Below, piece by piece: positions 1 through 64,000 of a stretch of 64,000 bases of DNA (positions within the stretch are counted from its first letter, which is position 1; every line of letters begins with the position of its first letter). The notes below the pieces were generated by a model. That model saw only the letters and a program-made list of their open reading frames with translations, was not told where the DNA came from and made no database searches. The DNA comes from Akkermansiaceae bacterium. GTDB lineage: Bacteria > Verrucomicrobiota > Verrucomicrobiia > Verrucomicrobiales > Akkermansiaceae. The position numbers and the translations under genes are program-made. The DNA is taken from NCBI GenBank assembly GCA_015062055.1, contig SUVK01000008.1, forward strand, positions 1 through 64,000, written 5' to 3'.

Positions 1-199
1 TTGTTTGCTCATTTTGAGTGACATGTGTATATGTTAGTACCTGATTTATGAGGCATCCAGCTTTTCACGTGTCAGCCAAACTCGTGGGAAGTGTCAGTTC
101 GGTGACTGTTTTTTTGAGGCAATGCGCAAAGCAGCAAATAGACAGCCGGGGACGAGATTTAGGCTTGCACCTATACAGCACACATGTTAAGATAACCGC
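1..199. other. Intergenic start of window
   Basis: No gene is supported here. The first 21 bases could be the tail of an upstream reading frame ending in TGA, but too little is present to say. Around 95-115 a short GTCA/TGAC hairpin is followed by seven T, a weak candidate for a terminator of whatever lies to the left. The rest leads to the promoter of the first gene. Confidence 0.4.
165..193 (+). promoter_or_regulatory. Promoter of the lipoprotein-methyltransferase operon
   Basis: TTGCAC at 165-170, a 17-base spacer, then TAAGAT at 188-193. Transcription would start about seven bases later, on the ATG at 200, so the message would be leaderless. No ribosome binding site is possible. Confidence 0.7.
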
Positions 200-646
200 A
201 TGAAGAGTTTGAGACTTATCGCCATGGCGTCAACAGCACTGCTGTTGGCATCATGCTCCACCACCACGCAACAGCAAGAAACACCCCCCGCCACACCTGT
301 AGCAGAAGAAAAAGCTGCCCCCAAAACAACAGTCAGCACCCCCACCCCCACTGCAGAACAACAAGCTGCGGCTGCTCAAAGCATGCAAACACAACAGGGC
401 GGTAGTAGTGTAGAAGCAACGGAAGAGACCTTAAACTTGCCGACAGCCCCCGCCTACCAACCCACATCCTCCATCCCCGGACGCAGAGGACTGCGCATGG
501 GGCACTTTGCCCCGCCGGAGGAAGCCGCCAGCACGGGAGAAAACAAAGCCCCCACCCCCAACGCTGTAGACTTGCACGGCTTGAGGTCCCCCTCGTTGCC
601 ACAAACCCTGCCGCTGGATGTAAACGGACAAAGAAAAAAGAACTGA
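200..646 (+). CDS. Predicted lipoprotein, Pro/Gln/Ala-rich
   Basis: A 148-residue protein with a lipoprotein signal peptide: positive start (MKSLR), hydrophobic stretch, and lipobox LLASC with the lipidated Cys at about residue 19. The mature part is low complexity, rich in Pro, Gln, Thr and Ala, without a recognisable domain, and is probably an extended envelope protein. It is first in a tight operon; the methyltransferase start follows after 7 bases. The promoter places the transcription start at the ATG. No family recognised; function unknown. Confidence 0.8.
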   Translation: MKSLRLIAMASTALLLASCSTTTQQQETPPATPVAEEKAAPKTTVSTPTPTAEQQAAAAQSMQTQQGGSSVEATEETLNLPTAPAYQPTSSIPGRRGLRMGHFAPPEEAASTGENKAPTPNAVDLHGLRSPSLPQTLPLDVNGQRKKN

Positions 647-653
647 CGGGCAC

Positions 654-1880
654 ATGAGCACCACCACACCGCCCCGCAAATTTGTATCGGTACCATTCTC
701 CTACCATCAGGAGATAGAGCTCACCATTGAGAAGCTCTCCAACCAAGGAGATGGAGTAGGCCGAGTAGACAACTGGGTTGTCTTTGTACCCTATACCTTA
801 CCCGGCGAGCGAGTGCGCGCACGCGTATACCGTAACGACAAAAACTGTTCTAGCGCCGATTTGGTAGAAGTGCTGGAGCCATCGCCCGAGCGTGTTGAGC
901 CCCGTTGCCCCGTATTCGGCTATTGCGGTGGTTGCCAATACCAGCACCTTAACTACGAGGCTCAGCTTAAATGGAAGACCGAGCAAGTAGCAGACTTATT
1001 GCGCCTGCAAGCCGGCTTGGAGCTACCGGTCAACCCCGCCATTCCCTCCCCGGTAACCTACGGCTACCGCAGCAAAATTACCCCGCATTTCCACAAACCC
1101 AAAGACGCTAAAATCGGCAACATCGGGTTCTTGAAAGTGGGGTCACGCAGTGAGGTATGCGATATTCGCCAATGCCCCATTGCCATGGAGGTGCTTAACG
1201 AGGCCTTGCCAGCCGTGCGCAAAAGCGTGCATGCTGCCGCTGCACAATACCGCCGAGGCGCCACAATATTGATGCGAGCCTCCGAAGGCAGCGTTATCAC
1301 CAACAACAACGCCATATGCACCGAACACGTAGGCGAGCTCACGTTCAATTTCTTAGCAGGCGATTTCTTCCAGAACAATCCGTTTATTTTACCCGCATTC
1401 ACCGGTTATGTAGCAGAGCAAGCATGCGCCGGTGGTGCTAAATACTTAGTAGATGCCTATTGCGGCAGCGGGCTCTTCGCGTTGTCTCTTGCCCATCGCT
1501 TTGAAAAAGTACTGGGAGTAGAGGTAAGTGAGACCAGCGCCGACTGGGCGCGAGCCAATGCCCGCAGCAACGGCATTACCCACGCCTCATTCTTGGCCGC
1601 CAGTGCCGAAGCCATCTTTGAGCAGGTCGACTTCCCGGCAGAAGAGACCGCCGTCGTCATCGACCCGCCACGCAAGGGTTGCGACCTCGTATTCCTCAAC
1701 CAGCTCTTTGCTTTCGGCCCCAAGCGCGTGGTGTACGTCTCTTGTAACCCCGCCACACAAATACGCGACTTGGCAGAATTTGATAAAGCCGGCTACAAAG
1801 TGGTAGAGGTTCAACCGTTCGATTTATTTCCGCAAACCAAACACTTGGAGTGTGTTGCCACGCTCGAAAAACAATCATGA
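654..1880 (+). CDS. TrmA/RlmD-family 23S rRNA/tRNA uracil-C5 methyltransferase
   Basis: SAM-dependent RNA m5U methyltransferase of 408 residues. An N-terminal TRAM RNA-binding domain (about 13-70) is followed by a Cys cluster (RCPVFGYCGGCQ plus CDIRQCP) that in RlmD-type enzymes holds a 4Fe-4S cluster. The SAM site is seen in VDAYCGSGLFAL, then IDPPRKG, the catalytic Cys in VSCNPATQIRDL, and the terminal HLECVATL with the general-base Glu. The architecture fits RlmD-like enzymes better than TrmA because of the Fe-S Cys; the exact target uridine cannot be told. Its stop overlaps the next gene as ATGA, suggesting translational coupling. Confidence 0.9.
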   Translation: MSTTTPPRKFVSVPFSYHQEIELTIEKLSNQGDGVGRVDNWVVFVPYTLPGERVRARVYRNDKNCSSADLVEVLEPSPERVEPRCPVFGYCGGCQYQHLNYEAQLKWKTEQVADLLRLQAGLELPVNPAIPSPVTYGYRSKITPHFHKPKDAKIGNIGFLKVGSRSEVCDIRQCPIAMEVLNEALPAVRKSVHAAAAQYRRGATILMRASEGSVITNNNAICTEHVGELTFNFLAGDFFQNNPFILPAFTGYVAEQACAGGAKYLVDAYCGSGLFALSLAHRFEKVLGVEVSETSADWARANARSNGITHASFLAASAEAIFEQVDFPAEETAVVIDPPRKGCDLVFLNQLFAFGPKRVVYVSCNPATQIRDLAEFDKAGYKVVEVQPFDLFPQTKHLECVATLEKQS

Positions 1881-2293
1881 CCCACACGCAACCGGCAGAA
1901 CTCAACAAGCGGCTGGGCCGCAGTGCAGAGGATTATCTGGAGGCTATAGGCCTGCTGTGCAAACAGCACGGCGCGGCCCAAGTAAGCGATATTGCGCAGA
2001 TGCTCAATGTGAAAAAGCCCAGCGTTACCGCAGCAATGCGACGTTTGGCAGAAGCCGGGCTTATTGACTACCACCAATATGCCCCCATTCAGCTGACAGA
2101 GGCCGGCAAACGCTACGCAGAACGCGTCATAGTTGCACACAACATATTGCACCGTTTCATGACCGAAATGGCAGGGCTTGCCCCCGAGCGCGCAGATGAA
2201 GCGGCTTGCCTTATGGAGCATATACTCACATACGATGAGATTGCAACCATGGGAGGGAAGCTGAATCCGCCGGTCATTTCCCCGGAATCCTGA
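1877..2293 (+). CDS. DtxR/MntR-family metal-dependent transcriptional regulator
   Basis: A 138-residue winged-helix regulator. The N-terminal helix AEDYLEAI carries the Asp/Glu metal-ligand pattern of MntR/DtxR proteins, followed by the DNA-reading helix (VKKPSVTAAMRRL) and wing, then the dimerisation/metal helices with VIVAHNILHRFM and EAACLMEHIL. It lacks the C-terminal SH3-like domain, so it is the short MntR-like type. I chose the ATG at 1877 because it overlaps the preceding stop as ATGA; an in-frame upstream TTG at 1850 lies inside the methyltransferase. Likely controls manganese or iron genes; no transporter lies next to it. Confidence 0.85.
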   Translation: MTHTQPAELNKRLGRSAEDYLEAIGLLCKQHGAAQVSDIAQMLNVKKPSVTAAMRRLAEAGLIDYHQYAPIQLTEAGKRYAERVIVAHNILHRFMTEMAGLAPERADEAACLMEHILTYDEIATMGGKLNPPVISPES

Positions 2294-2334
2294 ACAAAAC
2301 GGCAGCCTGCGGTGTCTATACGGAAAATCGCATT

Positions 2335-2985
2335 ATGGAACGCAATCAACTTACCGTTACAAAATCTATCATCATCATCTGCGTGGTGGTGTTTCTCGTA
2401 GGGTTATTCCGCAAAGTTGAACTAGCCCCCGGCATAACACAGCCATTTCTTTCATGGCTTGGCAGCTTCTCTTGGTACAAATGCTTTACAGAGGGAGAAG
2501 TGTGGCGCCTTATCACCTACCAGTTTTTGCATGCCGACATCGCGCATCTCGTCTTCAATATGTGGGCCTTATTCTTTTTCGGGCCGCATATTGAACGAAT
2601 CATGGGCCCCAAGCGCTATCTCGCTTTCTATTTAACATGCGGTGTAGCGGGTGCTCTTTTCTACTGTCTGATGATAGCTACGGGTATGCTGCCTCCCTAC
2701 ATGGTCTTTATCCCTATGGTAGGAGCCAGTGCCGCGATTTACGGCATCATGATAGCAACAGCCTTTCTGTACCCGGATGCCCGCATCAGCTTGCTCTTTC
2801 CCCCGGTTACATTGACAATGCGTTCGTTCGCACTTATCATCCTCGGCATAGCCTCTGTCGTACTTATATTCAATGGGCACAACGCCGGTGGCGAGGCCGG
2901 TCACTTAGGTGGCGCCATCATGGGATTGGTTATCATGATGGTTTGGAAATGGCGCATCATATCACGCTATCGTAATCACAGATGA
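2335..2985 (+). CDS. Rhomboid family intramembrane serine protease
   Basis: A 216-residue polytopic membrane protein with about six membrane segments. The catalytic dyad is visible: Ser132 in GASAAIYG (usual GxSG/A motif) and His190 in EAGHLGGAIMG. The L1 loop with WRLITYQFLHADIAHLVFNMWAL matches the family (HxxxxHxxxN). Rhomboids cut single-pass membrane proteins within the bilayer. It is the fourth gene of the operon and overlaps the HAD gene by ATGA. The Ser-flanking residue is Ala, not the common Gly, which is tolerated in the family. Confidence 0.9.
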   Translation: MERNQLTVTKSIIIICVVVFLVGLFRKVELAPGITQPFLSWLGSFSWYKCFTEGEVWRLITYQFLHADIAHLVFNMWALFFFGPHIERIMGPKRYLAFYLTCGVAGALFYCLMIATGMLPPYMVFIPMVGASAAIYGIMIATAFLYPDARISLLFPPVTLTMRSFALIILGIASVVLIFNGHNAGGEAGHLGGAIMGLVIMMVWKWRIISRYRNHR

Positions 2986-3659
2986 CAGCTTTGTTTGACA
3001 TGGATGGCACCCTGTTTGCGGGTGATTCTCAGCTGCGATTTTGCCGTTGGGTACTGCGACGTCATGGCTTGAGGCGCCTTTACTTGGCCGCAGTTGCCCC
3101 GTGTGGCGTGCTTCGCGGGTTAAAAATTTTCAATACCGAGCGTATGAAGCGCGCGTTCTTGGCATACGCATGGCACATGCCGGCAGCCCGGCTGGCGCAA
3201 CATTGCCGCGACTTCGTGCAACAAGAACTCCTCCCCGCCATCTACCCCCAAGTGCTCGAAAAGTTGCGTGCTCACCAAGCAGTTGGCGACACCACGGTAC
3301 TTTGCTCGGCCTCGCCCGATTGGTGGACCCGGCTTGTAGGCGAAGCCCTCGGCTTTACCCACACCATCGGCACCCCTACAGAGAAGTTCGAGCGCGTGCC
3401 TTTTATGCCGTCTATCCCTGCCCCCGGTAACAACAAAGGAGCCAACAAACTTGTGCGATTGGCAGCCATAGGCATTACTCAAGCAGATATAGGCTATACC
3501 GACAGCGCCGCAGACCTCCCCATGCTTTCCATTTGTAAGCATGCCGTGCTAGTCAACCCAAAACCCGCATTTGCAGCACAAGTGCCCGATGCCGAGATTC
3601 TTACCCCGCCAAAGAACCTGCCTTGGGCTTTTGCGCTGCGCTGCGTATTGGGGCTTTAA
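2982..3659 (+). CDS. HAD-IB family phosphatase (SerB-like)
   Basis: A 225-residue HAD-superfamily hydrolase. Motif I is FDMDGTL with Asp6/Asp8, motif II is TVLCSASPDWW (Ser), the Lys lies in NKGANKLVRL, and motif III is GYTDSAADLPML. The helical cap inserted after motif I puts it in subfamily IB with phosphoserine phosphatase and related enzymes. Substrate not evident; lipid-phosphate or phosphoserine phosphatases are the nearest guesses. The start overlaps the rhomboid stop (ATGA at 2982-2985), so it is probably coupled. Last gene of the operon. Confidence 0.85.
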   Translation: MTALFDMDGTLFAGDSQLRFCRWVLRRHGLRRLYLAAVAPCGVLRGLKIFNTERMKRAFLAYAWHMPAARLAQHCRDFVQQELLPAIYPQVLEKLRAHQAVGDTTVLCSASPDWWTRLVGEALGFTHTIGTPTEKFERVPFMPSIPAPGNNKGANKLVRLAAIGITQADIGYTDSAADLPMLSICKHAVLVNPKPAFAAQVPDAEILTPPKNLPWAFALRCVLGL

Positions 3660-3716
3660 CGATATTGACCGGCTGCGGCCTGTAACTAGAACAAGGCGAA
3701 CGGTTTTTCTAACTCC

Positions 3717-3744
3717 TTGAATGGAGGATAAAACGTGCTAATGT
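3717..3744 (+). promoter_or_regulatory. Promoter of the OYE-like gene
   Basis: TTGAAT at 3717-3722, 16-base spacer, TAATGT at 3739-3744. The expected start of transcription coincides with the ATG at 3751, so a leaderless message is likely. Confidence 0.5.
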
Positions 3745-3750
3745 AGGGGC

Positions 3751-4716
3751 ATGAATCCTCCCTTTCTTCCCGCACGACGAGACGTAGATATCATTTTTCG
3801 CCCCTTTGTTCACCGTAAAATTCAACTAAAAGGCCGCCTTGTCACAGCAACTGAAGACATACCCGGCAGCCTTGTACACGATTACCGAGACTCGGCCCTC
3901 ATCATCACCGAGCCGTTAGCCATAGATGACCCGGCAGCGCAAATGGTGCCGACATCGCCGATTTTCAGCGGTGGCAGCACCCTGCGACACTGGAAAAGCC
4001 GTTGCCGAGCCGTGCATGCATTCGATTGCAAAATGGCCCCCCTGCTATACCACGCAGGTCTGGCGAGAGACACCGCCGCCTTCAACTCACCCGAGGCGAT
4101 TCCGGCCGTTGGGCCATCGGGCATTCACCCGGTTACCCTACAGCAAGTATCTGCCCCTATGAGCCGTCAGCGTATGGATGAAATTAAAACCTCATTCGGG
4201 CGCGCTGCCGCCTATGCCAGGCAAATCGGGTTCGATACCGTTGAGATTCACGGCTGCGGTGGCTATCTCATTGACCAGTTTTTGTGGAAAGAAACAAACC
4301 ACCGTACCGACGAATACGGGGGCAGCATCACAGCGCGTGCCCGCTTTGCCTGCGAAATTGTGCACGCCGTACGCAAGGCCGTAGGGCGCAACATGCCCAT
4401 CAGCTTTCGCTTCGCCCAATGGAAACCCGGACACGATATCGCCCGATTAGTCAATACCGCACACGAATTAGAAGAGCTGTTGCACCCGCTTTGCGAAGCC
4501 GGGGTAGACATTTTTCACTGCTCAGCCATACACTATGCCCGCCCGGCATTAGAAGGCAGCCCGCTCACTCTGGCAGCGTGGGTTCGTATGCTTACCGGCA
4601 AACCCACTATCGCAGCCGGTGGCATACATCACCCTAACCAAGTATCTCCCCCTATCGACCTTTTGCGTTTGTTACATGCTTCGGCATTCGATCTCATTGT
4701 TGTCAATCAATCGTAA
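3751..4716 (+). CDS. Old Yellow Enzyme-like NADH:flavin oxidoreductase, short
   Basis: A TIM-barrel FMN enzyme of 321 residues. Family signatures: YHAGLAR near residue 92 (usual HxGR), the block AAAYARQIGFDTVEIHGCGGYLIDQFL, NHRTDEYGGS, and a late IAAGGI strand. The usual HGANGYL is HGCGGYL here. It ends at FDLIVVNQS, where family members normally continue with a Gly-Arg FMN-phosphate motif and about 20-40 more residues; the N-terminal strand is also unusual. It may bind FMN poorly or act on an unusual substrate. Single-gene unit between its own promoter and a strong inverted-repeat terminator. Confidence 0.8.
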   Translation: MNPPFLPARRDVDIIFRPFVHRKIQLKGRLVTATEDIPGSLVHDYRDSALIITEPLAIDDPAAQMVPTSPIFSGGSTLRHWKSRCRAVHAFDCKMAPLLYHAGLARDTAAFNSPEAIPAVGPSGIHPVTLQQVSAPMSRQRMDEIKTSFGRAAAYARQIGFDTVEIHGCGGYLIDQFLWKETNHRTDEYGGSITARARFACEIVHAVRKAVGRNMPISFRFAQWKPGHDIARLVNTAHELEELLHPLCEAGVDIFHCSAIHYARPALEGSPLTLAAWVRMLTGKPTIAAGGIHHPNQVSPPIDLLRLLHASAFDLIVVNQS

Positions 4717-4725
4717 ACAGCAAAA

Positions 4726-4770
4726 AACATTTCAGCTGTGCACGGTGTCCCCATGCACAGCCGAAATGTT
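4726..4770. terminator. Bidirectional terminator between convergent genes
   Basis: A 17-base inverted repeat with one mismatch (AACATTTC-A-GCTGTGCA against TGCACAGC-C-GAAATGTT), 11-base loop, A-run before and T-rich after. It serves the OYE-like gene on + and the lipoprotein pair on -. Confidence 0.85.
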
Positions 4771-4794
4771 TATATATGATTGTTACAATGTATA

Positions 4795-5352
4795 TTAATA
4801 TGAATTAAACGGAGCTCCCTCTTGCTTCTTTTTCCAATACTCTACCTCAAGTTTTTTTTCCTCTGCAGAAGAATGTACGGCAATCGCAAACTTCAGAAGC
4901 TCCGCTTGAATATCCAGCAGCTGATTCTTGGCTCGTATCGGCAAATCTTTTCTCACATATCCACTTACTGTGAAAACCGAGTATGAGGGCATTCTATAAT
5001 CACCCTCTTTTACGGGATAGCGTCTCAACATTTCGGCTTCCCACACTTTTTCAATATCTTTCACGATAGGTTCATTATCACTCTCTATTTGCAACTTACG
5101 CCACACCTCAAATTTCTCTTGAGGTGTCATATCCTCAACAGCGGCAACAATGGAGCTCAGTTTAGGAAGAACACTACCATGAACATCGTCAATCAATTCT
5201 TCGATGGGTTTATCCTTGTTATCCTCAATGCACTCTTTTAATTCCTCGAGGATATCATTCAAATCAGCCTGAACAGACTCTGTAGGGTTTGAACATGAAG
5301 TACAATACAAAGCCGGTACTGCCGCAATCGCTAAACATATAAACTTATTCAT
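4795..5352 (-). CDS. Predicted lipoprotein, paralogue of the upstream neighbour
   Basis: A 185-residue protein starting MNKFICLAIAAVPAL with a lipobox-like CTSC and an acidic helical mature region. It shares its start (MNKFI), the SCSxPxES motif after the lipid Cys, and an IEELIxDxHGxV block with the 216-residue protein just upstream (stop to start gap 20 bases), so the two arose by tandem duplication and are probably co-transcribed. The remainder is charged and probably helical. No known domain. The base composition is visibly lower in GC than the operon to the left, suggesting accessory or recently acquired genes. Confidence 0.8.
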   Translation of the reverse strand: MNKFICLAIAAVPALYCTSCSNPTESVQADLNDILEELKECIEDNKDKPIEELIDDVHGSVLPKLSSIVAAVEDMTPQEKFEVWRKLQIESDNEPIVKDIEKVWEAEMLRRYPVKEGDYRMPSYSVFTVSGYVRKDLPIRAKNQLLDIQAELLKFAIAVHSSAEEKKLEVEYWKKKQEGAPFNSY

Positions 5353-5372
5353 ATCTCTTAAACTGTTTCGGG

Positions 5373-6023
5373 TTATTGATACATGGGAGCGGGGACGGAG
5401 CCATCTCCTGCTGGTGCAGACTCGACATTCACCCCGAATTCTCTGCCTGCCTTTTTCAGGAACTTCTTAGGAACGCCATATTCCATAGCAACCTCCATCA
5501 AAGCATGGCCTACAATCAACTTCGCGTCATCTTTATCAATACCCAGAGCTACGCCAATTTTGGCAAAGGACAGACCAATTTCTATTGCCTCGATGCGAGT
5601 TTCATAGGGCAAATGTTTATCAAAAAAAGCGAACTCCTTCTCATCAGAACCGGACTCAAAACTCTCCCAGCCTTCGCGTATGAGCTCCTTATCATCAACC
5701 AAGCGCGCAATTGCGGCTTGGGCAACCCTCTTAACTAACTGCCGTAAAGCTTCAGATTTGACAACCCCTTGCAAAACAGCACGGCGATCTCCATCATTCA
5801 AATCAGCTAAATCATCCACAATTCCCGGTGCTTTACTCTCTACATACCCATGCAAATCATGTATCAGCTCCTCAATCGTATCGCCTTCGCTATCGTGTAC
5901 AATTTCAGCAATTCCCTCCATAAAGTCCTCTACCTCCTCTTGGGCAGATTCTCTCGGGTCGGAGCACGACACCATGCACACGCACGGTGTCAACGCCGCT
6001 GCCATATAGATAAACTTATTCAT
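5373..6023 (-). CDS. Predicted lipoprotein, first of a tandem pair
   Basis: A 216-residue protein with signal peptide MNKFIYMAAALTPCVC and lipobox MVSC, then SDPRES and the IEELIHDLHGYV block shared with the downstream paralogue. The middle is helical (RLVDDKELIREGWESF) and the C-terminus ends in a short Pro/Ala/Gly tail. No family recognised. A perfect TATAAT lies 18-23 bases upstream of the ATG on the minus strand, giving a leader of about 11 bases. Confidence 0.8.
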   Translation of the reverse strand: MNKFIYMAAALTPCVCMVSCSDPRESAQEEVEDFMEGIAEIVHDSEGDTIEELIHDLHGYVESKAPGIVDDLADLNDGDRRAVLQGVVKSEALRQLVKRVAQAAIARLVDDKELIREGWESFESGSDEKEFAFFDKHLPYETRIEAIEIGLSFAKIGVALGIDKDDAKLIVGHALMEVAMEYGVPKKFLKKAGREFGVNVESAPAGDGSVPAPMYQ

Positions 6024-6040
6024 AATTATGATTTCTCTTG

Positions 6041-6046
6041 ATTATA
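6041..6046 (-). promoter_or_regulatory. -10 element of the lipoprotein pair
   Basis: Perfect TATAAT on the minus strand; the expected start is about 11 bases before the ATG at 6023. I do not see a good -35 at the right distance, so this is less certain than the other promoters. Confidence 0.4.
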
Positions 6047-6185
6047 GATGTTCACAAAATAATCTCGGTAGTTCAAGTCTAGCAATTTTTATCATAAAAT
6101 CAAGCATATTTGCTCTTTTATATCAAGTATCTGCTCGGTCGTCACTACAATTTGTGTTTTATTTGAACTTATTTTAAAATTTGGC

Positions 6186-6214
6186 TTGACCTCCGCCTGA
6201 AATTATGGTTTAAT
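6186..6214 (+). promoter_or_regulatory. Promoter of tRNA-Leu
   Basis: TTGACC at 6186-6191, 17-base spacer, TTTAAT at 6209-6214, about 24 bases before the mature tRNA 5' end. Confidence 0.65.
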
Positions 6215-6237
6215 TCTCGCACACCTACCGTTAATAT

Positions 6238-6317
6238 GCCAGCTTGGCGGAATTGGTAGACGCGCTCGACTCAAAATCGAGTTCTAACGAGTGTGGGTTC
6301 GAGTCCCACAGCTGGTA
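6238..6317 (+). tRNA. tRNA-Leu (CAA)
   Basis: Class II tRNA. Acceptor GCCAGCT pairs with AGCTGGT (first pair G-U). Anticodon stem CTCGA/TCGAG with loop CTCAAAA gives anticodon CAA at 6272-6274, reading UUG. A long variable arm is followed by the GTGGG-TTCGAGT-CCCAC T arm. The CCA end is not encoded. A perfect terminator follows immediately. Confidence 0.95.
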
Positions 6318-6326
6318 GCAGAAAAA

Positions 6327-6356
6327 GCCGTAATTCTAATGAATTACGGCTTTTTT
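6327..6356 (+). terminator. Terminator of tRNA-Leu
   Basis: Perfect 10-base stem GCCGTAATTC/GAATTACGGC with a 4-base loop, followed by six T. Confidence 0.9.
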
Positions 6357-6448
6357 ATTTAATTTTGTTTGATTTTGACGGGGGCAAACTAGATACCAAG
6401 CACAACTACAGCCTAAGGTAATTCCCCTCTCTCACCACAGGAAATAAT

Positions 6449-6478
6449 ACGGGTGCATGTGAAGACACATGCACCCGT
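6449..6478 (-). terminator. Terminator of the GAPDH gene
   Basis: Perfect 13-base stem (ACGGGTGCATGTG against its complement) with a 4-base loop, 31 bases past the GAPDH stop on the minus strand; the minus strand continues ATTATTTCC. Confidence 0.8.
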
Positions 6479-6508
6479 AAAAGTAGGTCAGCTTAAGCTG
6501 AGAAGAAC

Positions 6509-7516
<1,008 letters not shown>

Positions 7517-7586
7517 AATAGTGAGATGTATAATTAAGTTGGTTGATATTCCCGCCAAGCCACCCGGCCCAGCAAGGCATGGCCAG

Positions 7587-7615
7587 ATTGTACTCGTTAA
7601 GCGCGTTTGAGTCAA
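7587..7615 (-). promoter_or_regulatory. Promoter of the GAPDH gene
   Basis: On the minus strand TTGACT (7615-7610), 17-base spacer, TACAAT (7592-7587). Expected start near 7580, a 64-base leader, longer than most in this window. Divergent from the ftsK promoter; the whole 7517-7774 gap holds only these two promoters as far as I can see. Confidence 0.75.
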
Positions 7616-7730
7616 TACAAATTTGCGTCGTTACCGCAAAAAATCTCATTATGAAAGGCAAAAAAGGGAATATGGCGCACAGGAAGAGAAGCCAAGAAAG
7701 AGAGTGGTATAAATAGAACGCATTTTGAGC

Positions 7731-7759
7731 TTGAAAAAAATATACCGTTATGGTAAGAT
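7731..7759 (+). promoter_or_regulatory. Promoter of ftsK
   Basis: TTGAAA at 7731-7736, exact 17-base spacer, TAAGAT at 7754-7759. Expected start near 7766, leaving a leader of about nine bases. Confidence 0.75.
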
Positions 7760-7774
7760 AGGCGGGCGCACGAA

Positions 7775-10700
7775 ATGGACCTTGATACCGACAGATACAG
7801 CGACCAACCGCAACCGAAGAGCCCCCGACCTACCCGATACATCGGCGCAGGCATCATGTTGCTCGGGCTGGCACTCACCGTGAGCTTGTTGACCTATAAT
7901 CAGCAAGAGATGGGTTGGGCGGCACTTAACTCAAGGACGCACGAAGCGGCAGCAAACGTACCGTGCAGCAATTGGCTGAGCGTGCCCGGACTCTACATAG
8001 GCGGGTTACTGCAATTATTATTAGGGGGTGGCGCCTTGTATGCAGCGCTATTGGCCACGGCCATGGGCACGTACAAGATGATAAAGCCTGAGAAACTGAG
8101 TGTCAAGCAATGGGTATCTGCCGGTTGCATGGTATTATTTGCATGCTCTGCACTTGACCTTCAGGAATGGATTTTACAAGAGTGGGCCTATGAGCTGGAG
8201 CTGAAAGGAGCCGGTGGCTATGTGGGGTATTTGATTGGTTCTTGCATACTGGGGGCCATGCTGGGCGTGGTATGGGCCGGAGTAATAGCAGTAGTAAGCC
8301 ACGGTGTTTCATTGGTCATCCTCTCGCGCGTGACAGTAAAACAGCTCTGCACACAAGCTTGGGCCGATACCAAAACCATTTTGTGCGTTATAGGCCGAGG
8401 GCTGCGCTTTATTTGGCATAAGATACGTCGTGCCCCGAATCCGAAACTTGATTACGAAGAAGAAGAAACCGAGGATGGGGACTGGAAGCAAGATTACCAA
8501 CCCCAGGCACCCGTTACCGCCCCCCGACAGCAGCAACCAACTGCTCAGCAACGCCCTGCACCTACTCAGCAGGTGCAGCAACAACCGAGGCAACAGACAG
8601 CAATCCCGCCCCGCCAAGAGCCCCGCCCTTACAGACAAGATTCCCCCGTGCGCCAAAATGCGCCACAATCGGTTCAGCTAGATGATGATGAGGTAATCGA
8701 CCCCCACCCGGAGCCGACCATACAGACCGCCCCGCCCCGTCTGCGCATGTACCAGCCCCCTGCCCCCAAAGCAGAGAAACGTCAAGAAACAGCCCCACAC
8801 CGCAGAAGAGACCCCGAGGCACGCCCCTTACCGTTTGAGGAGCAAATGGAGGAAGCCGATAAGAAACTGGCGGCCAAACCCATTGTACAGGCACCACCCA
8901 CAGGCAGAGCACGCTTACCCAAAAAACAACAGAACTCGCAAGATAATTACTTGGATTTGTTGCTGGCGCAAGATGAGGAATTTGCCCCTCGTCACGCAGC
9001 AGCAACCACAACAAGCGCTCGCCCCGAGCAAGCACCCATTAACCGCGGTGTGCTCAACGCCATGAACCGCAGGCTCGGCACCCCGGAAGAAGAGGACGAT
9101 GAAGACGAGCAGGAGACACCGGCCCCGCCACAGTTGCCGGCGCGTGCCCAACGCGTGACCCCACAGCACACAGCCCCCGAACCGGCCCGGCCCCCGCGCC
9201 CGGTGGTGCAACCCCGCGTGGCCCCACCTAAAGAGCTGCCCAAAGATACCAGAGCCATGTCGGATGACTATCCGCTTCCCTCTTACGACCTGCTGAACTA
9301 CATACCGGTAGCAGAAGAAGACAGCGAAGCGGCAGAAGAAGAAATGCGCGAGACGCAGCAGTGCATTATGGAGGCACTAGAGACTTTCAAAATTAAGGTA
9401 GAACCGGGTGATATTACCCGAGGCCCCAGTATTACGCGCTACGAATTTTACCCGCCGAAAGGTCTGAGGCTCAATAAGATTACTAATCTGGCTGACAATC
9501 TTAAACTGGCAGCACAGGCAAAATCCATCAACATACTTGCCCCCATACCGGGCAAGAACACCATTGGCATTGAGCTGGAAAACGCCGTAAAAGCCCCCGT
9601 TTATCTGCGAGAGCTGCTGCAAAGCGAGGCTTTCCACTCCAAAAAATTACGCATCCCCGTCGCCTTGGGTAAAGATGTATATGGCAATCCCGTCATCGGC
9701 GATTTGGCAGCCATGCCCCACACCCTTGTGGCCGGTACCACGGGGTCCGGTAAATCCGTTTGCGTCAACAGCATGATTCTGTCCATGCTCTACAAGTTCC
9801 GCCCCGATGAGTTGCGACTCATCCTGGTAGACCCCAAAGTAGTAGAAATGCAGCCCTACAAGAAACTGCCGCACTTGGCCTGTCCCGTCGTGACGGTAGC
9901 CTCGCGAGTCATCGGCGCACTGAGATGGGCTGTCAACGAAATGGAGCACCGTTACAAACTCTTCAGTAAGATGGGGGTACGAAACTTTGAGGACTTCAAC
10001 AATCGCCCCGAGGACTACGTACCCGAGCCCGATGAAGATGAAGTAGCAGAAGAATACCACCCCCTGCCGGATGGCTACGATGCCGCCACCGCCATCGAGC
10101 GCGACATTGAGGACTCTCAAGGCATAGAAGACATAGGCGAAGAAGAGCAAGGCGAATTTGACTTTGAACAAGACGAACAAATACCTGCCAAATTGCCTTA
10201 TATCGTCATTATTATCGATGAGTTGGCAGACCTCATGATGCAGGTGAAAGAGGACCTCGAGAACTACATTGCCCGACTCACGCAAAAGGCGCGTGCTGCA
10301 GGTATTCACTTGGTAGCAGCCACACAGACCCCGCGTGCCAACGTTATCACCGGTATCATCAAGGCCAATATCCCCAGCCGCTTGGCATTTAAGGTTGCCA
10401 GCCCGCTTGACAGCCGCGTGATTTTGGACACCAATGGAGCAGAAAACCTGTTAGGCAAGGGCGATTTCCTCTTCTTGCCCCCGGGTGGTATCACCAAGAT
10501 GACCCGCGCACAAGGTGCCTTTGTAAGCGACCCCGAGATTGCCTCCATTGTCAAGTTCTGTGCTGCCCACGCCAAACAAAACTTCGTGCAGGGAGTAACG
10601 GCAGAAATGAACAATGCCGACAGTGCCTCCGGCGGAGGCGACGGCGGTGGCCGCTTGGGTGGCAACGGTATGAACGATGAAGATGCCGAGCTCTATACCC

Positions 10701-10879
10701 GCTGCGTACAGTTGGTGATAACAGAACGCAAGGCGAGCACATCTTTGCTCCAGCGCCGTTTCAGCATCGGCTACGGGCGCGCAGCCAAGATTATGGATAT
10801 GATGGAGAAACGCGGCGTTATCGGGCCGGCTTCGGGCAACACCTCTCGCCCCCGCGAGGTGCTGATAGATGCACCGTAA
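7775..10879 (+). CDS. ftsK: DNA translocase FtsK/SpoIIIE family, full length
   Basis: A 1034-residue membrane-anchored DNA pump that clears and aligns chromosome termini at the septum. About four membrane segments lie in residues 25-190, then a long Pro/Gln-rich linker (about 230-500), the motor, and the C-terminal gamma winged helix. Walker A is AGTTGSGKS (residues 653-661), Walker B ends IIIDEL (Asp815-Glu816). The gamma domain (from about residue 968, DEDAELYTRCVQLV) has the LQRRFSIGYGRAA reading helix that contacts KOPS and XerD in studied FtsKs. A run of acidic residues is inserted between Walker A and B. Two FtsK-derived genes follow. Confidence 0.95.
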   Translation: MDLDTDRYSDQPQPKSPRPTRYIGAGIMLLGLALTVSLLTYNQQEMGWAALNSRTHEAAANVPCSNWLSVPGLYIGGLLQLLLGGGALYAALLATAMGTYKMIKPEKLSVKQWVSAGCMVLFACSALDLQEWILQEWAYELELKGAGGYVGYLIGSCILGAMLGVVWAGVIAVVSHGVSLVILSRVTVKQLCTQAWADTKTILCVIGRGLRFIWHKIRRAPNPKLDYEEEETEDGDWKQDYQPQAPVTAPRQQQPTAQQRPAPTQQVQQQPRQQTAIPPRQEPRPYRQDSPVRQNAPQSVQLDDDEVIDPHPEPTIQTAPPRLRMYQPPAPKAEKRQETAPHRRRDPEARPLPFEEQMEEADKKLAAKPIVQAPPTGRARLPKKQQNSQDNYLDLLLAQDEEFAPRHAAATTTSARPEQAPINRGVLNAMNRRLGTPEEEDDEDEQETPAPPQLPARAQRVTPQHTAPEPARPPRPVVQPRVAPPKELPKDTRAMSDDYPLPSYDLLNYIPVAEEDSEAAEEEMRETQQCIMEALETFKIKVEPGDITRGPSITRYEFYPPKGLRLNKITNLADNLKLAAQAKSINILAPIPGKNTIGIELENAVKAPVYLRELLQSEAFHSKKLRIPVALGKDVYGNPVIGDLAAMPHTLVAGTTGSGKSVCVNSMILSMLYKFRPDELRLILVDPKVVEMQPYKKLPHLACPVVTVASRVIGALRWAVNEMEHRYKLFSKMGVRNFEDFNNRPEDYVPEPDEDEVAEEYHPLPDGYDAATAIERDIEDSQGIEDIGEEEQGEFDFEQDEQIPAKLPYIVIIIDELADLMMQVKEDLENYIARLTQKARAAGIHLVAATQTPRANVITGIIKANIPSRLAFKVASPLDSRVILDTNGAENLLGKGDFLFLPPGGITKMTRAQGAFVSDPEIASIVKFCAAHAKQNFVQGVTAEMNNADSASGGGDGGGRLGGNGMNDEDAELYTRCVQLVITERKASTSLLQRRFSIGYGRAAKIMDMMEKRGVIGPASGNTSRPREVLIDAP

Positions 10880-10955
10880 ACGGACATCTACTGTCAGTAC
10901 TCCCCTGCCCCACAAATATAATACCCTTTCCTAAAACCAACCAATACCTTATATT

Positions 10956-12758
10956 ATGATTTCAGAAACAACCATCAAATTCATGACTCAGGCCAAGGGC
11001 TTACTTGAACTGTGCATACAGGGTGCAGAAAATCGAACCACAGATGAAGCGCAAATGGAACACTGGCTGCAGGATGTTATCAAATTCTGCCGTATGGCCA
11101 TTTTGAACATTCCCGGCACAACGATACCGATTCCAACCGCACCAACACAAACCTTCAAACCAAACAGCCCGGAACGCGAGATGGAGGACGATTACAAGCT
11201 CCCTACTTGCGGGATGCTTAATATGGCCCCGAACGATGCGACCATGACGCCCGAAGCCCGAGCAGAACTGGTTGACTTGCAGCAGACCCTCTGCCAAGCC
11301 ATGAAAGATTTCAAAATCGACATGGAACCCGGTAACATCACACAGGGGGCTTCCTTCACGCGTTTTGAATTCTACCCACCCAAAGGTTTGAGGATGAGTA
11401 GAATTACCCATCTGACAGACAATCTGATGCTGGCAGCGCAAGCGAAATCCATTAACATACTTGCCCCCATCCCCGGTAAAAACACCGTAGGTATTGAGTT
11501 GGAAAATAAGGTTAAAAAAACTGTATATCTCCGTGAAATTTTGCAGAGCGAAGAGTTCCAAAACTCTACTCACCGTATCCCCCTTGCACTGGGTAAGGAT
11601 GTATACGGCACGCCTATTATTGCAGACTTAAGCACCATGCCACACCTCTTGATGGCAGGCAAGACCGATTCCGGGAAATCAGTTTGCCTCAACAGCATGC
11701 TACTTTCCATGCTCTACAAGTTTAATCCGAATGAGCTGAAGCTGATTCTTGCAGACCCCAAGGTAGTGGATTTACAACCCTACAAAAAACTACCGCACTT
11801 ACTTTGCCCGCTGTTAACGGCACCGGAGCGCGTTATCGGCGCCTTGCGATGGGTAGTCAACGAAATGGAGTACCGCCTCAAGCTCTTTAGAGCAACAGGT
11901 GTCAGCAATGTGGAAGAATTCAATAATCGCACCGCCAACGGCACTGCCGAAACGGAAGTGGAGGGCTCGATTGAATCCTACTACGATGAAGCAGATGTTC
12001 TTATTTCAGACCTCGACGACATGGAATGTGAAGACGACTGCGCATCGGAGATGCCGGAGAAGTTACCGTACATTGTCTTCGTTATCAACGAGCTGGCAGA
12101 CTACATGCTACTGGCGAAAGATGATATAGAAAACTACATTGCAAAGATTGCGCAAAAAGCACGCGCAGCCGGTATTCACCTCATCATTTCTACACAAATA
12201 CCCCGCAGCAATGTCTTAACCGGCCTCATCAAAGCCAATATCCCCTCTCGCATTGCCTTCAAAGTCTCATCACCGTTAGATAGCAGAATTATTCTCGACG
12301 TCAACGGTGCTGAGAACCTCCTCGGCCATGGTGACTTCTTCTTCAATCATGCAGGGAGTAGCCGGAATAATGTGATGAGAATACAGGGAACCTTTGTCAG
12401 CGACCCCGAGATAGCCTACGTTGTCAGATACTGCGCCTCTAGCGCCAAGCAAAACTTCGAGCAAAATGTTACCGCAGAACGCAACGAGCCCGTATGTACC
12501 ACCGACAGCGAACCCCCGGCAGGCAAAGACATGTCCGATGAAGATGCCGAGCTCTACTCCCGCTGCGTACAGTTGGTGATATCAGAACGCAAAGCAAGCA
12601 CATCTCTTCTCCAGCGCCGATTCAGCATCGGCTTCGGGCGCGCAGCCAAAATGATGGATATGATGGAGAAACGCGGCGTTATCGGGCCGGCCGCCGGCAA
12701 CTTATCACGCCCGAGAGAGGTTCTCATTTACCACACCTGTACGCGTGAGAACAATTAG
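10956..12758 (+). CDS. Soluble FtsK-like paralogue with altered ATPase motifs
   Basis: A 600-residue paralogue of the preceding FtsK lacking membrane segments and the long linker. A novel helical N-terminus (1-50, containing EHWLQD) is followed by the alpha/beta motor and gamma winged helix, closely matching FtsK. Walker A is AGKTDSGKS (235-242; Gly to Asp inside the loop) and Walker B reads VFVINEL, so the Mg-coordinating Asp is Asn378. Glu379 and the LIKANIPSRIAFKVSSPLDSR block are kept. It may hexamerise or bind DNA but pump weakly or not at all. The gamma region differs from that of ftsK at only about one base in ten by eye. A TATAAT at 10917-10922 may start its own message. Confidence 0.85.
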   Translation: MISETTIKFMTQAKGLLELCIQGAENRTTDEAQMEHWLQDVIKFCRMAILNIPGTTIPIPTAPTQTFKPNSPEREMEDDYKLPTCGMLNMAPNDATMTPEARAELVDLQQTLCQAMKDFKIDMEPGNITQGASFTRFEFYPPKGLRMSRITHLTDNLMLAAQAKSINILAPIPGKNTVGIELENKVKKTVYLREILQSEEFQNSTHRIPLALGKDVYGTPIIADLSTMPHLLMAGKTDSGKSVCLNSMLLSMLYKFNPNELKLILADPKVVDLQPYKKLPHLLCPLLTAPERVIGALRWVVNEMEYRLKLFRATGVSNVEEFNNRTANGTAETEVEGSIESYYDEADVLISDLDDMECEDDCASEMPEKLPYIVFVINELADYMLLAKDDIENYIAKIAQKARAAGIHLIISTQIPRSNVLTGLIKANIPSRIAFKVSSPLDSRIILDVNGAENLLGHGDFFFNHAGSSRNNVMRIQGTFVSDPEIAYVVRYCASSAKQNFEQNVTAERNEPVCTTDSEPPAGKDMSDEDAELYSRCVQLVISERKASTSLLQRRFSIGFGRAAKMMDMMEKRGVIGPAAGNLSRPREVLIYHTCTRENN

Positions 12759-12848
12759 GTAGTAGCTTCACCAACCGAGCAGCCTATATCAATTTGGGCC
12801 GAGAAGGTGATATTTTTTATAAATCTTTTGTAAAAGTTAACATTTTTA

Positions 12849-12877
12849 TTGCAGAACGCAACAGAACCTGATAGAAT
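12849..12877 (+). promoter_or_regulatory. Promoter of the gamma-domain-only gene
   Basis: TTGCAG at 12849-12854, 17-base spacer, TAGAAT at 12872-12877; the start would fall on the ATG at 12884, a leaderless message. It shows the small gene is an independent unit and not a broken tail. Confidence 0.7.
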
Positions 12878-12883
12878 CTGAGC

Positions 12884-13345
12884 ATGGACTCTCAACAGCT
12901 TTTAGATTATCTATACCGTGCCAAAGCAGATCTTAACCGAGGTCTCGAATCGCTCAAAGCCATAGCCCCCGAAAACGGTGTTGCTACAGATGCCGTGTGC
13001 GAAACAGAGAAATGGCTACAGTGCGCACGTGAAGATGTACTGAAAGCCCTTGAGCATATGGCAGAATTCGACAGGCCCGATGATATGGAGGACATTGCAG
13101 CCATGTTCAACGAGTCGGCCGGCACCGAAGGCGCAGAATTGTATGGAGCCGATGCCTCGGACATGTGGTTGCATTTCAGCAAAGCATGTGAAATTGCCCT
13201 ACACCTCGGCAGAATAAGCGTACCTATTTTGGTAAACCGCTTAGATATTACCCCCACTCAAGCCGATTACCTCATCACCAAGCTTGTCGAAGAAGAGATT
13301 ATACCCGATTTGCAAAACGGTTCGGGAGAGTACATTATCTTCTGA
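12884..13345 (+). CDS. Small protein with FtsK-gamma-like winged helix
   Basis: A 153-residue protein without a motor. Its N-terminal helices contain EKWLQCAREDVLKAL, which lines up with EHWLQDVIKFCRMAI near the start of the 600-residue paralogue. Its last 70 residues (from about 80, AELYGADASDMWLHFSKACEIAL, then LVNRLDITPTQADYLITKLVEEEII) follow the pattern of the FtsK gamma domain: AELY, amphipathic helix, recognition helix, then helix-turn ending in Ile-Pro. It looks like the two ends of the paralogue joined without the ATPase. It could bind the same DNA or recombinase partner as an adaptor or competitor. Own promoter upstream and a terminator downstream. Confidence 0.75.
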   Translation: MDSQQLLDYLYRAKADLNRGLESLKAIAPENGVATDAVCETEKWLQCAREDVLKALEHMAEFDRPDDMEDIAAMFNESAGTEGAELYGADASDMWLHFSKACEIALHLGRISVPILVNRLDITPTQADYLITKLVEEEIIPDLQNGSGEYIIF

Positions 13346-13376
13346 TACGAAATAACGACACATCGTTTTAACAATA

Positions 13377-13407
13377 GCGACGGCAAAACATCTGCCGTCG
13401 CTTTTTT
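13377..13407 (+). terminator. Terminator after the gamma-domain gene
   Basis: Nine-base perfect stem GCGACGGCA/TGCCGTCGC, 7-base loop, followed by six T. Confidence 0.9.
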
Positions 13408-13476
13408 CGTGCTCACATCTTACGGCATCCATTCAGATTCGTATATGTGTACTGTTTTTTTATTTTTACCTTAACT

Positions 13477-13506
13477 TTGTATAGCTTTTTTTCTATTTTG
13501 TATATC
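13477..13506 (+). promoter_or_regulatory. Possible promoter of the GYF gene
   Basis: TTGTAT at 13477-13482, 18-base spacer, TATATC at 13501-13506, giving a leader of about ten bases. The stretch is very T-rich, so a chance match is possible. Confidence 0.4.
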
Positions 13507-13522
13507 ACAACTTTCTCGAACC

Positions 13523-14449
13523 ATGAGCAATTATTATATATCCAAACCGGACGGCACACAAGTGGGCCCATACGACAAGACAACCTTAATATCCCTAGTA
13601 AAAAACCACACCTATTCCCCGGACTCATACATATGGTGTGAAGGCATGGCAGAGTGGAAACCCTTCCGCGAAGTTTTTACGGCTAAAAAGAAAGCACCGA
13701 ATGCGGTCGCGCCGGCCACAATTGCAGCACCCCCTGTTCAAAAGAAAAAAATGAAGTGGCTCATGATAAGCCTTATTGCCGGTGCTCTTTTGGCAACAGG
13801 TGGTGTTACATACTGGCTGATGAGTGATGATGAGGCCAAACCAAACAAAGTAGAAAAAGAAATACAGGAAAAAATTAGCTCAGACGAAGAATTGTACAAT
13901 CTTTTTGAACGCAACTTCAAAACCTATTTAGAAGGCGATACAAGTGAGTTAAAAGAGGCTATTCTAGTCGAATTTACTGACGAAAAGTATCAGGGTATGC
14001 CACAATTTCATCACGTTCGTGATTACATCCTCGTTCTCAACCACGGAGAAGCCGCCAAATACCTGATAAAAAATATGATGAAAAACGATGCGGATAAGGA
14101 AGAATTTTTGGAAGACGCTATACAATGCGGTGCCCACAACGTAGCAATCGCCTTAATTGAATCGGGGGTTACTATAACTGACGAACAAGATAAGGAACAC
14201 CTATTGAGGGAACTTGTTCAAAACGCGGCAAGAATGCACCAATCACAACAAATGGCACGACTTACCACCAACTGTTTACCTATAAAAGAAAAATACATAG
14301 AAAGTAGAGATTTCCGCAAATGTGCAGAACTGGCAGTTGAAAAATTTAACAGCCCCGTCCTTAAAGAAGATGTCCACAGCGATGTTAAACAGCTTAAACT
14401 AACAGGCAAAGAAAAACCGCTCACAGACTATATCTCATCAAAAATGTAA
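13523..14449 (+). CDS. GYF-domain single-pass membrane protein
   Basis: A 308-residue protein. Residues 1-52 form a GYF_2-type domain (YYISKPDGTQVGPYDKTTL, then WCEGMAEWKPFREVF), a fold that binds proline-rich peptides or acts as a cytoplasmic sensor. A Lys/Ala/Pro linker leads to one membrane segment (about 78-98), so the rest is on the other side. The C-terminal part is helical with an ankyrin-like spacing (AAKYLIKNMM, GAHNVAIALIESGV) but is too divergent for a firm call. Lower GC than the nuo block. It sits alone between two terminators; function unknown. Confidence 0.8.
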   Translation: MSNYYISKPDGTQVGPYDKTTLISLVKNHTYSPDSYIWCEGMAEWKPFREVFTAKKKAPNAVAPATIAAPPVQKKKMKWLMISLIAGALLATGGVTYWLMSDDEAKPNKVEKEIQEKISSDEELYNLFERNFKTYLEGDTSELKEAILVEFTDEKYQGMPQFHHVRDYILVLNHGEAAKYLIKNMMKNDADKEEFLEDAIQCGAHNVAIALIESGVTITDEQDKEHLLRELVQNAARMHQSQQMARLTTNCLPIKEKYIESRDFRKCAELAVEKFNSPVLKEDVHSDVKQLKLTGKEKPLTDYISSKM

Positions 14450-14477
14450 TAATTTATCGGCATAAACAAATTACCTC

Positions 14478-14510
14478 GCCCCGCAGCCATGGCGCTGCGG
14501 GGCTTTTTTT
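14478..14510 (+). terminator. Terminator of the GYF gene
   Basis: Perfect 10-base GC-rich stem GCCCCGCAGC/GCTGCGGGGC, 6-base loop, seven T. Confidence 0.92.
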
Positions 14511-14756
14511 ACTGAACTTCAGCGCGCGAGCAACAGGTGATTTTCAAGTAACGGATGATGCCTCGAGAAAACGTCGTTTCGGGTTTTATCATATTGCAAT
14601 TACAGGAATTAAACAGCTTAAAAATTAGTTGTAACTAACAACAAAAAAGCGCATAAATATAATAGGGTCGAACACTTTAGGCTTGAAATTCGGGGCGATA
14701 AGGTGTTTAATGTGTGAGCACCAAAGTGGCCTGAGGTGGCCTAAGAGCTTTAGATT
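14511..14756. other. Upstream region of the nuo operon
   Basis: Non-coding stretch between the GYF terminator and nuoD. It holds the likely promoter at 14683-14711, a second TATAAT at 14658-14663 without a well-spaced -35, and in the leader a 7-base direct repeat GTGGCCT at 14726-14732 and 14736-14742, one helical turn apart. The repeat could be a regulator site or chance. No nuoA, nuoB or nuoC is present. Confidence 0.5.
14683..14711 (+). promoter_or_regulatory. Promoter of the nuoD-N operon
   Basis: TTGAAA at 14683-14688, exact 17-base spacer, TTTAAT at 14706-14711; start near 14718 and a leader of about 39 bases. Confidence 0.6.
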
Positions 14757-16001
14757 ATGAACACGACGAAAACTTTACAAGTGCCTGATGCTACGAGCGT
14801 AGCGATGGATTACCTGAAGAACGACGCGGAAGACCAAGGCGAGCTGGTAACGCTCAACGTGGGACCGTCTCACCCTGCGACACACGGCGTGTTGCGACTG
14901 AAGCTGGTAATTGATGGTGAAGAGATTGTATCATGCGATCCCGTCATCGGCTACCTGCACCGCGGCATGGAAAAGATAGCGGAAAACTGCCACTATAACC
15001 AATATGTAGCCTACACGGACCGATTTGACTACTTGGCACCGATGAGCAATAACATAGCCTATGCGTGTGCCGTAGAAAAACTGATGGGGTGGGAGCTGCC
15101 GGAGCGCGGGCAAGCCATCCGCGTGCTGTGCTGCGAGCTATCACGCATCTCCTCCTGCTTCTTGGGCACGGGTGTATACGCGATGGACACCGGCGCCATG
15201 ACGGCATTCTTGTATGCCTTCGAGGAAAAAGAGAGAGTGCACAACTTGTACGAGCAGATATGCGGTGCTCGCTTTACCTCCAGCTACACCCGCATTGGCG
15301 GCATGACCCGCGACTTACCGAAAGGCATTAAGAAGCAAGTACTTGATTTCTGCGACAGTGCCCTGCGCACGGTAGACGAGATGGAGAAGCTGCTGTTGCA
15401 CAACAAGATTTTCATTGACCGCCTTGTAGGCGTAGGCGTTATCACCAAGCAAATGGCGCTGGATTGCGGCATGACCGGCAACAACCTGCGCGCCAGCGGT
15501 GTAAAACGAGACCTGCGTAAAACTAACCCCTACTTGGGCTACGACAAGTACGAGTTTGATGTACCCGTGGCCGAAGAAGGCGACTGCTACGCCCGTTTCC
15601 AGGTACGCATGGAAGAAATCCGCCAGTCCGTACGCATTATCCGCCAGGTTATGGAGACCCTGCCGGGTGGCCCCATCTGTGTGCAGACCGACAAGGGGAT
15701 ATTGCCCGACAAGAAAGAGGCGCTGCAAAACATGGAAGAGCTTATCCGCCAGTTCATGGTAAGCACCCAGAGCGTGAACGCCCCCGTAGGCCAAGTATAT
15801 TTTGCCGCCGAGAACCCGAAGGGTGAGCTGGGCTTCTTCTTGGACAGCAAGGGAGGCGGCATTGCCAACCGTTTGAAGATGCGCAGTCCCTCATACTGCA
15901 CACTCTCCATCCTGCCCAAGCTTTTGCCGGGTCACTTGGTAAGTGACGTAGGCGCCATTCTGGGTTCTTTCGACTTTGTACAGGGCGAATGCGACCGTTA
16001 A
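14757..16001 (+). CDS. nuoD: NADH-quinone oxidoreductase subunit D
   Basis: A 414-residue 49-kDa-type subunit of complex I, lining the quinone cavity in the peripheral arm. Typical blocks: LNVGPSHPATHGVLRL near the start, GYLHRGMEKIAE, the region around RISSCFLGTG, and the C-terminal ILGSFDFVQGECDR. Length is normal for separate NuoD, so it is not fused to NuoC. First gene of the cluster; nuoA, B and C are not upstream, where a terminator and the GYF gene lie. Confidence 0.97.
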   Translation: MNTTKTLQVPDATSVAMDYLKNDAEDQGELVTLNVGPSHPATHGVLRLKLVIDGEEIVSCDPVIGYLHRGMEKIAENCHYNQYVAYTDRFDYLAPMSNNIAYACAVEKLMGWELPERGQAIRVLCCELSRISSCFLGTGVYAMDTGAMTAFLYAFEEKERVHNLYEQICGARFTSSYTRIGGMTRDLPKGIKKQVLDFCDSALRTVDEMEKLLLHNKIFIDRLVGVGVITKQMALDCGMTGNNLRASGVKRDLRKTNPYLGYDKYEFDVPVAEEGDCYARFQVRMEEIRQSVRIIRQVMETLPGGPICVQTDKGILPDKKEALQNMEELIRQFMVSTQSVNAPVGQVYFAAENPKGELGFFLDSKGGGIANRLKMRSPSYCTLSILPKLLPGHLVSDVGAILGSFDFVQGECDR

Positions 16002-16033
16002 ACCGATAAACAGCAAACTTACACAATACCGAC

Positions 16034-16633
16034 ATGTCAGAAACAACTAATGCTATCGACGCCATCACGGCGGCACAGCCCTCCCCCGGCGAGCAATACT
16101 TCCCGAAGTTCGAGGTAACCCCCGAGCTCGTTGAGAAAGCCAAGGAGCTAGTGGCCCTGTACCCCGAAGGTAAAGAACAGTCTGCTGTACTCCCCATTAT
16201 TCACCATGTGCAAGAGGAGTTCGGGTACATCTGCGCAGACGCCATCCCATGGATTGCCGAGATGTGCAAAAGCACCCCCATCCACGTAGCGGGCATTGTT
16301 ACCTTCTACCCCGGCATTCATCGCAAGTGCCCGGGCAAGTTCCACTTCCGCGTATGCCGCACCTTGGCCTGTGCCTTGAGTGGTGGCGAGGAGCTGATGG
16401 CCTACATCTGCAAAAAAATCGGTGTCAACCAAGCCGAGATATGTGATGCGGAGCCGATGGTCGTGAGCGAAAACGGGCTGTTCAGCATCGAGCCCGTAGA
16501 ATGCTTGGCCAACTGTGGTTTCGGCCCCAACGTCATGGTGAACGACACCCTTTACTCTCAGGTAACCCGCAAGAAGGTAGACGAGATAGTCTCTGCCTGC
16601 AAAAAACAAGTTGCCGCAGAAAAGAACCAGTAA
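16034..16633 (+). CDS. nuoE: NADH-quinone oxidoreductase subunit E
   Basis: A 199-residue thioredoxin-fold subunit carrying a 2Fe-2S cluster (N1a) in the NADH dehydrogenase module. Ligands are visible as CRTLAC (about residues 111-116) and CLANCG (about 156-160). It is about 30 residues longer than the usual form, mainly at the N-terminus. The 32-base gap from nuoD contains no obvious ribosome binding site. Confidence 0.95.
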   Translation: MSETTNAIDAITAAQPSPGEQYFPKFEVTPELVEKAKELVALYPEGKEQSAVLPIIHHVQEEFGYICADAIPWIAEMCKSTPIHVAGIVTFYPGIHRKCPGKFHFRVCRTLACALSGGEELMAYICKKIGVNQAEICDAEPMVVSENGLFSIEPVECLANCGFGPNVMVNDTLYSQVTRKKVDEIVSACKKQVAAEKNQ

Positions 16634-16647
16634 CCCTTTAGCGTAAC

Positions 16648-18057
16648 ATGAGCGACATAACCTACAAACCCGGCAGAGCCCCGCACCCCAAGGAGACTCG
16701 CCGTATTTTCAAAAACATTGATCGCGAAGGGTATGATCCCTCGATCAAATGTTATATCAAAGACGGCGGCTACAAGACCCTCAAAAAGGTGCTCAAGATG
16801 GAGCCGGCCGACGTCATCAACGAAGTAAAGAAGAGTGGTCTGCGTGGCCGTGGCGGCGCAGGTTTCCCGACCGGTGTAAAATGGACCTTCATCCCCAAGG
16901 GCAACACCAAGCCCGTGTACTTGGTATGCAACTGCGATGAATCTGAGCCCGGCACCTTCAAAGACCGTTTCATCGTACACCAAGACCCGCACCAATTGCT
17001 CGAGGGCATGATTATTGCCTGCTATGCCGTACAGGCACACTACGCAGTCATCTACATGCGAGAGGAGTTCCCCGAGGCAGCCAAAATCATGAACAACGCC
17101 ATAGCCGAGGCAGAGGCCAAGGGCTACTTGGGCACCGATATACAGAAGAGCGGGTTCGACCTCAAGATTATCGTACACCGCGGTGCCGGTGCCTACATTT
17201 GCGGTGAAGAAACCGGTCTTATCAACTCCATTGAAGGCTTGCGCCCGTACCCGCGCATCAAGCCCCCGTTCTTCCCGGCCGCCATTGGTTTGTATGGTTG
17301 CCCCACCATCGTCAACAACGTAGAGTCCCTGTGCCAGGTACGCCAAGTCATGATGATGGGTGGCGAGGCCTATGCGGCAGAAGGAGCCCAGCGCAGCCCC
17401 GGCACCCGAATCATCGGTGTATCGGGCGACGTGAAGCGTCCCGGCGTCTACGAGATTATCTCGGGCTCCATCACCTACGGCGAGTTGCTGTACGACATTT
17501 GCGGCGGGCCGCGCATCGGTCGCAAGTTCAAAGCCATCATCCCCGGCGGTGCATCTGCCAAGGTTATGCGCTGCGACGAGGTACTCACCGACCGCAACCC
17601 CGACGGCACCATCCGCGAGATGAGCGTGTTCGACATCCCCTTAGATTTGGACAGCATTGCCAAGTTCGGCTCCATGAGCGGCTCGGGCGGCGTCATCGTA
17701 ATGGACGACACACGCAGCATGCCCAAATGCCTCAACAACCTCAACCGTTTCTTTGCTTGGGAGTCCTGCGGACAGTGCTCCCCCTGCCGCGAGGGTAACC
17801 CGTGGATGCTGAAACTCTCCACCCGTATTTGCGAGGGCAAGGGTTCGCCGGAAGATGTAGATTTGCTCAAATCTGTAGCAGACAACATCTGCGGGCGCAC
17901 CGTATGCGCCTTTGGTGAGGCCTGTTCTTGGCCCACACAGGCATTCACCACGAAGTTCCGTGAGGAGTTCCTGGCACTTACCAAACCGATTAACGCCCTG
18001 AAGGCCCACAGCGAAGAGGCCAAAGAGGCACGCAAGTTCCTGATACGCGAAGACTGA
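16648..18057 (+). CDS. nuoF: NADH-quinone oxidoreductase subunit F
   Basis: A 469-residue subunit that binds NADH and FMN. The NADH site is seen in SGLRGRGGAGFPTGVKW, the FMN region in CNCDESEPGTFKDR and RGAGAYICGEETGLINS, and the 4Fe-4S (N3) ligands in SCGQCSPCREG plus a later Cys (about 415). It follows nuoE after 14 bases and precedes nuoG after 14 bases, again without a visible Shine-Dalgarno sequence. Confidence 0.97.
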   Translation: MSDITYKPGRAPHPKETRRIFKNIDREGYDPSIKCYIKDGGYKTLKKVLKMEPADVINEVKKSGLRGRGGAGFPTGVKWTFIPKGNTKPVYLVCNCDESEPGTFKDRFIVHQDPHQLLEGMIIACYAVQAHYAVIYMREEFPEAAKIMNNAIAEAEAKGYLGTDIQKSGFDLKIIVHRGAGAYICGEETGLINSIEGLRPYPRIKPPFFPAAIGLYGCPTIVNNVESLCQVRQVMMMGGEAYAAEGAQRSPGTRIIGVSGDVKRPGVYEIISGSITYGELLYDICGGPRIGRKFKAIIPGGASAKVMRCDEVLTDRNPDGTIREMSVFDIPLDLDSIAKFGSMSGSGGVIVMDDTRSMPKCLNNLNRFFAWESCGQCSPCREGNPWMLKLSTRICEGKGSPEDVDLLKSVADNICGRTVCAFGEACSWPTQAFTTKFREEFLALTKPINALKAHSEEAKEARKFLIRED

Positions 18058-18071
18058 ACCTATTTGAACGA

Positions 18072-19802
18072 ATGAGCACAAAACCCACAATACTGCCGAA
18101 GGATGCCGCTGCTGCCGAGGGCAAAGTGAACGTCCAGATTAACGGCAAATGGTATCGCTTCCCGAAGGGAACCCGCATAGCGGACGCCTGCAACTCTATC
18201 GGCGTGCATGTTCCCTGCTTCTGCTACCACCCCAAACTTTCCGTCGTTGGCTCCTGCCGCATGTGCTTGGTAGAGCAAGGCATGCCCCCGCGTTTAGCCC
18301 CCGGCGCCACCCCCATGTACAACAAAGACGGCTATCTTGACATACAATGGATGCCGCGAGCCGTCATCGCCTGCGCTAACACCGTAGCCGAAAACATGGG
18401 TATACGCACCAATGCAAAACTCTGCGAAGAAGCCCGCCGTGGCGTGTTGGAGTTCTTGCTGACCAACCACCCGCTTGACTGCCCCATCTGCGACCAAGCC
18501 GGCGAATGCAAACTGCAAGAATACACCAACGACTATGGTCGCGGCACACACCGCTTCACCGAGGCCAAAACCAAAAAGGGCAAAAACCTCTCCATCGGCC
18601 CGCGGGTCAACCTCGACCAAGAGCGTTGCGTACTTTGCCGCCGCTGCGTACGATTCATGAAAGAAATCGTTGGCGAAGAGGTACTGGGAGTCGTAGGCCG
18701 TGGCACCCACAACGCCATTGCGCTTTACCCCGGTACACAGTTGGACAGCAATTACTCCATGAACGTGGTAGACCTCTGCCCCGTTGGTGCCATGACCAGC
18801 AAAGACTTCCGTTTCAAGATGCGCGTGTGGTTCCTCAAGAGCACCCCGACCATCGATGTAAACTGCGGCACCGGCACCAACATCAACATATGGACCCGCG
18901 AGCAGCAGGTATACCGCATTACCCCGCGCCAGAATGACGAAGTGAACAGCTGCTGGATGCCCGACAGCCACCGCCTCAACTACAAGTACATTAACGCCGA
19001 CACCCGACTTAAGACCCCCTTGGTCAAAACGGACGTAGGCGCACCGCAACGCCCCAGCACTTGGGATGCCACCCTCAACATGGTGGTAGAGCAGCTGCAC
19101 TCTTGCGCCCCGGCAGAGACCGCCATTATCTGCTCTGCCCGCATGACCAACGAAGAGTTGTACATGGTGCGTGCCTTGGCCCGCCAGCTGGGTGTCACCA
19201 AGATAGACATCGTACCCCGCAAGGGTGAAAACGACGGCATGCTCGTCAGCGATGACCGCAACCCCAACAGCACCGGTGCCAAGATGATTCTCGGCAAGAC
19301 CGGTACCGGCTTGGCCACCATTCGCCGCGGCATCAAGAACCACAGCATCCGCTTCTTGCTGGCACTGGGTGAAGATGTAACGGCAGATGCCGGCATACCC
19401 GAAGAAGACCTTGACACACTGGATTACCTTTTGGCCATGGACCACACCGAAAATGCCACCACCAAGAAGGCCGACGTGGTATTGCCCGGTGTAACCTTTG
19501 CCGAGAAATACGGTACCATGATTAACGTGACAGGTCGCATTCAACGCCTCAACAAGGCTATTGAGCCCGTTGGCGAGGCACGCCCCGAATGGGACATCAT
19601 CCGCCAACTTACCGAGCTGTTGGGCTGCGACTGCCCGCGAGTTATCGCTTGCCCCAGCCCGATGATTATATTGGAAGAAATGGCCCAAGAGTTTGACCCC
19701 ATGAAGGGTCTCACCTGGGGTAACATCGGCAACGAGGGTAAAGTTATCATCGACACCGGCGTGACCATCCCCCTTATCGAACGCGAAAAAGCCAAGAAGT
19801 AA
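18072..19802 (+). CDS. nuoG: NADH-quinone oxidoreductase subunit G, short form
   Basis: A 576-residue Fe-S subunit. The N-terminal ferredoxin domain has CFCYHPKLSVVGSCRMC for a 2Fe-2S cluster, the His-Cys motif HPLDCPICDQAGEC, then ERCVLCRRCVRF and VVDLCPVGAMT for 4Fe-4S clusters. The molybdopterin-oxidoreductase-like part that follows is trimmed compared with E. coli NuoG (about 900 residues) and keeps a DHTENATTKKADVVLP block. The short form is common outside Proteobacteria. Confidence 0.95.
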   Translation: MSTKPTILPKDAAAAEGKVNVQINGKWYRFPKGTRIADACNSIGVHVPCFCYHPKLSVVGSCRMCLVEQGMPPRLAPGATPMYNKDGYLDIQWMPRAVIACANTVAENMGIRTNAKLCEEARRGVLEFLLTNHPLDCPICDQAGECKLQEYTNDYGRGTHRFTEAKTKKGKNLSIGPRVNLDQERCVLCRRCVRFMKEIVGEEVLGVVGRGTHNAIALYPGTQLDSNYSMNVVDLCPVGAMTSKDFRFKMRVWFLKSTPTIDVNCGTGTNINIWTREQQVYRITPRQNDEVNSCWMPDSHRLNYKYINADTRLKTPLVKTDVGAPQRPSTWDATLNMVVEQLHSCAPAETAIICSARMTNEELYMVRALARQLGVTKIDIVPRKGENDGMLVSDDRNPNSTGAKMILGKTGTGLATIRRGIKNHSIRFLLALGEDVTADAGIPEEDLDTLDYLLAMDHTENATTKKADVVLPGVTFAEKYGTMINVTGRIQRLNKAIEPVGEARPEWDIIRQLTELLGCDCPRVIACPSPMIILEEMAQEFDPMKGLTWGNIGNEGKVIIDTGVTIPLIEREKAKK

Positions 19803-19824
19803 CATTTAAACGAATATTAACACT

Positions 19825-21102
19825 ATGGAACACAATGTATTAGCCTCCATCTTAGCCGACTGCAGCGAAGGCGCGTGCGGCGGGATGTGGTTTTACCTGA
19901 TCGTTACCATCCTCAAGCTTGTGCTGGTATTTGCCGTCATTCTGGCTTTTGTGGTACTTTCGGTATGGATTGAGCGCCGAGTAGCCGGCTGGATTCAGGA
20001 CCGCCCCGGCCCCAACCGTGCGGGTATCCCCCTGCACCTCTTCCAACGCTTTGGCAGCAAAGAGAAGCAGCCTTGCAAAAAGTTGTTGCATTTCTTCGGC
20101 ATACCCGAGACCTGCTGGATTGCCAAGCTTTTCCGCTGGCTGAGACTGGACCGCGAGATACCGACATTTGGTCTCATGCAGCCCTGCCTGGACGGTGCTA
20201 AGCTCTTCCTCAAGCAAGAACTCACCCCCAGCTACGTGCGCAAGGTATACTTCACCCTTGCCCCCATGCTGGTATTGGGTCCGCCCTTGGTAGCAGCTGC
20301 TGTTATTCCCTTTGCCTCCGGGTTCAGCACACCGTTTGGCGATGTCAACATGTGTGTAGCCAACTTAGGCATTGGTCCGTTGTGGATTTTTGCCATCTCC
20401 GGGCTTTCCGTCTACGGTCTTACACTGGCCGGGTGGAGCTCCAACTCCAAGTACCCCTTCTTGGGTGGTTTGCGTGCCACGGCCCAGCTCATTTCGTATG
20501 AGGTAGCCATGGGGCTTTCCATCATTCCGCTGCTCATGATGTTCGGCACACTCAACCTGCAAAACATCGTACAATACCAAGCCGACAACGGCTGGACGCT
20601 TCTGCCGTTGTGGGGAGAAGGCCTTACTTGGGAGCGTTGGTTCATGATGCTGCCCATGCTCATCAGCTTTGTCGTATTCGTGACCTGCGTCTTTGCCGAG
20701 GCAAACCGCACACCCTTTGACATGGCCGAGTGTGAAACCGACTTGGTAGGCGGTTACCACTCCGAATACTCCTCCATGAAATTTGCCTCATTCTTCATGG
20801 GTGAATACGCCGCCATGGTAATCGGCTCTGCGCTGGTGGTCACGCTCTTCTTAGGCGGTTGGTCCATCGGTTTCGGGGCAGACGCAGCCTTGCACGCATG
20901 GTGCGACTGGTTTGCCGTGATATGCCAGTTTGCGATGTTCCTTATCAAGCTGGTTGCCTTCATCTTCTTCTTCGTGTGGGTGCGCTGGACCCTGCCGCGC
21001 TTCCGCTGGGACCAGGTGATGAAACTCGGCTGGCTCGTCTTCTTGGAAGTCACCGTAGCCAACATCTTCCTGACAGCAGCCATCATCTACTTCATCAACT
21101 AA
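19825..21102 (+). CDS. nuoH: NADH-quinone oxidoreductase subunit H with an inserted loop
   Basis: A 425-residue membrane subunit next to the quinone site; usual length is about 325-350. The first loop starts normally (WIQDRPGPNRAG, residues 56-67) but about 46 residues (68-113, containing Cys84 and Cys97 and many Lys/Arg/Phe) interrupt it before TFGLMQPCLDGAKLFLKQE (114 on), which then resumes the family sequence. The acidic loop FAEANRTPFDMAECETDLVGGYHSEYS is intact. The inserted part faces the cytoplasm at the quinone entrance. Confidence 0.95.
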   Translation: MEHNVLASILADCSEGACGGMWFYLIVTILKLVLVFAVILAFVVLSVWIERRVAGWIQDRPGPNRAGIPLHLFQRFGSKEKQPCKKLLHFFGIPETCWIAKLFRWLRLDREIPTFGLMQPCLDGAKLFLKQELTPSYVRKVYFTLAPMLVLGPPLVAAAVIPFASGFSTPFGDVNMCVANLGIGPLWIFAISGLSVYGLTLAGWSSNSKYPFLGGLRATAQLISYEVAMGLSIIPLLMMFGTLNLQNIVQYQADNGWTLLPLWGEGLTWERWFMMLPMLISFVVFVTCVFAEANRTPFDMAECETDLVGGYHSEYSSMKFASFFMGEYAAMVIGSALVVTLFLGGWSIGFGADAALHAWCDWFAVICQFAMFLIKLVAFIFFFVWVRWTLPRFRWDQVMKLGWLVFLEVTVANIFLTAAIIYFIN

Positions 21103-21124
21103 TCACACACAAGGATTTCAAGCT

Positions 21125-21691
21125 ATGTCTTACATTCCCGTAAAACGCCCCAAGTTCTCCTTCCTCGACAAGATATACGTAGTCGAGCTGGTCAAGGGGC
21201 TTGCCATCACTTTCAAGCACTTAGCGCTCTCCCTCATGGGGAAGAGCCGCAGCAAAAAGGAATTCAATGGTAAAGGCGTAGGTGCCTGTATGCCCTTCCC
21301 CGAGCAGCGTTGGGACGACCACCTGCCCGATTACTATCGTGGCGCCCCCACACTGGTACGAGGCGAGGACGGCCGCGAGCGCTGTGTATCTTGCCAGCTT
21401 TGTGAGTTCATTTGCCCGGCAAGAGCCATCAAGATAACCCCCGGAGCCGTAGATCCCAATGCCTCTTGCCAAAAGCAAGAGAAGGCCCCGGCGGAGTTCG
21501 AAATCGACATGCTGCGTTGTATCTATTGCGGCATGTGCCAAGAGGCATGCCCCGAGCAGGCAATCTTCCTTTCCAAGGAATACCTCATCACCCCCACGGA
21601 TCGCAAGGATGCCATCCGCAACAAGGAAACCCTCTACAAGCTCGGCGGCACACGCAAGGGGCTTGTAAACAAGTGGAACCAATACAAATAA
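21125..21691 (+). CDS. nuoI: NADH-quinone oxidoreductase subunit I
   Basis: A 188-residue ferredoxin-like subunit with two 4Fe-4S motifs (N6a, N6b): CVSCQLCEFICP and CIYCGMCQEACP. An N-terminal amphipathic helix (VELVKGLAITFKHL) anchors it to the membrane arm, as in the family. Between the motifs there is a short insert (KITPGAVDPNASCQKQEK) with an extra Cys. It lies 22 bases after nuoH. Confidence 0.96.
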   Translation: MSYIPVKRPKFSFLDKIYVVELVKGLAITFKHLALSLMGKSRSKKEFNGKGVGACMPFPEQRWDDHLPDYYRGAPTLVRGEDGRERCVSCQLCEFICPARAIKITPGAVDPNASCQKQEKAPAEFEIDMLRCIYCGMCQEACPEQAIFLSKEYLITPTDRKDAIRNKETLYKLGGTRKGLVNKWNQYK

Positions 21692-21703
21692 ACACACACG
21701 ATT

Positions 21704-22306
21704 ATGGAAGCTGCAATATCCTCCATCCTGTTTTGCTTGTTCGCGGCCATCGCCGTGCTGAGCGCCTTTGGCGTGGTAGCCTCGCGTAACCCGGTAAACT
21801 CGGCCATGTGCATGGCAGTAAGCTTTGCCTCAACGGCAGCAGTGCTGTTCTGCATGGGAGCCCAGTTTTTGGGCATTGTACAAATCATCGTCTATGCCGG
21901 CGCCATCTTGGTACTCTTCCTCTTCGTTGTGATGATGCTCGACGTCAAGAGCGAGGAGCGCAATCTGTCTAGCCTGCCGCGCGCAATAGTCGGTGTTATC
22001 ATCGCCGGTATTTTTGCGGGCATGGTGACCAAGGTAGCCCTGCTGCTGCCGGGAGCCGCCGACAGCAAATGCCCCATAAAGGCCCTTTGCTGCTGCGACT
22101 ACGATGCCACAAGTTGCCCTGCCGTACCGGAGGGTGAACTCTCCGGCGCAGAATTACCGGCACTGGCAGAGAATCAAAACGACGTCAAGTCACTGGGCGC
22201 AACGCTCTTTTCACAGTATAACATCCCCTTTGTCATCCTCAGCTTTGCGCTGCTGGCCGGCACGGTAGGTGCCGTAGCACTCGGCCGCAAGATTCGTAAA
22301 GACTAA
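21704..22306 (+). CDS. nuoJ: NADH-quinone oxidoreductase subunit J
   Basis: A 200-residue membrane subunit with five predicted membrane segments. The third segment carries the conserved QIIVYAGAILVLFLFVVMML pattern, whose helix bends during catalysis. The loop before the last helix (about 116-165) is enlarged and Cys-rich (residues 123, 129, 130, 131, 138). The frame, length and order identify it clearly despite the loop. Confidence 0.93.
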   Translation: MEAAISSILFCLFAAIAVLSAFGVVASRNPVNSAMCMAVSFASTAAVLFCMGAQFLGIVQIIVYAGAILVLFLFVVMMLDVKSEERNLSSLPRAIVGVIIAGIFAGMVTKVALLLPGAADSKCPIKALCCCDYDATSCPAVPEGELSGAELPALAENQNDVKSLGATLFSQYNIPFVILSFALLAGTVGAVALGRKIRKD

Positions 22307-22323
22307 ACCAAGACACAAACACC

Positions 22324-22641
22324 ATGACCTCTTTAGCTCATTATCTGATACTCTCCGGCATCCTGTTCTCCATAGGGTTGGCGGGCGTACTCATCCGCAA
22401 AAACATCATCGTGGTATTCATGTGCCTTGAGATGATGCTCAGTGCCGCCAACATATCGCTGGTAGCCTTCTCTCGTGCACAAGGCACAGAGGGCGTACCC
22501 GTGTATGACCCGCAGGTACTTTCACTCTTTGTCGTAGCCGTGGCTGCTGCCGAAGTAGCCATTGGTCTTGCCCTCATCGTTGCCATGTTCCGCGCCCGCA
22601 AGTCGGTAGAGAGCACGGCCATCACCACCCTGAAAGACTAA
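22324..22641 (+). CDS. nuoK: NADH-quinone oxidoreductase subunit K
   Basis: A 105-residue, three-helix membrane subunit. Contains the family signature IVVFMCLEMMLSAANISLVAFSR with the Glu in helix 2 and a second membrane Glu in AAAEVAIGLALIVAMFR, both part of the proton path. Normal length. Confidence 0.97.
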   Translation: MTSLAHYLILSGILFSIGLAGVLIRKNIIVVFMCLEMMLSAANISLVAFSRAQGTEGVPVYDPQVLSLFVVAVAAAEVAIGLALIVAMFRARKSVESTAITTLKD

Positions 22642-22659
22642 CCCCAAGAACCAAGCAAT

Positions 22660-24516
22660 ATGATACAGAATCTCCCCTGGTTATTCCTTCTGTTGCCGCT
22701 GGCAGTAGCAGCCATTAACTGGCTGGGCTTCAGCAAGTGTTCATGCTGTGCAGCAGCACTCTCCATCTTATCCGCCCTCGGCACCTTCGGGCTGTGTGTA
22801 GCCTATTTGTCGGGCATGCTGCCCGCAGTAACACCCGATGTCTACACCTGGATGCCCATCGAAACCGAGGGCATGCCCTCGCTGAGCCTCGGGCTGTTGA
22901 TGGACCCGCTTGCCATGCGCATGATGCTGGTAGTGACAGGCATCGGTCTTTTGGTACACATCTTCTCATTGGGTTACATGAAGGGTGACCCCTCCAACAA
23001 GAGCCGCTACTTTGCCGGGCTGAGCATCTTCATGTTCAGCATGACCATGATCGTGATGGCCGACAACTTAGCCATGACCTTCATCGGTTGGGAAATGGTA
23101 GGTTTCTCCTCGTACCTGCTCATCGGCCATTGGTACAACAAAGAAAGCGCAGCAGATGCCGCCAAGAAGGCATTTATCACCAACCGCGTGGGTGACTTCG
23201 GGTTCCTCATCGGTATTTTGCTCACCATGGCCGTATTCGGCACCCTCAGCTTTGCCGAGATGAGCACAGCCACGGCAGGCATCCCCGCAGCGGTACTGAC
23301 AGCGACGGTATTGTGTCTGTTCTGCGGTGCTGTTGGTAAATCTGCCCAATTCCCGCTGCACGTATGGCTGCCGGACGCCATGGAAGGTCCCACCCCGGTA
23401 TCTGCCCTCATCCACGCAGCGACCATGGTAGCCGCCGGTGTTTACATGCTGGTACGCTTGCAAGTCAGCATGGGAGAAGCCGCCTTCACCGACACAGCTT
23501 GCACCGTTATCGCCGGGGTAGGCGCCATTACAGCCGTATTGGCCGCCCTCATGGCAGTACAGCAAGACGACATCAAGCGCATACTTGCCTACTCCACCCT
23601 TTCTCAGTTGGGCTACATGGTAATGGCGGTAGGTTTACTGGCAGGTGAAGCCGCCATGTTCCACCTGTACACCCATGCATGGTTCAAGGCTCTGCTCTTC
23701 TTGGGCGCCGGTGCCATCATCATTGGTTGCCACCACGAGCAAGACATCTGGAAGATGGGTGGTTTAAGCAAGAAGATGCCCATCACAACCGTATGTTTCC
23801 TCATGGGCACCATGGCACTCATCGCCATCCCCGGATTCTCCGGGTTCTTCTCCAAGGAGCTTATCTTGGACGCCGCGCTGGCCAAGAGTCCGTTCTTCTT
23901 CTGGGTAGGCGCAGGTGTAGCAGCCCTTACCACCTTCTACATGGCACGCCTGTGTTTGGTAGCCTTCTTGGGCAACGCCCGCGCACACGGTGCCGAGCAC
24001 GCCACAGAGAAAAGCTTCACCATGAGCATGCCGCTTGTCATCTTGGCTGTCATGGCCGTCATCTCCGGCTACGGTTTTGTGGCAGATGCCCTCGTACCGT
24101 ATGAAGGATTCCACGCACACGGTTTTGAGCTCGGCTTACCCTTCTACGTGAGCATGGGCTCATTGGCAGTCGGCTTAGCCTTGGCCTGGTTGATATACGG
24201 CAACGGCAAGCGCAGCAAGGACCCCTTGACCGGCAACGCCATATCTACCTGTCTGCGAGAGCGCATGTACATCGACAAATTCTACGACAAGGGGCTCATC
24301 GGCACGCTGCAAGAGTGTGGCTCCCGCATTATCGAGTTTATCGATACAACCCTCATTCGTGGCATTCTGGTACAAGGCACCTCGTGGCTTGTCGGTCGAT
24401 TCGGCATCATGCTCAGCCGGATACAGGGAGGCTCGCTGAGAGCATACGCCCTCATCATCGGCGTTGGTGTCATCTTCATCATGTTCCTCCTTGCCTTCAC
24501 ATTCCATACACTTTAA
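22660..24516 (+). CDS. nuoL: NADH-quinone oxidoreductase subunit L
   Basis: A 618-residue antiporter-like proton channel with the long lateral helix at the C-terminal end. Core motifs: FIGWEMVGFSSYLLIGHW with the key Glu, then GKSAQFPLHVWLPDAMEGPTPVSALIHAATMVAAGVYML, with the channel Lys/His. The first periplasmic stretch has a Cys cluster (KCSCCAA). Confidence 0.97.
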   Translation: MIQNLPWLFLLLPLAVAAINWLGFSKCSCCAAALSILSALGTFGLCVAYLSGMLPAVTPDVYTWMPIETEGMPSLSLGLLMDPLAMRMMLVVTGIGLLVHIFSLGYMKGDPSNKSRYFAGLSIFMFSMTMIVMADNLAMTFIGWEMVGFSSYLLIGHWYNKESAADAAKKAFITNRVGDFGFLIGILLTMAVFGTLSFAEMSTATAGIPAAVLTATVLCLFCGAVGKSAQFPLHVWLPDAMEGPTPVSALIHAATMVAAGVYMLVRLQVSMGEAAFTDTACTVIAGVGAITAVLAALMAVQQDDIKRILAYSTLSQLGYMVMAVGLLAGEAAMFHLYTHAWFKALLFLGAGAIIIGCHHEQDIWKMGGLSKKMPITTVCFLMGTMALIAIPGFSGFFSKELILDAALAKSPFFFWVGAGVAALTTFYMARLCLVAFLGNARAHGAEHATEKSFTMSMPLVILAVMAVISGYGFVADALVPYEGFHAHGFELGLPFYVSMGSLAVGLALAWLIYGNGKRSKDPLTGNAISTCLRERMYIDKFYDKGLIGTLQECGSRIIEFIDTTLIRGILVQGTSWLVGRFGIMLSRIQGGSLRAYALIIGVGVIFIMFLLAFTFHTL

Positions 24517-24531
24517 CCTGATTTTACGACA

Positions 24532-26022
24532 ATGCTTATTTGGCTTATCTTAGTACCTGTGATTGCAGCAGCCCTCATCGGGTTGGCAAAAGCACCGGCC
24601 CGTGCCACAGCGCTCGCCAGTGCTACCTTCACGTTGATAATGGGATTGTGGGCAGTCATCAGCACAACCGTGTGTCCCGACTGCGCCGGCTGCGCATGCT
24701 GGAGCACCTTTGCCGGCCATGACCTGCAATTCACCCTGAATCTGCCGCTCAGCCGTATCATGCTCGCGCTCTCTGTTCTTGTCACCTTCGGGGCCATTCT
24801 TGGCCTGAAGGCCCCCAATCAGGAGGCAGAGCGCAGTTGGAGCATCTCTGCTCTGTTGTTGTCCACCGGTGCCATCGGTGCATTCTTGTCCGACAACATC
24901 ATCTCCTTCTACGCATTCCACGAGTTGGCCCTCATCCCCACCTTTGTGATGATTGGCTACTATGGGCGCGGAGATCGTCGCACCGTAGCATGGACGGCCA
25001 CCATCTACCTGGGCTTGGCCTCCATGATATTACTGGCAGGGTTACTGCTGCTGTGTTATCAGATGGACGCCTGGAGCTTCACCGCCATCAAGGCCGCAGC
25101 GCTTGCAGGCGCAGTACCGACGGGGTGCTTAGTCTCCGGGTTACTGCTGGTAGGGTTCGGCACCTTGGTATCGCTGTTCCCCTTCCACAGCTGGGCAGCA
25201 CCGGCCTATGCCAGTGCTCCCACCCCCATCGCCATGTTGCATGCCGGCGTGCTCAAGAAGTTCGGCCTTTACGGTCTGTTCACCTTGGCTTGGGCATTCG
25301 GCCCCGCCTGTGCAGACTTCTTCGGCTGCTGGAACAATGTATTATTGGTACTGCTGCTGGGCAACGTACTTTGGGTGGGATATGTCACCATCGCCCAAAC
25401 CCGCTTGGATGACATGTTGGGCAACTCCTCCGTCATGCACATGGGCTACATCTTCTTGGCCTTTGCGGCCTACGTAGCCATGGGTGGTGCCAACGAGCTT
25501 GCCTTCAAGGGAGCTGCGGTATTGATGCTGGCACACGGTCTCACCATTGCCCTGCTCTTCTTGCTCAACGGTCAAATCGAGAGCCAGACCCGCACCTTGG
25601 AGATGGACTCCATGGGCGGCTTGGCAAGCAAGTTACCGTGGCTGGGGTTCCTCTTTGGACTTGCCGGGTTGGCCTCCATTGGTCTTCCCTTACTGGCCAA
25701 CTTTGCGGGTGAGTTCACGGTATTCGTATCGTGCTTCCAGGGGTGGGTCCCCGGCGCAGCAGCCGTAGAGGGAGGCATACCGGGTACAATCTCCGGTTGG
25801 TTCGGCGGGCTGGGCCCCATACAGTTGGCAACAGTGTTTGCCCTGTGGGGACTGGTCATCAGTGCCGTCTACATGCTCCGCGCTTTCCGTCGAGTCTTCG
25901 AGGGCGAACCCGGAATTGCAGCCGAGAGAGCCACCGGGTTGAGCTGCAGCGACAAGCTTGCGGCAGTCTTCCTCGCCATCTTCATCGTCGTCTTCGGTAT
26001 CATTCCCTTCATCATTCTCTGA
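24532..26022 (+). CDS. nuoM: NADH-quinone oxidoreductase subunit M
   Basis: A 496-residue antiporter-like proton channel. Motifs: FYAFHELALIPTFVMIGYYG with the channel Glu, SLFPFHSWAAPAYASAPTPIAMLHAGVLKKFGLYGL. An unusual Cys motif CPDCAGCAC (residues 48-56) lies in the first loop outside the membrane. It follows nuoL after 15 bases. Confidence 0.97.
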   Translation: MLIWLILVPVIAAALIGLAKAPARATALASATFTLIMGLWAVISTTVCPDCAGCACWSTFAGHDLQFTLNLPLSRIMLALSVLVTFGAILGLKAPNQEAERSWSISALLLSTGAIGAFLSDNIISFYAFHELALIPTFVMIGYYGRGDRRTVAWTATIYLGLASMILLAGLLLLCYQMDAWSFTAIKAAALAGAVPTGCLVSGLLLVGFGTLVSLFPFHSWAAPAYASAPTPIAMLHAGVLKKFGLYGLFTLAWAFGPACADFFGCWNNVLLVLLLGNVLWVGYVTIAQTRLDDMLGNSSVMHMGYIFLAFAAYVAMGGANELAFKGAAVLMLAHGLTIALLFLLNGQIESQTRTLEMDSMGGLASKLPWLGFLFGLAGLASIGLPLLANFAGEFTVFVSCFQGWVPGAAAVEGGIPGTISGWFGGLGPIQLATVFALWGLVISAVYMLRAFRRVFEGEPGIAAERATGLSCSDKLAAVFLAIFIVVFGIIPFIIL

Positions 26023-26043
26023 ACCCACCATTAAAAGAATATT

Positions 26044-27489
26044 ATGGAAACATCTATGATTTCAGCCACCTACACTTGGGCACAATTCATCCCTGAGTTC
26101 ACACTGGTGGGTCTGGCCACCGTCATCCTGATGGCCGACTGCTTCTTGCCGAAAATCCCCAAGAGCTTTTATGCCATCTTCGGGGCCGTAGGCGCCATCG
26201 CAACGGCTTTCTGCATGGGCGGAGATGCCGAGTTGAGCCGGTTCCGCGTATTGGCCGTGATAGCCACAGCCCTTGCCGTGCTGTTGGCCTACGACTACCG
26301 CAAGGTAACACGCGAGGCCATCTCGGGCAGCGAAAGCGAAGAGGGCACCTCTGAGCTGTATGCACTGCCCCTCATTGCATGTGCAGGTATCTGCGCCCTT
26401 ACACAGGCAAAAGACATCATCATGCTCTTTGTGAGCTTAGAGGTAGTTACCCTCAGCTCGTATGTACTGGCAGGTTATTTCCGCCGCAACCAAGGCTCCA
26501 TCGAGGCCGGTGTCAAATACCTCATTCTCGGTGCCATGAGCACGGGGCTTCTGGTATTCGGTGCAGCATGGTACTACGGCATGAGCGGCACATTCATGCT
26601 TGATTCATCTGTCGTATACAAAGTACTTTACCATGCCGACTATTCTCTGCGCATCGGGTTTATGATGTCCATGGCGCTGTTGCTGGCAGGTGCATTCTTC
26701 AAGACGGGCACAGCCCCCATGCACATATGGATTCCGGATGTGTACCAAGGTGCGCCCACGCCGGTATCGGCCTTCTTGGCAGTAGCCTCCAAAACGGCAG
26801 GTTTTGCGGTGCTGTGCATGCTGTTGGCCCCGTTTGTAGGCAACCAATTAGTATCCATCGTAGAGTGTTTTGTTATTCTGACAGCCATTACCCTGATTAT
26901 CGGTAACTTGGGAGCCATCGGGCAAACGAACGCCAAGCGCCTGTTGGGTTACTCCTCCATCGCACAGGCCGGTTTCATCATGGTATTTCTCATCAATGAT
27001 GTAGGTGAGGCAGCCCAGGCCCAGGTAGCCAACTACCTTACAGCCTACTTGCTGGCCACCATGGCAGCATTCTACGCCATTGCCATGGTACGTACCCAGC
27101 GTGGTCACGAAGAAATCTCAGCCTTCCGCGCCTTGGGCAAGACCAACCCCGTACTGGCATTCCTCATCACCGTATGCTTTGCCTCTTTGGCCGGTGTACC
27201 GTTAACCTACGGTTTCATCGTGAAGTTTGACTCGTTCTGCGCGTTGATCAATGCCTATGGCATAGCAGAGTTGAATTGCTGGTTTACCACATTGCTCTTC
27301 ATCATGATACTGGGTGCCACCGTTGGTTTCTACTATTACTTCAAGGTTATCCGCGAGATGTACTGGGAGAAGCAACAGCCCGAGGACAAGCCCCTCAATG
27401 TACCCATGGTAACAGCAGGAGTTATGACGGCATGCGTCATTCTGATTGTTGCTCTCGGTACTTGGCCTCTCCTTACGGGCAATCTGTAA
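26044..27489 (+). CDS. nuoN: NADH-quinone oxidoreductase subunit N
   Basis: A 481-residue antiporter-like proton channel, last gene of the cluster. Core blocks: LFVSLEVVTLSSYVLAGYFR with the channel Glu, then FKTGTAPMHIWIPDVYQGAPTPVSAFLAVASKTAGFAVL. A strong terminator follows 25 bases later, closing the operon. Confidence 0.97.
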   Translation: METSMISATYTWAQFIPEFTLVGLATVILMADCFLPKIPKSFYAIFGAVGAIATAFCMGGDAELSRFRVLAVIATALAVLLAYDYRKVTREAISGSESEEGTSELYALPLIACAGICALTQAKDIIMLFVSLEVVTLSSYVLAGYFRRNQGSIEAGVKYLILGAMSTGLLVFGAAWYYGMSGTFMLDSSVVYKVLYHADYSLRIGFMMSMALLLAGAFFKTGTAPMHIWIPDVYQGAPTPVSAFLAVASKTAGFAVLCMLLAPFVGNQLVSIVECFVILTAITLIIGNLGAIGQTNAKRLLGYSSIAQAGFIMVFLINDVGEAAQAQVANYLTAYLLATMAAFYAIAMVRTQRGHEEISAFRALGKTNPVLAFLITVCFASLAGVPLTYGFIVKFDSFCALINAYGIAELNCWFTTLLFIMILGATVGFYYYFKVIREMYWEKQQPEDKPLNVPMVTAGVMTACVILIVALGTWPLLTGNL

Positions 27490-27514
27490 AGCCCCCTACA
27501 GAGTCCATTTTCGA

Positions 27515-27546
27515 CCGCTGTTCCTGCCATGGGAACAGCGGTTTTT
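27515..27546 (+). terminator. Terminator of the nuo operon
   Basis: Perfect 10-base stem CCGCTGTTCC/GGAACAGCGG, 7-base loop, five T. The promoter of the next gene begins only nine bases later. Confidence 0.92.
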
Positions 27547-27554
27547 CTTTCTGC

Positions 27555-27583
27555 TTGCACAAAGGCCCGCTTTAGCATACAAT
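27555..27583 (+). promoter_or_regulatory. Promoter of the NAPE-PLD-like gene
   Basis: TTGCAC at 27555-27560, 17-base spacer, TACAAT at 27578-27583; start at or next to the ATG at 27591, so probably leaderless. This supports the ATG at 27591 over an upstream in-frame TTG at 27585. Confidence 0.7.
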
Positions 27584-27590
27584 CTTGCAC

Positions 27591-28733
27591 ATGCACGAAG
27601 GGGCAGAAGATAAGGGCGATAAACAAAACAAGGGAAAAAGCCGCCGATGGTTCCTCAAAACCATGGCAGGCACCGCGTGTGCGGTAGGTGTAGGCAAAGG
27701 CATTGACCTCTTGCTGCCTCTCACCATCTGCCGTGCAGGTGAATGGGACGGCCCCGTTACCGACCACTTCAACGGTAAATACTTTTACAACCCGGAACGC
27801 GTAGGACTCAAAAGCACACACAAGGCATCTTCCATTTTTCGCTGGTTTTTCCGCAAGCGAGTCAAAGGGCACTACCCCGAGGTGGCAGAAAACACCTGCC
27901 GCCCGCAATTAGCGACAAATGTGGATGGCAGCAACTGGGAGGTCACCATGGTCAACCACTCCACCCTACTCATCCGCGCAGGAGGAATCAACATCCTCAC
28001 CGACCCCATCTGGAGCAACTACACCAGCCCGGTACAATTTGCAGGGCCCAAGCGCAAACGGCCCGTCGGCATTGCATGGGATGCCCTGCCCAAGATAGAT
28101 GTTTGCCTGATTTCGCACGACCACTACGACCACTTTGATGCAACAACCCTCAAGCGACTTTATGAGCGGGACAACCCACTCTTCATCGTCCCCCTCGGTC
28201 TGCGCAGCCTGCTCAACTACCATACCAACGCCACCCCCCGATGCGAGGAAAAAGACTGGTGGGACACCGTACAGGTAAGCCCCGAGGTAAGCATAACCCT
28301 CACCCCTGCCCTGCACTGGAGCCGCCGCTACCGCCACCCCGAGGGCAGCAACCGCTCGCTTTGGTGTGGGTTCTCCATCTTGGTAAAAAACGGCCCGCAT
28401 CTCTTTTTTGCGGGCGACACGGCAGCCTCCCGATGCTTTGACGACATCTATCGCCGACTCGGCGCACCCCATGTTGCCATACTCCCCATAGGGGCCTACA
28501 GACCGGACTGGATACGCACCCACCATACCAACCCGGCCGATGCCGTACACATCATGCAACAACTGCACGCCCCTCTTGCCATTGCTTGCCACTTCGGCAC
28601 GTGGCAACTCGCCGACGATGGCTACCAAGAAAATTTAGATGACCTGGCAGCAGCCCTCAAGGCAGCAGGAATCCCCGCAGAACAATTCATCGCCCCCGAA
28701 AACGGGCAAACAATGAGAGGGAAGCTTCCCTGA
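27591..28733 (+). CDS. Tat-exported MBL-fold hydrolase, NAPE-PLD-like
   Basis: A 380-residue metallo-beta-lactamase-fold protein. The N-terminus has a twin-arginine signal (SRRWFLK, Arg18-Arg19, then a hydrophobic segment), so it is exported folded. The metal motif HDHYDH (176-181) follows NILTDPIW; later come LTPALHWSRRYRHP, FFAGDTA and HFGTWQLADDGYQENLDDL. This order matches the N-acylphosphatidylethanolamine phospholipase D group of the fold, which releases N-acylethanolamines from membrane lipids; UlaG-type hydrolases are the alternative. It ends directly against the stop codon of the convergent minus-strand gene. Confidence 0.85.
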   Translation: MHEGAEDKGDKQNKGKSRRWFLKTMAGTACAVGVGKGIDLLLPLTICRAGEWDGPVTDHFNGKYFYNPERVGLKSTHKASSIFRWFFRKRVKGHYPEVAENTCRPQLATNVDGSNWEVTMVNHSTLLIRAGGINILTDPIWSNYTSPVQFAGPKRKRPVGIAWDALPKIDVCLISHDHYDHFDATTLKRLYERDNPLFIVPLGLRSLLNYHTNATPRCEEKDWWDTVQVSPEVSITLTPALHWSRRYRHPEGSNRSLWCGFSILVKNGPHLFFAGDTAASRCFDDIYRRLGAPHVAILPIGAYRPDWIRTHHTNPADAVHIMQQLHAPLAIACHFGTWQLADDGYQENLDDLAAALKAAGIPAEQFIAPENGQTMRGKLP

Positions 28734-29210
28734 TTAACTCTCCTCGGGTGGGAGCATAAACAGCAGGCGGTCGAGGCCGTGGGTATTGACCTCGTTCCAG
28801 AGCGCTTTTTCAAGAGAAGAAACGCGGGCAGCGCGCTCCTCATCAGAGAGCAGCGAGGCGCGTTCATCGCCGAGGTTTTCCACGAGACTTTGCTCGGCCA
28901 TGCGGCTCACCAGCTCTGCCCAAAAAGTAGCATCGCGGTAATCTTCGAGTATATCCGAGTAGAAAGCAGTATCCACATATGAGCGTTTGAAAAACCAATA
29001 ACCGCAATCGGGGTTAAGCTCCATATGGCGGGCAATGGTAGGTAATTGGTGCGCAGATTTGAGGATGGAGACACACAGCTTATGCCAAGCCTGCACCTTG
29101 GGGTCATCCATATCTGCCTGCATTTGACCGAACATAGAGAGCACCATGGCACTCATCTCTGCCAAATGGCGCATATCAGACTCTGTCAATTCCAAGTCAG
29201 GCTTGCCCAT
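28734..29210 (-). CDS. Conserved hypothetical, end of the metG-sufT operon
   Basis: A 158-residue soluble, mainly helical and acidic protein without signal peptide or membrane segment. Features: Leu/Met-rich N-terminal helix, an aromatic stretch CGYWFFKRSYVDTAFYSDI, and a helical C-terminus ending MLPPEES. No family recognised. It starts 10 bases after sufT and should be co-transcribed with it. Its stop abuts the stop of the gene on the other strand with no base between. Confidence 0.75.
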   Translation of the reverse strand: MGKPDLELTESDMRHLAEMSAMVLSMFGQMQADMDDPKVQAWHKLCVSILKSAHQLPTIARHMELNPDCGYWFFKRSYVDTAFYSDILEDYRDATFWAELVSRMAEQSLVENLGDERASLLSDEERAARVSSLEKALWNEVNTHGLDRLLFMLPPEES

Positions 29211-29220
29211 AGTGAGAGTA

Positions 29221-29763
29221 TCAGATAAGGCCCAACTGCATGCGGGCTTCTTCGGTCATCATGTTTTGGCTCCACGGCGGGTCCCAAACAAACTCGACAT
29301 TGACATCGCCCACGCCCTCGAGGGCATAAATACCGGCCTCTGCCTCGGCCATAATATGCGGCCCCATCGTGCAGCCGGGTGCAGTAAGGGTCATCATCAC
29401 ATGCACATAGGCACCCTTGTCGGGTTGGGGCACAACCTCAACCTCGTACACCAAGCCCAGATTAACAATATCTACGGGAATCTCCGGGTCGTATACATTA
29501 CCGAGCACCTTCCACACGCGGTCCTCAAGGGAGAGATTGCTCATATCCTCCTGTGGTTTATGCTCCTCGGGGGGGATAATACCGCCGCGGGCAGCCTCTG
29601 CCTTGGTAATGCGCACCAAGCCAATATCAGTGGCAGCCGTGACCGAGTTACCCAGCATTTGCGTGATGTAAATGCGCGAGCCCTCCGGCAAAATCACGGC
29701 ATTACCGGCGGGCACTTGCACACCGGCAATCTCTGCCTCTGTAATAACCTCTTGATTAAACAT
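29221..29763 (-). CDS. sufT: SufT-like Fe-S cluster assembly protein (MIP18/DUF59 family)
   Basis: A 180-residue protein. Its C-terminal half is a MIP18-type domain: RVWKVLGNVYDPEIPVDIVNLGLVYEVEV, then LTAPGCTMGPHI with the conserved Cys, and VEFVWDPPWSQNMMTEEAR. SufT-type proteins help mature Fe-S proteins. The N-terminal extension (EGSRIYITQMLGNSVTAATD) is typical of SufT. I start at the ATG at 29763; the open frame continues upstream into metG without homology. The gap to metG is 7 bases. Confidence 0.88.
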   Translation of the reverse strand: MFNQEVITEAEIAGVQVPAGNAVILPEGSRIYITQMLGNSVTAATDIGLVRITKAEAARGGIIPPEEHKPQEDMSNLSLEDRVWKVLGNVYDPEIPVDIVNLGLVYEVEVVPQPDKGAYVHVMMTLTAPGCTMGPHIMAEAEAGIYALEGVGDVNVEFVWDPPWSQNMMTEEARMQLGLI

Positions 29764-29770
29764 AGCCGTG

Positions 29771-31402
29771 TTACTGTTGCTGGGCAGCGGCTTTACGAGC
29801 AGCTTTGGCTGCAGCCTTGGCAGCTTTCTCGGCCATCTTCTGCTTTTCTTCTTCGGAAAGAATGCGGGGGAATACCGGGCTGGGGGCCAACACGGTGTGC
29901 CCATTCTTCAGAATGCCCCACGACAAGGTCTGCGGGGTAAGGGTGGAGGCATCTACCTGCAGCTGGCTGAGAATGCGGGCAGAAGCATCGGGCAGCACGC
30001 ACCCGAGAAGATAGCCGATGTGAGCGCAACTCTCCAGCAGGTGAGCCAGCACGCTTTGCAGCTCGGCAAGGCGGCTCTCATCCTTGACCAGCATGAAGGG
30101 CTGCGTTTTTTCGATAAAGGCATTGCACTGCCCCACATGGGCATTGAGTACCGCCAACGCCTCAGAGGTGCTGTAGTTGTTCATATGCTCGGCAAAGCGG
30201 GCTTCTGTATCGGCCAGGCTTTGGCGCAGAGCAACGGAGAGTTCATCGTCGGCAAGAGAATCTGCCACCGTTACAACGCCACCGAGGTAACGTACGCACA
30301 TATTGAGGGAGCGGTTGCAGAGGTTGCCCACATCGTTGGCAAGCTCGGTATTGTAAATCATCTTGAGACGCTCGGGGTCGTAGTCGCTGTCATAACCCAC
30401 CTTGGTATCGCGCACCAAATAGTAGCGCACGGCCTCGGCTCCGAATACGTCGCACAGGTCATTGGGGTCTACTATGTTACCGAGGGACTTGGACATTTTC
30501 TCGCCCTTGATGTTGAGCCAACCATGCACCAGCAGGCGGGGCATTTCTTCATCGCTGAAGCCCATGGCATGCAGCATGCACAGCCAGTATATACCGTGGG
30601 CGGGTATAAGAATATCCTTACCTATCACCTCGCAGGCGGCCGGCCACAACTTCCCGAAATCGGGCAATGTGGGGTCACCGTCGGACAAATAGCCGGCAAA
30701 GGATATGTAGTTGATGAGGGCATCAAACCACACGTAGGTCACAAAATCCGGGTCGAAAGGCAACGGTATACCCCAGCTCAAACGGTCCTTGGGGCGAGAG
30801 ATGCACAAATCGTTCGTTGCCCGCTCTATGGCCATCAACAGGTCTTGGCGGCGGAACTCGGGCTGCACGCAATCGGGGTGAGTGGACACAAACTCCTTAA
30901 GCCAACCGATGTGAGCCGTGAGGTTGAAATACCAGTTTTCCTCTTCCAGCTCAATCACTTGTCCCCACTCGGGGCCGAAATTACCATCCTCGCCACGTTC
31001 CTTGTCGGTCAAGAACTGCTCTTGGCGTACGGAGTAAAAGCCTTTGTATGCCTTTTTGTACAAGCAACCTTTATCGCGCAGATTGGTCAAAATCTTCTGC
31101 ACGCATGCCTCGTGGCGGGGGTCGGTGGTAGCGGCCCAGCCATCGTACTGTAGGCCGAGGCGCTTCCAAAGGGCAACAAAGCGCTCCGTTACGGTATCGG
31201 CATATTCTTGCGGAGAGATTCCGGCCTCTTCAGCCTTTTGCTGCACTTTCTGCCCGTGCTGGTCTACACCTGTCAGAAAATACGTAGGTTCGCCACACAT
31301 TCGGTGCCAACGAGCCAATACGTCCGCCAGGACCTTCTCATAAGCATGCCCGATATGGGGAGAACCATTAGTATAATCGATTGCTGTAGTAATGTAGAAC
31401 AT
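29771..31402 (-). CDS. metG: Methionyl-tRNA synthetase
   Basis: A 543-residue class I synthetase. The HIGH site is PHIGH (residues 15-19), the KMSKS loop lies at 302-306 (EKMSKSLGN), and FLTGVDQHGQKVQQKAEEAG belongs to the connective region. It lacks the zinc knuckle and the C-terminal EMAP tRNA-binding domain, so it is the short form, and ends in an Ala/Lys tail. First gene of an operon with sufT and a hypothetical gene. Promoter visible just upstream. The 461-residue frame on the other strand is a shadow. Confidence 0.97.
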   Translation of the reverse strand: MFYITTAIDYTNGSPHIGHAYEKVLADVLARWHRMCGEPTYFLTGVDQHGQKVQQKAEEAGISPQEYADTVTERFVALWKRLGLQYDGWAATTDPRHEACVQKILTNLRDKGCLYKKAYKGFYSVRQEQFLTDKERGEDGNFGPEWGQVIELEEENWYFNLTAHIGWLKEFVSTHPDCVQPEFRRQDLLMAIERATNDLCISRPKDRLSWGIPLPFDPDFVTYVWFDALINYISFAGYLSDGDPTLPDFGKLWPAACEVIGKDILIPAHGIYWLCMLHAMGFSDEEMPRLLVHGWLNIKGEKMSKSLGNIVDPNDLCDVFGAEAVRYYLVRDTKVGYDSDYDPERLKMIYNTELANDVGNLCNRSLNMCVRYLGGVVTVADSLADDELSVALRQSLADTEARFAEHMNNYSTSEALAVLNAHVGQCNAFIEKTQPFMLVKDESRLAELQSVLAHLLESCAHIGYLLGCVLPDASARILSQLQVDASTLTPQTLSWGILKNGHTVLAPSPVFPRILSEEEKQKMAEKAAKAAAKAARKAAAQQQ

Positions 31403-31411
31403 AGCGCGGCT

Positions 31412-31440
31412 ATTGTACTACTGAGGCCCCTGCGATTCAA
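31412..31440 (-). promoter_or_regulatory. Promoter of metG
   Basis: On the minus strand TTGAAT (31440-31435), 17-base spacer, TACAAT (31417-31412), ten bases from the ATG; near-leaderless, with no room for a T-box riboswitch. Confidence 0.7.
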
Positions 31441-31581
31441 GCACAAAGTCCGACTACTGACAGGAAAAAAGCATTGCGTTACCGCATCATTACACAGATA
31501 TATGCAAAGGGTAAAACATCAACCCGGCAAACGGCCCCATGATGAGTCCGTTTGATTTTTTCTGCTTATAATATCGTTTTT

Positions 31582-32610
31582 TTACCGACGAATTCCCTTA
31601 CTTTCAAAGAATTTGCAAAGGGCACGAGCCGCAGGGGTATTCATGTTGCAGTAAAACCCATACAAGCTCATACCATTGAAAGTACCTTTGAGGTCGGCCT
31701 TGGCTTTCACCAACAAAGCAGCCAATTCAACCGCTTTTTCAGGGGAAGCATTCTCATCTGCCGGAATCGCAAACAGGTAGCCCCCATGATAAAGTTTCAA
31801 CGCCCGCCCTTCTCGCACATCTGCCCCTTTGTCAAGAGCCAGTTTCAAAAGCTCGGCATCGCCAATTCGGAGCAAATGCAGCAAGAGCGTTTCACCCTTG
31901 GCCCCGGACGAGCGGTTGGGGCTCACTCCTCCCTCTAACAAAGCGTGTATTACTTCAGGAGAATACAAGGCCCACGTCATCTCCCAAGTGCGGGAGCGCA
32001 TGCGTAAATCAGTTTTGCTGCCTTGCAGCAACGCCAAACGCATGGCGTTGTTATAGGGTTCATCCCCCAAGTAACAGAAGGGAGTCACAGGTGCCGACCC
32101 ACCCCACACCCAATGCATCATATCGGCATCGGGATCTGCACCGTGAGCCAACAACACCTTGACAATTTCCACACGGGCATCTGCCGTCTCAGCGGTCATG
32201 CCACGCACGCAAAGTGCCACGGGAGAATCCCCGGGGAAACCGTACCCCCGCCATCCCGCAGGGCGAGCATCGGCATCGGCTCCGTTCTTCAGCAAAATCT
32301 CCACCAAATCTTTATCCGCATAATAACAAGCAACTTGCAAAGGCGTAAAACCGCCCGGGGTGCATTCATTTACATTGCCCGATACCGCAACTTGCCGCAT
32401 CAGCTTGGGCACCTCAATTTGCCAAAGGTCTTTGCCTTTGTAATTGAAGTGCGAGATATGGTGCTCCGTATAACGCAATAAATCTTCAAAACCCTGTGCA
32501 GCGCGGGCAGCCAAAGCATCGCAGGCGGCACGGTCGGACTCACCCCAAGCCAAAGCTAAGGGAGACGTCAAGCAAGTGACCGCTACCGTAAGAATAAACT
32601 TTTTCATCAT
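31582..32610 (-). CDS. Secreted ankyrin-repeat protein
   Basis: A 342-residue protein with a signal peptide (MMKKFILTVAVTCLTSPLALA). Ankyrin-type repeats are clear in the middle: GFTPLQVACYYADKDLVEILLKNGADADARPAG, then VEIVKVLLAHGADPDADM, and GETLLLHLLRIGDAELLKLALDKGADVREGRA. Ankyrin stacks bind other proteins, here in the periplasm or outside. The start at 32610 overlaps the stop of the alcohol dehydrogenase (ATGATGA), so it is translated from the same message; the next ATG (32607) is also possible. Confidence 0.85.
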   Translation of the reverse strand: MMKKFILTVAVTCLTSPLALAWGESDRAACDALAARAAQGFEDLLRYTEHHISHFNYKGKDLWQIEVPKLMRQVAVSGNVNECTPGGFTPLQVACYYADKDLVEILLKNGADADARPAGWRGYGFPGDSPVALCVRGMTAETADARVEIVKVLLAHGADPDADMMHWVWGGSAPVTPFCYLGDEPYNNAMRLALLQGSKTDLRMRSRTWEMTWALYSPEVIHALLEGGVSPNRSSGAKGETLLLHLLRIGDAELLKLALDKGADVREGRALKLYHGGYLFAIPADENASPEKAVELAALLVKAKADLKGTFNGMSLYGFYCNMNTPAARALCKFFESKGIRR

Positions 32611-33791
32611 TTGTAAGAAGCTTGATAAATGGCTACACAATCCTCTATGGAAAGCTCGGCCGGGTCTGCCGGGAAAAGGAACCCCATGGATGACACGGCA
32701 TTATGAGCCATAGTTTCAAACTCATCGGGAGTAATACCGTAATCGCTCATACGCAAGTCTGCCACACCGCATGCCTCTTGCAGACGGGTAAGAGCCGTCA
32801 CGAAGTCCATGGGGCACTTGGCATCTTCCATACCCAAAGCCTTGGCCATGCGCACAAAACGCTCGGGGCAGCATCCCTTATTGATGAAATGAGTATAATA
32901 AGCACGGCTTATCATGATAAGGCCGGCACCGTGGGGGAGCTCTTGGTGATATGCGGAAAGCGCATGCTCCAAAGAGTGTTCACTCGTGCAAGTACCCACT
33001 ACCATTTGTACCCCGGAGAGCCAATTACCAAATGCCACACGCTCGCGAGAGGCTAAATCACCACCGTTCGCAACGGTAGCAGCCAAATAACGCCCTACAT
33101 TTTCAATGGCGGTAATAGCCACCATATCGCTGATGAGATTCGCCTTGCGAGAGATGTACCCCTCGGTGCTGTGGAACAGGGCATCGAACCCTTGGTATGC
33201 CGTAAAAGCAGGCGGCACAGAGCACATAAGCTCGGGGTCTACAATCGCCAAGCGCGGGAAGAGGCGAGTACCATCGAACACGCCGGTTTTCTCATGGGTT
33301 TCGGGGTTGGTGATAACACCTCCGCCATCGGTCTCGGAGCCGGTTCCGGCGGTTGTAGTAATGGCAACAATAGGCAAGGGTTGCTGTGCAACCGGCTTAC
33401 CCTTGCCGGTGCCGAAAAGCACGTAATCCCACAAATCACCGTCATTTGTGGCGACAATGGCAATGGCTTTGGCGGCATCCATCACACTACCGCCCCCCAA
33501 AGCCACGATAAAATCACACTCATGCTCGCGGGCACATGCGCCACCGGCCATAACGGTGTCTTTTAACGGATTGGGCTCCACCTTATCAAAAACAACACTT
33601 GAGACCCCGGCTTTTTCCAACTGCTCAACAGTGCGCGCCAAATACCCGTGTGCGCGGGTAGATTTACCGTTGGATATCACCAACAAAGCCTTCTTACCGG
33701 GCAAACTCTGCTCATGCAATCGGTTCAGGCTCCCGGCGCCGAACAGCGTGCGCGTCGGTACATCAAATTCAAAAACTGTACGCGTATTCAT
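32607..33791 (-). CDS. Iron-containing alcohol dehydrogenase
   Basis: A 394-residue group III alcohol dehydrogenase, probably using NADH or NADPH to reduce aldehydes (butanol-dehydrogenase/YqhD type). The nucleotide site is in ALGGGSVMDAAKAIA; iron ligands are suggested by the Asp in GFDALFHSTEGYIS, His residues in EHSLEHAL and HGAGLIM. The start is the ATG at 33791, consistent with the usual FEFDVPTRTLFGAGSL N-terminus. It is coupled to the ankyrin gene downstream. Fits a fermentative lifestyle; substrate not evident. Confidence 0.9.
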   Translation of the reverse strand: MNTRTVFEFDVPTRTLFGAGSLNRLHEQSLPGKKALLVISNGKSTRAHGYLARTVEQLEKAGVSSVVFDKVEPNPLKDTVMAGGACAREHECDFIVALGGGSVMDAAKAIAIVATNDGDLWDYVLFGTGKGKPVAQQPLPIVAITTTAGTGSETDGGGVITNPETHEKTGVFDGTRLFPRLAIVDPELMCSVPPAFTAYQGFDALFHSTEGYISRKANLISDMVAITAIENVGRYLAATVANGGDLASRERVAFGNWLSGVQMVVGTCTSEHSLEHALSAYHQELPHGAGLIMISRAYYTHFINKGCCPERFVRMAKALGMEDAKCPMDFVTALTRLQEACGVADLRMSDYGITPDEFETMAHNAVSSMGFLFPADPAELSIEDCVAIYQASYK

Positions 33792-33801
33792 ATTTAGCTC
33801 T

Positions 33802-33829
33802 ATTCTGCCCTCAAATCCCGAAAAGTCAA
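33802..33829 (-). promoter_or_regulatory. Promoter of the alcohol dehydrogenase gene
   Basis: On the minus strand TTGACT (33829-33824), 16-base spacer, CAGAAT (33807-33802), ending 11 bases before the ATG at 33791. Confidence 0.55.
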
Positions 33830-33926
33830 GCAAAATACTCAGGCACTTTCAAATACATATTGCTCCCATATATCAATCACTTACAACCGAAGCGTAAAAA
33901 AAATTAAATTTTTCTTCATTTTTTAC

Positions 33927-33955
33927 TTGCCAAACGGATAAAAAAAGAGTAAACT
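33927..33955 (+). promoter_or_regulatory. Promoter of the tRNA-Phe/tRNA-Pro unit
   Basis: TTGCCA at 33927-33932, 17-base spacer, TAAACT at 33950-33955, upstream of tRNA-Phe. The preceding 100 bases are very AT-rich, as in stable-RNA upstream elements. Confidence 0.6.
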
Positions 33956-33990
33956 TTGCCCGCACCTCGCAAATGCGGTCTGCATCACGT

Positions 33991-34063
33991 GGCTCGGTAG
34001 CTCAGTTGGTAGAGCAGCGGATTGAAAATCCGCGTGTCGGCGGTTCGAACCCGTCCCGAGCCA
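33991..34063 (+). tRNA. tRNA-Phe (GAA)
   Basis: Acceptor GGCTCGG pairs fully with CCGAGCC; anticodon stem GCGGA/TCCGC with loop TTGAAAA gives GAA at 34024-34026; T arm GGCGG-TTCGAAC-CCGTC. CCA is not encoded. Seven T follow directly. Confidence 0.96.
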
Positions 34064-34097
34064 CTTTTTTTATGCCCACAAATCTCGCTCAACCGTT

Positions 34098-34171
34098 CGG
34101 GGCGTAGCTCAGCCTGGTAGAGCGCCAGCTTTGGGAGCTGGATGTCGCAGGTTCGAATCCTGTCGCCCCGA
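34098..34171 (+). tRNA. tRNA-Pro (UGG)
   Basis: Acceptor CGGGGCG pairs with CGCCCCG; anticodon stem CCAGC/GCTGG with loop TTTGGGA gives TGG at 34132-34134; C1-G72 acceptor start is typical of bacterial tRNA-Pro. CCA is not encoded. 27 bases later the ABC ATPase gene begins without a terminator between. Confidence 0.96.
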
Positions 34172-34198
34172 CTTTATATTTGATTTTGAAAGCACGCT

Positions 34199-35182
34199 AT
34201 GAGAGCCCCCATGTTACAGGTAAAGGGATTGAGTGTGGAGTTTCGCAACCGCAAAGGGACGAGTTATGCCGTAACAGACGTCAGTTTTGACATACAGGCG
34301 GGAGAGACCTTGGGGATAGTAGGCGAAAGTGGCTCGGGGAAATCGGTAACATGCTCAGCCTTGATGGGGTTACTGCCGAAACCACCTGCATACATACCGG
34401 AGGGGGCGCAAGCCAAGTTTGATGGGGTCGACCTGTTAAAGCTCAACGAGAAAGAATTATCAAGACTGCGCGGCAACCGCATCTCCATGATATTTCAAGA
34501 CCCGATGACAAGCTTAAACCCGTGCATGACCATAGGCGACCAGGTAGCAGAGCCCTTGGTGATACACAAAGGCATGAAATGGCAAGAGGCACGGGCTCTG
34601 GCCATAGAAGAATTATCGCGAGTAGGCATACCCGACCCGGCAAAGCGAGCCAAGGCCTACCCTCACGAGTTTTCCGGTGGCATGCGCCAGCGCGTTATGA
34701 TAGCCATGGCGCTCATCACGCGCCCGCAACTACTCATAGCCGATGAACCCACCACTGCACTGGATGTCACCGTGCAGAAACAAGTGTTAGATTTATTGCA
34801 GGCGCGCCAGCAAGAGCTGGGTACGGCCATCATCCTCATCACGCATGATTTGGGCGTGGTACGGCGCTACGCCCACCGCATTCAGGTAATGTATGCGGGC
34901 AGTATTTTGGAAAGCGCCCCGGCCGAGGAGCTGATGCAACACCCCCGGCATGCCTATACACGCGCGCTGATGGCATCCATACCGGCGGCACATTCCAAAG
35001 GCACACGCCTGCAAACCATACCGGGATTTCCCCCTACCCTCAAGACCCCCGCTTGCGGCTGCACCTTCAAAGACCGCAACATCATCGGCAAGCCCGAGCT
35101 GTGCCTCACCGGCAGCATCCCCGAACTTGTTGAAATAACACCTAACCATTTCGTGCGCAACTGCCCCGGTTGCCTGGCATAA
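34199..35182 (+). CDS. Oligopeptide/dipeptide ABC transporter ATPase (OppD/DppD-like)
   Basis: A 327-residue ABC ATPase. Walker A is GESGSGKS, the signature is FSGGMRQRVMIAMAL, Walker B is LLIADEPTTALD, and the switch His lies in ILITHDLGVV. The C-terminal oligopeptide-transport domain has CGCTFKDRN and a closing Cys-rich ...VRNCPGC stretch; in related proteins Cys residues here bind a 4Fe-4S cluster. No permease, OppF or binding protein is in the window, so its partners are elsewhere. Starts 27 bases after tRNA-Pro and may be co-transcribed with the tRNAs. Confidence 0.93.
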   Translation: MRAPMLQVKGLSVEFRNRKGTSYAVTDVSFDIQAGETLGIVGESGSGKSVTCSALMGLLPKPPAYIPEGAQAKFDGVDLLKLNEKELSRLRGNRISMIFQDPMTSLNPCMTIGDQVAEPLVIHKGMKWQEARALAIEELSRVGIPDPAKRAKAYPHEFSGGMRQRVMIAMALITRPQLLIADEPTTALDVTVQKQVLDLLQARQQELGTAIILITHDLGVVRRYAHRIQVMYAGSILESAPAEELMQHPRHAYTRALMASIPAAHSKGTRLQTIPGFPPTLKTPACGCTFKDRNIIGKPELCLTGSIPELVEITPNHFVRNCPGCLA

Positions 35183-35187
35183 TCCCC

Positions 35188-35865
35188 ATGAAAACACGCA
35201 TTGCCTGTTGTCTTATTCTCTCGCTGATGCTGAGTAATTGCGTAAGCACCGTTCACCGCTACGTATGGAACCGCGCTAAGGTCATCGATAAAGCGTATTG
35301 GGTAGAAGACAGAAAAAATGTAGAACTATACCAAGTAGGCCATGCATACTATGTCAAGGGATTCATGGGGCCGGCGCGTGGCGGGCAAACCCCGATAACC
35401 AAAGATGCCCCTGCATCCATTATCGGCATGCATGGAGGTGCCGGGCGCATCTATACCCCCATACAAGAGCAGGCAACACCTGTATACATTCGCGTGTATG
35501 ATTACAGCCTTGACAGCACGCTCGCTCAAGCAAAATCAGATGCCGAAAAAGACGGTAAAGGGCTGTGGGTAACATGGGATGGCACCTCCCAATACCTGGA
35601 AACCCTACCCCCGCATGCCCAAAAAGTAACGCAGCACAAAGTATTCGCCTTCGCAGATATCCATGAATTAAGCCATTATCAATCTCGCACGGATGCCCAC
35701 AAGTATTATGCCTACCCGTTGGGGATACTTTTGGCCGTAGGGGTAGATATACCGCTTACCTTAGCAGGCAACGTCATATTAGCAGCCGGTATTACAGCAG
35801 GAGCGCCTGTAGGCTTAACGTGCTTCGCCTCGCAACAGCTTCAAACGCAGAGCACCCCCGACTAA
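35188..35865 (+). CDS. Predicted lipoprotein
   Basis: A 225-residue protein with a lipoprotein signal (MKTRIACCLILSLMLSNC; lipobox LSNC). The mature part is mixed alpha/beta; near the C-terminus a hydrophobic segment (YPLGILLAVGVDIPLTLAGNVILAAGITAGAP) could be a membrane hairpin. This YxxG-DIPLTLAGN pattern resembles small lipoproteins of the YceK type, but the match is weak. The ATG at 35188 is chosen because it begins the signal peptide, five bases after the ABC gene stop. Function unknown. Confidence 0.75.
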   Translation: MKTRIACCLILSLMLSNCVSTVHRYVWNRAKVIDKAYWVEDRKNVELYQVGHAYYVKGFMGPARGGQTPITKDAPASIIGMHGGAGRIYTPIQEQATPVYIRVYDYSLDSTLAQAKSDAEKDGKGLWVTWDGTSQYLETLPPHAQKVTQHKVFAFADIHELSHYQSRTDAHKYYAYPLGILLAVGVDIPLTLAGNVILAAGITAGAPVGLTCFASQQLQTQSTPD

Positions 35866-35886
35866 AGTTCAGCCGACATTGTAAAA

Positions 35887-36339
35887 ATGAACAAAAAGTT
35901 TATTTACAGCATATTGGCCGTTTTTTTAATCGGCGCCATCTGGTATTTTACCTTCTATCCGCTTACCATCGGGCAACCGCAAGGAGCCGTCATCCGCTAC
36001 TTGGATGCAGAACAGCAATGCTACCAAACCATGACGCTGACTCAGGAGCAAACCGCGCAACTGGCAGACATTCTGAAAAGCTCTCACCCCACCATTTTCT
36101 TTTGCGAACATGCCGGTATCGGTAATGAATGGGTGCTTATAACGCTTTCTTACAATAATGGACAGCAAAAAGTTTTTTCCTTATGGCAAATGGGCTCCAC
36201 CTTGTTTGCGGGAGATGCAGAAACTCTGGCCATGTCGGCCATGCTCGGTGACGTCCCCCTGCACTTCGGCGGCAGCGTAGATGATGCACTAACACCCATG
36301 CTCCGCTCCCTCTGCCCCGGCTTGTTAACCGTAGATTGA
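35887..36339 (+). CDS. Hypothetical membrane-anchored protein
   Basis: A 150-residue protein with one N-terminal membrane helix (KKFIYSILAVFLIGAIWYF) and an exported alpha/beta domain containing two or three Cys. No known family. It follows the lipoprotein gene by 21 bases and could be in the same operon; the following ABC-F gene has its own promoter. Confidence 0.7.
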   Translation: MNKKFIYSILAVFLIGAIWYFTFYPLTIGQPQGAVIRYLDAEQQCYQTMTLTQEQTAQLADILKSSHPTIFFCEHAGIGNEWVLITLSYNNGQQKVFSLWQMGSTLFAGDAETLAMSAMLGDVPLHFGGSVDDALTPMLRSLCPGLLTVD

Positions 36340-36372
36340 TGAATCAAAATAGGGGCTATGGTCAAATACGGA

Positions 36373-36400
36373 TTGCAATTTCAAAAAATGCGTGTATAAT
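36373..36400 (+). promoter_or_regulatory. Promoter of the ABC-F gene
   Basis: TTGCAA at 36373-36378, 16-base spacer, perfect TATAAT at 36395-36400, nine bases before the ATG; leaderless or nearly so. Confidence 0.75.
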
Positions 36401-36408
36401 ACCCGCGC

Positions 36409-38013
36409 ATGCTGACCATCAAGAAACTGACAAAAGCACACGCAGGGCGCACCTTGTTTTACGAGACAGAGTTAATCGTCAACTGGGGTGAGCGCATAGC
36501 ATTGGTAGGGCCGAACGGAGCGGGCAAATCCACCCTGTTTCGCATGATATTGGGAGAAGACACGCCCGATGAGGGTCAGATCATCATGGACGAATACGGC
36601 GTGGTAGGCTACCTACCGCAAGAGGCAGGCGATCCCAGCGACCGCACCGTGCTGGAGATAGCCATGAGCATAACGCCCGAGATGGGGCAAGCCATTCGCA
36701 CCATTCAACTTTGCGATGCCAAGGGCGACAACACCAGCGATGAATACGCCCATGCCATGGATGTTTTCATTGCCAATAACGGCTACCAGATTGAGCCCAA
36801 AGCCAAGCGTATTCTGAAAGGGTTGGCATTCAAGGATGAAGATTTTCATCGTCCCGCACGCGAGATGAGTGGCGGCTGGGTGATGCGCGCACACTTGGCG
36901 CAATTACTGGTAGCAGAGCCTGATTTGCTGATGCTCGACGAACCCACTAACCACTTGGACTTGATGAGCTTGCTGTGGCTGCGCCGCTACCTCATGAACT
37001 ACCCCGGGGCCATCTTCATGATTTCGCACGACCGCGACTTCATGGATGAATTGGTCGAAACCGTGTACGACATCGAAAACCAAGAACTGGTGCGTTATAC
37101 GGGCAACTACACCAAGTTTTTGGAGCTTAAAGAGCAACGATACGAGCTTCTGCTGGCTGCCTGGCGCAACCAACAGCGAGAAATTGCCCACTTCGAGGCC
37201 TTCATCGAGCGGTTCCGCTCCACGGCCTCCAAGGCGGCACAGGTGCAAAGCCGTATCAAGCAGTTGGAAAAAATACGCCGTATCGAAAAACCCAAGCAGG
37301 CGCGCCGCGTCTTCAAGTTCATCTTCCCGCAACCGCCCCGCGCCATGCAGCGAGTGCTCGAGCTGGAGAAAGTAGGCCAGAGCTACGGTGACAAGCGCAT
37401 TTACAAGAACTTGGACCTCCTCATTGAGCGAGGCGACCGCATCGTACTGGTAGGGCCCAACGGTGCCGGCAAATCGACCTTGCTCAAGATATTAGCCGGG
37501 GTTGTCCCCATAGATGAAGGCAAGCGCACCTTGGGTACCACCACCCGCATCGGCTATTTCTCACAAATGCGCTCCGAAAACCTTACTCCCAACTTTACGG
37601 TGTTAGAGGAAATCATGAATGCCGACCCCGAGTTGAGAGAGGAAGAAGCGCGTGCCGTGCTCGGCTCTTTCATGTTCCGCAAGCTCGATTGCGAAAAGCG
37701 AGTAGAGGTGCTTAGTGGTGGTGAGAAATCGCGCCTCTGTTTGGTAAAATTCTTGGTCAACCCGCCCAATCTGCTGTTAATGGACGAGCCGACAACGCAC
37801 TTGGACATCATGAGTGTCGAAGCCCTCTCGCAAGCTCTCAAACGCTACGAAGGCACCTTGGTCTTCATTTCGCACGATGTGCACTTCATCCGTGCTTTGG
37901 CAGAGAAAACCCTTCACATTTCTCACGGGGTAGTCACCCCCTACGCCGGTGGCTACGATTATTATCTGGAAAAATCGGGGCTGCTTGACAACCCTGATGC
38001 CATGAATATGTAA
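36409..38013 (+). CDS. ABC-F family ATP-binding protein
   Basis: A 534-residue protein with two ABC domains and no membrane part, the layout of ribosome-associated ABC-F translation factors. Walker A motifs GPNGAGKST occur twice; signatures are MSGGWVMRAHL and LSGGEKSRLCL; Walker B regions LLMLDEPTNHLD and LLLMDEPTTHLD have the EQ-site Glu. The linker between them (FEAFIERFRSTASKAAQVQSRIKQLEKI) is the long helical hairpin that reaches the P-site tRNA. Closest in style to the EttA/YbiT/Uup housekeeping group; no evidence for antibiotic resistance. Confidence 0.93.
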   Translation: MLTIKKLTKAHAGRTLFYETELIVNWGERIALVGPNGAGKSTLFRMILGEDTPDEGQIIMDEYGVVGYLPQEAGDPSDRTVLEIAMSITPEMGQAIRTIQLCDAKGDNTSDEYAHAMDVFIANNGYQIEPKAKRILKGLAFKDEDFHRPAREMSGGWVMRAHLAQLLVAEPDLLMLDEPTNHLDLMSLLWLRRYLMNYPGAIFMISHDRDFMDELVETVYDIENQELVRYTGNYTKFLELKEQRYELLLAAWRNQQREIAHFEAFIERFRSTASKAAQVQSRIKQLEKIRRIEKPKQARRVFKFIFPQPPRAMQRVLELEKVGQSYGDKRIYKNLDLLIERGDRIVLVGPNGAGKSTLLKILAGVVPIDEGKRTLGTTTRIGYFSQMRSENLTPNFTVLEEIMNADPELREEEARAVLGSFMFRKLDCEKRVEVLSGGEKSRLCLVKFLVNPPNLLLMDEPTTHLDIMSVEALSQALKRYEGTLVFISHDVHFIRALAEKTLHISHGVVTPYAGGYDYYLEKSGLLDNPDAMNM

Positions 38014-38035
38014 CCCTCATAAAACGTTTTAATCC

Positions 38036-38069
38036 AACACCCGCGGGCGCCTGTCTCGCGGGTGTTTTT
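38036..38069 (+). terminator. Terminator of the ABC-F gene
   Basis: Perfect 10-base stem AACACCCGCG/CGCGGGTGTT with an 11-base loop running into a T-run. Confidence 0.88.
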
Positions 38070-38166
38070 GTTCATCAAACGCAATTTTCAACTGTGCATG
38101 CGTAATTCCAGCTTGAATTGTGGGAAAAATATGTTAAAGTGGTATAGTACAAACGACGCGTCGAAC

Positions 38167-40224
38167 ATGAATAAAAAAATTATCCCTTACCTCTATGGCG
38201 TGAGCGCTGCAACCGTGACAATCGCGACAGCAAGCGTGTTGTCCATGATTTTTTACCCGGCCGGTCACGAAGATGAATTACCGGTGCCTGCCAACCGAGA
38301 GGCAGCAAAAGCCATGGCAGATGTCATTATGGAGCAAAAATGCGCAGCCTGCCACGGTGAGAATCCCCAATACAGCAAGTTCATTAACTTCTTTGCTTTC
38401 GGCAAATTGCGCAGGGATGTAGAAGGTGCTCAAAGAGCCTTCACCATGAAAACAGATGGTGACATACGTACAGAGCAAGTGAACATGGCCAAGATGGACT
38501 ATGTTCTGCGCACACGTCGCATGCCCCCGACAGCCTACACCATCGTACACCCGACAACGAAGCTCACCATGAATGACGTCAAAATCATGCGTTATTACTA
38601 TGATGAAGAGCTTATTCACCATGTAGCGTTTGCCCCGATTGCCCCGGCCGAGGAAGCGGCTGATGCAAAAGAAAAAGCACGCGTTCTTCTGGGGCACATG
38701 CTTTACTTCAGCCCTGCACTGTCTACGACTAACCAAGTATCATGTGCCAGTTGCCACGACCTTACCAAGGGTGGCACCGACAACCTTGCAAAGTCTGAGG
38801 GCGTACCGGGTCCCGACGGCAAGCCCCAGTTGGGTGGCGTAAATGCCCCCACAGTATACAATGCCGAAACCCATATTCGACAATTCTGGGATGGTCGCGC
38901 CCGTGACCTTCAAGAACAAGCAGGTGGTCCCCCCCTCAATCCCGTAGAGATGGGCTACAGCACCCCCGAAGATTGGAACACTATAGCCGCAGAGCTTGCT
39001 AAAGATGAGCGCATCGTTGCATTGTTTGAAAAAGTATACGGCGACAGGGGAATTACGGCAGAAACCATCACTGATGCCATTGCTGCTTTTGAAAAGACCT
39101 TGGTAACCCCGGACTCCGATTTCGACCTTTATCTTAAGGGAGAAGGCAGTCTTACCGAAGAACAAATGGCCGGTATGGAAGCATTCAAGGCATATGGCTG
39201 TTACACCTGCCACACAGGCCCCACCTTAGGAGGCCAAAGCTTTGAGTACATTAACACCGATTCTCCGCTGCGTGCCCATGCAGAGGGATACCAAGAAGGA
39301 GCATTCGGCTTGAAAGACTTCACCAAGAAAGACGAGCATAAAGACATGTTCCGCGTGCCTTCACTGCGCAACGTTGCTCTTACCGCACCTTACTTCCACA
39401 CAGGAACTGTGACAGATTTAAGTGAAGCTGTGCGCATTATGTTTGCAGCACAAACCGCTGTCACCCCAACCGAGACAACCGTACACAATGTTACAGAGTT
39501 CCTGAAAGCGCAGACCGGTAAATATAAGGGTAAAGCACTCGATAAACTTACCCCCGAAGATGTAGCGCCTAACTATAAACGAGCCGCTATTATTACCGAA
39601 AACATGAAGGTATCGGCCCGCAGAAAAGCAGCAGAAGAAGCTTACGCAAAAGCAGAGGCAGAAGCCCGCGCCAAGGCTGAAGCAGAGGCCCGCGCCAAGG
39701 CTGAGGCAGAGGCCCGCGCCAAGGCCGAGGCTGAGGCCCGCGCCAAGGCTGAAGCAGAAGCCCGCGCCAAGGCTGAGGCTGAGGCCCGCGCCAAGGCTGA
39801 AGCAGAGGCCCGCGCCAAGGCTGAGGCAGAGGCCCGCGCCAAGGCTGAAGCAGAGGCCCGCGCCAAGGCTGAGGCAGAAGCCCGCGCCAAGGCTGAAGCA
39901 GAGGCCCGCGCCAAGGCTGAGGCTGAGGCCCGCGCCAAGGCCGAAGCAGAAGCCCGCGCCAAGGCCGAAGCAGAAGCCCGCGCCAAGGCTGAAGCAGAGG
40001 CCCGCGCCAAGGCTGAAGCAGAGGCCCGCGCCAAGGCTGAAGCAGAGGCCCGCGCCAAGGCAGAGGCAGAGGCCCGCGCCAAGGCTGAGGCTGAGGCCCG
40101 CGCCAAGGCTGAAGCAGAGGAGGTTATTATACGTCCTCGCGTAGAAGCCCCGATGGGAGAGCGCATTATCATCACTACACCGGGCCAAAGCCCCATCGAA
40201 ATTATTCCCACCCCGGAGAACTGA
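38167..40224 (+). CDS. Membrane-anchored three-haem cytochrome c peroxidase with helical repeat tail
   Basis: A 685-residue exported peroxidase reducing hydrogen peroxide. One N-terminal membrane helix (about 8-29) holds it in the inner membrane. Three c-type haem sites follow: CAACH (59-63) in an added monohaem domain, then CASCH (193-197) and CYTCH (345-349) in the dihaem peroxidase core. This order matches the quinol peroxidase (YhjA/Ccp) type of E. coli, where the extra haem takes electrons from quinol. Unusually, residues 500-651 are 19 copies of an eight-residue A/E/R/K repeat, then a 34-residue tail. The ATG at 38167 begins the anchor; a TATAGT lies 19 bases upstream. Confidence 0.9.
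39664..40119 (+). repeat. 19-copy 24-base in-frame tandem repeat
   Basis: Nineteen contiguous 24-base units, each starting GCCCGCGCCAAG and encoding ARAKAEAE; only wobble bases of Ala and Glu codons differ (GCT/GCC/GCA, GAA/GAG). A partial unit precedes it from 39650. Charges lie at every second position with opposite signs four residues apart, the pattern of a stable single alpha helix. Selection on the protein is suggested by the purely synonymous variation. Confidence 0.97.
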
Positions 40225-40994
40225 TGAGATTTTCCGTACTGGCCAGCAGCAGCAAGGGTAATGCCACCGTGATATGCGGTGGCAACACGCGTCTGCTGGT
40301 AGACACCGGCATCAGTGCTCTTCGCATACGCAAAAGTTTACAAGAGTGTGAGCTGAGCATCAAGCAGATTGATGCCGTGCTCTTTACGCACGAGCATACC
40401 GACCACGTTTGTGGGTTGGGCCAACTTGACAAAAAAGAGCAACTCAACATCTACTGTACTCGTTACATGGGGCAAGAGTTGCGCTATATCGCAGAGAATG
40501 CCGTTTATACCTACATAGAGCCCGGCAGCCCCGTACAAGTAGGCGACATACGTGTTACCGCATTCAGTGTCAATCACGACGCAACAGATCCCGTTGGATA
40601 TTTATTTGAATGCGACGGCAAAAAGCTGGGATATGTTACAGACACGGGCAAAGTAACTCGAGACATGCAGAACCTGCTTAAAGAGGTGGATGCTCTGTAT
40701 TTGGAGTCTAACTATGACCCCGACATGCTGCGCAGCTCCGGCCGCCCCTTGTATCTCATCGAGCGAATAGCGAGTCATTTCGGGCACCTCTCCAACGAGC
40801 AGGCGTGTGATTTTGTACGCAGCATTGCCCACAGCGGCTTACAACACATAGTGCTTGCCCACCTGAGCCAAGATTGCAACACCCCGCAAAAAGCTTTCAA
40901 CTGTATGCAGCAAACTCTCAGTGAGCTGCAGCTACCTACTAACCTGCATTGCGCACCTGCGGCAACAAGGCTGCCGTGGGTATACATTGCGTGA
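40224..40994 (+). CDS. MBL-fold metallohydrolase, WalJ/YycJ-like
   Basis: A 256-residue cytoplasmic metallo-beta-lactamase-fold protein without signal. It begins [15 protein letters not shown], the classic start of the WalJ/YycJ group, with metal motif HEHTDH, later VTDTG (Asp) and VLAHLSQDCNTP with the closing His. Family members are nuclease-like or linked to cell wall and DNA-replication control in Firmicutes; the role here is unknown. Its ATG overlaps the peroxidase stop (TGATG), so it is translationally coupled to it. Confidence 0.88.
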   Translation: MRFSVLASSSKGNATVICGGNTRLLVDTGISALRIRKSLQECELSIKQIDAVLFTHEHTDHVCGLGQLDKKEQLNIYCTRYMGQELRYIAENAVYTYIEPGSPVQVGDIRVTAFSVNHDATDPVGYLFECDGKKLGYVTDTGKVTRDMQNLLKEVDALYLESNYDPDMLRSSGRPLYLIERIASHFGHLSNEQACDFVRSIAHSGLQHIVLAHLSQDCNTPQKAFNCMQQTLSELQLPTNLHCAPAATRLPWVYIA

Positions 40995-41025
40995 TGCTTA
41001 CCCCTCCCAAACAGAATAATCAGTC

Positions 41026-43326
41026 ATGAAAAAAACCACACTACTGATGCTGGCGGCAATGTCTGCCACCAATCTGTTAGCCCAAAATGCCAAACAGATT
41101 GCTGACAGCCTGACCGTACCTACAGAATTGATAGGCGGCCATAAGCTCCCCATCCCCACCGTAGAAGGAGCCACCGTAGAACTGCTCGGTGCTGACTACG
41201 AGTATATTATTCGTGCAGATGGCAGCACGCAACAAGTAATCAGCGACACGCCCGTCAACGTCAACTTCAAAGTCACCAAAGACGGCAAAGAAGCATTCAG
41301 TAAAGATTACGAAATTATAGTTAAGGTAGCCGATAAGGCACAAGCAGGCAACCCCAAACCGCAGGTTATTCCCTCTCTGCTGCAATGGAATGGCGGTACC
41401 GGAGAATACAAGACCGGCAACAAGGTAGTTGTTTGTGTGCAAGGTTTAGACCAAGAGCGTGTTGACATTATTGCAGCAGACCTCAAGGCGGTTTTAGGGA
41501 AAGAGGTCGTTGTTGTAGATTCCGCTAACGGAGAGAGCAAAGCCGACATCTATTTCACTGTAAAAGACGACGCAACCCCGAATGAAGCAGAGGATTACAC
41601 CCTGCATACAGACGCCAATGGCATCTGCATTTCTTCGGGTAGTCCCAACGGTATCTTCTGGGGCTCTCGTACGCTTCTGCAAATTCTCAAGCAAACGGGT
41701 GGCAGTGTACCCTACGGCACGGCCTACGATGTACCCCGCTACGAGGTACGCGGTGTCCTGTTTGACATTGCCCGCACCCCCTATACGCTCAAAGACCTGA
41801 GAGATGTCGTTGATGCTATGGCTTGGTACAAGATGAATGACTTGCATCTCGTCATCAACAATAACTACATCTTCTTGGAGGAATACGTCAAGGACGGGCA
41901 CGACCCGCTCCAAGAGGCCTACACCGCCTTTCGTCTGGAAAGCAAGATGGTAGGTGCCAACGGCCAACCCCTGACGGCCCAAGACGTTTACTTCACCAAA
42001 AAGGAGTTCCGTGAGCTCATTGATTACGCCAAGCTTCGTGGTGTCAACATCGTACCGGAGTTCGACACCCCGGGGCACGCGCTCTCTTTCACCAAGGTAC
42101 GCCCGGATTTGATCTATCAAGGCCCCATGAATCACCCCGGGCGACGCTCCGACCATATTGACGCCGGAAACCCCGAAACCCTGAAGTTTGTGGGTGAAGT
42201 ATTGGATGAATACCTGTTACCCGATGCCACCATGGGCGGCAAGCCCGTGTTAGAAGGCTGTGTGGTACACGTAGGCGCAGATGAGTTCTACGGCGAAGCC
42301 GAGGTATACAGAACATTTGCAGACGGGCTGCTCAAACACGTAAAGAGCCGAGGGTTTACCCCGCGTATTTGGGGCAGCCTTACCCACAAACCGGGCAAGA
42401 CCAAAGTTGAGTCCGAAGGCGTGCAGATGAACCTGTGGAGCACCCTCTGGCAAGACCCGGTAGAGGCCATGAATGATGGCTTTAAGCTCATTAATACAAA
42501 TGATGGACACCTCTACATTGTACCCTTTGCGAACTATTACCGCATGGATAAGAACCACAAATGGGTGTACAATCATTGGCGTCCCAACTATGTGGGTAAT
42601 TCTCATATTCCGGCAGGGCATCCCAACCTCATCGGCGCCACGTTCGCTATTTGGAACGACATGACCGACCTCAAGCACTCCGGCTACGGCATGTACGACA
42701 TTTGGGGTATCTTCCGTGGCTCTGCAGATGTACTCAGCCAGCGCATGTGGAGCACGGAGCACAACCCCGACACCTTTGAGGAGCACCGTAAACTCGTGGG
42801 CATTATCGGCGAGGCACCCAACATCAACCCGCTGTACCTGCGCACCGGAGACGCACCCGTAGTTGTTACCCCCACCGCCCTGCCCATGCAGCTTAACGAG
42901 CTTGCAGCAGGCCCGAATTACCACCTCACCGCCGAAGTTGAACTGACAGAGGCACCCGAAGGCGTAGAGCAAGTACTGCTCAGCGGCCCCGAGGGCAAGC
43001 TTTACGCCTGCATGGCAGACGGCACGGTAGGTTTCAAACGTAACGACAGCATGACCTTCTCCTTCGGTGGCAAACTGCCTGTCGGAAAGAAGGTGAAACT
43101 CGAAATTATCGGTAAACCGCAAAGCACACAATTGTTGGTAGACGGTCAAGAGATTGGTACACTTACCCTCATGAACTTCAGAGACAGAGAAGATGGGTGG
43201 AAACTCCGCACCAAGGGGCTGCGCTCCACCTTCATTCTGCCGATGCAAACGCTCGGTGAATCATTCAAAGGTAAAGTACACAGCCTTAAGGTAGAATTCT
43301 CTGCCCCTGCAGCAGACAAACAATGA
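41026..43326 (+). CDS. Secreted beta-N-acetylhexosaminidase, GH20
   Basis: A 766-residue secreted glycosidase removing terminal GlcNAc or GalNAc. Signal peptide MKKTTLLMLAAMSATNLLA. Then an Ig-like/bacterial N-terminal segment, a GH20b-type domain (about 120-220, YTLHTDANGICISSGSPNGIFWGSRTLLQIL), and the GH20 barrel from YEVRGVLFDIARTP. The catalytic pair is Asp419-Glu420 in HVGADEF (usual HxGGDE). The C-terminal 150 residues resemble a LamG-type beta-sandwich that may bind sugars. It fits a mucin or host-glycan degrader. Confidence 0.93.
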   Translation: MKKTTLLMLAAMSATNLLAQNAKQIADSLTVPTELIGGHKLPIPTVEGATVELLGADYEYIIRADGSTQQVISDTPVNVNFKVTKDGKEAFSKDYEIIVKVADKAQAGNPKPQVIPSLLQWNGGTGEYKTGNKVVVCVQGLDQERVDIIAADLKAVLGKEVVVVDSANGESKADIYFTVKDDATPNEAEDYTLHTDANGICISSGSPNGIFWGSRTLLQILKQTGGSVPYGTAYDVPRYEVRGVLFDIARTPYTLKDLRDVVDAMAWYKMNDLHLVINNNYIFLEEYVKDGHDPLQEAYTAFRLESKMVGANGQPLTAQDVYFTKKEFRELIDYAKLRGVNIVPEFDTPGHALSFTKVRPDLIYQGPMNHPGRRSDHIDAGNPETLKFVGEVLDEYLLPDATMGGKPVLEGCVVHVGADEFYGEAEVYRTFADGLLKHVKSRGFTPRIWGSLTHKPGKTKVESEGVQMNLWSTLWQDPVEAMNDGFKLINTNDGHLYIVPFANYYRMDKNHKWVYNHWRPNYVGNSHIPAGHPNLIGATFAIWNDMTDLKHSGYGMYDIWGIFRGSADVLSQRMWSTEHNPDTFEEHRKLVGIIGEAPNINPLYLRTGDAPVVVTPTALPMQLNELAAGPNYHLTAEVELTEAPEGVEQVLLSGPEGKLYACMADGTVGFKRNDSMTFSFGGKLPVGKKVKLEIIGKPQSTQLLVDGQEIGTLTLMNFRDREDGWKLRTKGLRSTFILPMQTLGESFKGKVHSLKVEFSAPAADKQ

Positions 43327-43670
43327 ACGCTGAAAAAGAATATCAACTCGGCGCAGAGGCATTCAAAGCCGGCGATGCCGCAACTGGTGCAGAGCACTTG
43401 CGTAATGCGGCCTTTGCCGGCCATGCCGAGGCACAAAACCAGCTGGCTCGAGTCTATTTCGCGCAAGTGAAAACCCGCACCGATTTGGCAGACTTAGAAG
43501 CAGCAGCGCAGTCCGGCGACCATGTAGCGCTCTTCGTGTTGGCGATGTGTTTTCTGGATGGCAAATTGCTGGAGAAAGACACAGACAAAGCGTTGCTGGC
43601 CCTGCAACACGCCGCAGCCCGAGGCAATGTAATGGCAGAGGCCATGCTTCAAGGCGATGCCCGAAGTTGA
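43323..43670 (+). CDS. Small Sel1-repeat protein
   Basis: A 115-residue soluble helical protein with about three Sel1-like repeats (AGHAEAQNQLARVYF, SGDHVALFVLAMCFLDG, ARGNVMAEAML). Such repeats scaffold protein complexes. It overlaps the GH20 stop by ATGA and is thus translated with it. No signal peptide, so it should stay in the cytoplasm. Partner unknown. Confidence 0.85.
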   Translation: MNAEKEYQLGAEAFKAGDAATGAEHLRNAAFAGHAEAQNQLARVYFAQVKTRTDLADLEAAAQSGDHVALFVLAMCFLDGKLLEKDTDKALLALQHAAARGNVMAEAMLQGDARS

Positions 43671-43691
43671 TTAAAAATCTATCATTACATC

Positions 43692-43730
43692 CCCCCTGCC
43701 TCGATGTAAGAGACAGGGGGTATTTATCTT
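43692..43730 (+). terminator. Terminator after the GH20-Sel1 pair
   Basis: Stem CCCCCTG-C-CTC/GAG-A-CAGGGGG with one internal mismatch, then TATTTATCTTT. Confidence 0.75.
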
Positions 43731-43769
43731 TAATGGCATAGCAATAGTGCCATCGTCAAAAAATAAGAT

Positions 43770-43798
43770 TTGCGTAAACTAATGATATATGCTACAAT
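43770..43798 (+). promoter_or_regulatory. Promoter of the 61-residue membrane protein
   Basis: TTGCGT at 43770-43775, 17-base spacer, TACAAT at 43793-43798, 13 bases before the ATG at 43811. Confidence 0.6.
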
Positions 43799-43810
43799 AC
43801 GCTTGCGCAC

Positions 43811-43996
43811 ATGAGAGAAGAGTTACCCAAGAATGTGGATGTTGTCGTAGAGCAACAAGCAGACAAACTACTGCGAGACCAAAAAAATACTCGTCGTGGT
43901 GCCGTGAGCCGTGCTTGGGTAATCACATGGTATTCTCTGGCGCTGGTATCTCTTTGTCTTTGGCTGTTAAAATTGCTGGGGTATATAACGCTGTAG
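43811..43996 (+). CDS. Small single-pass membrane protein
   Basis: A 61-residue protein: charged N-terminal half (residues 1-36, many Asp/Glu/Lys/Arg) and a C-terminal membrane helix (WYSLALVSLCLWLLKLLGY), the layout of a tail-anchored protein. A good promoter directly upstream and a stop five bases from the convergent gene support it. A longer frame starting just upstream (43789) in another phase lacks protein-like features and overlaps the convergent gene. Function unknown. Confidence 0.7.
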   Translation: MREELPKNVDVVVEQQADKLLRDQKNTRRGAVSRAWVITWYSLALVSLCLWLLKLLGYITL

Positions 43997-44001
43997 TCTT
44001 T

Positions 44002-44472
44002 TCAAACGGACCAGGGCGATGCATTATAAGCAGCATCTATGGCAGAGCCGAGCAAGGTGTGAACTTTTGCGGCATCTGCTATATTGAGAAGACCCATCGG
44101 CGTACGCTCCCCTGCCTCGTTGAGGGTGTGCTCAAATATAATATCGCCGTTACCGTTGTCGTACTGTTTGAAATCTTGAATCAAGCCAAGCATCAGGTAC
44201 CATTCTCGGGGCTCGGTGTCGCCCTCGACGAGAATAACTCGCTTGGCGGTAATGGCAAAAAAGGAGTCTGCTGTCGCCGATACAGAAACATTATCACCAA
44301 CTTTCTTGCCCAATAATCGGGCCCAAAACGAGTTTTTTTTCACTACATGGGGGGAAGAGTCGCGCCCGCCACATGGGGCAGCATACAATAATGACTCGCC
44401 CTCCCTCACTAAGGACGTAAGGCGCTGTTGTTGCAAGGCGGTCAATTTATCTGATAAAGGTTGCATGTTCAT
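44002..44472 (-). CDS. Bacterial PH-like domain protein
   Basis: A 156-residue soluble protein. The pattern LVREGESLLYAAP, then FFAITAKRVILVEG and IQDFKQYDNGNGDIIFEHT, recalls the bacterial PH (bPH) fold with its 'T-x-R-hydrophobic' strand and a later Gly-Asp-Ile-Ile strand, but the match is by eye and divergent. Such domains often mediate membrane-surface assembly. Two ATGs six bases apart (44472, 44466) are possible starts. It lies 14 bases past the terminator of aspS. Confidence 0.7.
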   Translation of the reverse strand: MNMQPLSDKLTALQQQRLTSLVREGESLLYAAPCGGRDSSPHVVKKNSFWARLLGKKVGDNVSVSATADSFFAITAKRVILVEGDTEPREWYLMLGLIQDFKQYDNGNGDIIFEHTLNEAGERTPMGLLNIADAAKVHTLLGSAIDAAYNASPWSV

Positions 44473-44485
44473 TTCGGCCGGATTG

Positions 44486-44522
44486 AAAAATGCCCGAACC
44501 TGGTGACGGTAAGGGCATTTTT
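44486..44522 (-). terminator. Terminator of aspS
   Basis: Perfect 10-base stem AAAAATGCCC/GGGCATTTTT with a 17-base loop; on the minus strand it ends in a T-run. Only 26 bases past the aspS stop. Confidence 0.8.
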
Positions 44523-44548
44523 CTATTATATATTGTTAAGGGTGCCTA

Positions 44549-46393
44549 TCAGGCCTGCTCTGCAGCTGCTTTTTCGGCTTCCAATTTAAGGCGAAGCTTT
44601 TCAGGCAGCTTGACTTGAATGTGCACATCGCGCAGCTGGTTGGGCTCTGCAGGTGCAGGAGATTCGCTCATAAGGTCCGCACCACGGTTGTTTTTGGGGA
44701 AGGCGATAACCTCGCGAATTGACTCACACTTACCAATGAGCATCACCACGCGGTCCAAGCCGAGGGCTAAACCACCATGGGGAGGCGCACCGAAGGAGAA
44801 TGCAGCCAAAAGGTGGCCGAATTGCTCTTGGATGGTAGCGTCATCCAAACCGAGTGCACGGAATGTGGCATCTTGTAACTCTTTTTCGTGAATACGGATG
44901 GAACCACCACCCAGCTCGTTGCCGTTGAAAATAACGTCGTATGCCTCGGCGCAAATATCTGTGGAGATTTCACCTTTAAGCACTTTCTCGACATCCTCGG
45001 GCACGGGGCGTGTGAAGGGGTGGTGAATGGCACAAAAGCGCTGCTCCTCGGCATCCCAGCCAAAGAGCGGGAAACGGTTTACCCAGAAGAGGTCAATCTC
45101 ATCATTACCCTTGAGCAGCTCCATGAACTCACCGCAGGCCAATCGCACGCGGCCGAGAATGGTGCAGCTTTGCTCCCAATCACCGGCTGCAAAGAAGATG
45201 CAGTCGCCACTCTCAATGTTGAGACGCTCCTTGAGGGCCTCGATCTCCGCAGCAGACAGGCGCTTGGTGATGGGGCTCTTCCACTCCTTGAGGTCATTGA
45301 CATCTCGAACCTTGATGTAGGCCAAGCCTTTGGCACCGGCCTCTACAGCCGTTTGCGTAAGAGAATCCACCTGCCCTACAGAGGGATTGAAGCCCTTGGC
45401 GTTAATGGCTTTAACCACACCACCATTGGCAACGGCGCCGTAGAACACGCGGAATTCGCTGTTGGCAAAGATATCGGAGCAGTCGGTAATCTTCATCTCG
45501 AAGCGACGCTCGGGTTTATCGGAGCCGTACTGCTCCATGGCATCCTTCCATGTCATGCGGGGGAACGGCGTCACAATGTCACGCCCCACGGACTCCTTAA
45601 ATACGCGCTTGAGCATATTCTCAATCCAAGAGTATATGTCTTCGGGCGTAATGAAAGAGGCTTCAATATCAATCTGAGTAAACTCGGGCTGACGGTCTGC
45701 GCGCAGGTCTTCATCGCGGAAGCAGCGAGCCACCTGGAAGTATTTTTCCATACCGGCAACCATGAGCAGCTGCTTATACTGCTGCGGGGCTTGCGGCAAA
45801 GCGTAGAAAGTACCGGGCGTAAGGCGGCTGGGCACCAAGAAGTCGCGTGCGCCCTCCGGTGTGCTCTTGGAGAGAATGGGGGTCTCAATCTCAAGGAAGC
45901 CCTGCTCGTCCAAGTAGTCACGCATGGTCTTGGTAATGCGGTGACGCAGAATCATGTTGCGCTGCATCTCGCTACGGCGCAGATCCAAGAAACGGTATTT
46001 GAGGCGCAGGTCTTCGTTGGCTACATTACGATCCAACTGGAAAGGGAGTACGGCTGCACGGTTAAGCACCGTCATGGCAGAGGCATCTACCTCAATCTCG
46101 CCGGTAGCAAGATCAGGGTTGGTGGCATCTATTTCATCGGTCTTCAAACGGGCAACTACGGTACCACTTACAGAGATAACAGACTCAACACGAAGATTCT
46201 CGGCATTATTAGCAAGCTCAGCATTATTCTCAGGATGGAAGACTACCTGAGTTTTTCCTGCGCGGTCACGGAGGTCGATAAAGATCACACCACCATGGTC
46301 GCGAACGGTATCCACCCAGCCGCAAAGCGTTACTTGCTTGCCGGCGTCTGTAAGGCGGAGCTCATCGCACGTATGGGTACGGTAACTGTTCAT
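44549..46393 (-). CDS. aspS: Aspartyl-tRNA synthetase
   Basis: A 614-residue class IIb synthetase of the bacterial type. N-terminal OB fold (VTLCGWVDTVRDHGGVIFIDLRDR), motif 2 region around FRDEDLRADRQPEFTQIDIE, the GAD domain in the middle, and motif 3 GLALGLDRVVMLI. Length and the GAD insertion are normal for bacterial AspRS. A 20-residue Lys/Glu/Ala tail is extra. The leader of about 59 bases starts with a hairpin. The 503-residue frame on the other strand is a shadow. Confidence 0.97.
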   Translation of the reverse strand: MNSYRTHTCDELRLTDAGKQVTLCGWVDTVRDHGGVIFIDLRDRAGKTQVVFHPENNAELANNAENLRVESVISVSGTVVARLKTDEIDATNPDLATGEIEVDASAMTVLNRAAVLPFQLDRNVANEDLRLKYRFLDLRRSEMQRNMILRHRITKTMRDYLDEQGFLEIETPILSKSTPEGARDFLVPSRLTPGTFYALPQAPQQYKQLLMVAGMEKYFQVARCFRDEDLRADRQPEFTQIDIEASFITPEDIYSWIENMLKRVFKESVGRDIVTPFPRMTWKDAMEQYGSDKPERRFEMKITDCSDIFANSEFRVFYGAVANGGVVKAINAKGFNPSVGQVDSLTQTAVEAGAKGLAYIKVRDVNDLKEWKSPITKRLSAAEIEALKERLNIESGDCIFFAAGDWEQSCTILGRVRLACGEFMELLKGNDEIDLFWVNRFPLFGWDAEEQRFCAIHHPFTRPVPEDVEKVLKGEISTDICAEAYDVIFNGNELGGGSIRIHEKELQDATFRALGLDDATIQEQFGHLLAAFSFGAPPHGGLALGLDRVVMLIGKCESIREVIAFPKNNRGADLMSESPAPAEPNQLRDVHIQVKLPEKLRLKLEAEKAAAEQA

Positions 46394-46424
46394 AATTGAT
46401 ATGCTTGCTGAAAATTCGACTTAT

Positions 46425-46449
46425 TCATGGTGCAACAATTACACCATGA
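46425..46449 (-). promoter_or_regulatory. Hairpin at the 5' end of the aspS message
   Basis: Perfect 8-base inverted repeat TCATGGTG/CACCATGA with a 9-base loop, beginning about three bases after the predicted start of transcription (near 46452) and ending 32 bases before the ATG. It could stabilise the 5' end or be a regulator site; no T-run follows, so it is not a terminator. Confidence 0.5.
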
Positions 46450-46458
46450 AGCGCGAAG

Positions 46459-46486
46459 ATTCTACTCCCCCCACCTTGAAAGTCAA
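46459..46486 (-). promoter_or_regulatory. Promoter of aspS
   Basis: On the minus strand TTGACT (46486-46481), 16-base spacer, TAGAAT (46464-46459); start near 46452. Confidence 0.7.
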
Positions 46487-46529
46487 GCAAAATTTACAAT
46501 TTTAGCGTGGCATAAAAAAGTTGGAGGCA

Positions 46530-47744
46530 TCAGCGCAGCATATTAAGGGCACGCTCCGTGCAAGAGAGGGCACGGTCCACTTCTTCTACGGTATTGTATA
46601 GAGCAAAGGAGTAACGGGTTGTACCGGTGATACCGAGGTATTGCATGAGAGGCTGACAGCAATGGTGCCCGGTACGCACGGCAATGCCCATTTGGTCCAG
46701 CAGAGTACCGAGGTCGTAGTGATGAACCCCGGGTACAACAACAGAGATGAGCGCCCCGCGATTTTCTTTAGGGCCGAGGATATCTATACCGCCGATGGTT
46801 TGCAAGCCCTCATACATACGACGGGTAAGAGTCTGCTCGTGAGCATCTATAGTGGCAAGACCCTGCTCCATTACATATCTCAGGGCAGCTGCCAGCACGA
46901 TATTGCCACAGATATTGGGAGTACCGGCCTCATATTTGAAAGGCAAATCATTGTAGGTAGTGCCGGTAAAAGAGACCTCTTTAATCATCTCGCCACCACC
47001 TTGCCACGGTGGGAGCTGGGCGAGTAGTGACTCTCTGCCCCACAAGACACCGGTACCGGTAGGTGCATATACCTTATGCCCCGAGAACACATAAAAATCG
47101 CACCCCAAAGCTTGCACATCTACCGCCATGTGGGCGGTGCTTTGTGCGCCGTCCACCAAGACAAGGGTTGACGGATTATTGCGCTTGGCCGCGTCGATAA
47201 TTTGAGAAACAGGGTTAATAACCCCCAAAGCGTTAGAAATGTAGGGAATTGCGACCAATCGTGTACGCGCAGAAAGCATGCGCAGATAGGCCTCCATATC
47301 GAAAGTCAGCTCGGGGGTCAACGGTACGGGTTTAAGCACGGCCCCCGTACGTTGACAAAGCATTTGCCAAGGTACGATGTTGGAGTGATGGGCATCCGTC
47401 GTTACCAAGATTTCATCTCCCTGAGAGAAGAGTGAAGACAAGGCCAACACTTGGGCTACCAAATTAATACCGGCAGTAGTACCGGCCGTAAAGACAACTT
47501 CTTTCTCTGAAGAAGCGTGCAAGAACTGAGCCACGGTGGCACGCGCCTGTTCGTGCTCCTCTGTGGCCATACGGCTGAGGTAATGTGCCCCTCGGTGAAT
47601 GTTGGAGTTTAGTTTTTCGTAATAAGCCTGCTCGCACTCTAAAACCGCTTGGGGTTTCTGGGTGGTGGCGGCATTATCGAGGTATACGAGGGGATTCTTG
47701 CCGATACGGGTGGCAAGGATGGGGAATGAAGAGGGAGAATCCAT
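46530..47744 (-). CDS. sufS: Cysteine desulfurase, SufS type
   Basis: A 404-residue PLP enzyme that takes sulfur from cysteine for Fe-S clusters. PLP-fold start VYLDNAATTQKP, PLP Lys in VFSGHKVYAPTG, and catalytic Cys in VRTGHHCCQPLM, the SufS-type short loop, with a second adjacent Cys where Ala is usual. The ATG at 47744 overlaps the stop of the upstream 467-residue gene (TAATG). No sufBCD neighbours, but a sufT-like gene lies in the window. Confidence 0.93.
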   Translation of the reverse strand: MDSPSSFPILATRIGKNPLVYLDNAATTQKPQAVLECEQAYYEKLNSNIHRGAHYLSRMATEEHEQARATVAQFLHASSEKEVVFTAGTTAGINLVAQVLALSSLFSQGDEILVTTDAHHSNIVPWQMLCQRTGAVLKPVPLTPELTFDMEAYLRMLSARTRLVAIPYISNALGVINPVSQIIDAAKRNNPSTLVLVDGAQSTAHMAVDVQALGCDFYVFSGHKVYAPTGTGVLWGRESLLAQLPPWQGGGEMIKEVSFTGTTYNDLPFKYEAGTPNICGNIVLAAALRYVMEQGLATIDAHEQTLTRRMYEGLQTIGGIDILGPKENRGALISVVVPGVHHYDLGTLLDQMGIAVRTGHHCCQPLMQYLGITGTTRYSFALYNTVEEVDRALSCTERALNMLR

Positions 47745-49147
47745 TATTGTTCGTTTTTTTTGAGGTGCTCTGCCATGCGGTAGGCTTCTTGCGGCACATA
47801 TTCTTTCCAGCATTCATCGTTGGCGTTAATCATTTGCACAATATCACGCGGTGTACGGAAGAGCAGCTTTTGGTTGAAATAAGGCACAGAGATGATGTCG
47901 CCGTTATCAAGTAGGTGTTTGTAGAGGTATTGGTACTTCTCGGGGGCAATGTAGGTACCGGCAGTCACATATTCACCGGTGTGGCGGTTAATCCACGGCG
48001 TGACATAGAAACGCGTTTTACCGACAAAGCACAAGCCCGTGCTGGCGAGAATTCCCCCGGGTATGTCCGCCCATTTATCCTTGAACAGCTCGTTAAGCAA
48101 GCCGATGGAAAGTGCAATGGCTACCGGCTCTTTGGTGTACTGATTAAGCAAGGTTGAGATGCGGTGGAAGTGCGTTATATCCGTCACCATCACCGTTTTA
48201 CCAAGGGCGGCCAAAGCATCTACACGGTCTATAAACTCCAGCAAATCGACTTCTTTGCCACGCAATAGGTTTGAAAGTGAGATTTCGCAAATATCCACCA
48301 CCTTATCGCATTGCTCGGGCGAGAGGCTCTCGGTAAACTTAGCGCGCACGCTGTCCATCATCTCCAAGTGAATGTTGCAGATGGGAGAGAAACTACCACG
48401 CATCAACACAATGGGGCGCTTGTATAAGAAATCCGCAGGTTGAGCTACGGTGCCGTCCGGGCAGAATAGCGTGGCCTCGGCAAGGCCGTTACGCACCAGT
48501 TCCAAAGCCAGCAAGCGGTTATCAAACATATTGAAACCATGGCCCGAGAAGCGCATAAAGTCGACCTCATACATGCTGCGATCCAAATTATCGGCCACAC
48601 TATTGACAAACTCATCCATATGGTCGCGCTTGTAATATAGGGCATGCAAAAGATTAACGCCGAGTATCCCTAAAATGCGCATCTGAATATCGTGGTCGGG
48701 CACCAACAAGCGCACATGCATCACGAAATCACCGGGTTGAGCCTCGGGACGCAGCTGAAAACGCACACCAATCCACGCAGACCAAGGGCCGTTATCTCGG
48801 TAGCCTTTGCATTTTACCGTGTTGCATAATGCGAAGAAACACGTTTCTGCCCCGCGTTTTTCGCCCAAGCGATTAATGAGTTGGGTGTATTCGTAATCCA
48901 TCATCTGCAACAAACGCTCTTGAGAAACATAGCGCCGCACAGGGCCGTACAGCGTATCGCTCACAGTCATATCGTACGCCGAAATTGTCTTGGCTACGGT
49001 TCCTGCGGCCCCCGAAGACCTGAAAAACCAGTTAGCGGTTTCTTGACCGGCACCAATTTCGGCAAAGGTACCGTATATGCGTTTATCCATATTGATACGA
49101 AACGCTTTTTCTTGAGTGGCAGCTAGTGTAAGAGCTTCAGCAGACAT
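47744..49147 (-). CDS. Conserved protein of unknown function coupled to sufS
   Basis: A 467-residue soluble protein without signal or membrane helix. It has a striking N-terminal block RIYGTFAEIGAGQETANWFFRSSGAAGTVAKTISAYDM (about 22-60) and further regions such as FCPDGTVAQPADFLYKRPIVLMRGSFSP that look highly constrained. I recognise it as a conserved family but cannot assign a function. The stop overlaps the sufS start by one base, so the two are translated together. It lies 20 bases downstream of the penicillin-binding protein gene. Confidence 0.8.
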   Translation of the reverse strand: MSAEALTLAATQEKAFRINMDKRIYGTFAEIGAGQETANWFFRSSGAAGTVAKTISAYDMTVSDTLYGPVRRYVSQERLLQMMDYEYTQLINRLGEKRGAETCFFALCNTVKCKGYRDNGPWSAWIGVRFQLRPEAQPGDFVMHVRLLVPDHDIQMRILGILGVNLLHALYYKRDHMDEFVNSVADNLDRSMYEVDFMRFSGHGFNMFDNRLLALELVRNGLAEATLFCPDGTVAQPADFLYKRPIVLMRGSFSPICNIHLEMMDSVRAKFTESLSPEQCDKVVDICEISLSNLLRGKEVDLLEFIDRVDALAALGKTVMVTDITHFHRISTLLNQYTKEPVAIALSIGLLNELFKDKWADIPGGILASTGLCFVGKTRFYVTPWINRHTGEYVTAGTYIAPEKYQYLYKHLLDNGDIISVPYFNQKLLFRTPRDIVQMINANDECWKEYVPQEAYRMAEHLKKNEQ

Positions 49148-49167
49148 AGTGTTTATATGATTAAAGT

Positions 49168-51783
49168 TTATATTTTAAGTGGCAATACAGGCAGAGAGCG
49201 CATGGGGCGAGGTGGTACCAGAGGTATACTTATCTCTGTCTTTTCGTCTTTCTCTTTATTGTCCAAATGATCAACTTTGAGTTTTTCCTCCTCTACAACC
49301 ATATCTTGCATATGAGCAATGTCTTCTTCCGTTTTATAGCGAGGATTCAAAGTTGTAATGCAACCGTAGGGGTCGTCTCCTATCAGGGCCGGTGCTTTCG
49401 GCAAAATCGGCAAAGCCGGTAAAATGCGAGAGGACGATAAACGCCCGGAGCCGAACTCAATAAAGTCGACCAAGCTGGCATTTCCTTTACCATGCACCGT
49501 GCACGATGAAAGAGAGGTATCGCCTTTGGGAAAATACTCGCGGTAGGTCAGCATATCATAACTGGTGCTGCACCCCCGAATAGTGCTCTTGTAACAATGG
49601 TCCGTCGCCCGCATTCCCGAAGCGCTACAAATATCAACCGCCTCGGTATCGGATGGTGGCAAGATTTCCACACTTGGGTATTTACCACTCTCCGCTGCCT
49701 TAAAGACGGCTCCCATGATAGGGGAGCAGATGTGGGAAGCAAACGCTTCCTGATATATTGCGGAGTGCTCATTAAGGAATCCCACCCACACACCACAGGT
49801 AAATGCTGAATCGTAGGCAAAAAGCGAGGCATCCGCAAAATCATAATTGGTACCGCATTTAGCGGCAACTTTCTCCTTGTAGAAGTCAGGCAAGAAAGAC
49901 TTCACAACAGAAGCAGAACCCGTTTTCATGGAATCTTTTAAGATGGAATGAATACGGAAGGCGGAGCAAGGAGTAGGCCCGGCGATCATTTCGCCATTAA
50001 GATTGTCTTTACGCTCCCATAATATCGTGCCGTTACTATCAGTAATTTTTTTGATAATGAAAGGTGCAACGGGGCGTTTACCGCAATTGGGGAACACGGT
50101 GTAAGCCATCACCATTTGTTTAAGAGACATGGGCTCGGTACCTAAATAAACACGGGGATAATACTGAGGATTAGCCTCGGTACTGTCGGGGTTGCGGGGT
50201 GGCGGGGTGATACCGACTTGAAGCAGCGTATGAATAAAGGGCTTGCAACCCACATTTGGTTTGGAGCTCAGAGCTATACCAAGACGTGCAGCAGAAGCAA
50301 TTTTAGAGTCGGTAAGAGCCTGACGAATTGTAATAGAATCTTGATAGCGGCCCTTAGATGTCTCCATACCCCATTCACCCAAAATACCCTCTGTGCCACC
50401 AATACCGGCCAAGCGGTTATCCAAGGCATCATCTACTAGGCGAGAGCATGGGGAATACCCATTATCAAACGCACACATGTATAAGAAAGGCAATAAGGCC
50501 GTACCGACCGGGCGACGCCCGGACTCAATAAAGTCGTAATTCGCGCGGTCAAAACTACGCCCTGCAACATACACCAGGGTTGCACCTGTCTTATTTTCTA
50601 CAGCAAAGACAGCACCATCCAAGTAATTATGAACCGGTGGTTGACCTGCGGGAATCGGGTCTGTAAATCTCACATGATTATAATCGCTGCGTGACTCAAT
50701 CTCAGAAAGTTTCTTTTCGAGAGACTGCTCTGCCGCAGTTTGCATATCTTTATCGATGGTGGTGTATATTCTGATGCCGGCACTTTTGATAATTTCTTCA
50801 CCACGCACGGGGTCTTTGAAAATGCTGATAGCTTGTTGCTGAATAAGGGCATGCAGGTGAGACGTTTGGCGACGAATAGGCCGAGGATTGAGCACAAGTT
50901 CGGTTTGTTTAAGACGCTCGGCTTCTTCTACGGTAAGATAGTCCAAACGCTGCATGCGATCTATCACGTCGTTACGCCATTTTTTATTCAAGGCATGGTT
51001 GCGTATCGGATTATAATTCTCGGGGTTTTTAATCAAAGCAGCAATACTGGCCGCTTCGCACACCGTTAACTCTGAAGGCTCTTTGCCAAAATACCCTAAC
51101 GATGCGGCACGAATACCATAGTAACCGCAACCGAAATAGATGCGGTTGAGATAAAACTCCATAATCTGGCGTTTGGAGTATTTCTCCTCAATGCGCATAG
51201 CCAAGAAGATCTCGACCATTTTACGCTCGTAACGACTCCCGCCCATGGCTTGAACACGGCGCTCTAAATCGTAGGCATTGCGGGCTAACTGCTGGGTGAT
51301 GGTAGAGGCCCCTTGGTTGGCACTCCCCCCGGCGGCAAGAGCTTCTTTGGCAGCACGTAAAATACCCATGGGGTCATAGCCGTTATGCGTCCAGAAGTTT
51401 TTATCCTCCTGAGCCACAAGAGCATCGATCATACACGGGGCAATCTGGTCGTATGTTACATAACAGCGATTTTCATCAAATATACGCCCTATTTCTTTAC
51501 CGTTGCGATCGTATATGATGCAAGGGTGGTCTAAGTTGTTAATGTCCTCGAGGTTAAACTTCTCGGCCCATTTCTCATATTTTGCGGTAAAAATCTTGAA
51601 CCCGGCATATCCACAAATGGCCGTCACAACTAAAAGAATAGAGCAAATTATTGAGAAACGAATCAAGAACCGTTTCCACCAGCTACCTTTACGCACGGGA
51701 TTAGCCTTGCGGTCATCGCTGTGTTTGCGACGACGCGATTCTGCTGCTTTTCTGCGGTTTTGGTATTCGTCAAGATTGTCCAT
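49168..51783 (-). CDS. Class A penicillin-binding protein with altered transpeptidase motifs
   Basis: An 871-residue membrane protein. One N-terminal membrane helix (about 38-58) is followed by a GT51 glycosyltransferase domain with the catalytic Glu126 in QEDKNFWTHNG and STITQQLARN. The transpeptidase domain is present by alignment but its three motifs are changed: SxxK reads TALL (428-431), SxN reads SKI (493-495), and KTG reads KCG (642-644). It therefore should polymerise glycan strands but not cross-link or bind penicillin normally. The tail is Pro/Lys/Asp-rich. The ATG at 51783 fits the promoter; an upstream in-frame start has no support. Confidence 0.92.
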   Translation of the reverse strand: MDNLDEYQNRRKAAESRRRKHSDDRKANPVRKGSWWKRFLIRFSIICSILLVVTAICGYAGFKIFTAKYEKWAEKFNLEDINNLDHPCIIYDRNGKEIGRIFDENRCYVTYDQIAPCMIDALVAQEDKNFWTHNGYDPMGILRAAKEALAAGGSANQGASTITQQLARNAYDLERRVQAMGGSRYERKMVEIFLAMRIEEKYSKRQIMEFYLNRIYFGCGYYGIRAASLGYFGKEPSELTVCEAASIAALIKNPENYNPIRNHALNKKWRNDVIDRMQRLDYLTVEEAERLKQTELVLNPRPIRRQTSHLHALIQQQAISIFKDPVRGEEIIKSAGIRIYTTIDKDMQTAAEQSLEKKLSEIESRSDYNHVRFTDPIPAGQPPVHNYLDGAVFAVENKTGATLVYVAGRSFDRANYDFIESGRRPVGTALLPFLYMCAFDNGYSPCSRLVDDALDNRLAGIGGTEGILGEWGMETSKGRYQDSITIRQALTDSKIASAARLGIALSSKPNVGCKPFIHTLLQVGITPPPRNPDSTEANPQYYPRVYLGTEPMSLKQMVMAYTVFPNCGKRPVAPFIIKKITDSNGTILWERKDNLNGEMIAGPTPCSAFRIHSILKDSMKTGSASVVKSFLPDFYKEKVAAKCGTNYDFADASLFAYDSAFTCGVWVGFLNEHSAIYQEAFASHICSPIMGAVFKAAESGKYPSVEILPPSDTEAVDICSASGMRATDHCYKSTIRGCSTSYDMLTYREYFPKGDTSLSSCTVHGKGNASLVDFIEFGSGRLSSSRILPALPILPKAPALIGDDPYGCITTLNPRYKTEEDIAHMQDMVVEEEKLKVDHLDNKEKDEKTEISIPLVPPRPMRSLPVLPLKI

Positions 51784-51795
51784 CTTCTCGCGGCA

Positions 51796-51824
51796 ATGAT
51801 AGCAAAAAACGAGAAGAGTTTCAA
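51796..51824 (-). promoter_or_regulatory. Promoter of the penicillin-binding protein gene
   Basis: On the minus strand TTGAAA (51824-51819), exact 17-base spacer, TATCAT (51801-51796), 13 bases from the ATG at 51783. Possibly also drives the 467-residue gene and sufS. Confidence 0.65.
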
Positions 51825-51858
51825 GGTGCAAATGCGTTTACAGTGCTATAGAGAGCGA

Positions 51859-53274
51859 TTAGGAGCTCAACTTTTCATGGTCGGGCTTGTATCTGACCAA
51901 AAAGAAGAGGAAAAATGCTGTAGAAATCGCAAAAGAAATCATTGTGGCGACACCTACGGATAATATATTCAAGCAATCCGGGGAACACAACAGGAAACTG
52001 ATGCACACGTTGGTCATGAAGAATGCCGGCAAACTGACCATCCAATGAAAACGCCCTCGCGTTTTAAGCAAAACGGCAATAGCCCACAGAGTAAAGCAGG
52101 CAAGTGTTTGATTTGCCCAGCCGAAATAACGCCAGATAATTTTGAAATCCAAGTTGGCGATAAACACAACCAGAGCAAACAAAGGCAAGGCAACCCATAA
52201 GCGATTGAGTTGATTTTTTTGATTAATTTTCAAAGCATCGGCAACCATGAGGCGACAGCAACGCATAGCTGTATCACCACTGGTAATGGGTAATACCACA
52301 ACACCCAAAACAGCCAACACCGCCCCGCCCGGCCCCAGCAAGAGGGAGCATATCTTATTGACAGCCACCGGGGGTGTTACCTCTGCCAAACCGATAACAT
52401 CTCTCAAAGTCATGCCGGCTACAGCCCATATGAGAGCGACCAGCCCCTCGGTAATCATGGCCCCGTAAAACACCGGGCGCATATTTTTTGCAGAGCTGAG
52501 ACAACGCACCATCATAGGGCTTTGTGTAGCATGAAACCCAGATATGGCACCACAGGCAATCGTAACAAACAGCATTGGCCATACGGATAAGTGATCCGGG
52601 TGCATATTTGTGATGAAATCCGTCACCGGCATAATCTCATAACCACTGAAAGGCAATAAGAAAGCAATAGACACCGCCATACAAAGGAACAAAGCACCGA
52701 ATACAGGGTATATCTTGCCGATAATCACGTCTATGGGCAAGATGGTGGCTAATATATAATACAATAAAATGACGGCACACCACCATAAGGTCGAGACAGA
52801 ATTTACTAACTCGTGCAACATTCCCGCCGGGCCGGTTGTAAAGACTACACCCACCAGCAGCATCAACAGAATACAAAGTGAGCGCATCACGACAAGCGCA
52901 CTCTTACCCAGTTGCCGCCCAATGAATTCCGGCAAGTTTTCTCCATCTCGCTCGGCAGAAGCCATCGCAGCCATAAAATCGTGGACGGCTCCGGCCAAAA
53001 TGCACCCCAGCACAATCCACACTAAACACACAGGGCCGAAAAGACACCCCGACAAAGCGCCGAATACGGGGCCTAAGCCGGCTATATTGAGCAACTGAAT
53101 CATGAACACACGCCAAGAAGGCATCGATACATAGTCTACGACATCATGCAATTTTTCACAGGGCATTTGCATAGCAGTGTTAAAACCATATATCCTTTCT
53201 GCCAAGCGGCTGTAAACCATATAGCCACCTACCAGCATCAACGCACTTGCAATAAATATCAATAATCCGGCCAT
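51859..53274 (-). CDS. cstA: CstA-family carbon starvation transporter, short form
   Basis: A 471-residue polytopic membrane protein with about 12 membrane segments. The family block NIAGLGPVFGALSGCLFGPVCLVWIVLGCILAGAVHDFMAAM is clear, as is SGFHATQSPMMVRCL. CstA proteins import peptides or pyruvate when carbon is scarce. It is shorter than E. coli CstA (about 700 residues) and belongs to the shorter group found in many anaerobes. Own promoter upstream. The 75-base gap to the PBP gene is its downstream edge. Confidence 0.9.
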   Translation of the reverse strand: MAGLLIFIASALMLVGGYMVYSRLAERIYGFNTAMQMPCEKLHDVVDYVSMPSWRVFMIQLLNIAGLGPVFGALSGCLFGPVCLVWIVLGCILAGAVHDFMAAMASAERDGENLPEFIGRQLGKSALVVMRSLCILLMLLVGVVFTTGPAGMLHELVNSVSTLWWCAVILLYYILATILPIDVIIGKIYPVFGALFLCMAVSIAFLLPFSGYEIMPVTDFITNMHPDHLSVWPMLFVTIACGAISGFHATQSPMMVRCLSSAKNMRPVFYGAMITEGLVALIWAVAGMTLRDVIGLAEVTPPVAVNKICSLLLGPGGAVLAVLGVVVLPITSGDTAMRCCRLMVADALKINQKNQLNRLWVALPLFALVVFIANLDFKIIWRYFGWANQTLACFTLWAIAVLLKTRGRFHWMVSLPAFFMTNVCISFLLCSPDCLNILSVGVATMISFAISTAFFLFFLVRYKPDHEKLSS

Positions 53275-53297
53275 AACAAGACAGATAAAGGAGCAAC

Positions 53298-53326
53298 AGT
53301 TTATCCTGTTGCGCCCGCCTGTTCAA
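53298..53326 (-). promoter_or_regulatory. Promoter of cstA
   Basis: On the minus strand TTGAAC (53326-53321), exact 17-base spacer, TAAACT (53303-53298), leader of about 17 bases. Confidence 0.65.
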
Positions 53327-53364
53327 GTCTTTTCTCAGGCAATGCCGCACGGCATCCCGTCATA

Positions 53365-54339
53365 TCATTTCTTTTTCGATGTACCCATGGGGGTCCATCC
53401 TTCATCATCGGCAGTACCGGTGGGCGAAGAGTCAGAGTCTTTTCCCTTTTGGGCCTTTTCTTCGGCCTCACGCTGTGCCAATGTTTTATATGGAGTATCT
53501 TTAGTGGGGTCTTCTTCTTTGGGTACTACCCAAAGAGCAATAGCACCTTCGGCATATGCACCATATATGGAGTGGGGGTCTATATTGCGCATCTCGGTAT
53601 AAACAGCACGCAAGCGATTGGCAGAGGCACCGTTACGGCGCAGATGCCCGGCATAGGCAGCCATAATCTCCTGACGCTGACGCCGGCTGAAAAAACCGGA
53701 GGCAATCATTTGACGCACATAGTTATTAGCCTCTTCGGGAGACATGGTTTGCAAAGCCTCTACCACGGCAAGAGGGTCAAAAGGCGTTACGCCGGTAATA
53801 GCAGTGGGCATAATCGCCTGCACATCGGCAGCTTGAGCCAGCAAAGCAGAGCGTTTTTCATTTTTGGCGCGAACCGCAGATTTCAATATTTTCTCCTGCT
53901 CTTCGAAAGCATCTAACACTTTTCCCAGAGCAAGCGTAGCCGTCTCGGGGTCTTTCATTTCTTCCGCACTCTGAACAATACCGCGAAGAGCCCCGGAGCC
54001 ATCCAAGACAACGAGACAGGGGTAGCTCCAAATACCGGCCGGCAGCGAGTGGTTACCCATTATTTTTTGTCTTTGTTTTTTCTCTTTTTCGTTGGGCAGC
54101 TGATAGATGGGAACCTCTAAAAAGACAACGGAGCGCACGGCATCTGCAATACCGCGTTTGCGAATAAACTCTTCATACGCTTTTTCACTTACTTTGTCGT
54201 AATTAGCTCCATAGCAAAAAAGAACGATAGGCTTTTTGCCATTGGCCTTACGCAAGGCATCATCGTAGCTACGTGCCGTTTCTGCCTGCAAAGACAGTAC
54301 ACTCAACAGCATGCTGATAATAATCAATAAATACTTCAT
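53365..54339 (-). CDS. Exported thioredoxin-like protein
   Basis: A 324-residue protein with signal peptide (MKYLLIIISMLLSVLSLQA). The N-terminal half has a thioredoxin-like outline: KPIVLFCYGANYDKVSEKAYEEF, then VVFLEVP, and WSYPCLVVLDGSGALRGI. There is no CxxC, so it is unlikely to be a disulfide oxidoreductase and may be a binding or chaperone domain. The C-terminal half is helical with a low-complexity Lys/Ser/Asp tail. Last gene of the minus-strand operon, 19 bases after the transglutaminase-like gene. The ATG at 54339 begins the signal peptide. Confidence 0.78.
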   Translation of the reverse strand: MKYLLIIISMLLSVLSLQAETARSYDDALRKANGKKPIVLFCYGANYDKVSEKAYEEFIRKRGIADAVRSVVFLEVPIYQLPNEKEKKQRQKIMGNHSLPAGIWSYPCLVVLDGSGALRGIVQSAEEMKDPETATLALGKVLDAFEEQEKILKSAVRAKNEKRSALLAQAADVQAIMPTAITGVTPFDPLAVVEALQTMSPEEANNYVRQMIASGFFSRRQRQEIMAAYAGHLRRNGASANRLRAVYTEMRNIDPHSIYGAYAEGAIALWVVPKEEDPTKDTPYKTLAQREAEEKAQKGKDSDSSPTGTADDEGWTPMGTSKKK

Positions 54340-54358
54340 GACATTAAGAATATAATTA

Positions 54359-57037
54359 TCATTTCGCACCACGAGCCGGGCGCCCGTATACATAGAACCC
54401 TACTACGGTAGACTCCCACTTATCACCATCTCGCAGAAGCCGAACATACCCGGCAGTCAATTTTTCTTTACGGACATCAACCCGCACCATATTACCGGCA
54501 ATGACGGGGACGGCATCTGTCGCTTCCCAGTTTTGGCCATCGGATGAAATTTCAAGCTTGAAATCGCGATCATTTTTAACTTTCTCATTGAAAACACAGA
54601 CCACACCGTTAATTTGGCTGGGGGACTCAAGGACGACTGTCATGCCGGACTTCCCCTCAAACTTGGCCGGTATGCTGCCCCCGTGTTTTTGAAGCACGGC
54701 CCAATGAAGGCAACACTGAGACATCTGATCGGGTGACAACGTGGTCGCGGTACGTATTAAACCTTTAGCTGAGACCACACGGCCGGGGAAAGAGCGGAAT
54801 CTCATCTTCTGTTTTGGGAAATGCTTACGGCACTTACGATAGGCCAATTTGCCGATAGCTTGGTAGGTACCGGTATCGTTATTGGAGGCAGCAGCATAAA
54901 GCGCTTCTCCCAATGCAGCCCACACGGCATCCACATTCTTTTTGTCAGCTTTGGCGCTGCCCATGGCGCGCACAATCAGACCGGTAAATGTTTTATGGAA
55001 TTTTTCAGCATCTTTATCACCCTTGGGTAATTTACCGATATAATCTAAGCCCCAAGTCAACACCGCACCGGCATAATCGGGCTTTTTCATCAGGGTTTTG
55101 AGCGCTTCTTTGAGGTATGCCAATTTTTCTTTATAATTGGTGCAGCCTTCGATCTGAGCGGTCAGCAAGGGGGCAATATCCCAACGGTTTGTACCGAATG
55201 TTGCACATTTTTTGAAGAAAGCCGCATACATTTTGTTACGTTCGTTGCGGTTTTGCACCATGGGCAGCAAATTGGGGTAGACATAGCTGGTGAGGTATGT
55301 TGCAGCAGCATTATGGAATTTAACCGCCATATTGTTAACTACTTTATCGTGCAGCTCTTTCCAGCGTTCTTTATGCTCGGGTGCTTTTTGCTTGAGGTAA
55401 GAGGCGTACGAATGCAAAGCCAACCAGTTGAGCGGTTGAGCTGCAATAGATGCATCATAACACTCGAAAGCGGCTTTCATCATTTTACGAGAAGCCAACA
55501 ACTCTGCTGCTGCCAGCAGTTGGTCCGATACCAATTGATGATAACGGTCCGAATATAAATCTTGAGTCAAAATCAAAAAGTCCCAGTCATGCAAACCGAA
55601 AAATGTTTTATGCATGGAGTGTTGCCAATAGATTGAATAGCTCATCTGCCAATCGTTGCCGACTCGAACGGTATAGGCACAGTGACCGGGCTCGCCCATC
55701 GTCATGGCCGGCACCCCCGCAGCCAACGCAGCATAGGCTCCGTAATGAGAACAGGCGCCGCACACACCACCGATTTCTCGATGAGCCCACGCCGTTGTGT
55801 GGTCTGTATAATCCAGAATGGGTGCTAAATAATCGGCAGAGAACACGGAGTCCCCGGCAACGTTACGCAAACGGTATACAAGTTGATTGCATGCACTTAA
55901 ATAACCTTCGGCCGGAAGCCTCACATTATCACGCTGCCAAGTGAGAGATTTTACACTCCCCCAGCCTTCGGGCTCTTTGCAACCGGTCACAATGCGAGTA
56001 TCCCAATAACCTAACGTGCCGAATACGACATTGAGTTTACCTTCTTCAAAACTCTTGTGGTAATAATTGAACCGAGCGAGCATGTCTTCTTCAGACCACC
56101 CCTCTCGGGCAAACTCCAACGCCGTAGCCGTAGCAATACGGCGTGTATGAGGAGAGGCCATTTGCTCGATATGTTTTTCGTAAATGACGGTCAGATATCG
56201 TAATGCCTTGCCCAGTTTATCTGTGGGGCCGGAGTACAACAAGCCCTGCATCCAGTCTAAATCAGAGGTTAATGCGACCAACATTTGGGCACCCATTTTT
56301 TGCTCCGTCACTTTTTCCATGCCCTCATAACCTACTTTGCGTATGAGTGTAAGGCAGGCCAAATCCAACTGAGTTTCGGGTGACTCCAAGGCGGTCCATC
56401 GAGATTTAGGCTTAGTCAATGCGGGCAGTGTTTTGACCAATAATTCGCGGTAGATAACATCGGGGCGCTTCCATTGTTCTGCCGTATATTTTCTATTCGT
56501 GTACCCTGCTCCATCCTTGCGTTTCTTGTCTGCGCGGGCGTACTTGTCTGCTAAATTATCGGCATGGCGTTTGTAAGCTCGGTTGTGGGCATTGGTGCAG
56601 GCCACGGGAACCACGTTTTGATGAGGAGACACCTTAACATCGGCCTCTCGAATAGTTTTCAGCGTGGCGGGCGGACGCTTCTCAGGCACAAAGGAGTCAG
56701 AATCTCTTGCCACAGTCCAATCTTCTTCTTCGTCATCCGGCAGGCTATCGTCATCATCCTCGTCATCAGAACAAAGGCCATCTTCTTCATCGAGTTCTTC
56801 TGCCGAAACATTTTCGCGATAGGTACCGGTGTGAACCTCAACGGTCGATTTATCATCTTCCTCAATTAAATCTATGCTCGGGTCCACCTCTTGAGTAGGG
56901 GTAGAATCTATAGTGACTTGCGCTACAGATGTTTCGGTGGCCTTGGGCTTTATTAAGTTATAACACGGTCTTAATAAATAACCAAGCAACATGGAGGCAA
57001 AAACGCCGACAAGCAATTTGACAAGATTTTGACTCAT
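54359..57037 (-). CDS. Membrane-anchored transglutaminase-like protein with discoidin-like C-terminus
   Basis: An 892-residue protein. An N-terminal membrane helix (about 6-22) is followed by a very acidic linker (Asp/Glu run, 80-107). The centre has a transglutaminase/papain-type layout: GVCGACSHYGAYAALAAGVPA with Cys426 or Cys429, then GEPGHCAYTVRVGNDW with His452 and Asp462 as the rest of the triad. The last 130 residues (from RTATTLSP) resemble an F5/8-type galactose-binding beta sandwich (FKLEISSDGQNWEA, GYVRLLRDGD). Likely a periplasmic or surface protease, cross-linker or peptidoglycan-peptide enzyme. Middle gene of a three-gene operon. Confidence 0.75.
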   Translation of the reverse strand: MSQNLVKLLVGVFASMLLGYLLRPCYNLIKPKATETSVAQVTIDSTPTQEVDPSIDLIEEDDKSTVEVHTGTYRENVSAEELDEEDGLCSDDEDDDDSLPDDEEEDWTVARDSDSFVPEKRPPATLKTIREADVKVSPHQNVVPVACTNAHNRAYKRHADNLADKYARADKKRKDGAGYTNRKYTAEQWKRPDVIYRELLVKTLPALTKPKSRWTALESPETQLDLACLTLIRKVGYEGMEKVTEQKMGAQMLVALTSDLDWMQGLLYSGPTDKLGKALRYLTVIYEKHIEQMASPHTRRIATATALEFAREGWSEEDMLARFNYYHKSFEEGKLNVVFGTLGYWDTRIVTGCKEPEGWGSVKSLTWQRDNVRLPAEGYLSACNQLVYRLRNVAGDSVFSADYLAPILDYTDHTTAWAHREIGGVCGACSHYGAYAALAAGVPAMTMGEPGHCAYTVRVGNDWQMSYSIYWQHSMHKTFFGLHDWDFLILTQDLYSDRYHQLVSDQLLAAAELLASRKMMKAAFECYDASIAAQPLNWLALHSYASYLKQKAPEHKERWKELHDKVVNNMAVKFHNAAATYLTSYVYPNLLPMVQNRNERNKMYAAFFKKCATFGTNRWDIAPLLTAQIEGCTNYKEKLAYLKEALKTLMKKPDYAGAVLTWGLDYIGKLPKGDKDAEKFHKTFTGLIVRAMGSAKADKKNVDAVWAALGEALYAAASNNDTGTYQAIGKLAYRKCRKHFPKQKMRFRSFPGRVVSAKGLIRTATTLSPDQMSQCCLHWAVLQKHGGSIPAKFEGKSGMTVVLESPSQINGVVCVFNEKVKNDRDFKLEISSDGQNWEATDAVPVIAGNMVRVDVRKEKLTAGYVRLLRDGDKWESTVVGFYVYGRPARGAK

Positions 57038-57070
57038 AACGGGTCGATGATAAAAGAGTGATACCTGCTG

Positions 57071-58657
57071 TTACTTCTGAGGCTCAGAGGCCCTACCGTT
57101 AATAGCATTAACGGCATCCGAGGCTTCGAGTTTTACGGTTAAGTCATTAGCTGACTCAGATACGCGTTGGAGCACCGGGAGGGACAAGGAGGTACCATAT
57201 ACCTTGAGGTACCCTAAAACATCCCTCTGTTCATTTACCGCAATATCGGGGCGCTCCAACTGCTCTATCATGTGTGGCTCAAGCTGTTGGACAAGATTGC
57301 CGGCAATTTCATTCCAGGCATCAGGTTGTCTTTGCCACAAAAGCCATACAGGCTCTGCCATTCTATCGGGGACTTCTTTGACCAAGCGCCGGGTAACAAT
57401 AATAGAAACGCTCTGATTGGCCTTAACATTTCTATCAAAATATTTCCACAAAGCATCAACCACTTGCGCATTCCCCATATCGGTAGCATACACCACCAAC
57501 GCTTCTACCAAAGCCTTGTACGTCGCGGGTTCTTTTTCCCATGGCTCTTGTAATACTCCCAGCAGGCAATTGACAATATCACTTCTCAATCTATTGACAT
57601 TAGAGCGGGCCAATTCGTTTGCAGCCTCGCAAACAACACCGGGGTCCAAGCAACGCAATGCCTGCATATTCAACTCTGTGTATGCCGGGTGGTTCGGATT
57701 ACGGCTTTCTGCGACCATGGCATTTTTGCCGGAATTGATTTTATTTTGATCGAGGGCCACTTCATAAATACCCGCCACCGGGTCGCTGTAATACACATCG
57801 CCATAACGACCGAGCAGAGTAGAGATATTTTGTTTATTGCCAAGCACATCAGAAACGGTATAAATCACACCGAACTCTGTACGGCTTTCGACGAAGTCTA
57901 CTTTTTCCGTACGCAAAAGGCGAGACAGAGATTTTTTAATAAGGTTCTTCGTGGCTGCATCCATTTTCTCGTATTTAACGCGCCCATTCTCCGGATTGGA
58001 GGAAGCAACACTGTAGCGAACAAAGATGGAGTAATGCACGCGGTCGGGGCGACTGGATTGGGCCACAATGAAAGGCTCCAGTTCTTTATCTTGAATCATG
58101 CGACCCTCAGGGGGTCGATTCGATTCGGTATCAGTAAGTTGACGGGGCGGTGCACTGTAAGCTTCGGTTTCAGGAATACGGAAGTGCCACATGGAGGGCA
58201 TTGAAATACCCAACAATAATATCACGGCAACAACGGCGCCGACCTGAGTTTTATGGGCAGAAAAAGAAGGCAGGAGTAACGCGGTTGATATCAAGGCAAA
58301 ACCCAGCGAAATGGAAAGCTGGTAGTGATATTCGAGTTGATTCAGGAAAGTTTCATGCTCACCATCCGACAACAAAAACATAAAGACGCACACGGCAAAC
58401 AAAAATACGGCCAGAGAACACCTTACTGCCCCACTCGAATTGAATGAACGTTTTCCACCAAAACTTTTGCCGAAACGATTAGCACGTGCTTTTTGTCGCA
58501 TCATGGCTACAGATTGATTCTTTACCGTCGGCGCTTCCACCGGAGCACTCACAGCTACCCCGGACGCAAACTCATCATTCAAACACCCCGGGCAAACATC
58601 CTGACTTTCATCAGAAGCCCGAAACAATTTATGACATCTCGTACATTCTTTTTCCAC
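57071..58657 (-). CDS. Zinc-ribbon multi-pass membrane protein with HEAT-like C-terminus
   Basis: A 528-residue protein. Starts with a zinc ribbon (Cys5, Cys8, Cys22, Cys25), then three membrane helices (about 78-96, 114-130, 137-155) and a long exported or cytoplasmic C-terminal part; residues from about 330 look like HEAT-type helical repeats. I place the start at GTG 58657, because a TTGATT-N17-TATACG promoter ends eight bases upstream and the TTG at 58693 lies in the -35. No known family. First gene of a three-gene operon. Confidence 0.75.
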   Translation of the reverse strand: MEKECTRCHKLFRASDESQDVCPGCLNDEFASGVAVSAPVEAPTVKNQSVAMMRQKARANRFGKSFGGKRSFNSSGAVRCSLAVFLFAVCVFMFLLSDGEHETFLNQLEYHYQLSISLGFALISTALLLPSFSAHKTQVGAVVAVILLLGISMPSMWHFRIPETEAYSAPPRQLTDTESNRPPEGRMIQDKELEPFIVAQSSRPDRVHYSIFVRYSVASSNPENGRVKYEKMDAATKNLIKKSLSRLLRTEKVDFVESRTEFGVIYTVSDVLGNKQNISTLLGRYGDVYYSDPVAGIYEVALDQNKINSGKNAMVAESRNPNHPAYTELNMQALRCLDPGVVCEAANELARSNVNRLRSDIVNCLLGVLQEPWEKEPATYKALVEALVVYATDMGNAQVVDALWKYFDRNVKANQSVSIIVTRRLVKEVPDRMAEPVWLLWQRQPDAWNEIAGNLVQQLEPHMIEQLERPDIAVNEQRDVLGYLKVYGTSLSLPVLQRVSESANDLTVKLEASDAVNAINGRASEPQK

Positions 58658-58664
58658 GTGCCTA

Positions 58665-58693
58665 CGTATACCACAAATATACTCCCGAATCAA
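58665..58693 (-). promoter_or_regulatory. Promoter of the zinc-ribbon operon
   Basis: On the minus strand TTGATT (58693-58688), exact 17-base spacer, TATACG (58670-58665), eight bases before the GTG at 58657; leaderless. Confidence 0.6.
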
Positions 58694-58780
58694 GAACAGA
58701 TTTCTTAAACTCTCAACAAATAGTAATTATTTACAACTTATGATACCCAACCCTGATATTTCGGATGCTATATAAAGCAA

Positions 58781-58811
58781 AACACCGAATCGGCGAGAAG
58801 GATTCGGTGTT
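58781..58811 (-). terminator. Terminator of the 217-residue gene
   Basis: Perfect 11-base stem AACACCGAATC/GATTCGGTGTT with a 9-base loop, followed on the minus strand by TTGCTTTATA. Confidence 0.75.
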
Positions 58812-58835
58812 GCAAAAAGCCATTCGGTACGTGTA

Positions 58836-59489
58836 TTACATAGCCTCAGGGAGCGAGAAAACGGGGGAATCCTCCGCCGGCAACGTAATATATTGTGGGG
58901 TAGAAATGTTATTACCGGGCATCACGCTATGTTTACCGCAATCATCATTGTTCATCATAAAGTTTGATTGCTGTTTCCAATGAGGTGTCGATGAGAATTG
59001 AGACGCAGACAATGTAGCAGGCGCGTGCAATGAGTTATCAAAATGATTCATTTGCTGAAGCACAAAAACAACCGGTTCCAGCTCTACGGATGCCGCGTGG
59101 TTTGAGGATCCCACCTTTTGTGTGGCAGCGAGAACGGGTGTTTGATTCACTACTTTGGCAGTACCGATGGCAGGTGCCAATCGAGATTGAGATTCCGGTG
59201 AATCGGCAGGCCAAGACAAAAAGCCGACAGCGAGTACCCCCACGCCCAGCGTAGTAGCACCACAGGCCCACTTCAATTTGCCTATATTGGTCAAACGCAA
59301 CAAGATATGCTCCCACAGGACTCTACGTGCAGGGCGCGTAACAGCATAACGAGCAACTCTATCTCTGAAATCGTGAACAAACCTGTCTTCAAAATTAGCT
59401 TCGGGGTGGGGCTCCATCTTTAACCCGGCAAGTAGCTCGACAATGTCGTCTTCACTCAGTTTTGTTCCGCTTGGCATCTTGTTACTCAT
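58836..59489 (-). CDS. Single-pass membrane protein, anti-sigma-like layout
   Basis: A 217-residue protein with a cytoplasmic N-terminal 75 residues (containing DIVELLAGLKMEPHPEANFEDRFVHDFRDRV), one membrane helix (about 75-93) and an exported low-complexity Ser/Thr/Pro/Asn tail. This resembles anti-sigma or sensor proteins but no Cys-His zinc motif (HxxxCxxC) and no sigma-factor gene lie nearby. No firm family. It is preceded by hemA on the same strand (61-base gap) and has its own terminator. Confidence 0.7.
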   Translation of the reverse strand: MSNKMPSGTKLSEDDIVELLAGLKMEPHPEANFEDRFVHDFRDRVARYAVTRPARRVLWEHILLRLTNIGKLKWACGATTLGVGVLAVGFLSWPADSPESQSRLAPAIGTAKVVNQTPVLAATQKVGSSNHAASVELEPVVFVLQQMNHFDNSLHAPATLSASQFSSTPHWKQQSNFMMNNDDCGKHSVMPGNNISTPQYITLPAEDSPVFSLPEAM

Positions 59490-59550
59490 ACTGCACTTTT
59501 ACAAACTACATTAAAATGGACACAACAAAACAGTTTTTTGTTCAAAAAAA

Positions 59551-60636
59551 CTATTTTTTTTGCAATTTTTCGACCTCGGTCACATGAGGGATTAACAAAT
59601 CGGTCTCATTTTCGAGCACCCAAGATTCAATAATCTGCCCGGCACGCTCCAATTCAGCACGGCGCACATGGTGCGATTTTTCTGCAATTTCTTGCAAGGT
59701 ATCAATATCGTACAAATAAACATCGGGCAACAAAGCGCAGGCGGGATCTACGTTGCGTGGCACAGACAAATCAATTAAAAACAAGGGGCGATGATTTCTG
59801 GCCGCCTGAGCTTGACGCAGCACGGGTGGCGACACCACATACACGGGCGAAGCCGTTGAAACAATAACAATGTCAATTTGCTCGAGGTAGGGCACCCATT
59901 CTGAAAAACGAATAACCCTACCGCCTACTTTCTCTGCCAGTTCGACAGCGCGTTCATACGAACGGTTGGCCACAAAAATACCTTCGGCCCCACGAGAAGC
60001 CAGGCTTTGCGCCGTGCTGCGAGCAATATCTCCGGCGCCCACAATCAACACGTTGGCACCGGCCAACCCGTTAAGGGAGTCGCCTGCCAGCTGAACAGCG
60101 GCAGCACCGACCGAGGTCGGCCCACTGGTAATGCGGGTTTCGGTGCGCACTTTTTTACCAATGGAAAAAACACGTTGAAAAGTACGGTTGGAGCAAGTTG
60201 CTGTAGAGCCGGCAGCTTGAGCCACACGATAGGCATCTTTCAATTGCCCGAAGATTTCGGTTTCGCCGATAACCATGGAGTCCATACCGGCAGCCACACA
60301 AGCCAAATGGCGCAAAGCTTGCCCCCCTTCGTAACAATAAAAACAGGCAGATATTTGCTCCACCGCATCCCCGGATGCCAACGTACCGAGGAAATAGCGC
60401 ATTATATCAGCACGCGCCAACTCGGGAGAAGGAGACCAAAAGTAAATCTCGGTGCGGTTGCAGGTAGAAAGCAACACGCATTCGCGAACAGCCGGCAAGT
60501 CGACAATATCTTGATTACTCTGCTCTAAATGGCGTTTGGCAACTGCAAACTTTTCTCTGACTTGCAAAGGGGCCGTATGGTGATTAAGCCCCAAACAAAG
60601 CATCTGCAATGCCCCACTGTGTACTTGTTGGCTCAC
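59551..60636 (-). CDS. hemA: Glutamyl-tRNA reductase, short form
   Basis: A 361-residue enzyme making glutamate-1-semialdehyde from Glu-tRNA, the first step of C5 haem synthesis. The start LCLGLNHHTAPLQVREKF, the catalytic Cys in LLSTCNRTEIY, and GETEIFGQLKDAY are clear, as is the NADP fold (NVLIVGAGDIA). It ends about 60 residues before the usual C-terminus, so most of the dimerisation domain is missing; a short HemA is known from chlamydiae (recollection). The GTG at 60636 overlaps the stop of cobA-hemD; the ATG at 60603 is an alternative. Confidence 0.93.
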   Translation of the reverse strand: MSQQVHSGALQMLCLGLNHHTAPLQVREKFAVAKRHLEQSNQDIVDLPAVRECVLLSTCNRTEIYFWSPSPELARADIMRYFLGTLASGDAVEQISACFYCYEGGQALRHLACVAAGMDSMVIGETEIFGQLKDAYRVAQAAGSTATCSNRTFQRVFSIGKKVRTETRITSGPTSVGAAAVQLAGDSLNGLAGANVLIVGAGDIARSTAQSLASRGAEGIFVANRSYERAVELAEKVGGRVIRFSEWVPYLEQIDIVIVSTASPVYVVSPPVLRQAQAARNHRPLFLIDLSVPRNVDPACALLPDVYLYDIDTLQEIAEKSHHVRRAELERAGQIIESWVLENETDLLIPHVTEVEKLQKK

Positions 60637-62162
60637 TTGTTGAAATAGTTAGCAATGGACTCTACCAAGGAGGGGATATTATGATTCGGGCTGACGATGT
60701 GTGGTTCTATGCCGAACTCACGCAACGTGGCAGTCGTAACCGGGCCAATGGAAGCCACCAAGCAAGACTCCGGCAGGGGGATACCCATTGCCATGAAGTT
60801 GCGTACCGTGCTGGAGCTGGTAAAGGTGATGACATCGGCACCTTCTGTTTGCATGCGCTCACGCGCCCCGGTGGGGTCTTGAGTTTCGGGCACGGTGTTG
60901 TAGGCGATACATTCATCGACAATAGCCTGGCGTTTCATCAATTCTTTGTACACCACATCCCTGCCCTTTTCGCTATGTACCCACAGCATCGTGACATTGG
61001 CAACACCGCCGAATTCTTCGCCCTTGCGGTCAAACTCAGCCACTAATTCTTCGGCCACGGCTTTTTGGGGCATAATGTCCACCATCAACCCATGTTTTTT
61101 CAATTCGGCAGCCGTGCCGGGGCCAACAGCTGCTATGCGCGCACCACCAATTTCTCGTATATCCTCGTATACGGCATAAAATGCTTCAAAGAACTTGCGT
61201 ACACCATTGGGGCTGGAGAACACTAACCAGTCATAGCGCGGGCAGTCTACCACGGCAGCGGCAAAGTCTTTGCGGTCGGTAGGCGGCACAATGCGAATGG
61301 TGGGCAGCTCGAGCACCTCTGCCCCCAAGGCTGCAAGAGAGGTCGATAAATCACTGGCCTGTTCGCGGGTGCGCGTCACCACTATACGCTTACCGGCAAG
61401 CGGCATGCGAGAATACCAATCCAGCTCCGGCGCACAACTTACAACATCGCCTATCACCACCACGGCGGGGGCACCCAGCCCGGCTGCCTCTACGGCATCG
61501 GCCAAGGTTGCCACGGTGGCACATACCGAGCGTTGGCGAGAGGTGGCCGCCCATTGAATGACGGCGGCAGGTACATCGCCCCCCTGCCCGGCTGCCATAA
61601 GCGAATCGAGCGTTTGTCGCAGGCGGCTCATACCCATGAGCATTATTTTGGTGCCTTTGGCAGCGGCAATACCGGCAATATCCAGTGTTGATTCTCCCTT
61701 TTTGGGGTCCTCATGCCCGGTAAACACGGTAAACTGCGTGCAATGCGCACGGTGCGTCACGGGGATTCCGGCATAAGCAGGCCCGGCAATGGCAGAGCTG
61801 ATACCCGGCACCACCTCAAAGGGTACACCGGCGGCGTAAAGAGCAGCAGCTTCTTCTGCACCGCGCCCGAAAATGTAGGGATCACCCCCTTTTAAGCGAA
61901 CCACGCATTGATACTCGGAGGCAGATTTTACCAACAGCTCGTTAATTTGTTGCTGTGGCATCGCATGCTGTTCTGCTCGCTTACCGACGTAAATCTGCTT
62001 GCAAGAAGGAGCAACCCAAAGCAGCATGGCAGGGTTGGCCAAGGCATCGTACACAATGCAATCTGCCTTTTCAATAAGAGAACGCCCCTTTAAGGTCATC
62101 AATCCGGGGTCACCGGGGCCGGCCCCTACCAAATATACCCTGCCGATATTTTTCTTTTTCAT
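60633..62162 (-). CDS. cobA-hemD: Fused uroporphyrinogen-III methyltransferase/synthase
   Basis: A 509-residue fusion. Residues 1-250 are a SUMT (CobA): VYLVGAGPGDPGLMTLKG, VRLKGGDPYIFGRGAEEA, VPGISSAIAGPAYAGIPVTHR. Residues about 250-509 are HemD, uroporphyrinogen-III synthase (RIVVTRTREQASDLS, VFSSPNGVRKFF). The N-part makes precorrin-2 from uroporphyrinogen III, and the C-part closes hydroxymethylbilane into uroporphyrinogen III. It overlaps hemA by four bases. HemB, HemC and later enzymes are not in the window. Confidence 0.95.
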   Translation of the reverse strand: MKKKNIGRVYLVGAGPGDPGLMTLKGRSLIEKADCIVYDALANPAMLLWVAPSCKQIYVGKRAEQHAMPQQQINELLVKSASEYQCVVRLKGGDPYIFGRGAEEAAALYAAGVPFEVVPGISSAIAGPAYAGIPVTHRAHCTQFTVFTGHEDPKKGESTLDIAGIAAAKGTKIMLMGMSRLRQTLDSLMAAGQGGDVPAAVIQWAATSRQRSVCATVATLADAVEAAGLGAPAVVVIGDVVSCAPELDWYSRMPLAGKRIVVTRTREQASDLSTSLAALGAEVLELPTIRIVPPTDRKDFAAAVVDCPRYDWLVFSSPNGVRKFFEAFYAVYEDIREIGGARIAAVGPGTAAELKKHGLMVDIMPQKAVAEELVAEFDRKGEEFGGVANVTMLWVHSEKGRDVVYKELMKRQAIVDECIAYNTVPETQDPTGARERMQTEGADVITFTSSSTVRNFMAMGIPLPESCLVASIGPVTTATLREFGIEPHIVSPNHNIPSLVESIANYFNK

Positions 62163-62180
62163 AACTCGCAGATAAAATTC

Positions 62181-63092
62181 TTACATGGCAGAGCCCCCGC
62201 TGAGTGTGGCAGCCCCCTCAGAGCCGGATATCGGTAAAGCACCTGCTGCGGGCGTGGCGGCCGAAGTCTCTTGAGATTGAGTCTCAGCTGCCGCGGCTTG
62301 TTGACCGAGCTCGATTAACTGAGACACTGTCACCAACTTAAAGCCGCGAGCCTGCAACCCGGTTACGATACCCTCTACGGCATCTATGGTAGACGAGTGA
62401 ATATCGTGCAGCAAAATAATGGAACCGGGCTTGGCTCCACCCACGGCACGCTGAACAACAACACCAACCCCGGGGTGTCGCCAATCCTCCGTATCAATAC
62501 TCCATAAAATGGAGCGCATGCCATACTCGCTGAACATTTTGTTGACAATAGCTGCGTTAGTAGCCCCGTACGGCGGACGCATCACCTTGGGGCGTACCCC
62601 GGTTGCCGAGGTTATGATGGAGTTCGTGCGCGATATTTCCGAGGCAATTTTCTCAGCAGAGCTACCCGACATCTTGATATGAGAAAACGTGTGGTTACCA
62701 ACCTCGTGTCCCTCGGCCACGGCACGGGCCAATATGGCCGGGTTGCGAGATGCATTATCGCCCAATACAAAGAATGTGGCTCTGGCGCCGTGGCGTTTCA
62801 GAATATCGAGCACCTGCGGGGTCAGGGTCGAGTTGGGGCCATCATCAAACGTTATGGCCACGTAGTTACCGGGCACGCTTACAGATGAAACGCGGGCACC
62901 GGGCATCATCGGCTTGAATGGCTTAATCGGAGTAATCGGCTTAACTTGAGGCTTTTTCTCCTCCGGCTCCGCAGGCTGCTCCGTAGGCGGAACCAAAATC
63001 TCGGGAGTATCATCTTTTTGTTGCTGCTGAGTACAACTGGCAACCAAAAACAACGTCAACAAAGCCGGTATAAAGCGTTTCATCGTCATCAT
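62181..63092 (-). CDS. Polysaccharide deacetylase lipoprotein (CE4/NodB)
   Basis: A 303-residue lipoprotein with signal peptide and lipobox LVASC, then a Glu/Pro/Lys-rich linker. The NodB domain is complete: VAITFDDGPNSTL (metal Asp), EVGNHTFSHIKMSG (His pair), MRPPYGATNA, and a C-terminal HDIHSSTIDAV with the catalytic His. Likely deacetylates peptidoglycan or another N-acetyl polymer. Three in-frame ATGs (63092, 63089, 63083) are possible. It is 18 bases upstream of cobA-hemD and may share a transcript with the haem genes. Confidence 0.9.
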   Translation of the reverse strand: MMTMKRFIPALLTLFLVASCTQQQQKDDTPEILVPPTEQPAEPEEKKPQVKPITPIKPFKPMMPGARVSSVSVPGNYVAITFDDGPNSTLTPQVLDILKRHGARATFFVLGDNASRNPAILARAVAEGHEVGNHTFSHIKMSGSSAEKIASEISRTNSIITSATGVRPKVMRPPYGATNAAIVNKMFSEYGMRSILWSIDTEDWRHPGVGVVVQRAVGGAKPGSIILLHDIHSSTIDAVEGIVTGLQARGFKLVTVSQLIELGQQAAAAETQSQETSAATPAAGALPISGSEGAATLSGGSAM

Positions 63093-63111
63093 TCGTTTTT
63101 TCTTCTACCGC

Positions 63112-63140
63112 ATTGTACTCTTTCATTGCCCGATTGGCAA
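63112..63140 (-). promoter_or_regulatory. Promoter of the deacetylase/haem genes
   Basis: On the minus strand TTGCCA (63140-63135), exact 17-base spacer, TACAAT (63117-63112); leader of about 13 bases. Divergent from the pflA promoter. Confidence 0.65.
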
Positions 63141-63176
63141 ATGATTTTGTCGTCATGCACAAAATCCATATTTGAC

Positions 63177-63205
63177 TTGTCAACAGGGGCGGCGCATGGT
63201 AGAAT
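63177..63205 (+). promoter_or_regulatory. Promoter of pflA
   Basis: TTGTCA at 63177-63182, exact 17-base spacer, TAGAAT at 63200-63205; expected start at the ATG (63212), leaderless. Confidence 0.7.
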
Positions 63206-63211
63206 CATTCT

Positions 63212-63946
63212 ATGATACTTGGGTCTGTTCATTCTGTAGAATCATGTGGCACGGTAGACGGGCCGGGCATTCGTTTTATCTTATTTCTGGCAGGCTGCAG
63301 CTTACGGTGCCGCTACTGCCATAACCCCGACACCTCATTCAAATGCAGTGGCAAAGAGCGCACGGTAGAGGATGTTATGGAAGAAATCGGGCGTTATGCA
63401 AGTTTCATTAAAACGGCAGGAGGAGGCGTCACCATCTCGGGCGGCGACCCGCTTTTTCAACCGGAGTTCACCAAGGCCGTGCTGCAAGAATGCAAGAAGA
63501 TGGGGCTGCACACCTGTATCGACACCTCAGGGCATTTGGGAGCCGGGGCAGATGACGAGCTGCTGGCAGCCACCGACTTAGTGCTGTTGGACATCAAAGC
63601 GTGGGCCCCGCAGCAATACCGCCGCCTCACCGGGCAAGATTTGCAACCCACTCTGGATTTTGCCGAACGTTTGGCGGCCCTCAAAAAGCCCGTTTGGCTG
63701 CGCTACGTACTGGTGCCGGGATGGACAGATAACTTGTCAGACATCGAAAAACTGGCGCGCTATGCCCATGGTTTAGGAAATGTCGAGCGAGTGGATGTAC
63801 TGCCCTTCCATCAAATGGGGAAATTCAAATGGGCGGAGCTGGGCCTCACCTATTCCTTGGAAAACACCGAGCCCCCCGAGCCCGAGCTTACCAATACCGT
63901 TCGCAACATATTCCGCAGCAATGGTTTTGCAGATTGCACCAAATAA
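63212..63946 (+). CDS. pflA: Pyruvate formate-lyase activating enzyme
   Basis: A 244-residue radical-SAM enzyme that installs the glycyl radical on pyruvate formate-lyase. It starts GSVHSVESCGTVDGPGIRFILFLAGC and has the CxxxCxxC cluster motif as CSLRCRYC; the GGE-type motif reads ISGGDP. VLLDIKAWAPQQYRRLTG and the VPGWTDN block match PflA. The partner pflB is not in the window. This points to anaerobic mixed-acid fermentation. Divergent from the deacetylase gene. Confidence 0.93.
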   Translation: MILGSVHSVESCGTVDGPGIRFILFLAGCSLRCRYCHNPDTSFKCSGKERTVEDVMEEIGRYASFIKTAGGGVTISGGDPLFQPEFTKAVLQECKKMGLHTCIDTSGHLGAGADDELLAATDLVLLDIKAWAPQQYRRLTGQDLQPTLDFAERLAALKKPVWLRYVLVPGWTDNLSDIEKLARYAHGLGNVERVDVLPFHQMGKFKWAELGLTYSLENTEPPEPELTNTVRNIFRSNGFADCTK

Positions 63947-63958
63947 CGCTTAATCGCA

Positions 63959-64000
63959 TGAACCGACTTCTGCACACATTCCTGCTTTTGGCACCGGGCG
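63959..64000 (+). CDS. Start of an exported protein, cut by the window edge
   Basis: An ATG 12 bases after pflA opens a frame reading MNRLLHTFLLLAPG to the window end, resembling the beginning of a signal peptide. Only 14 residues are visible; nothing more can be said. Confidence 0.4.

Follow-up and report, generated by a model that had tools for sequence, protein, structure and literature searches.

The 64,000-nucleotide stretch of DNA analysed here (the window) encodes an 871-aa protein of the class A PBP type whose transpeptidase (TP) domain is predicted to be inactive (49168..51783, (-), ATG at 51783). Class A PBPs are generally regarded as bifunctional. Judging from the sequences, we consider it likely that the window protein is an ancient, conserved pseudo-transpeptidase class A PBP, which would polymerise glycan, with its TP domain acting as a scaffold or regulator and other enzymes making the cross-links. 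The window comes from an Akkermansia-like MAG, since its nearest named relatives are Akkermansia MAGs.

Domain architecture and predicted fold

The start codon at 51783 is supported by the MDxLDEYQxRRKAAE N-terminus, which is kept across orthologues. A short basic cytoplasmic tail precedes a hydrophobic stretch predicted to be a single transmembrane helix (approximately residues 38-62; 51598..51672, (-)); this anchor region, read from the sequence and the model, appears as a helix at residues 35-75 in the AlphaFold2 model. The GT51 glycosyltransferase domain follows (residues 95-278; 50950..51501, (-); Pfam match at 3.7e-57), with the ED, GxSTxxQQ and RKxxE motifs of class A PBPs and the catalytic residues Glu126 and Glu191. 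Both glutamates are present in 119/119 distinct orthologues, in agreement with the claim of an earlier note on this DNA that the GT51 part is intact. The C-terminal penicillin-binding/transpeptidase fold of class A PBPs (approximately residues 386-690; 49714..50628, (-)), with its catalytic residues lost, was recognised by Pfam, by alignment to the solved PBP1a 4oon and in the model; the Pfam match is weak, at 22.6 bits against a cut-off of 22.1. A C-terminal extension carries GDDPY (residues 802-806; 49366..49380, (-)), a GxDPY motif conserved in the clade alignment.

The protein scores 357.3 bits against the PBP1A family TIGR02074, below the curated cut-off of 508.75; the canonical Akkermansia PBP1A itself reaches 471.2 bits and also falls short, so this cut-off says little here. 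Against the monofunctional glycosyltransferase family TIGR02070 the score is 124.2 bits versus a cut-off of 182.65, and a full TP domain is present.

A TP-only AlphaFold2 model built from 39 sequences (pLDDT 79.5, pTM 0.85) superimposes on PBP1a 4oon with a Z score of 39.3 over 347 aligned residues (rmsd 2.9). This suggests that the TP fold is intact and of full length. The full-length model has a pLDDT of 68, and the relative orientation of the two domains in it is uncertain.

Transpeptidase motifs

Alignment to 4oon sets GTALLPFLY opposite GSSFKPFIY, ALTDSKIA opposite ALYKSRNM and AAKCGT opposite AGKTGT, a register that agrees with the alignments to orthologues and canonical paralogues. It fixes TALL (Thr428-Leu431; 50491..50502, (-)) at the SxxK position, where the earlier note had put it. 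The SxN position is occupied by SKI (residues 493-495; 50299..50307, (-)) and the KTG position by KCG (residues 642-644; 49852..49860, (-)). Among the residues replaced are the nucleophilic Ser (Thr428), the general base Lys (Leu431) and the Asn of SxN (Ile495). At these positions the window protein has none of SxxK, SxN and KTG, the motifs by which a bifunctional D,D-transpeptidase PBP is recognised. The earlier statement that all three motifs are replaced was nevertheless too strong: SxxK is lost, but SKI keeps the Ser of SxN, with the Asn gone, and KCG keeps the Lys and Gly of KTG, with the Thr gone.

Five Ser-x-x-Lys occur elsewhere in the window protein. Across 61 aligned clade members none of the five is conserved, and another Ser-x-x-Lys acting as the nucleophile was rejected on this ground. 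A sequencing artefact was likewise rejected, as independent assemblies carry TALL or TSLL.

Orthologues and the probable order of loss

The survey covered 119 distinct orthologues from Verrucomicrobiales and a few other Verrucomicrobiae, many of them close Akkermansia relatives, so that the counts are not independent. The nucleophilic Ser is absent, with Thr instead, in 118/119, and the Lys of SxxK is absent in 113/119, its position being taken by Leu, Phe, Thr, Ile, Val, His, Gln or Ala. The changes at SxxK are thus shared by nearly all orthologues, a check for which the earlier note had asked. The Asn of SxN is retained in 29 and an exact KTG in 73 of the 119; KCG (Thr to Cys) is private to the window protein. 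Since KCG is private and KTG or the Asn persists in many orthologues, the durable lineage-wide core of the change is the Ser-to-Thr replacement and the loss of Lys, not the loss of all three motifs. The exceptions are five orthologues with Thr and Lys and one with Ser and Lys (GSAFKP, L124), and by its motifs the family does not appear to be uniformly dead.

The gene is widespread in the order. All 60 Akkermansiaceae genomes (60/60) match the window protein, a few of them through paralogues only, and 40 loci were obtained by scanning a single genome for each species. With a TP-domain profile, a clear top-scoring orthologue was found in 112/114 Verrucomicrobiales genomes (the 112 read off the score list), and also in a small number of genomes from other parts of the class. 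The viral contigs searched contained no relative.

A tree of 90 sequences, computed after the motif columns had been masked, groups the Thr-type proteins in a single monophyletic clade (SH-aLRT 99). The canonical PBP1A paralogues that were sampled fall outside this clade, and every one of them has SxxK, SRN and KTG intact. Within the clade, TxxK occurs in five members and SxxK in a single one (L124), and Ser unaccompanied by Lys occurs in none. Parsimony requires 4 to 13 changes for the loss of Lys, depending on whether regain is allowed. The simplest order suggested by these states is that Ser was replaced by Thr first, and that Lys was lost later, on at least a few occasions. Both the tree and a divergent methyltransferase neighbour identify L124 as an orthologue, and its Ser and Lys are compatible under parsimony with both an ancestral and a reverted state. 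Taken across the clade, the loss of catalytic residues appears to be ancient and lineage-wide; the earlier note had recognised neither this nor the clade-specific motif described below.

Selective constraint on the transpeptidase domain

Simple Nei-Gojobori estimates, made for pairs with unsaturated dS, give the TP domain a dN/dS of about 0.015-0.14, near the value for GT51 (about 0-0.12), the part under the tightest constraint in most pairs. This indicates strong purifying selection on the dead TP domain, which is not decaying. The earlier proposal of a glycan polymerase with a scaffold domain is supported by these data: a scaffold fits because the TP fold is kept in the model and is under purifying selection.

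The constraint is unevenly distributed. When the 305 TP-domain columns were ranked by entropy over 61 clade members, Thr428 came 13th, Lys642 33rd and the former SxxK Lys position 215th. Thr428 is conserved in 60/61 members, Lys642 in 58/61 and Gly644 in 59/61. Between the SxxK and SxN positions lies a clade-specific motif, DN....GGTEGILGEWGME (residues 455-474; 50362..50421, (-); 61 aligned members), of the form D455-N456...GG.EGxLGEWGxE, in which Gly466, Glu470 and Glu474 are invariant (61/61). The canonical Verrucomicrobial paralogue lacks GG.EGxLGEWGxE and has a gap or other residues at that place. Conservation this high at Thr428 and Lys642 exceeds what a simple scaffold requires, which counts against a role as scaffold only.

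It is possible that the TP pocket has been re-purposed, with Thr428, Lys642 and the Glu470/Glu474 loop forming a non-catalytic site that binds stem peptide or a partner and gates GT51. We put this forward tentatively. Such a site would account for a loop specific to the clade and for the conservation of Thr428, Lys642 and Gly644 where the SxxK Lys position varies freely; however, the GEWGxE loop (residues 459-478) has low confidence in the TP-only model, which makes its distance to the old active site uncertain, and the conservation could be structural. A re-purposed pocket would refine the pseudo-transpeptidase explanation more than oppose it.

The near-invariance of Thr428 could instead mean that the TP domain has kept its catalytic activity, Thr428 serving as nucleophile and Glu470, Glu474 or Lys494 as an unconventional base; in favour of this too, the five TxxK members have SxN and KTG otherwise intact. 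We regard this as improbable: the window protein lacks the SxxK Lys, the SxN Asn and the KTG Thr all together, and the base position varies among eight residues in the orthologues. We know of no natural D,D-transpeptidase with a Thr nucleophile. It is less probable still that GT51 too is idle and that the protein as a whole serves as a structural or recruitment factor; GT51 activity is predicted from the sequence, but in most pairs no other part is as constrained as this domain, and its catalytic glutamates are universal among the orthologues. A decaying gene or a sequence or assembly artefact, to which the private KCG might point, has next to no probability and was rejected, being contradicted by the full-length ORF, a TP dN/dS far below 1 and the same motif state in orthologues from dozens of independent assemblies.

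Other cell wall enzymes and gene neighbourhood

The genome encodes four GT51 proteins: the window protein, a canonical PBP1A (C61), a PBP1C (C79) and a shorter protein (C12) in which the TP domain is a remnant. It also encodes two class B PBPs, one PBP2-like and one FtsI-like. A search for YkuD gave eleven matches, of which nine carry the catalytic SxGC[IV]R motif. With PBP1A, PBP1C, class B PBPs and YkuD proteins encoded, the genome would have ample cross-linking capacity without the window protein, which supports the earlier suggestion that cross-links are made by other enzymes.

Several further features of the wall gene set were observed. The nine intact-motif YkuD L,D-transpeptidase genes are found in a genome of 2.4 Mb, and searched relatives have 9-18 YkuD matches (L171-L177). 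A single SEDS protein was found (C54:37037-38095) despite the presence of MreB and of the PBP2-like class B PBP. A single SEDS protein was also found in 6/7 other Akkermansia genomes searched; two or three SEDS matches were obtained in each of the other Verrucomicrobiales searched, and the SEDS search returned none for G108. The shorter protein belongs to a second GT51 paralogue (L008:1282-3165, which is C12 in this genome; L151-L154, L166) with a degenerate short TP domain, as in GAAFEP (Lys to Glu), and it adjoins the canonical PBP1A in several Akkermansiaceae genomes.

A conserved operon partner that would explain the function was rejected, as the neighbours are lineage-limited only. Within Akkermansia these are a CstA-like gene, a gene for a 467-aa protein and SufS, and the 467-aa protein also adjoins the gene in some other Akkermansiaceae. 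A divergent Methyltransf_28 gene is present in 23 loci, nearly all outside Akkermansiaceae. Both sets of neighbours support orthology rather than function. The 467-aa protein (47744-49147, (-)) lies directly downstream of the gene and has no Pfam or NCBIfam match, and the sole match for an 892-aa protein (54359-57037, (-)) is a weak one to F5/8 type C, at the C-terminal end. ORFs adjoining the orthologue, in its BLAST cluster, were noted at L133:1200-2582, L136:1588-2511, L145:5463-6788 and L150:5687-7036; a Pfam scan of those in L133, L136 and L145 gave no matches.

Discussion

We infer that the GT51 domain of the window protein is active, that its TP domain is inactive and that other enzymes cross-link the product. 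The membrane-anchored GT51 domain would build glycan strands from lipid II. The TP domain would stay folded and be unable to acylate on Ser with a Lys base; its role would be structural or regulatory, and it may still bind peptide. Cross-links would be made by the canonical PBP1A, PBP1C, the two class B PBPs and L,D-transpeptidases. A pairing of the window protein with L,D-transpeptidases in particular is suggested by their co-occurrence in the genome. From the lost residues the window protein is predicted not to bind beta-lactams. The interpretation is strengthened by the change being ancient, shared and under selection.

A more specific proposal, which we hold with considerable doubt, is that the TP site is a regulatory ligand site, where Thr428, Lys642 and the Glu470/Glu474 loop read the cross-linking of stem peptides and gate polymerisation. 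The setting would be a wall that may rely heavily on L,D-transpeptidases, in Akkermansia that may lack a second SEDS polymerase (RodA).

Retention of a dead TP domain under selection, across a clade that spans an order, would demonstrate a non-catalytic function for the domain. Such a clade would also provide a natural class A PBP limited to GT activity, in which the uncoupling of strand synthesis from cross-linking could be studied. The finding bears on how Akkermansia, a prominent commensal of the gut, builds its wall and responds to beta-lactams. In the open-access full-text library that was searched, we found nothing on the clade or on natural pseudo-transpeptidase class A PBPs; one paper records that Akkermansia retains an aPBP and nothing further (PMC8406291).

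Among known systems, the canonical class A PBP/PBP1A (L003, the paralogue encoded by this genome; solved 4oon, 3udf, 5u2g) shares with the window protein its domain order, GT51 motifs and TP fold. A Cys-containing C-terminal region is also common to the window protein and the Verrucomicrobial canonical PBP1A paralogue, whereas the GxDPY-bearing extension is mostly missing from the latter. The canonical PBP1A keeps SxxK, SRN and KTG, whereas the window protein has lost the Ser, Lys and Asn. The engineered E. coli PBP1b S510A, an experimental precedent for the proposed mechanism, is a class A PBP with a dead TP domain and a working GT51, the combination predicted for the window protein: it polymerises lipid II without TP activity, and its strands are used by the L,D-transpeptidase YcbB (PMC5089857). 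In that protein the state results from a point change, whereas in the window protein it is natural and appears ancient and lineage-wide, and the Lys has been lost as well. The monofunctional glycosyltransferases (MtgA/SgtB, TIGR02070) have the same predicted net activity, glycan polymerisation only, but are without a TP domain, whereas the window protein retains a full and constrained TP fold. The second Akkermansiaceae GT51 paralogue also combines an intact GT51 with a degenerate TP domain; it differs in being shorter (about 580-635 aa), in forming a separate branch of the tree and in standing, in several genomes, in tandem with the canonical PBP1A.
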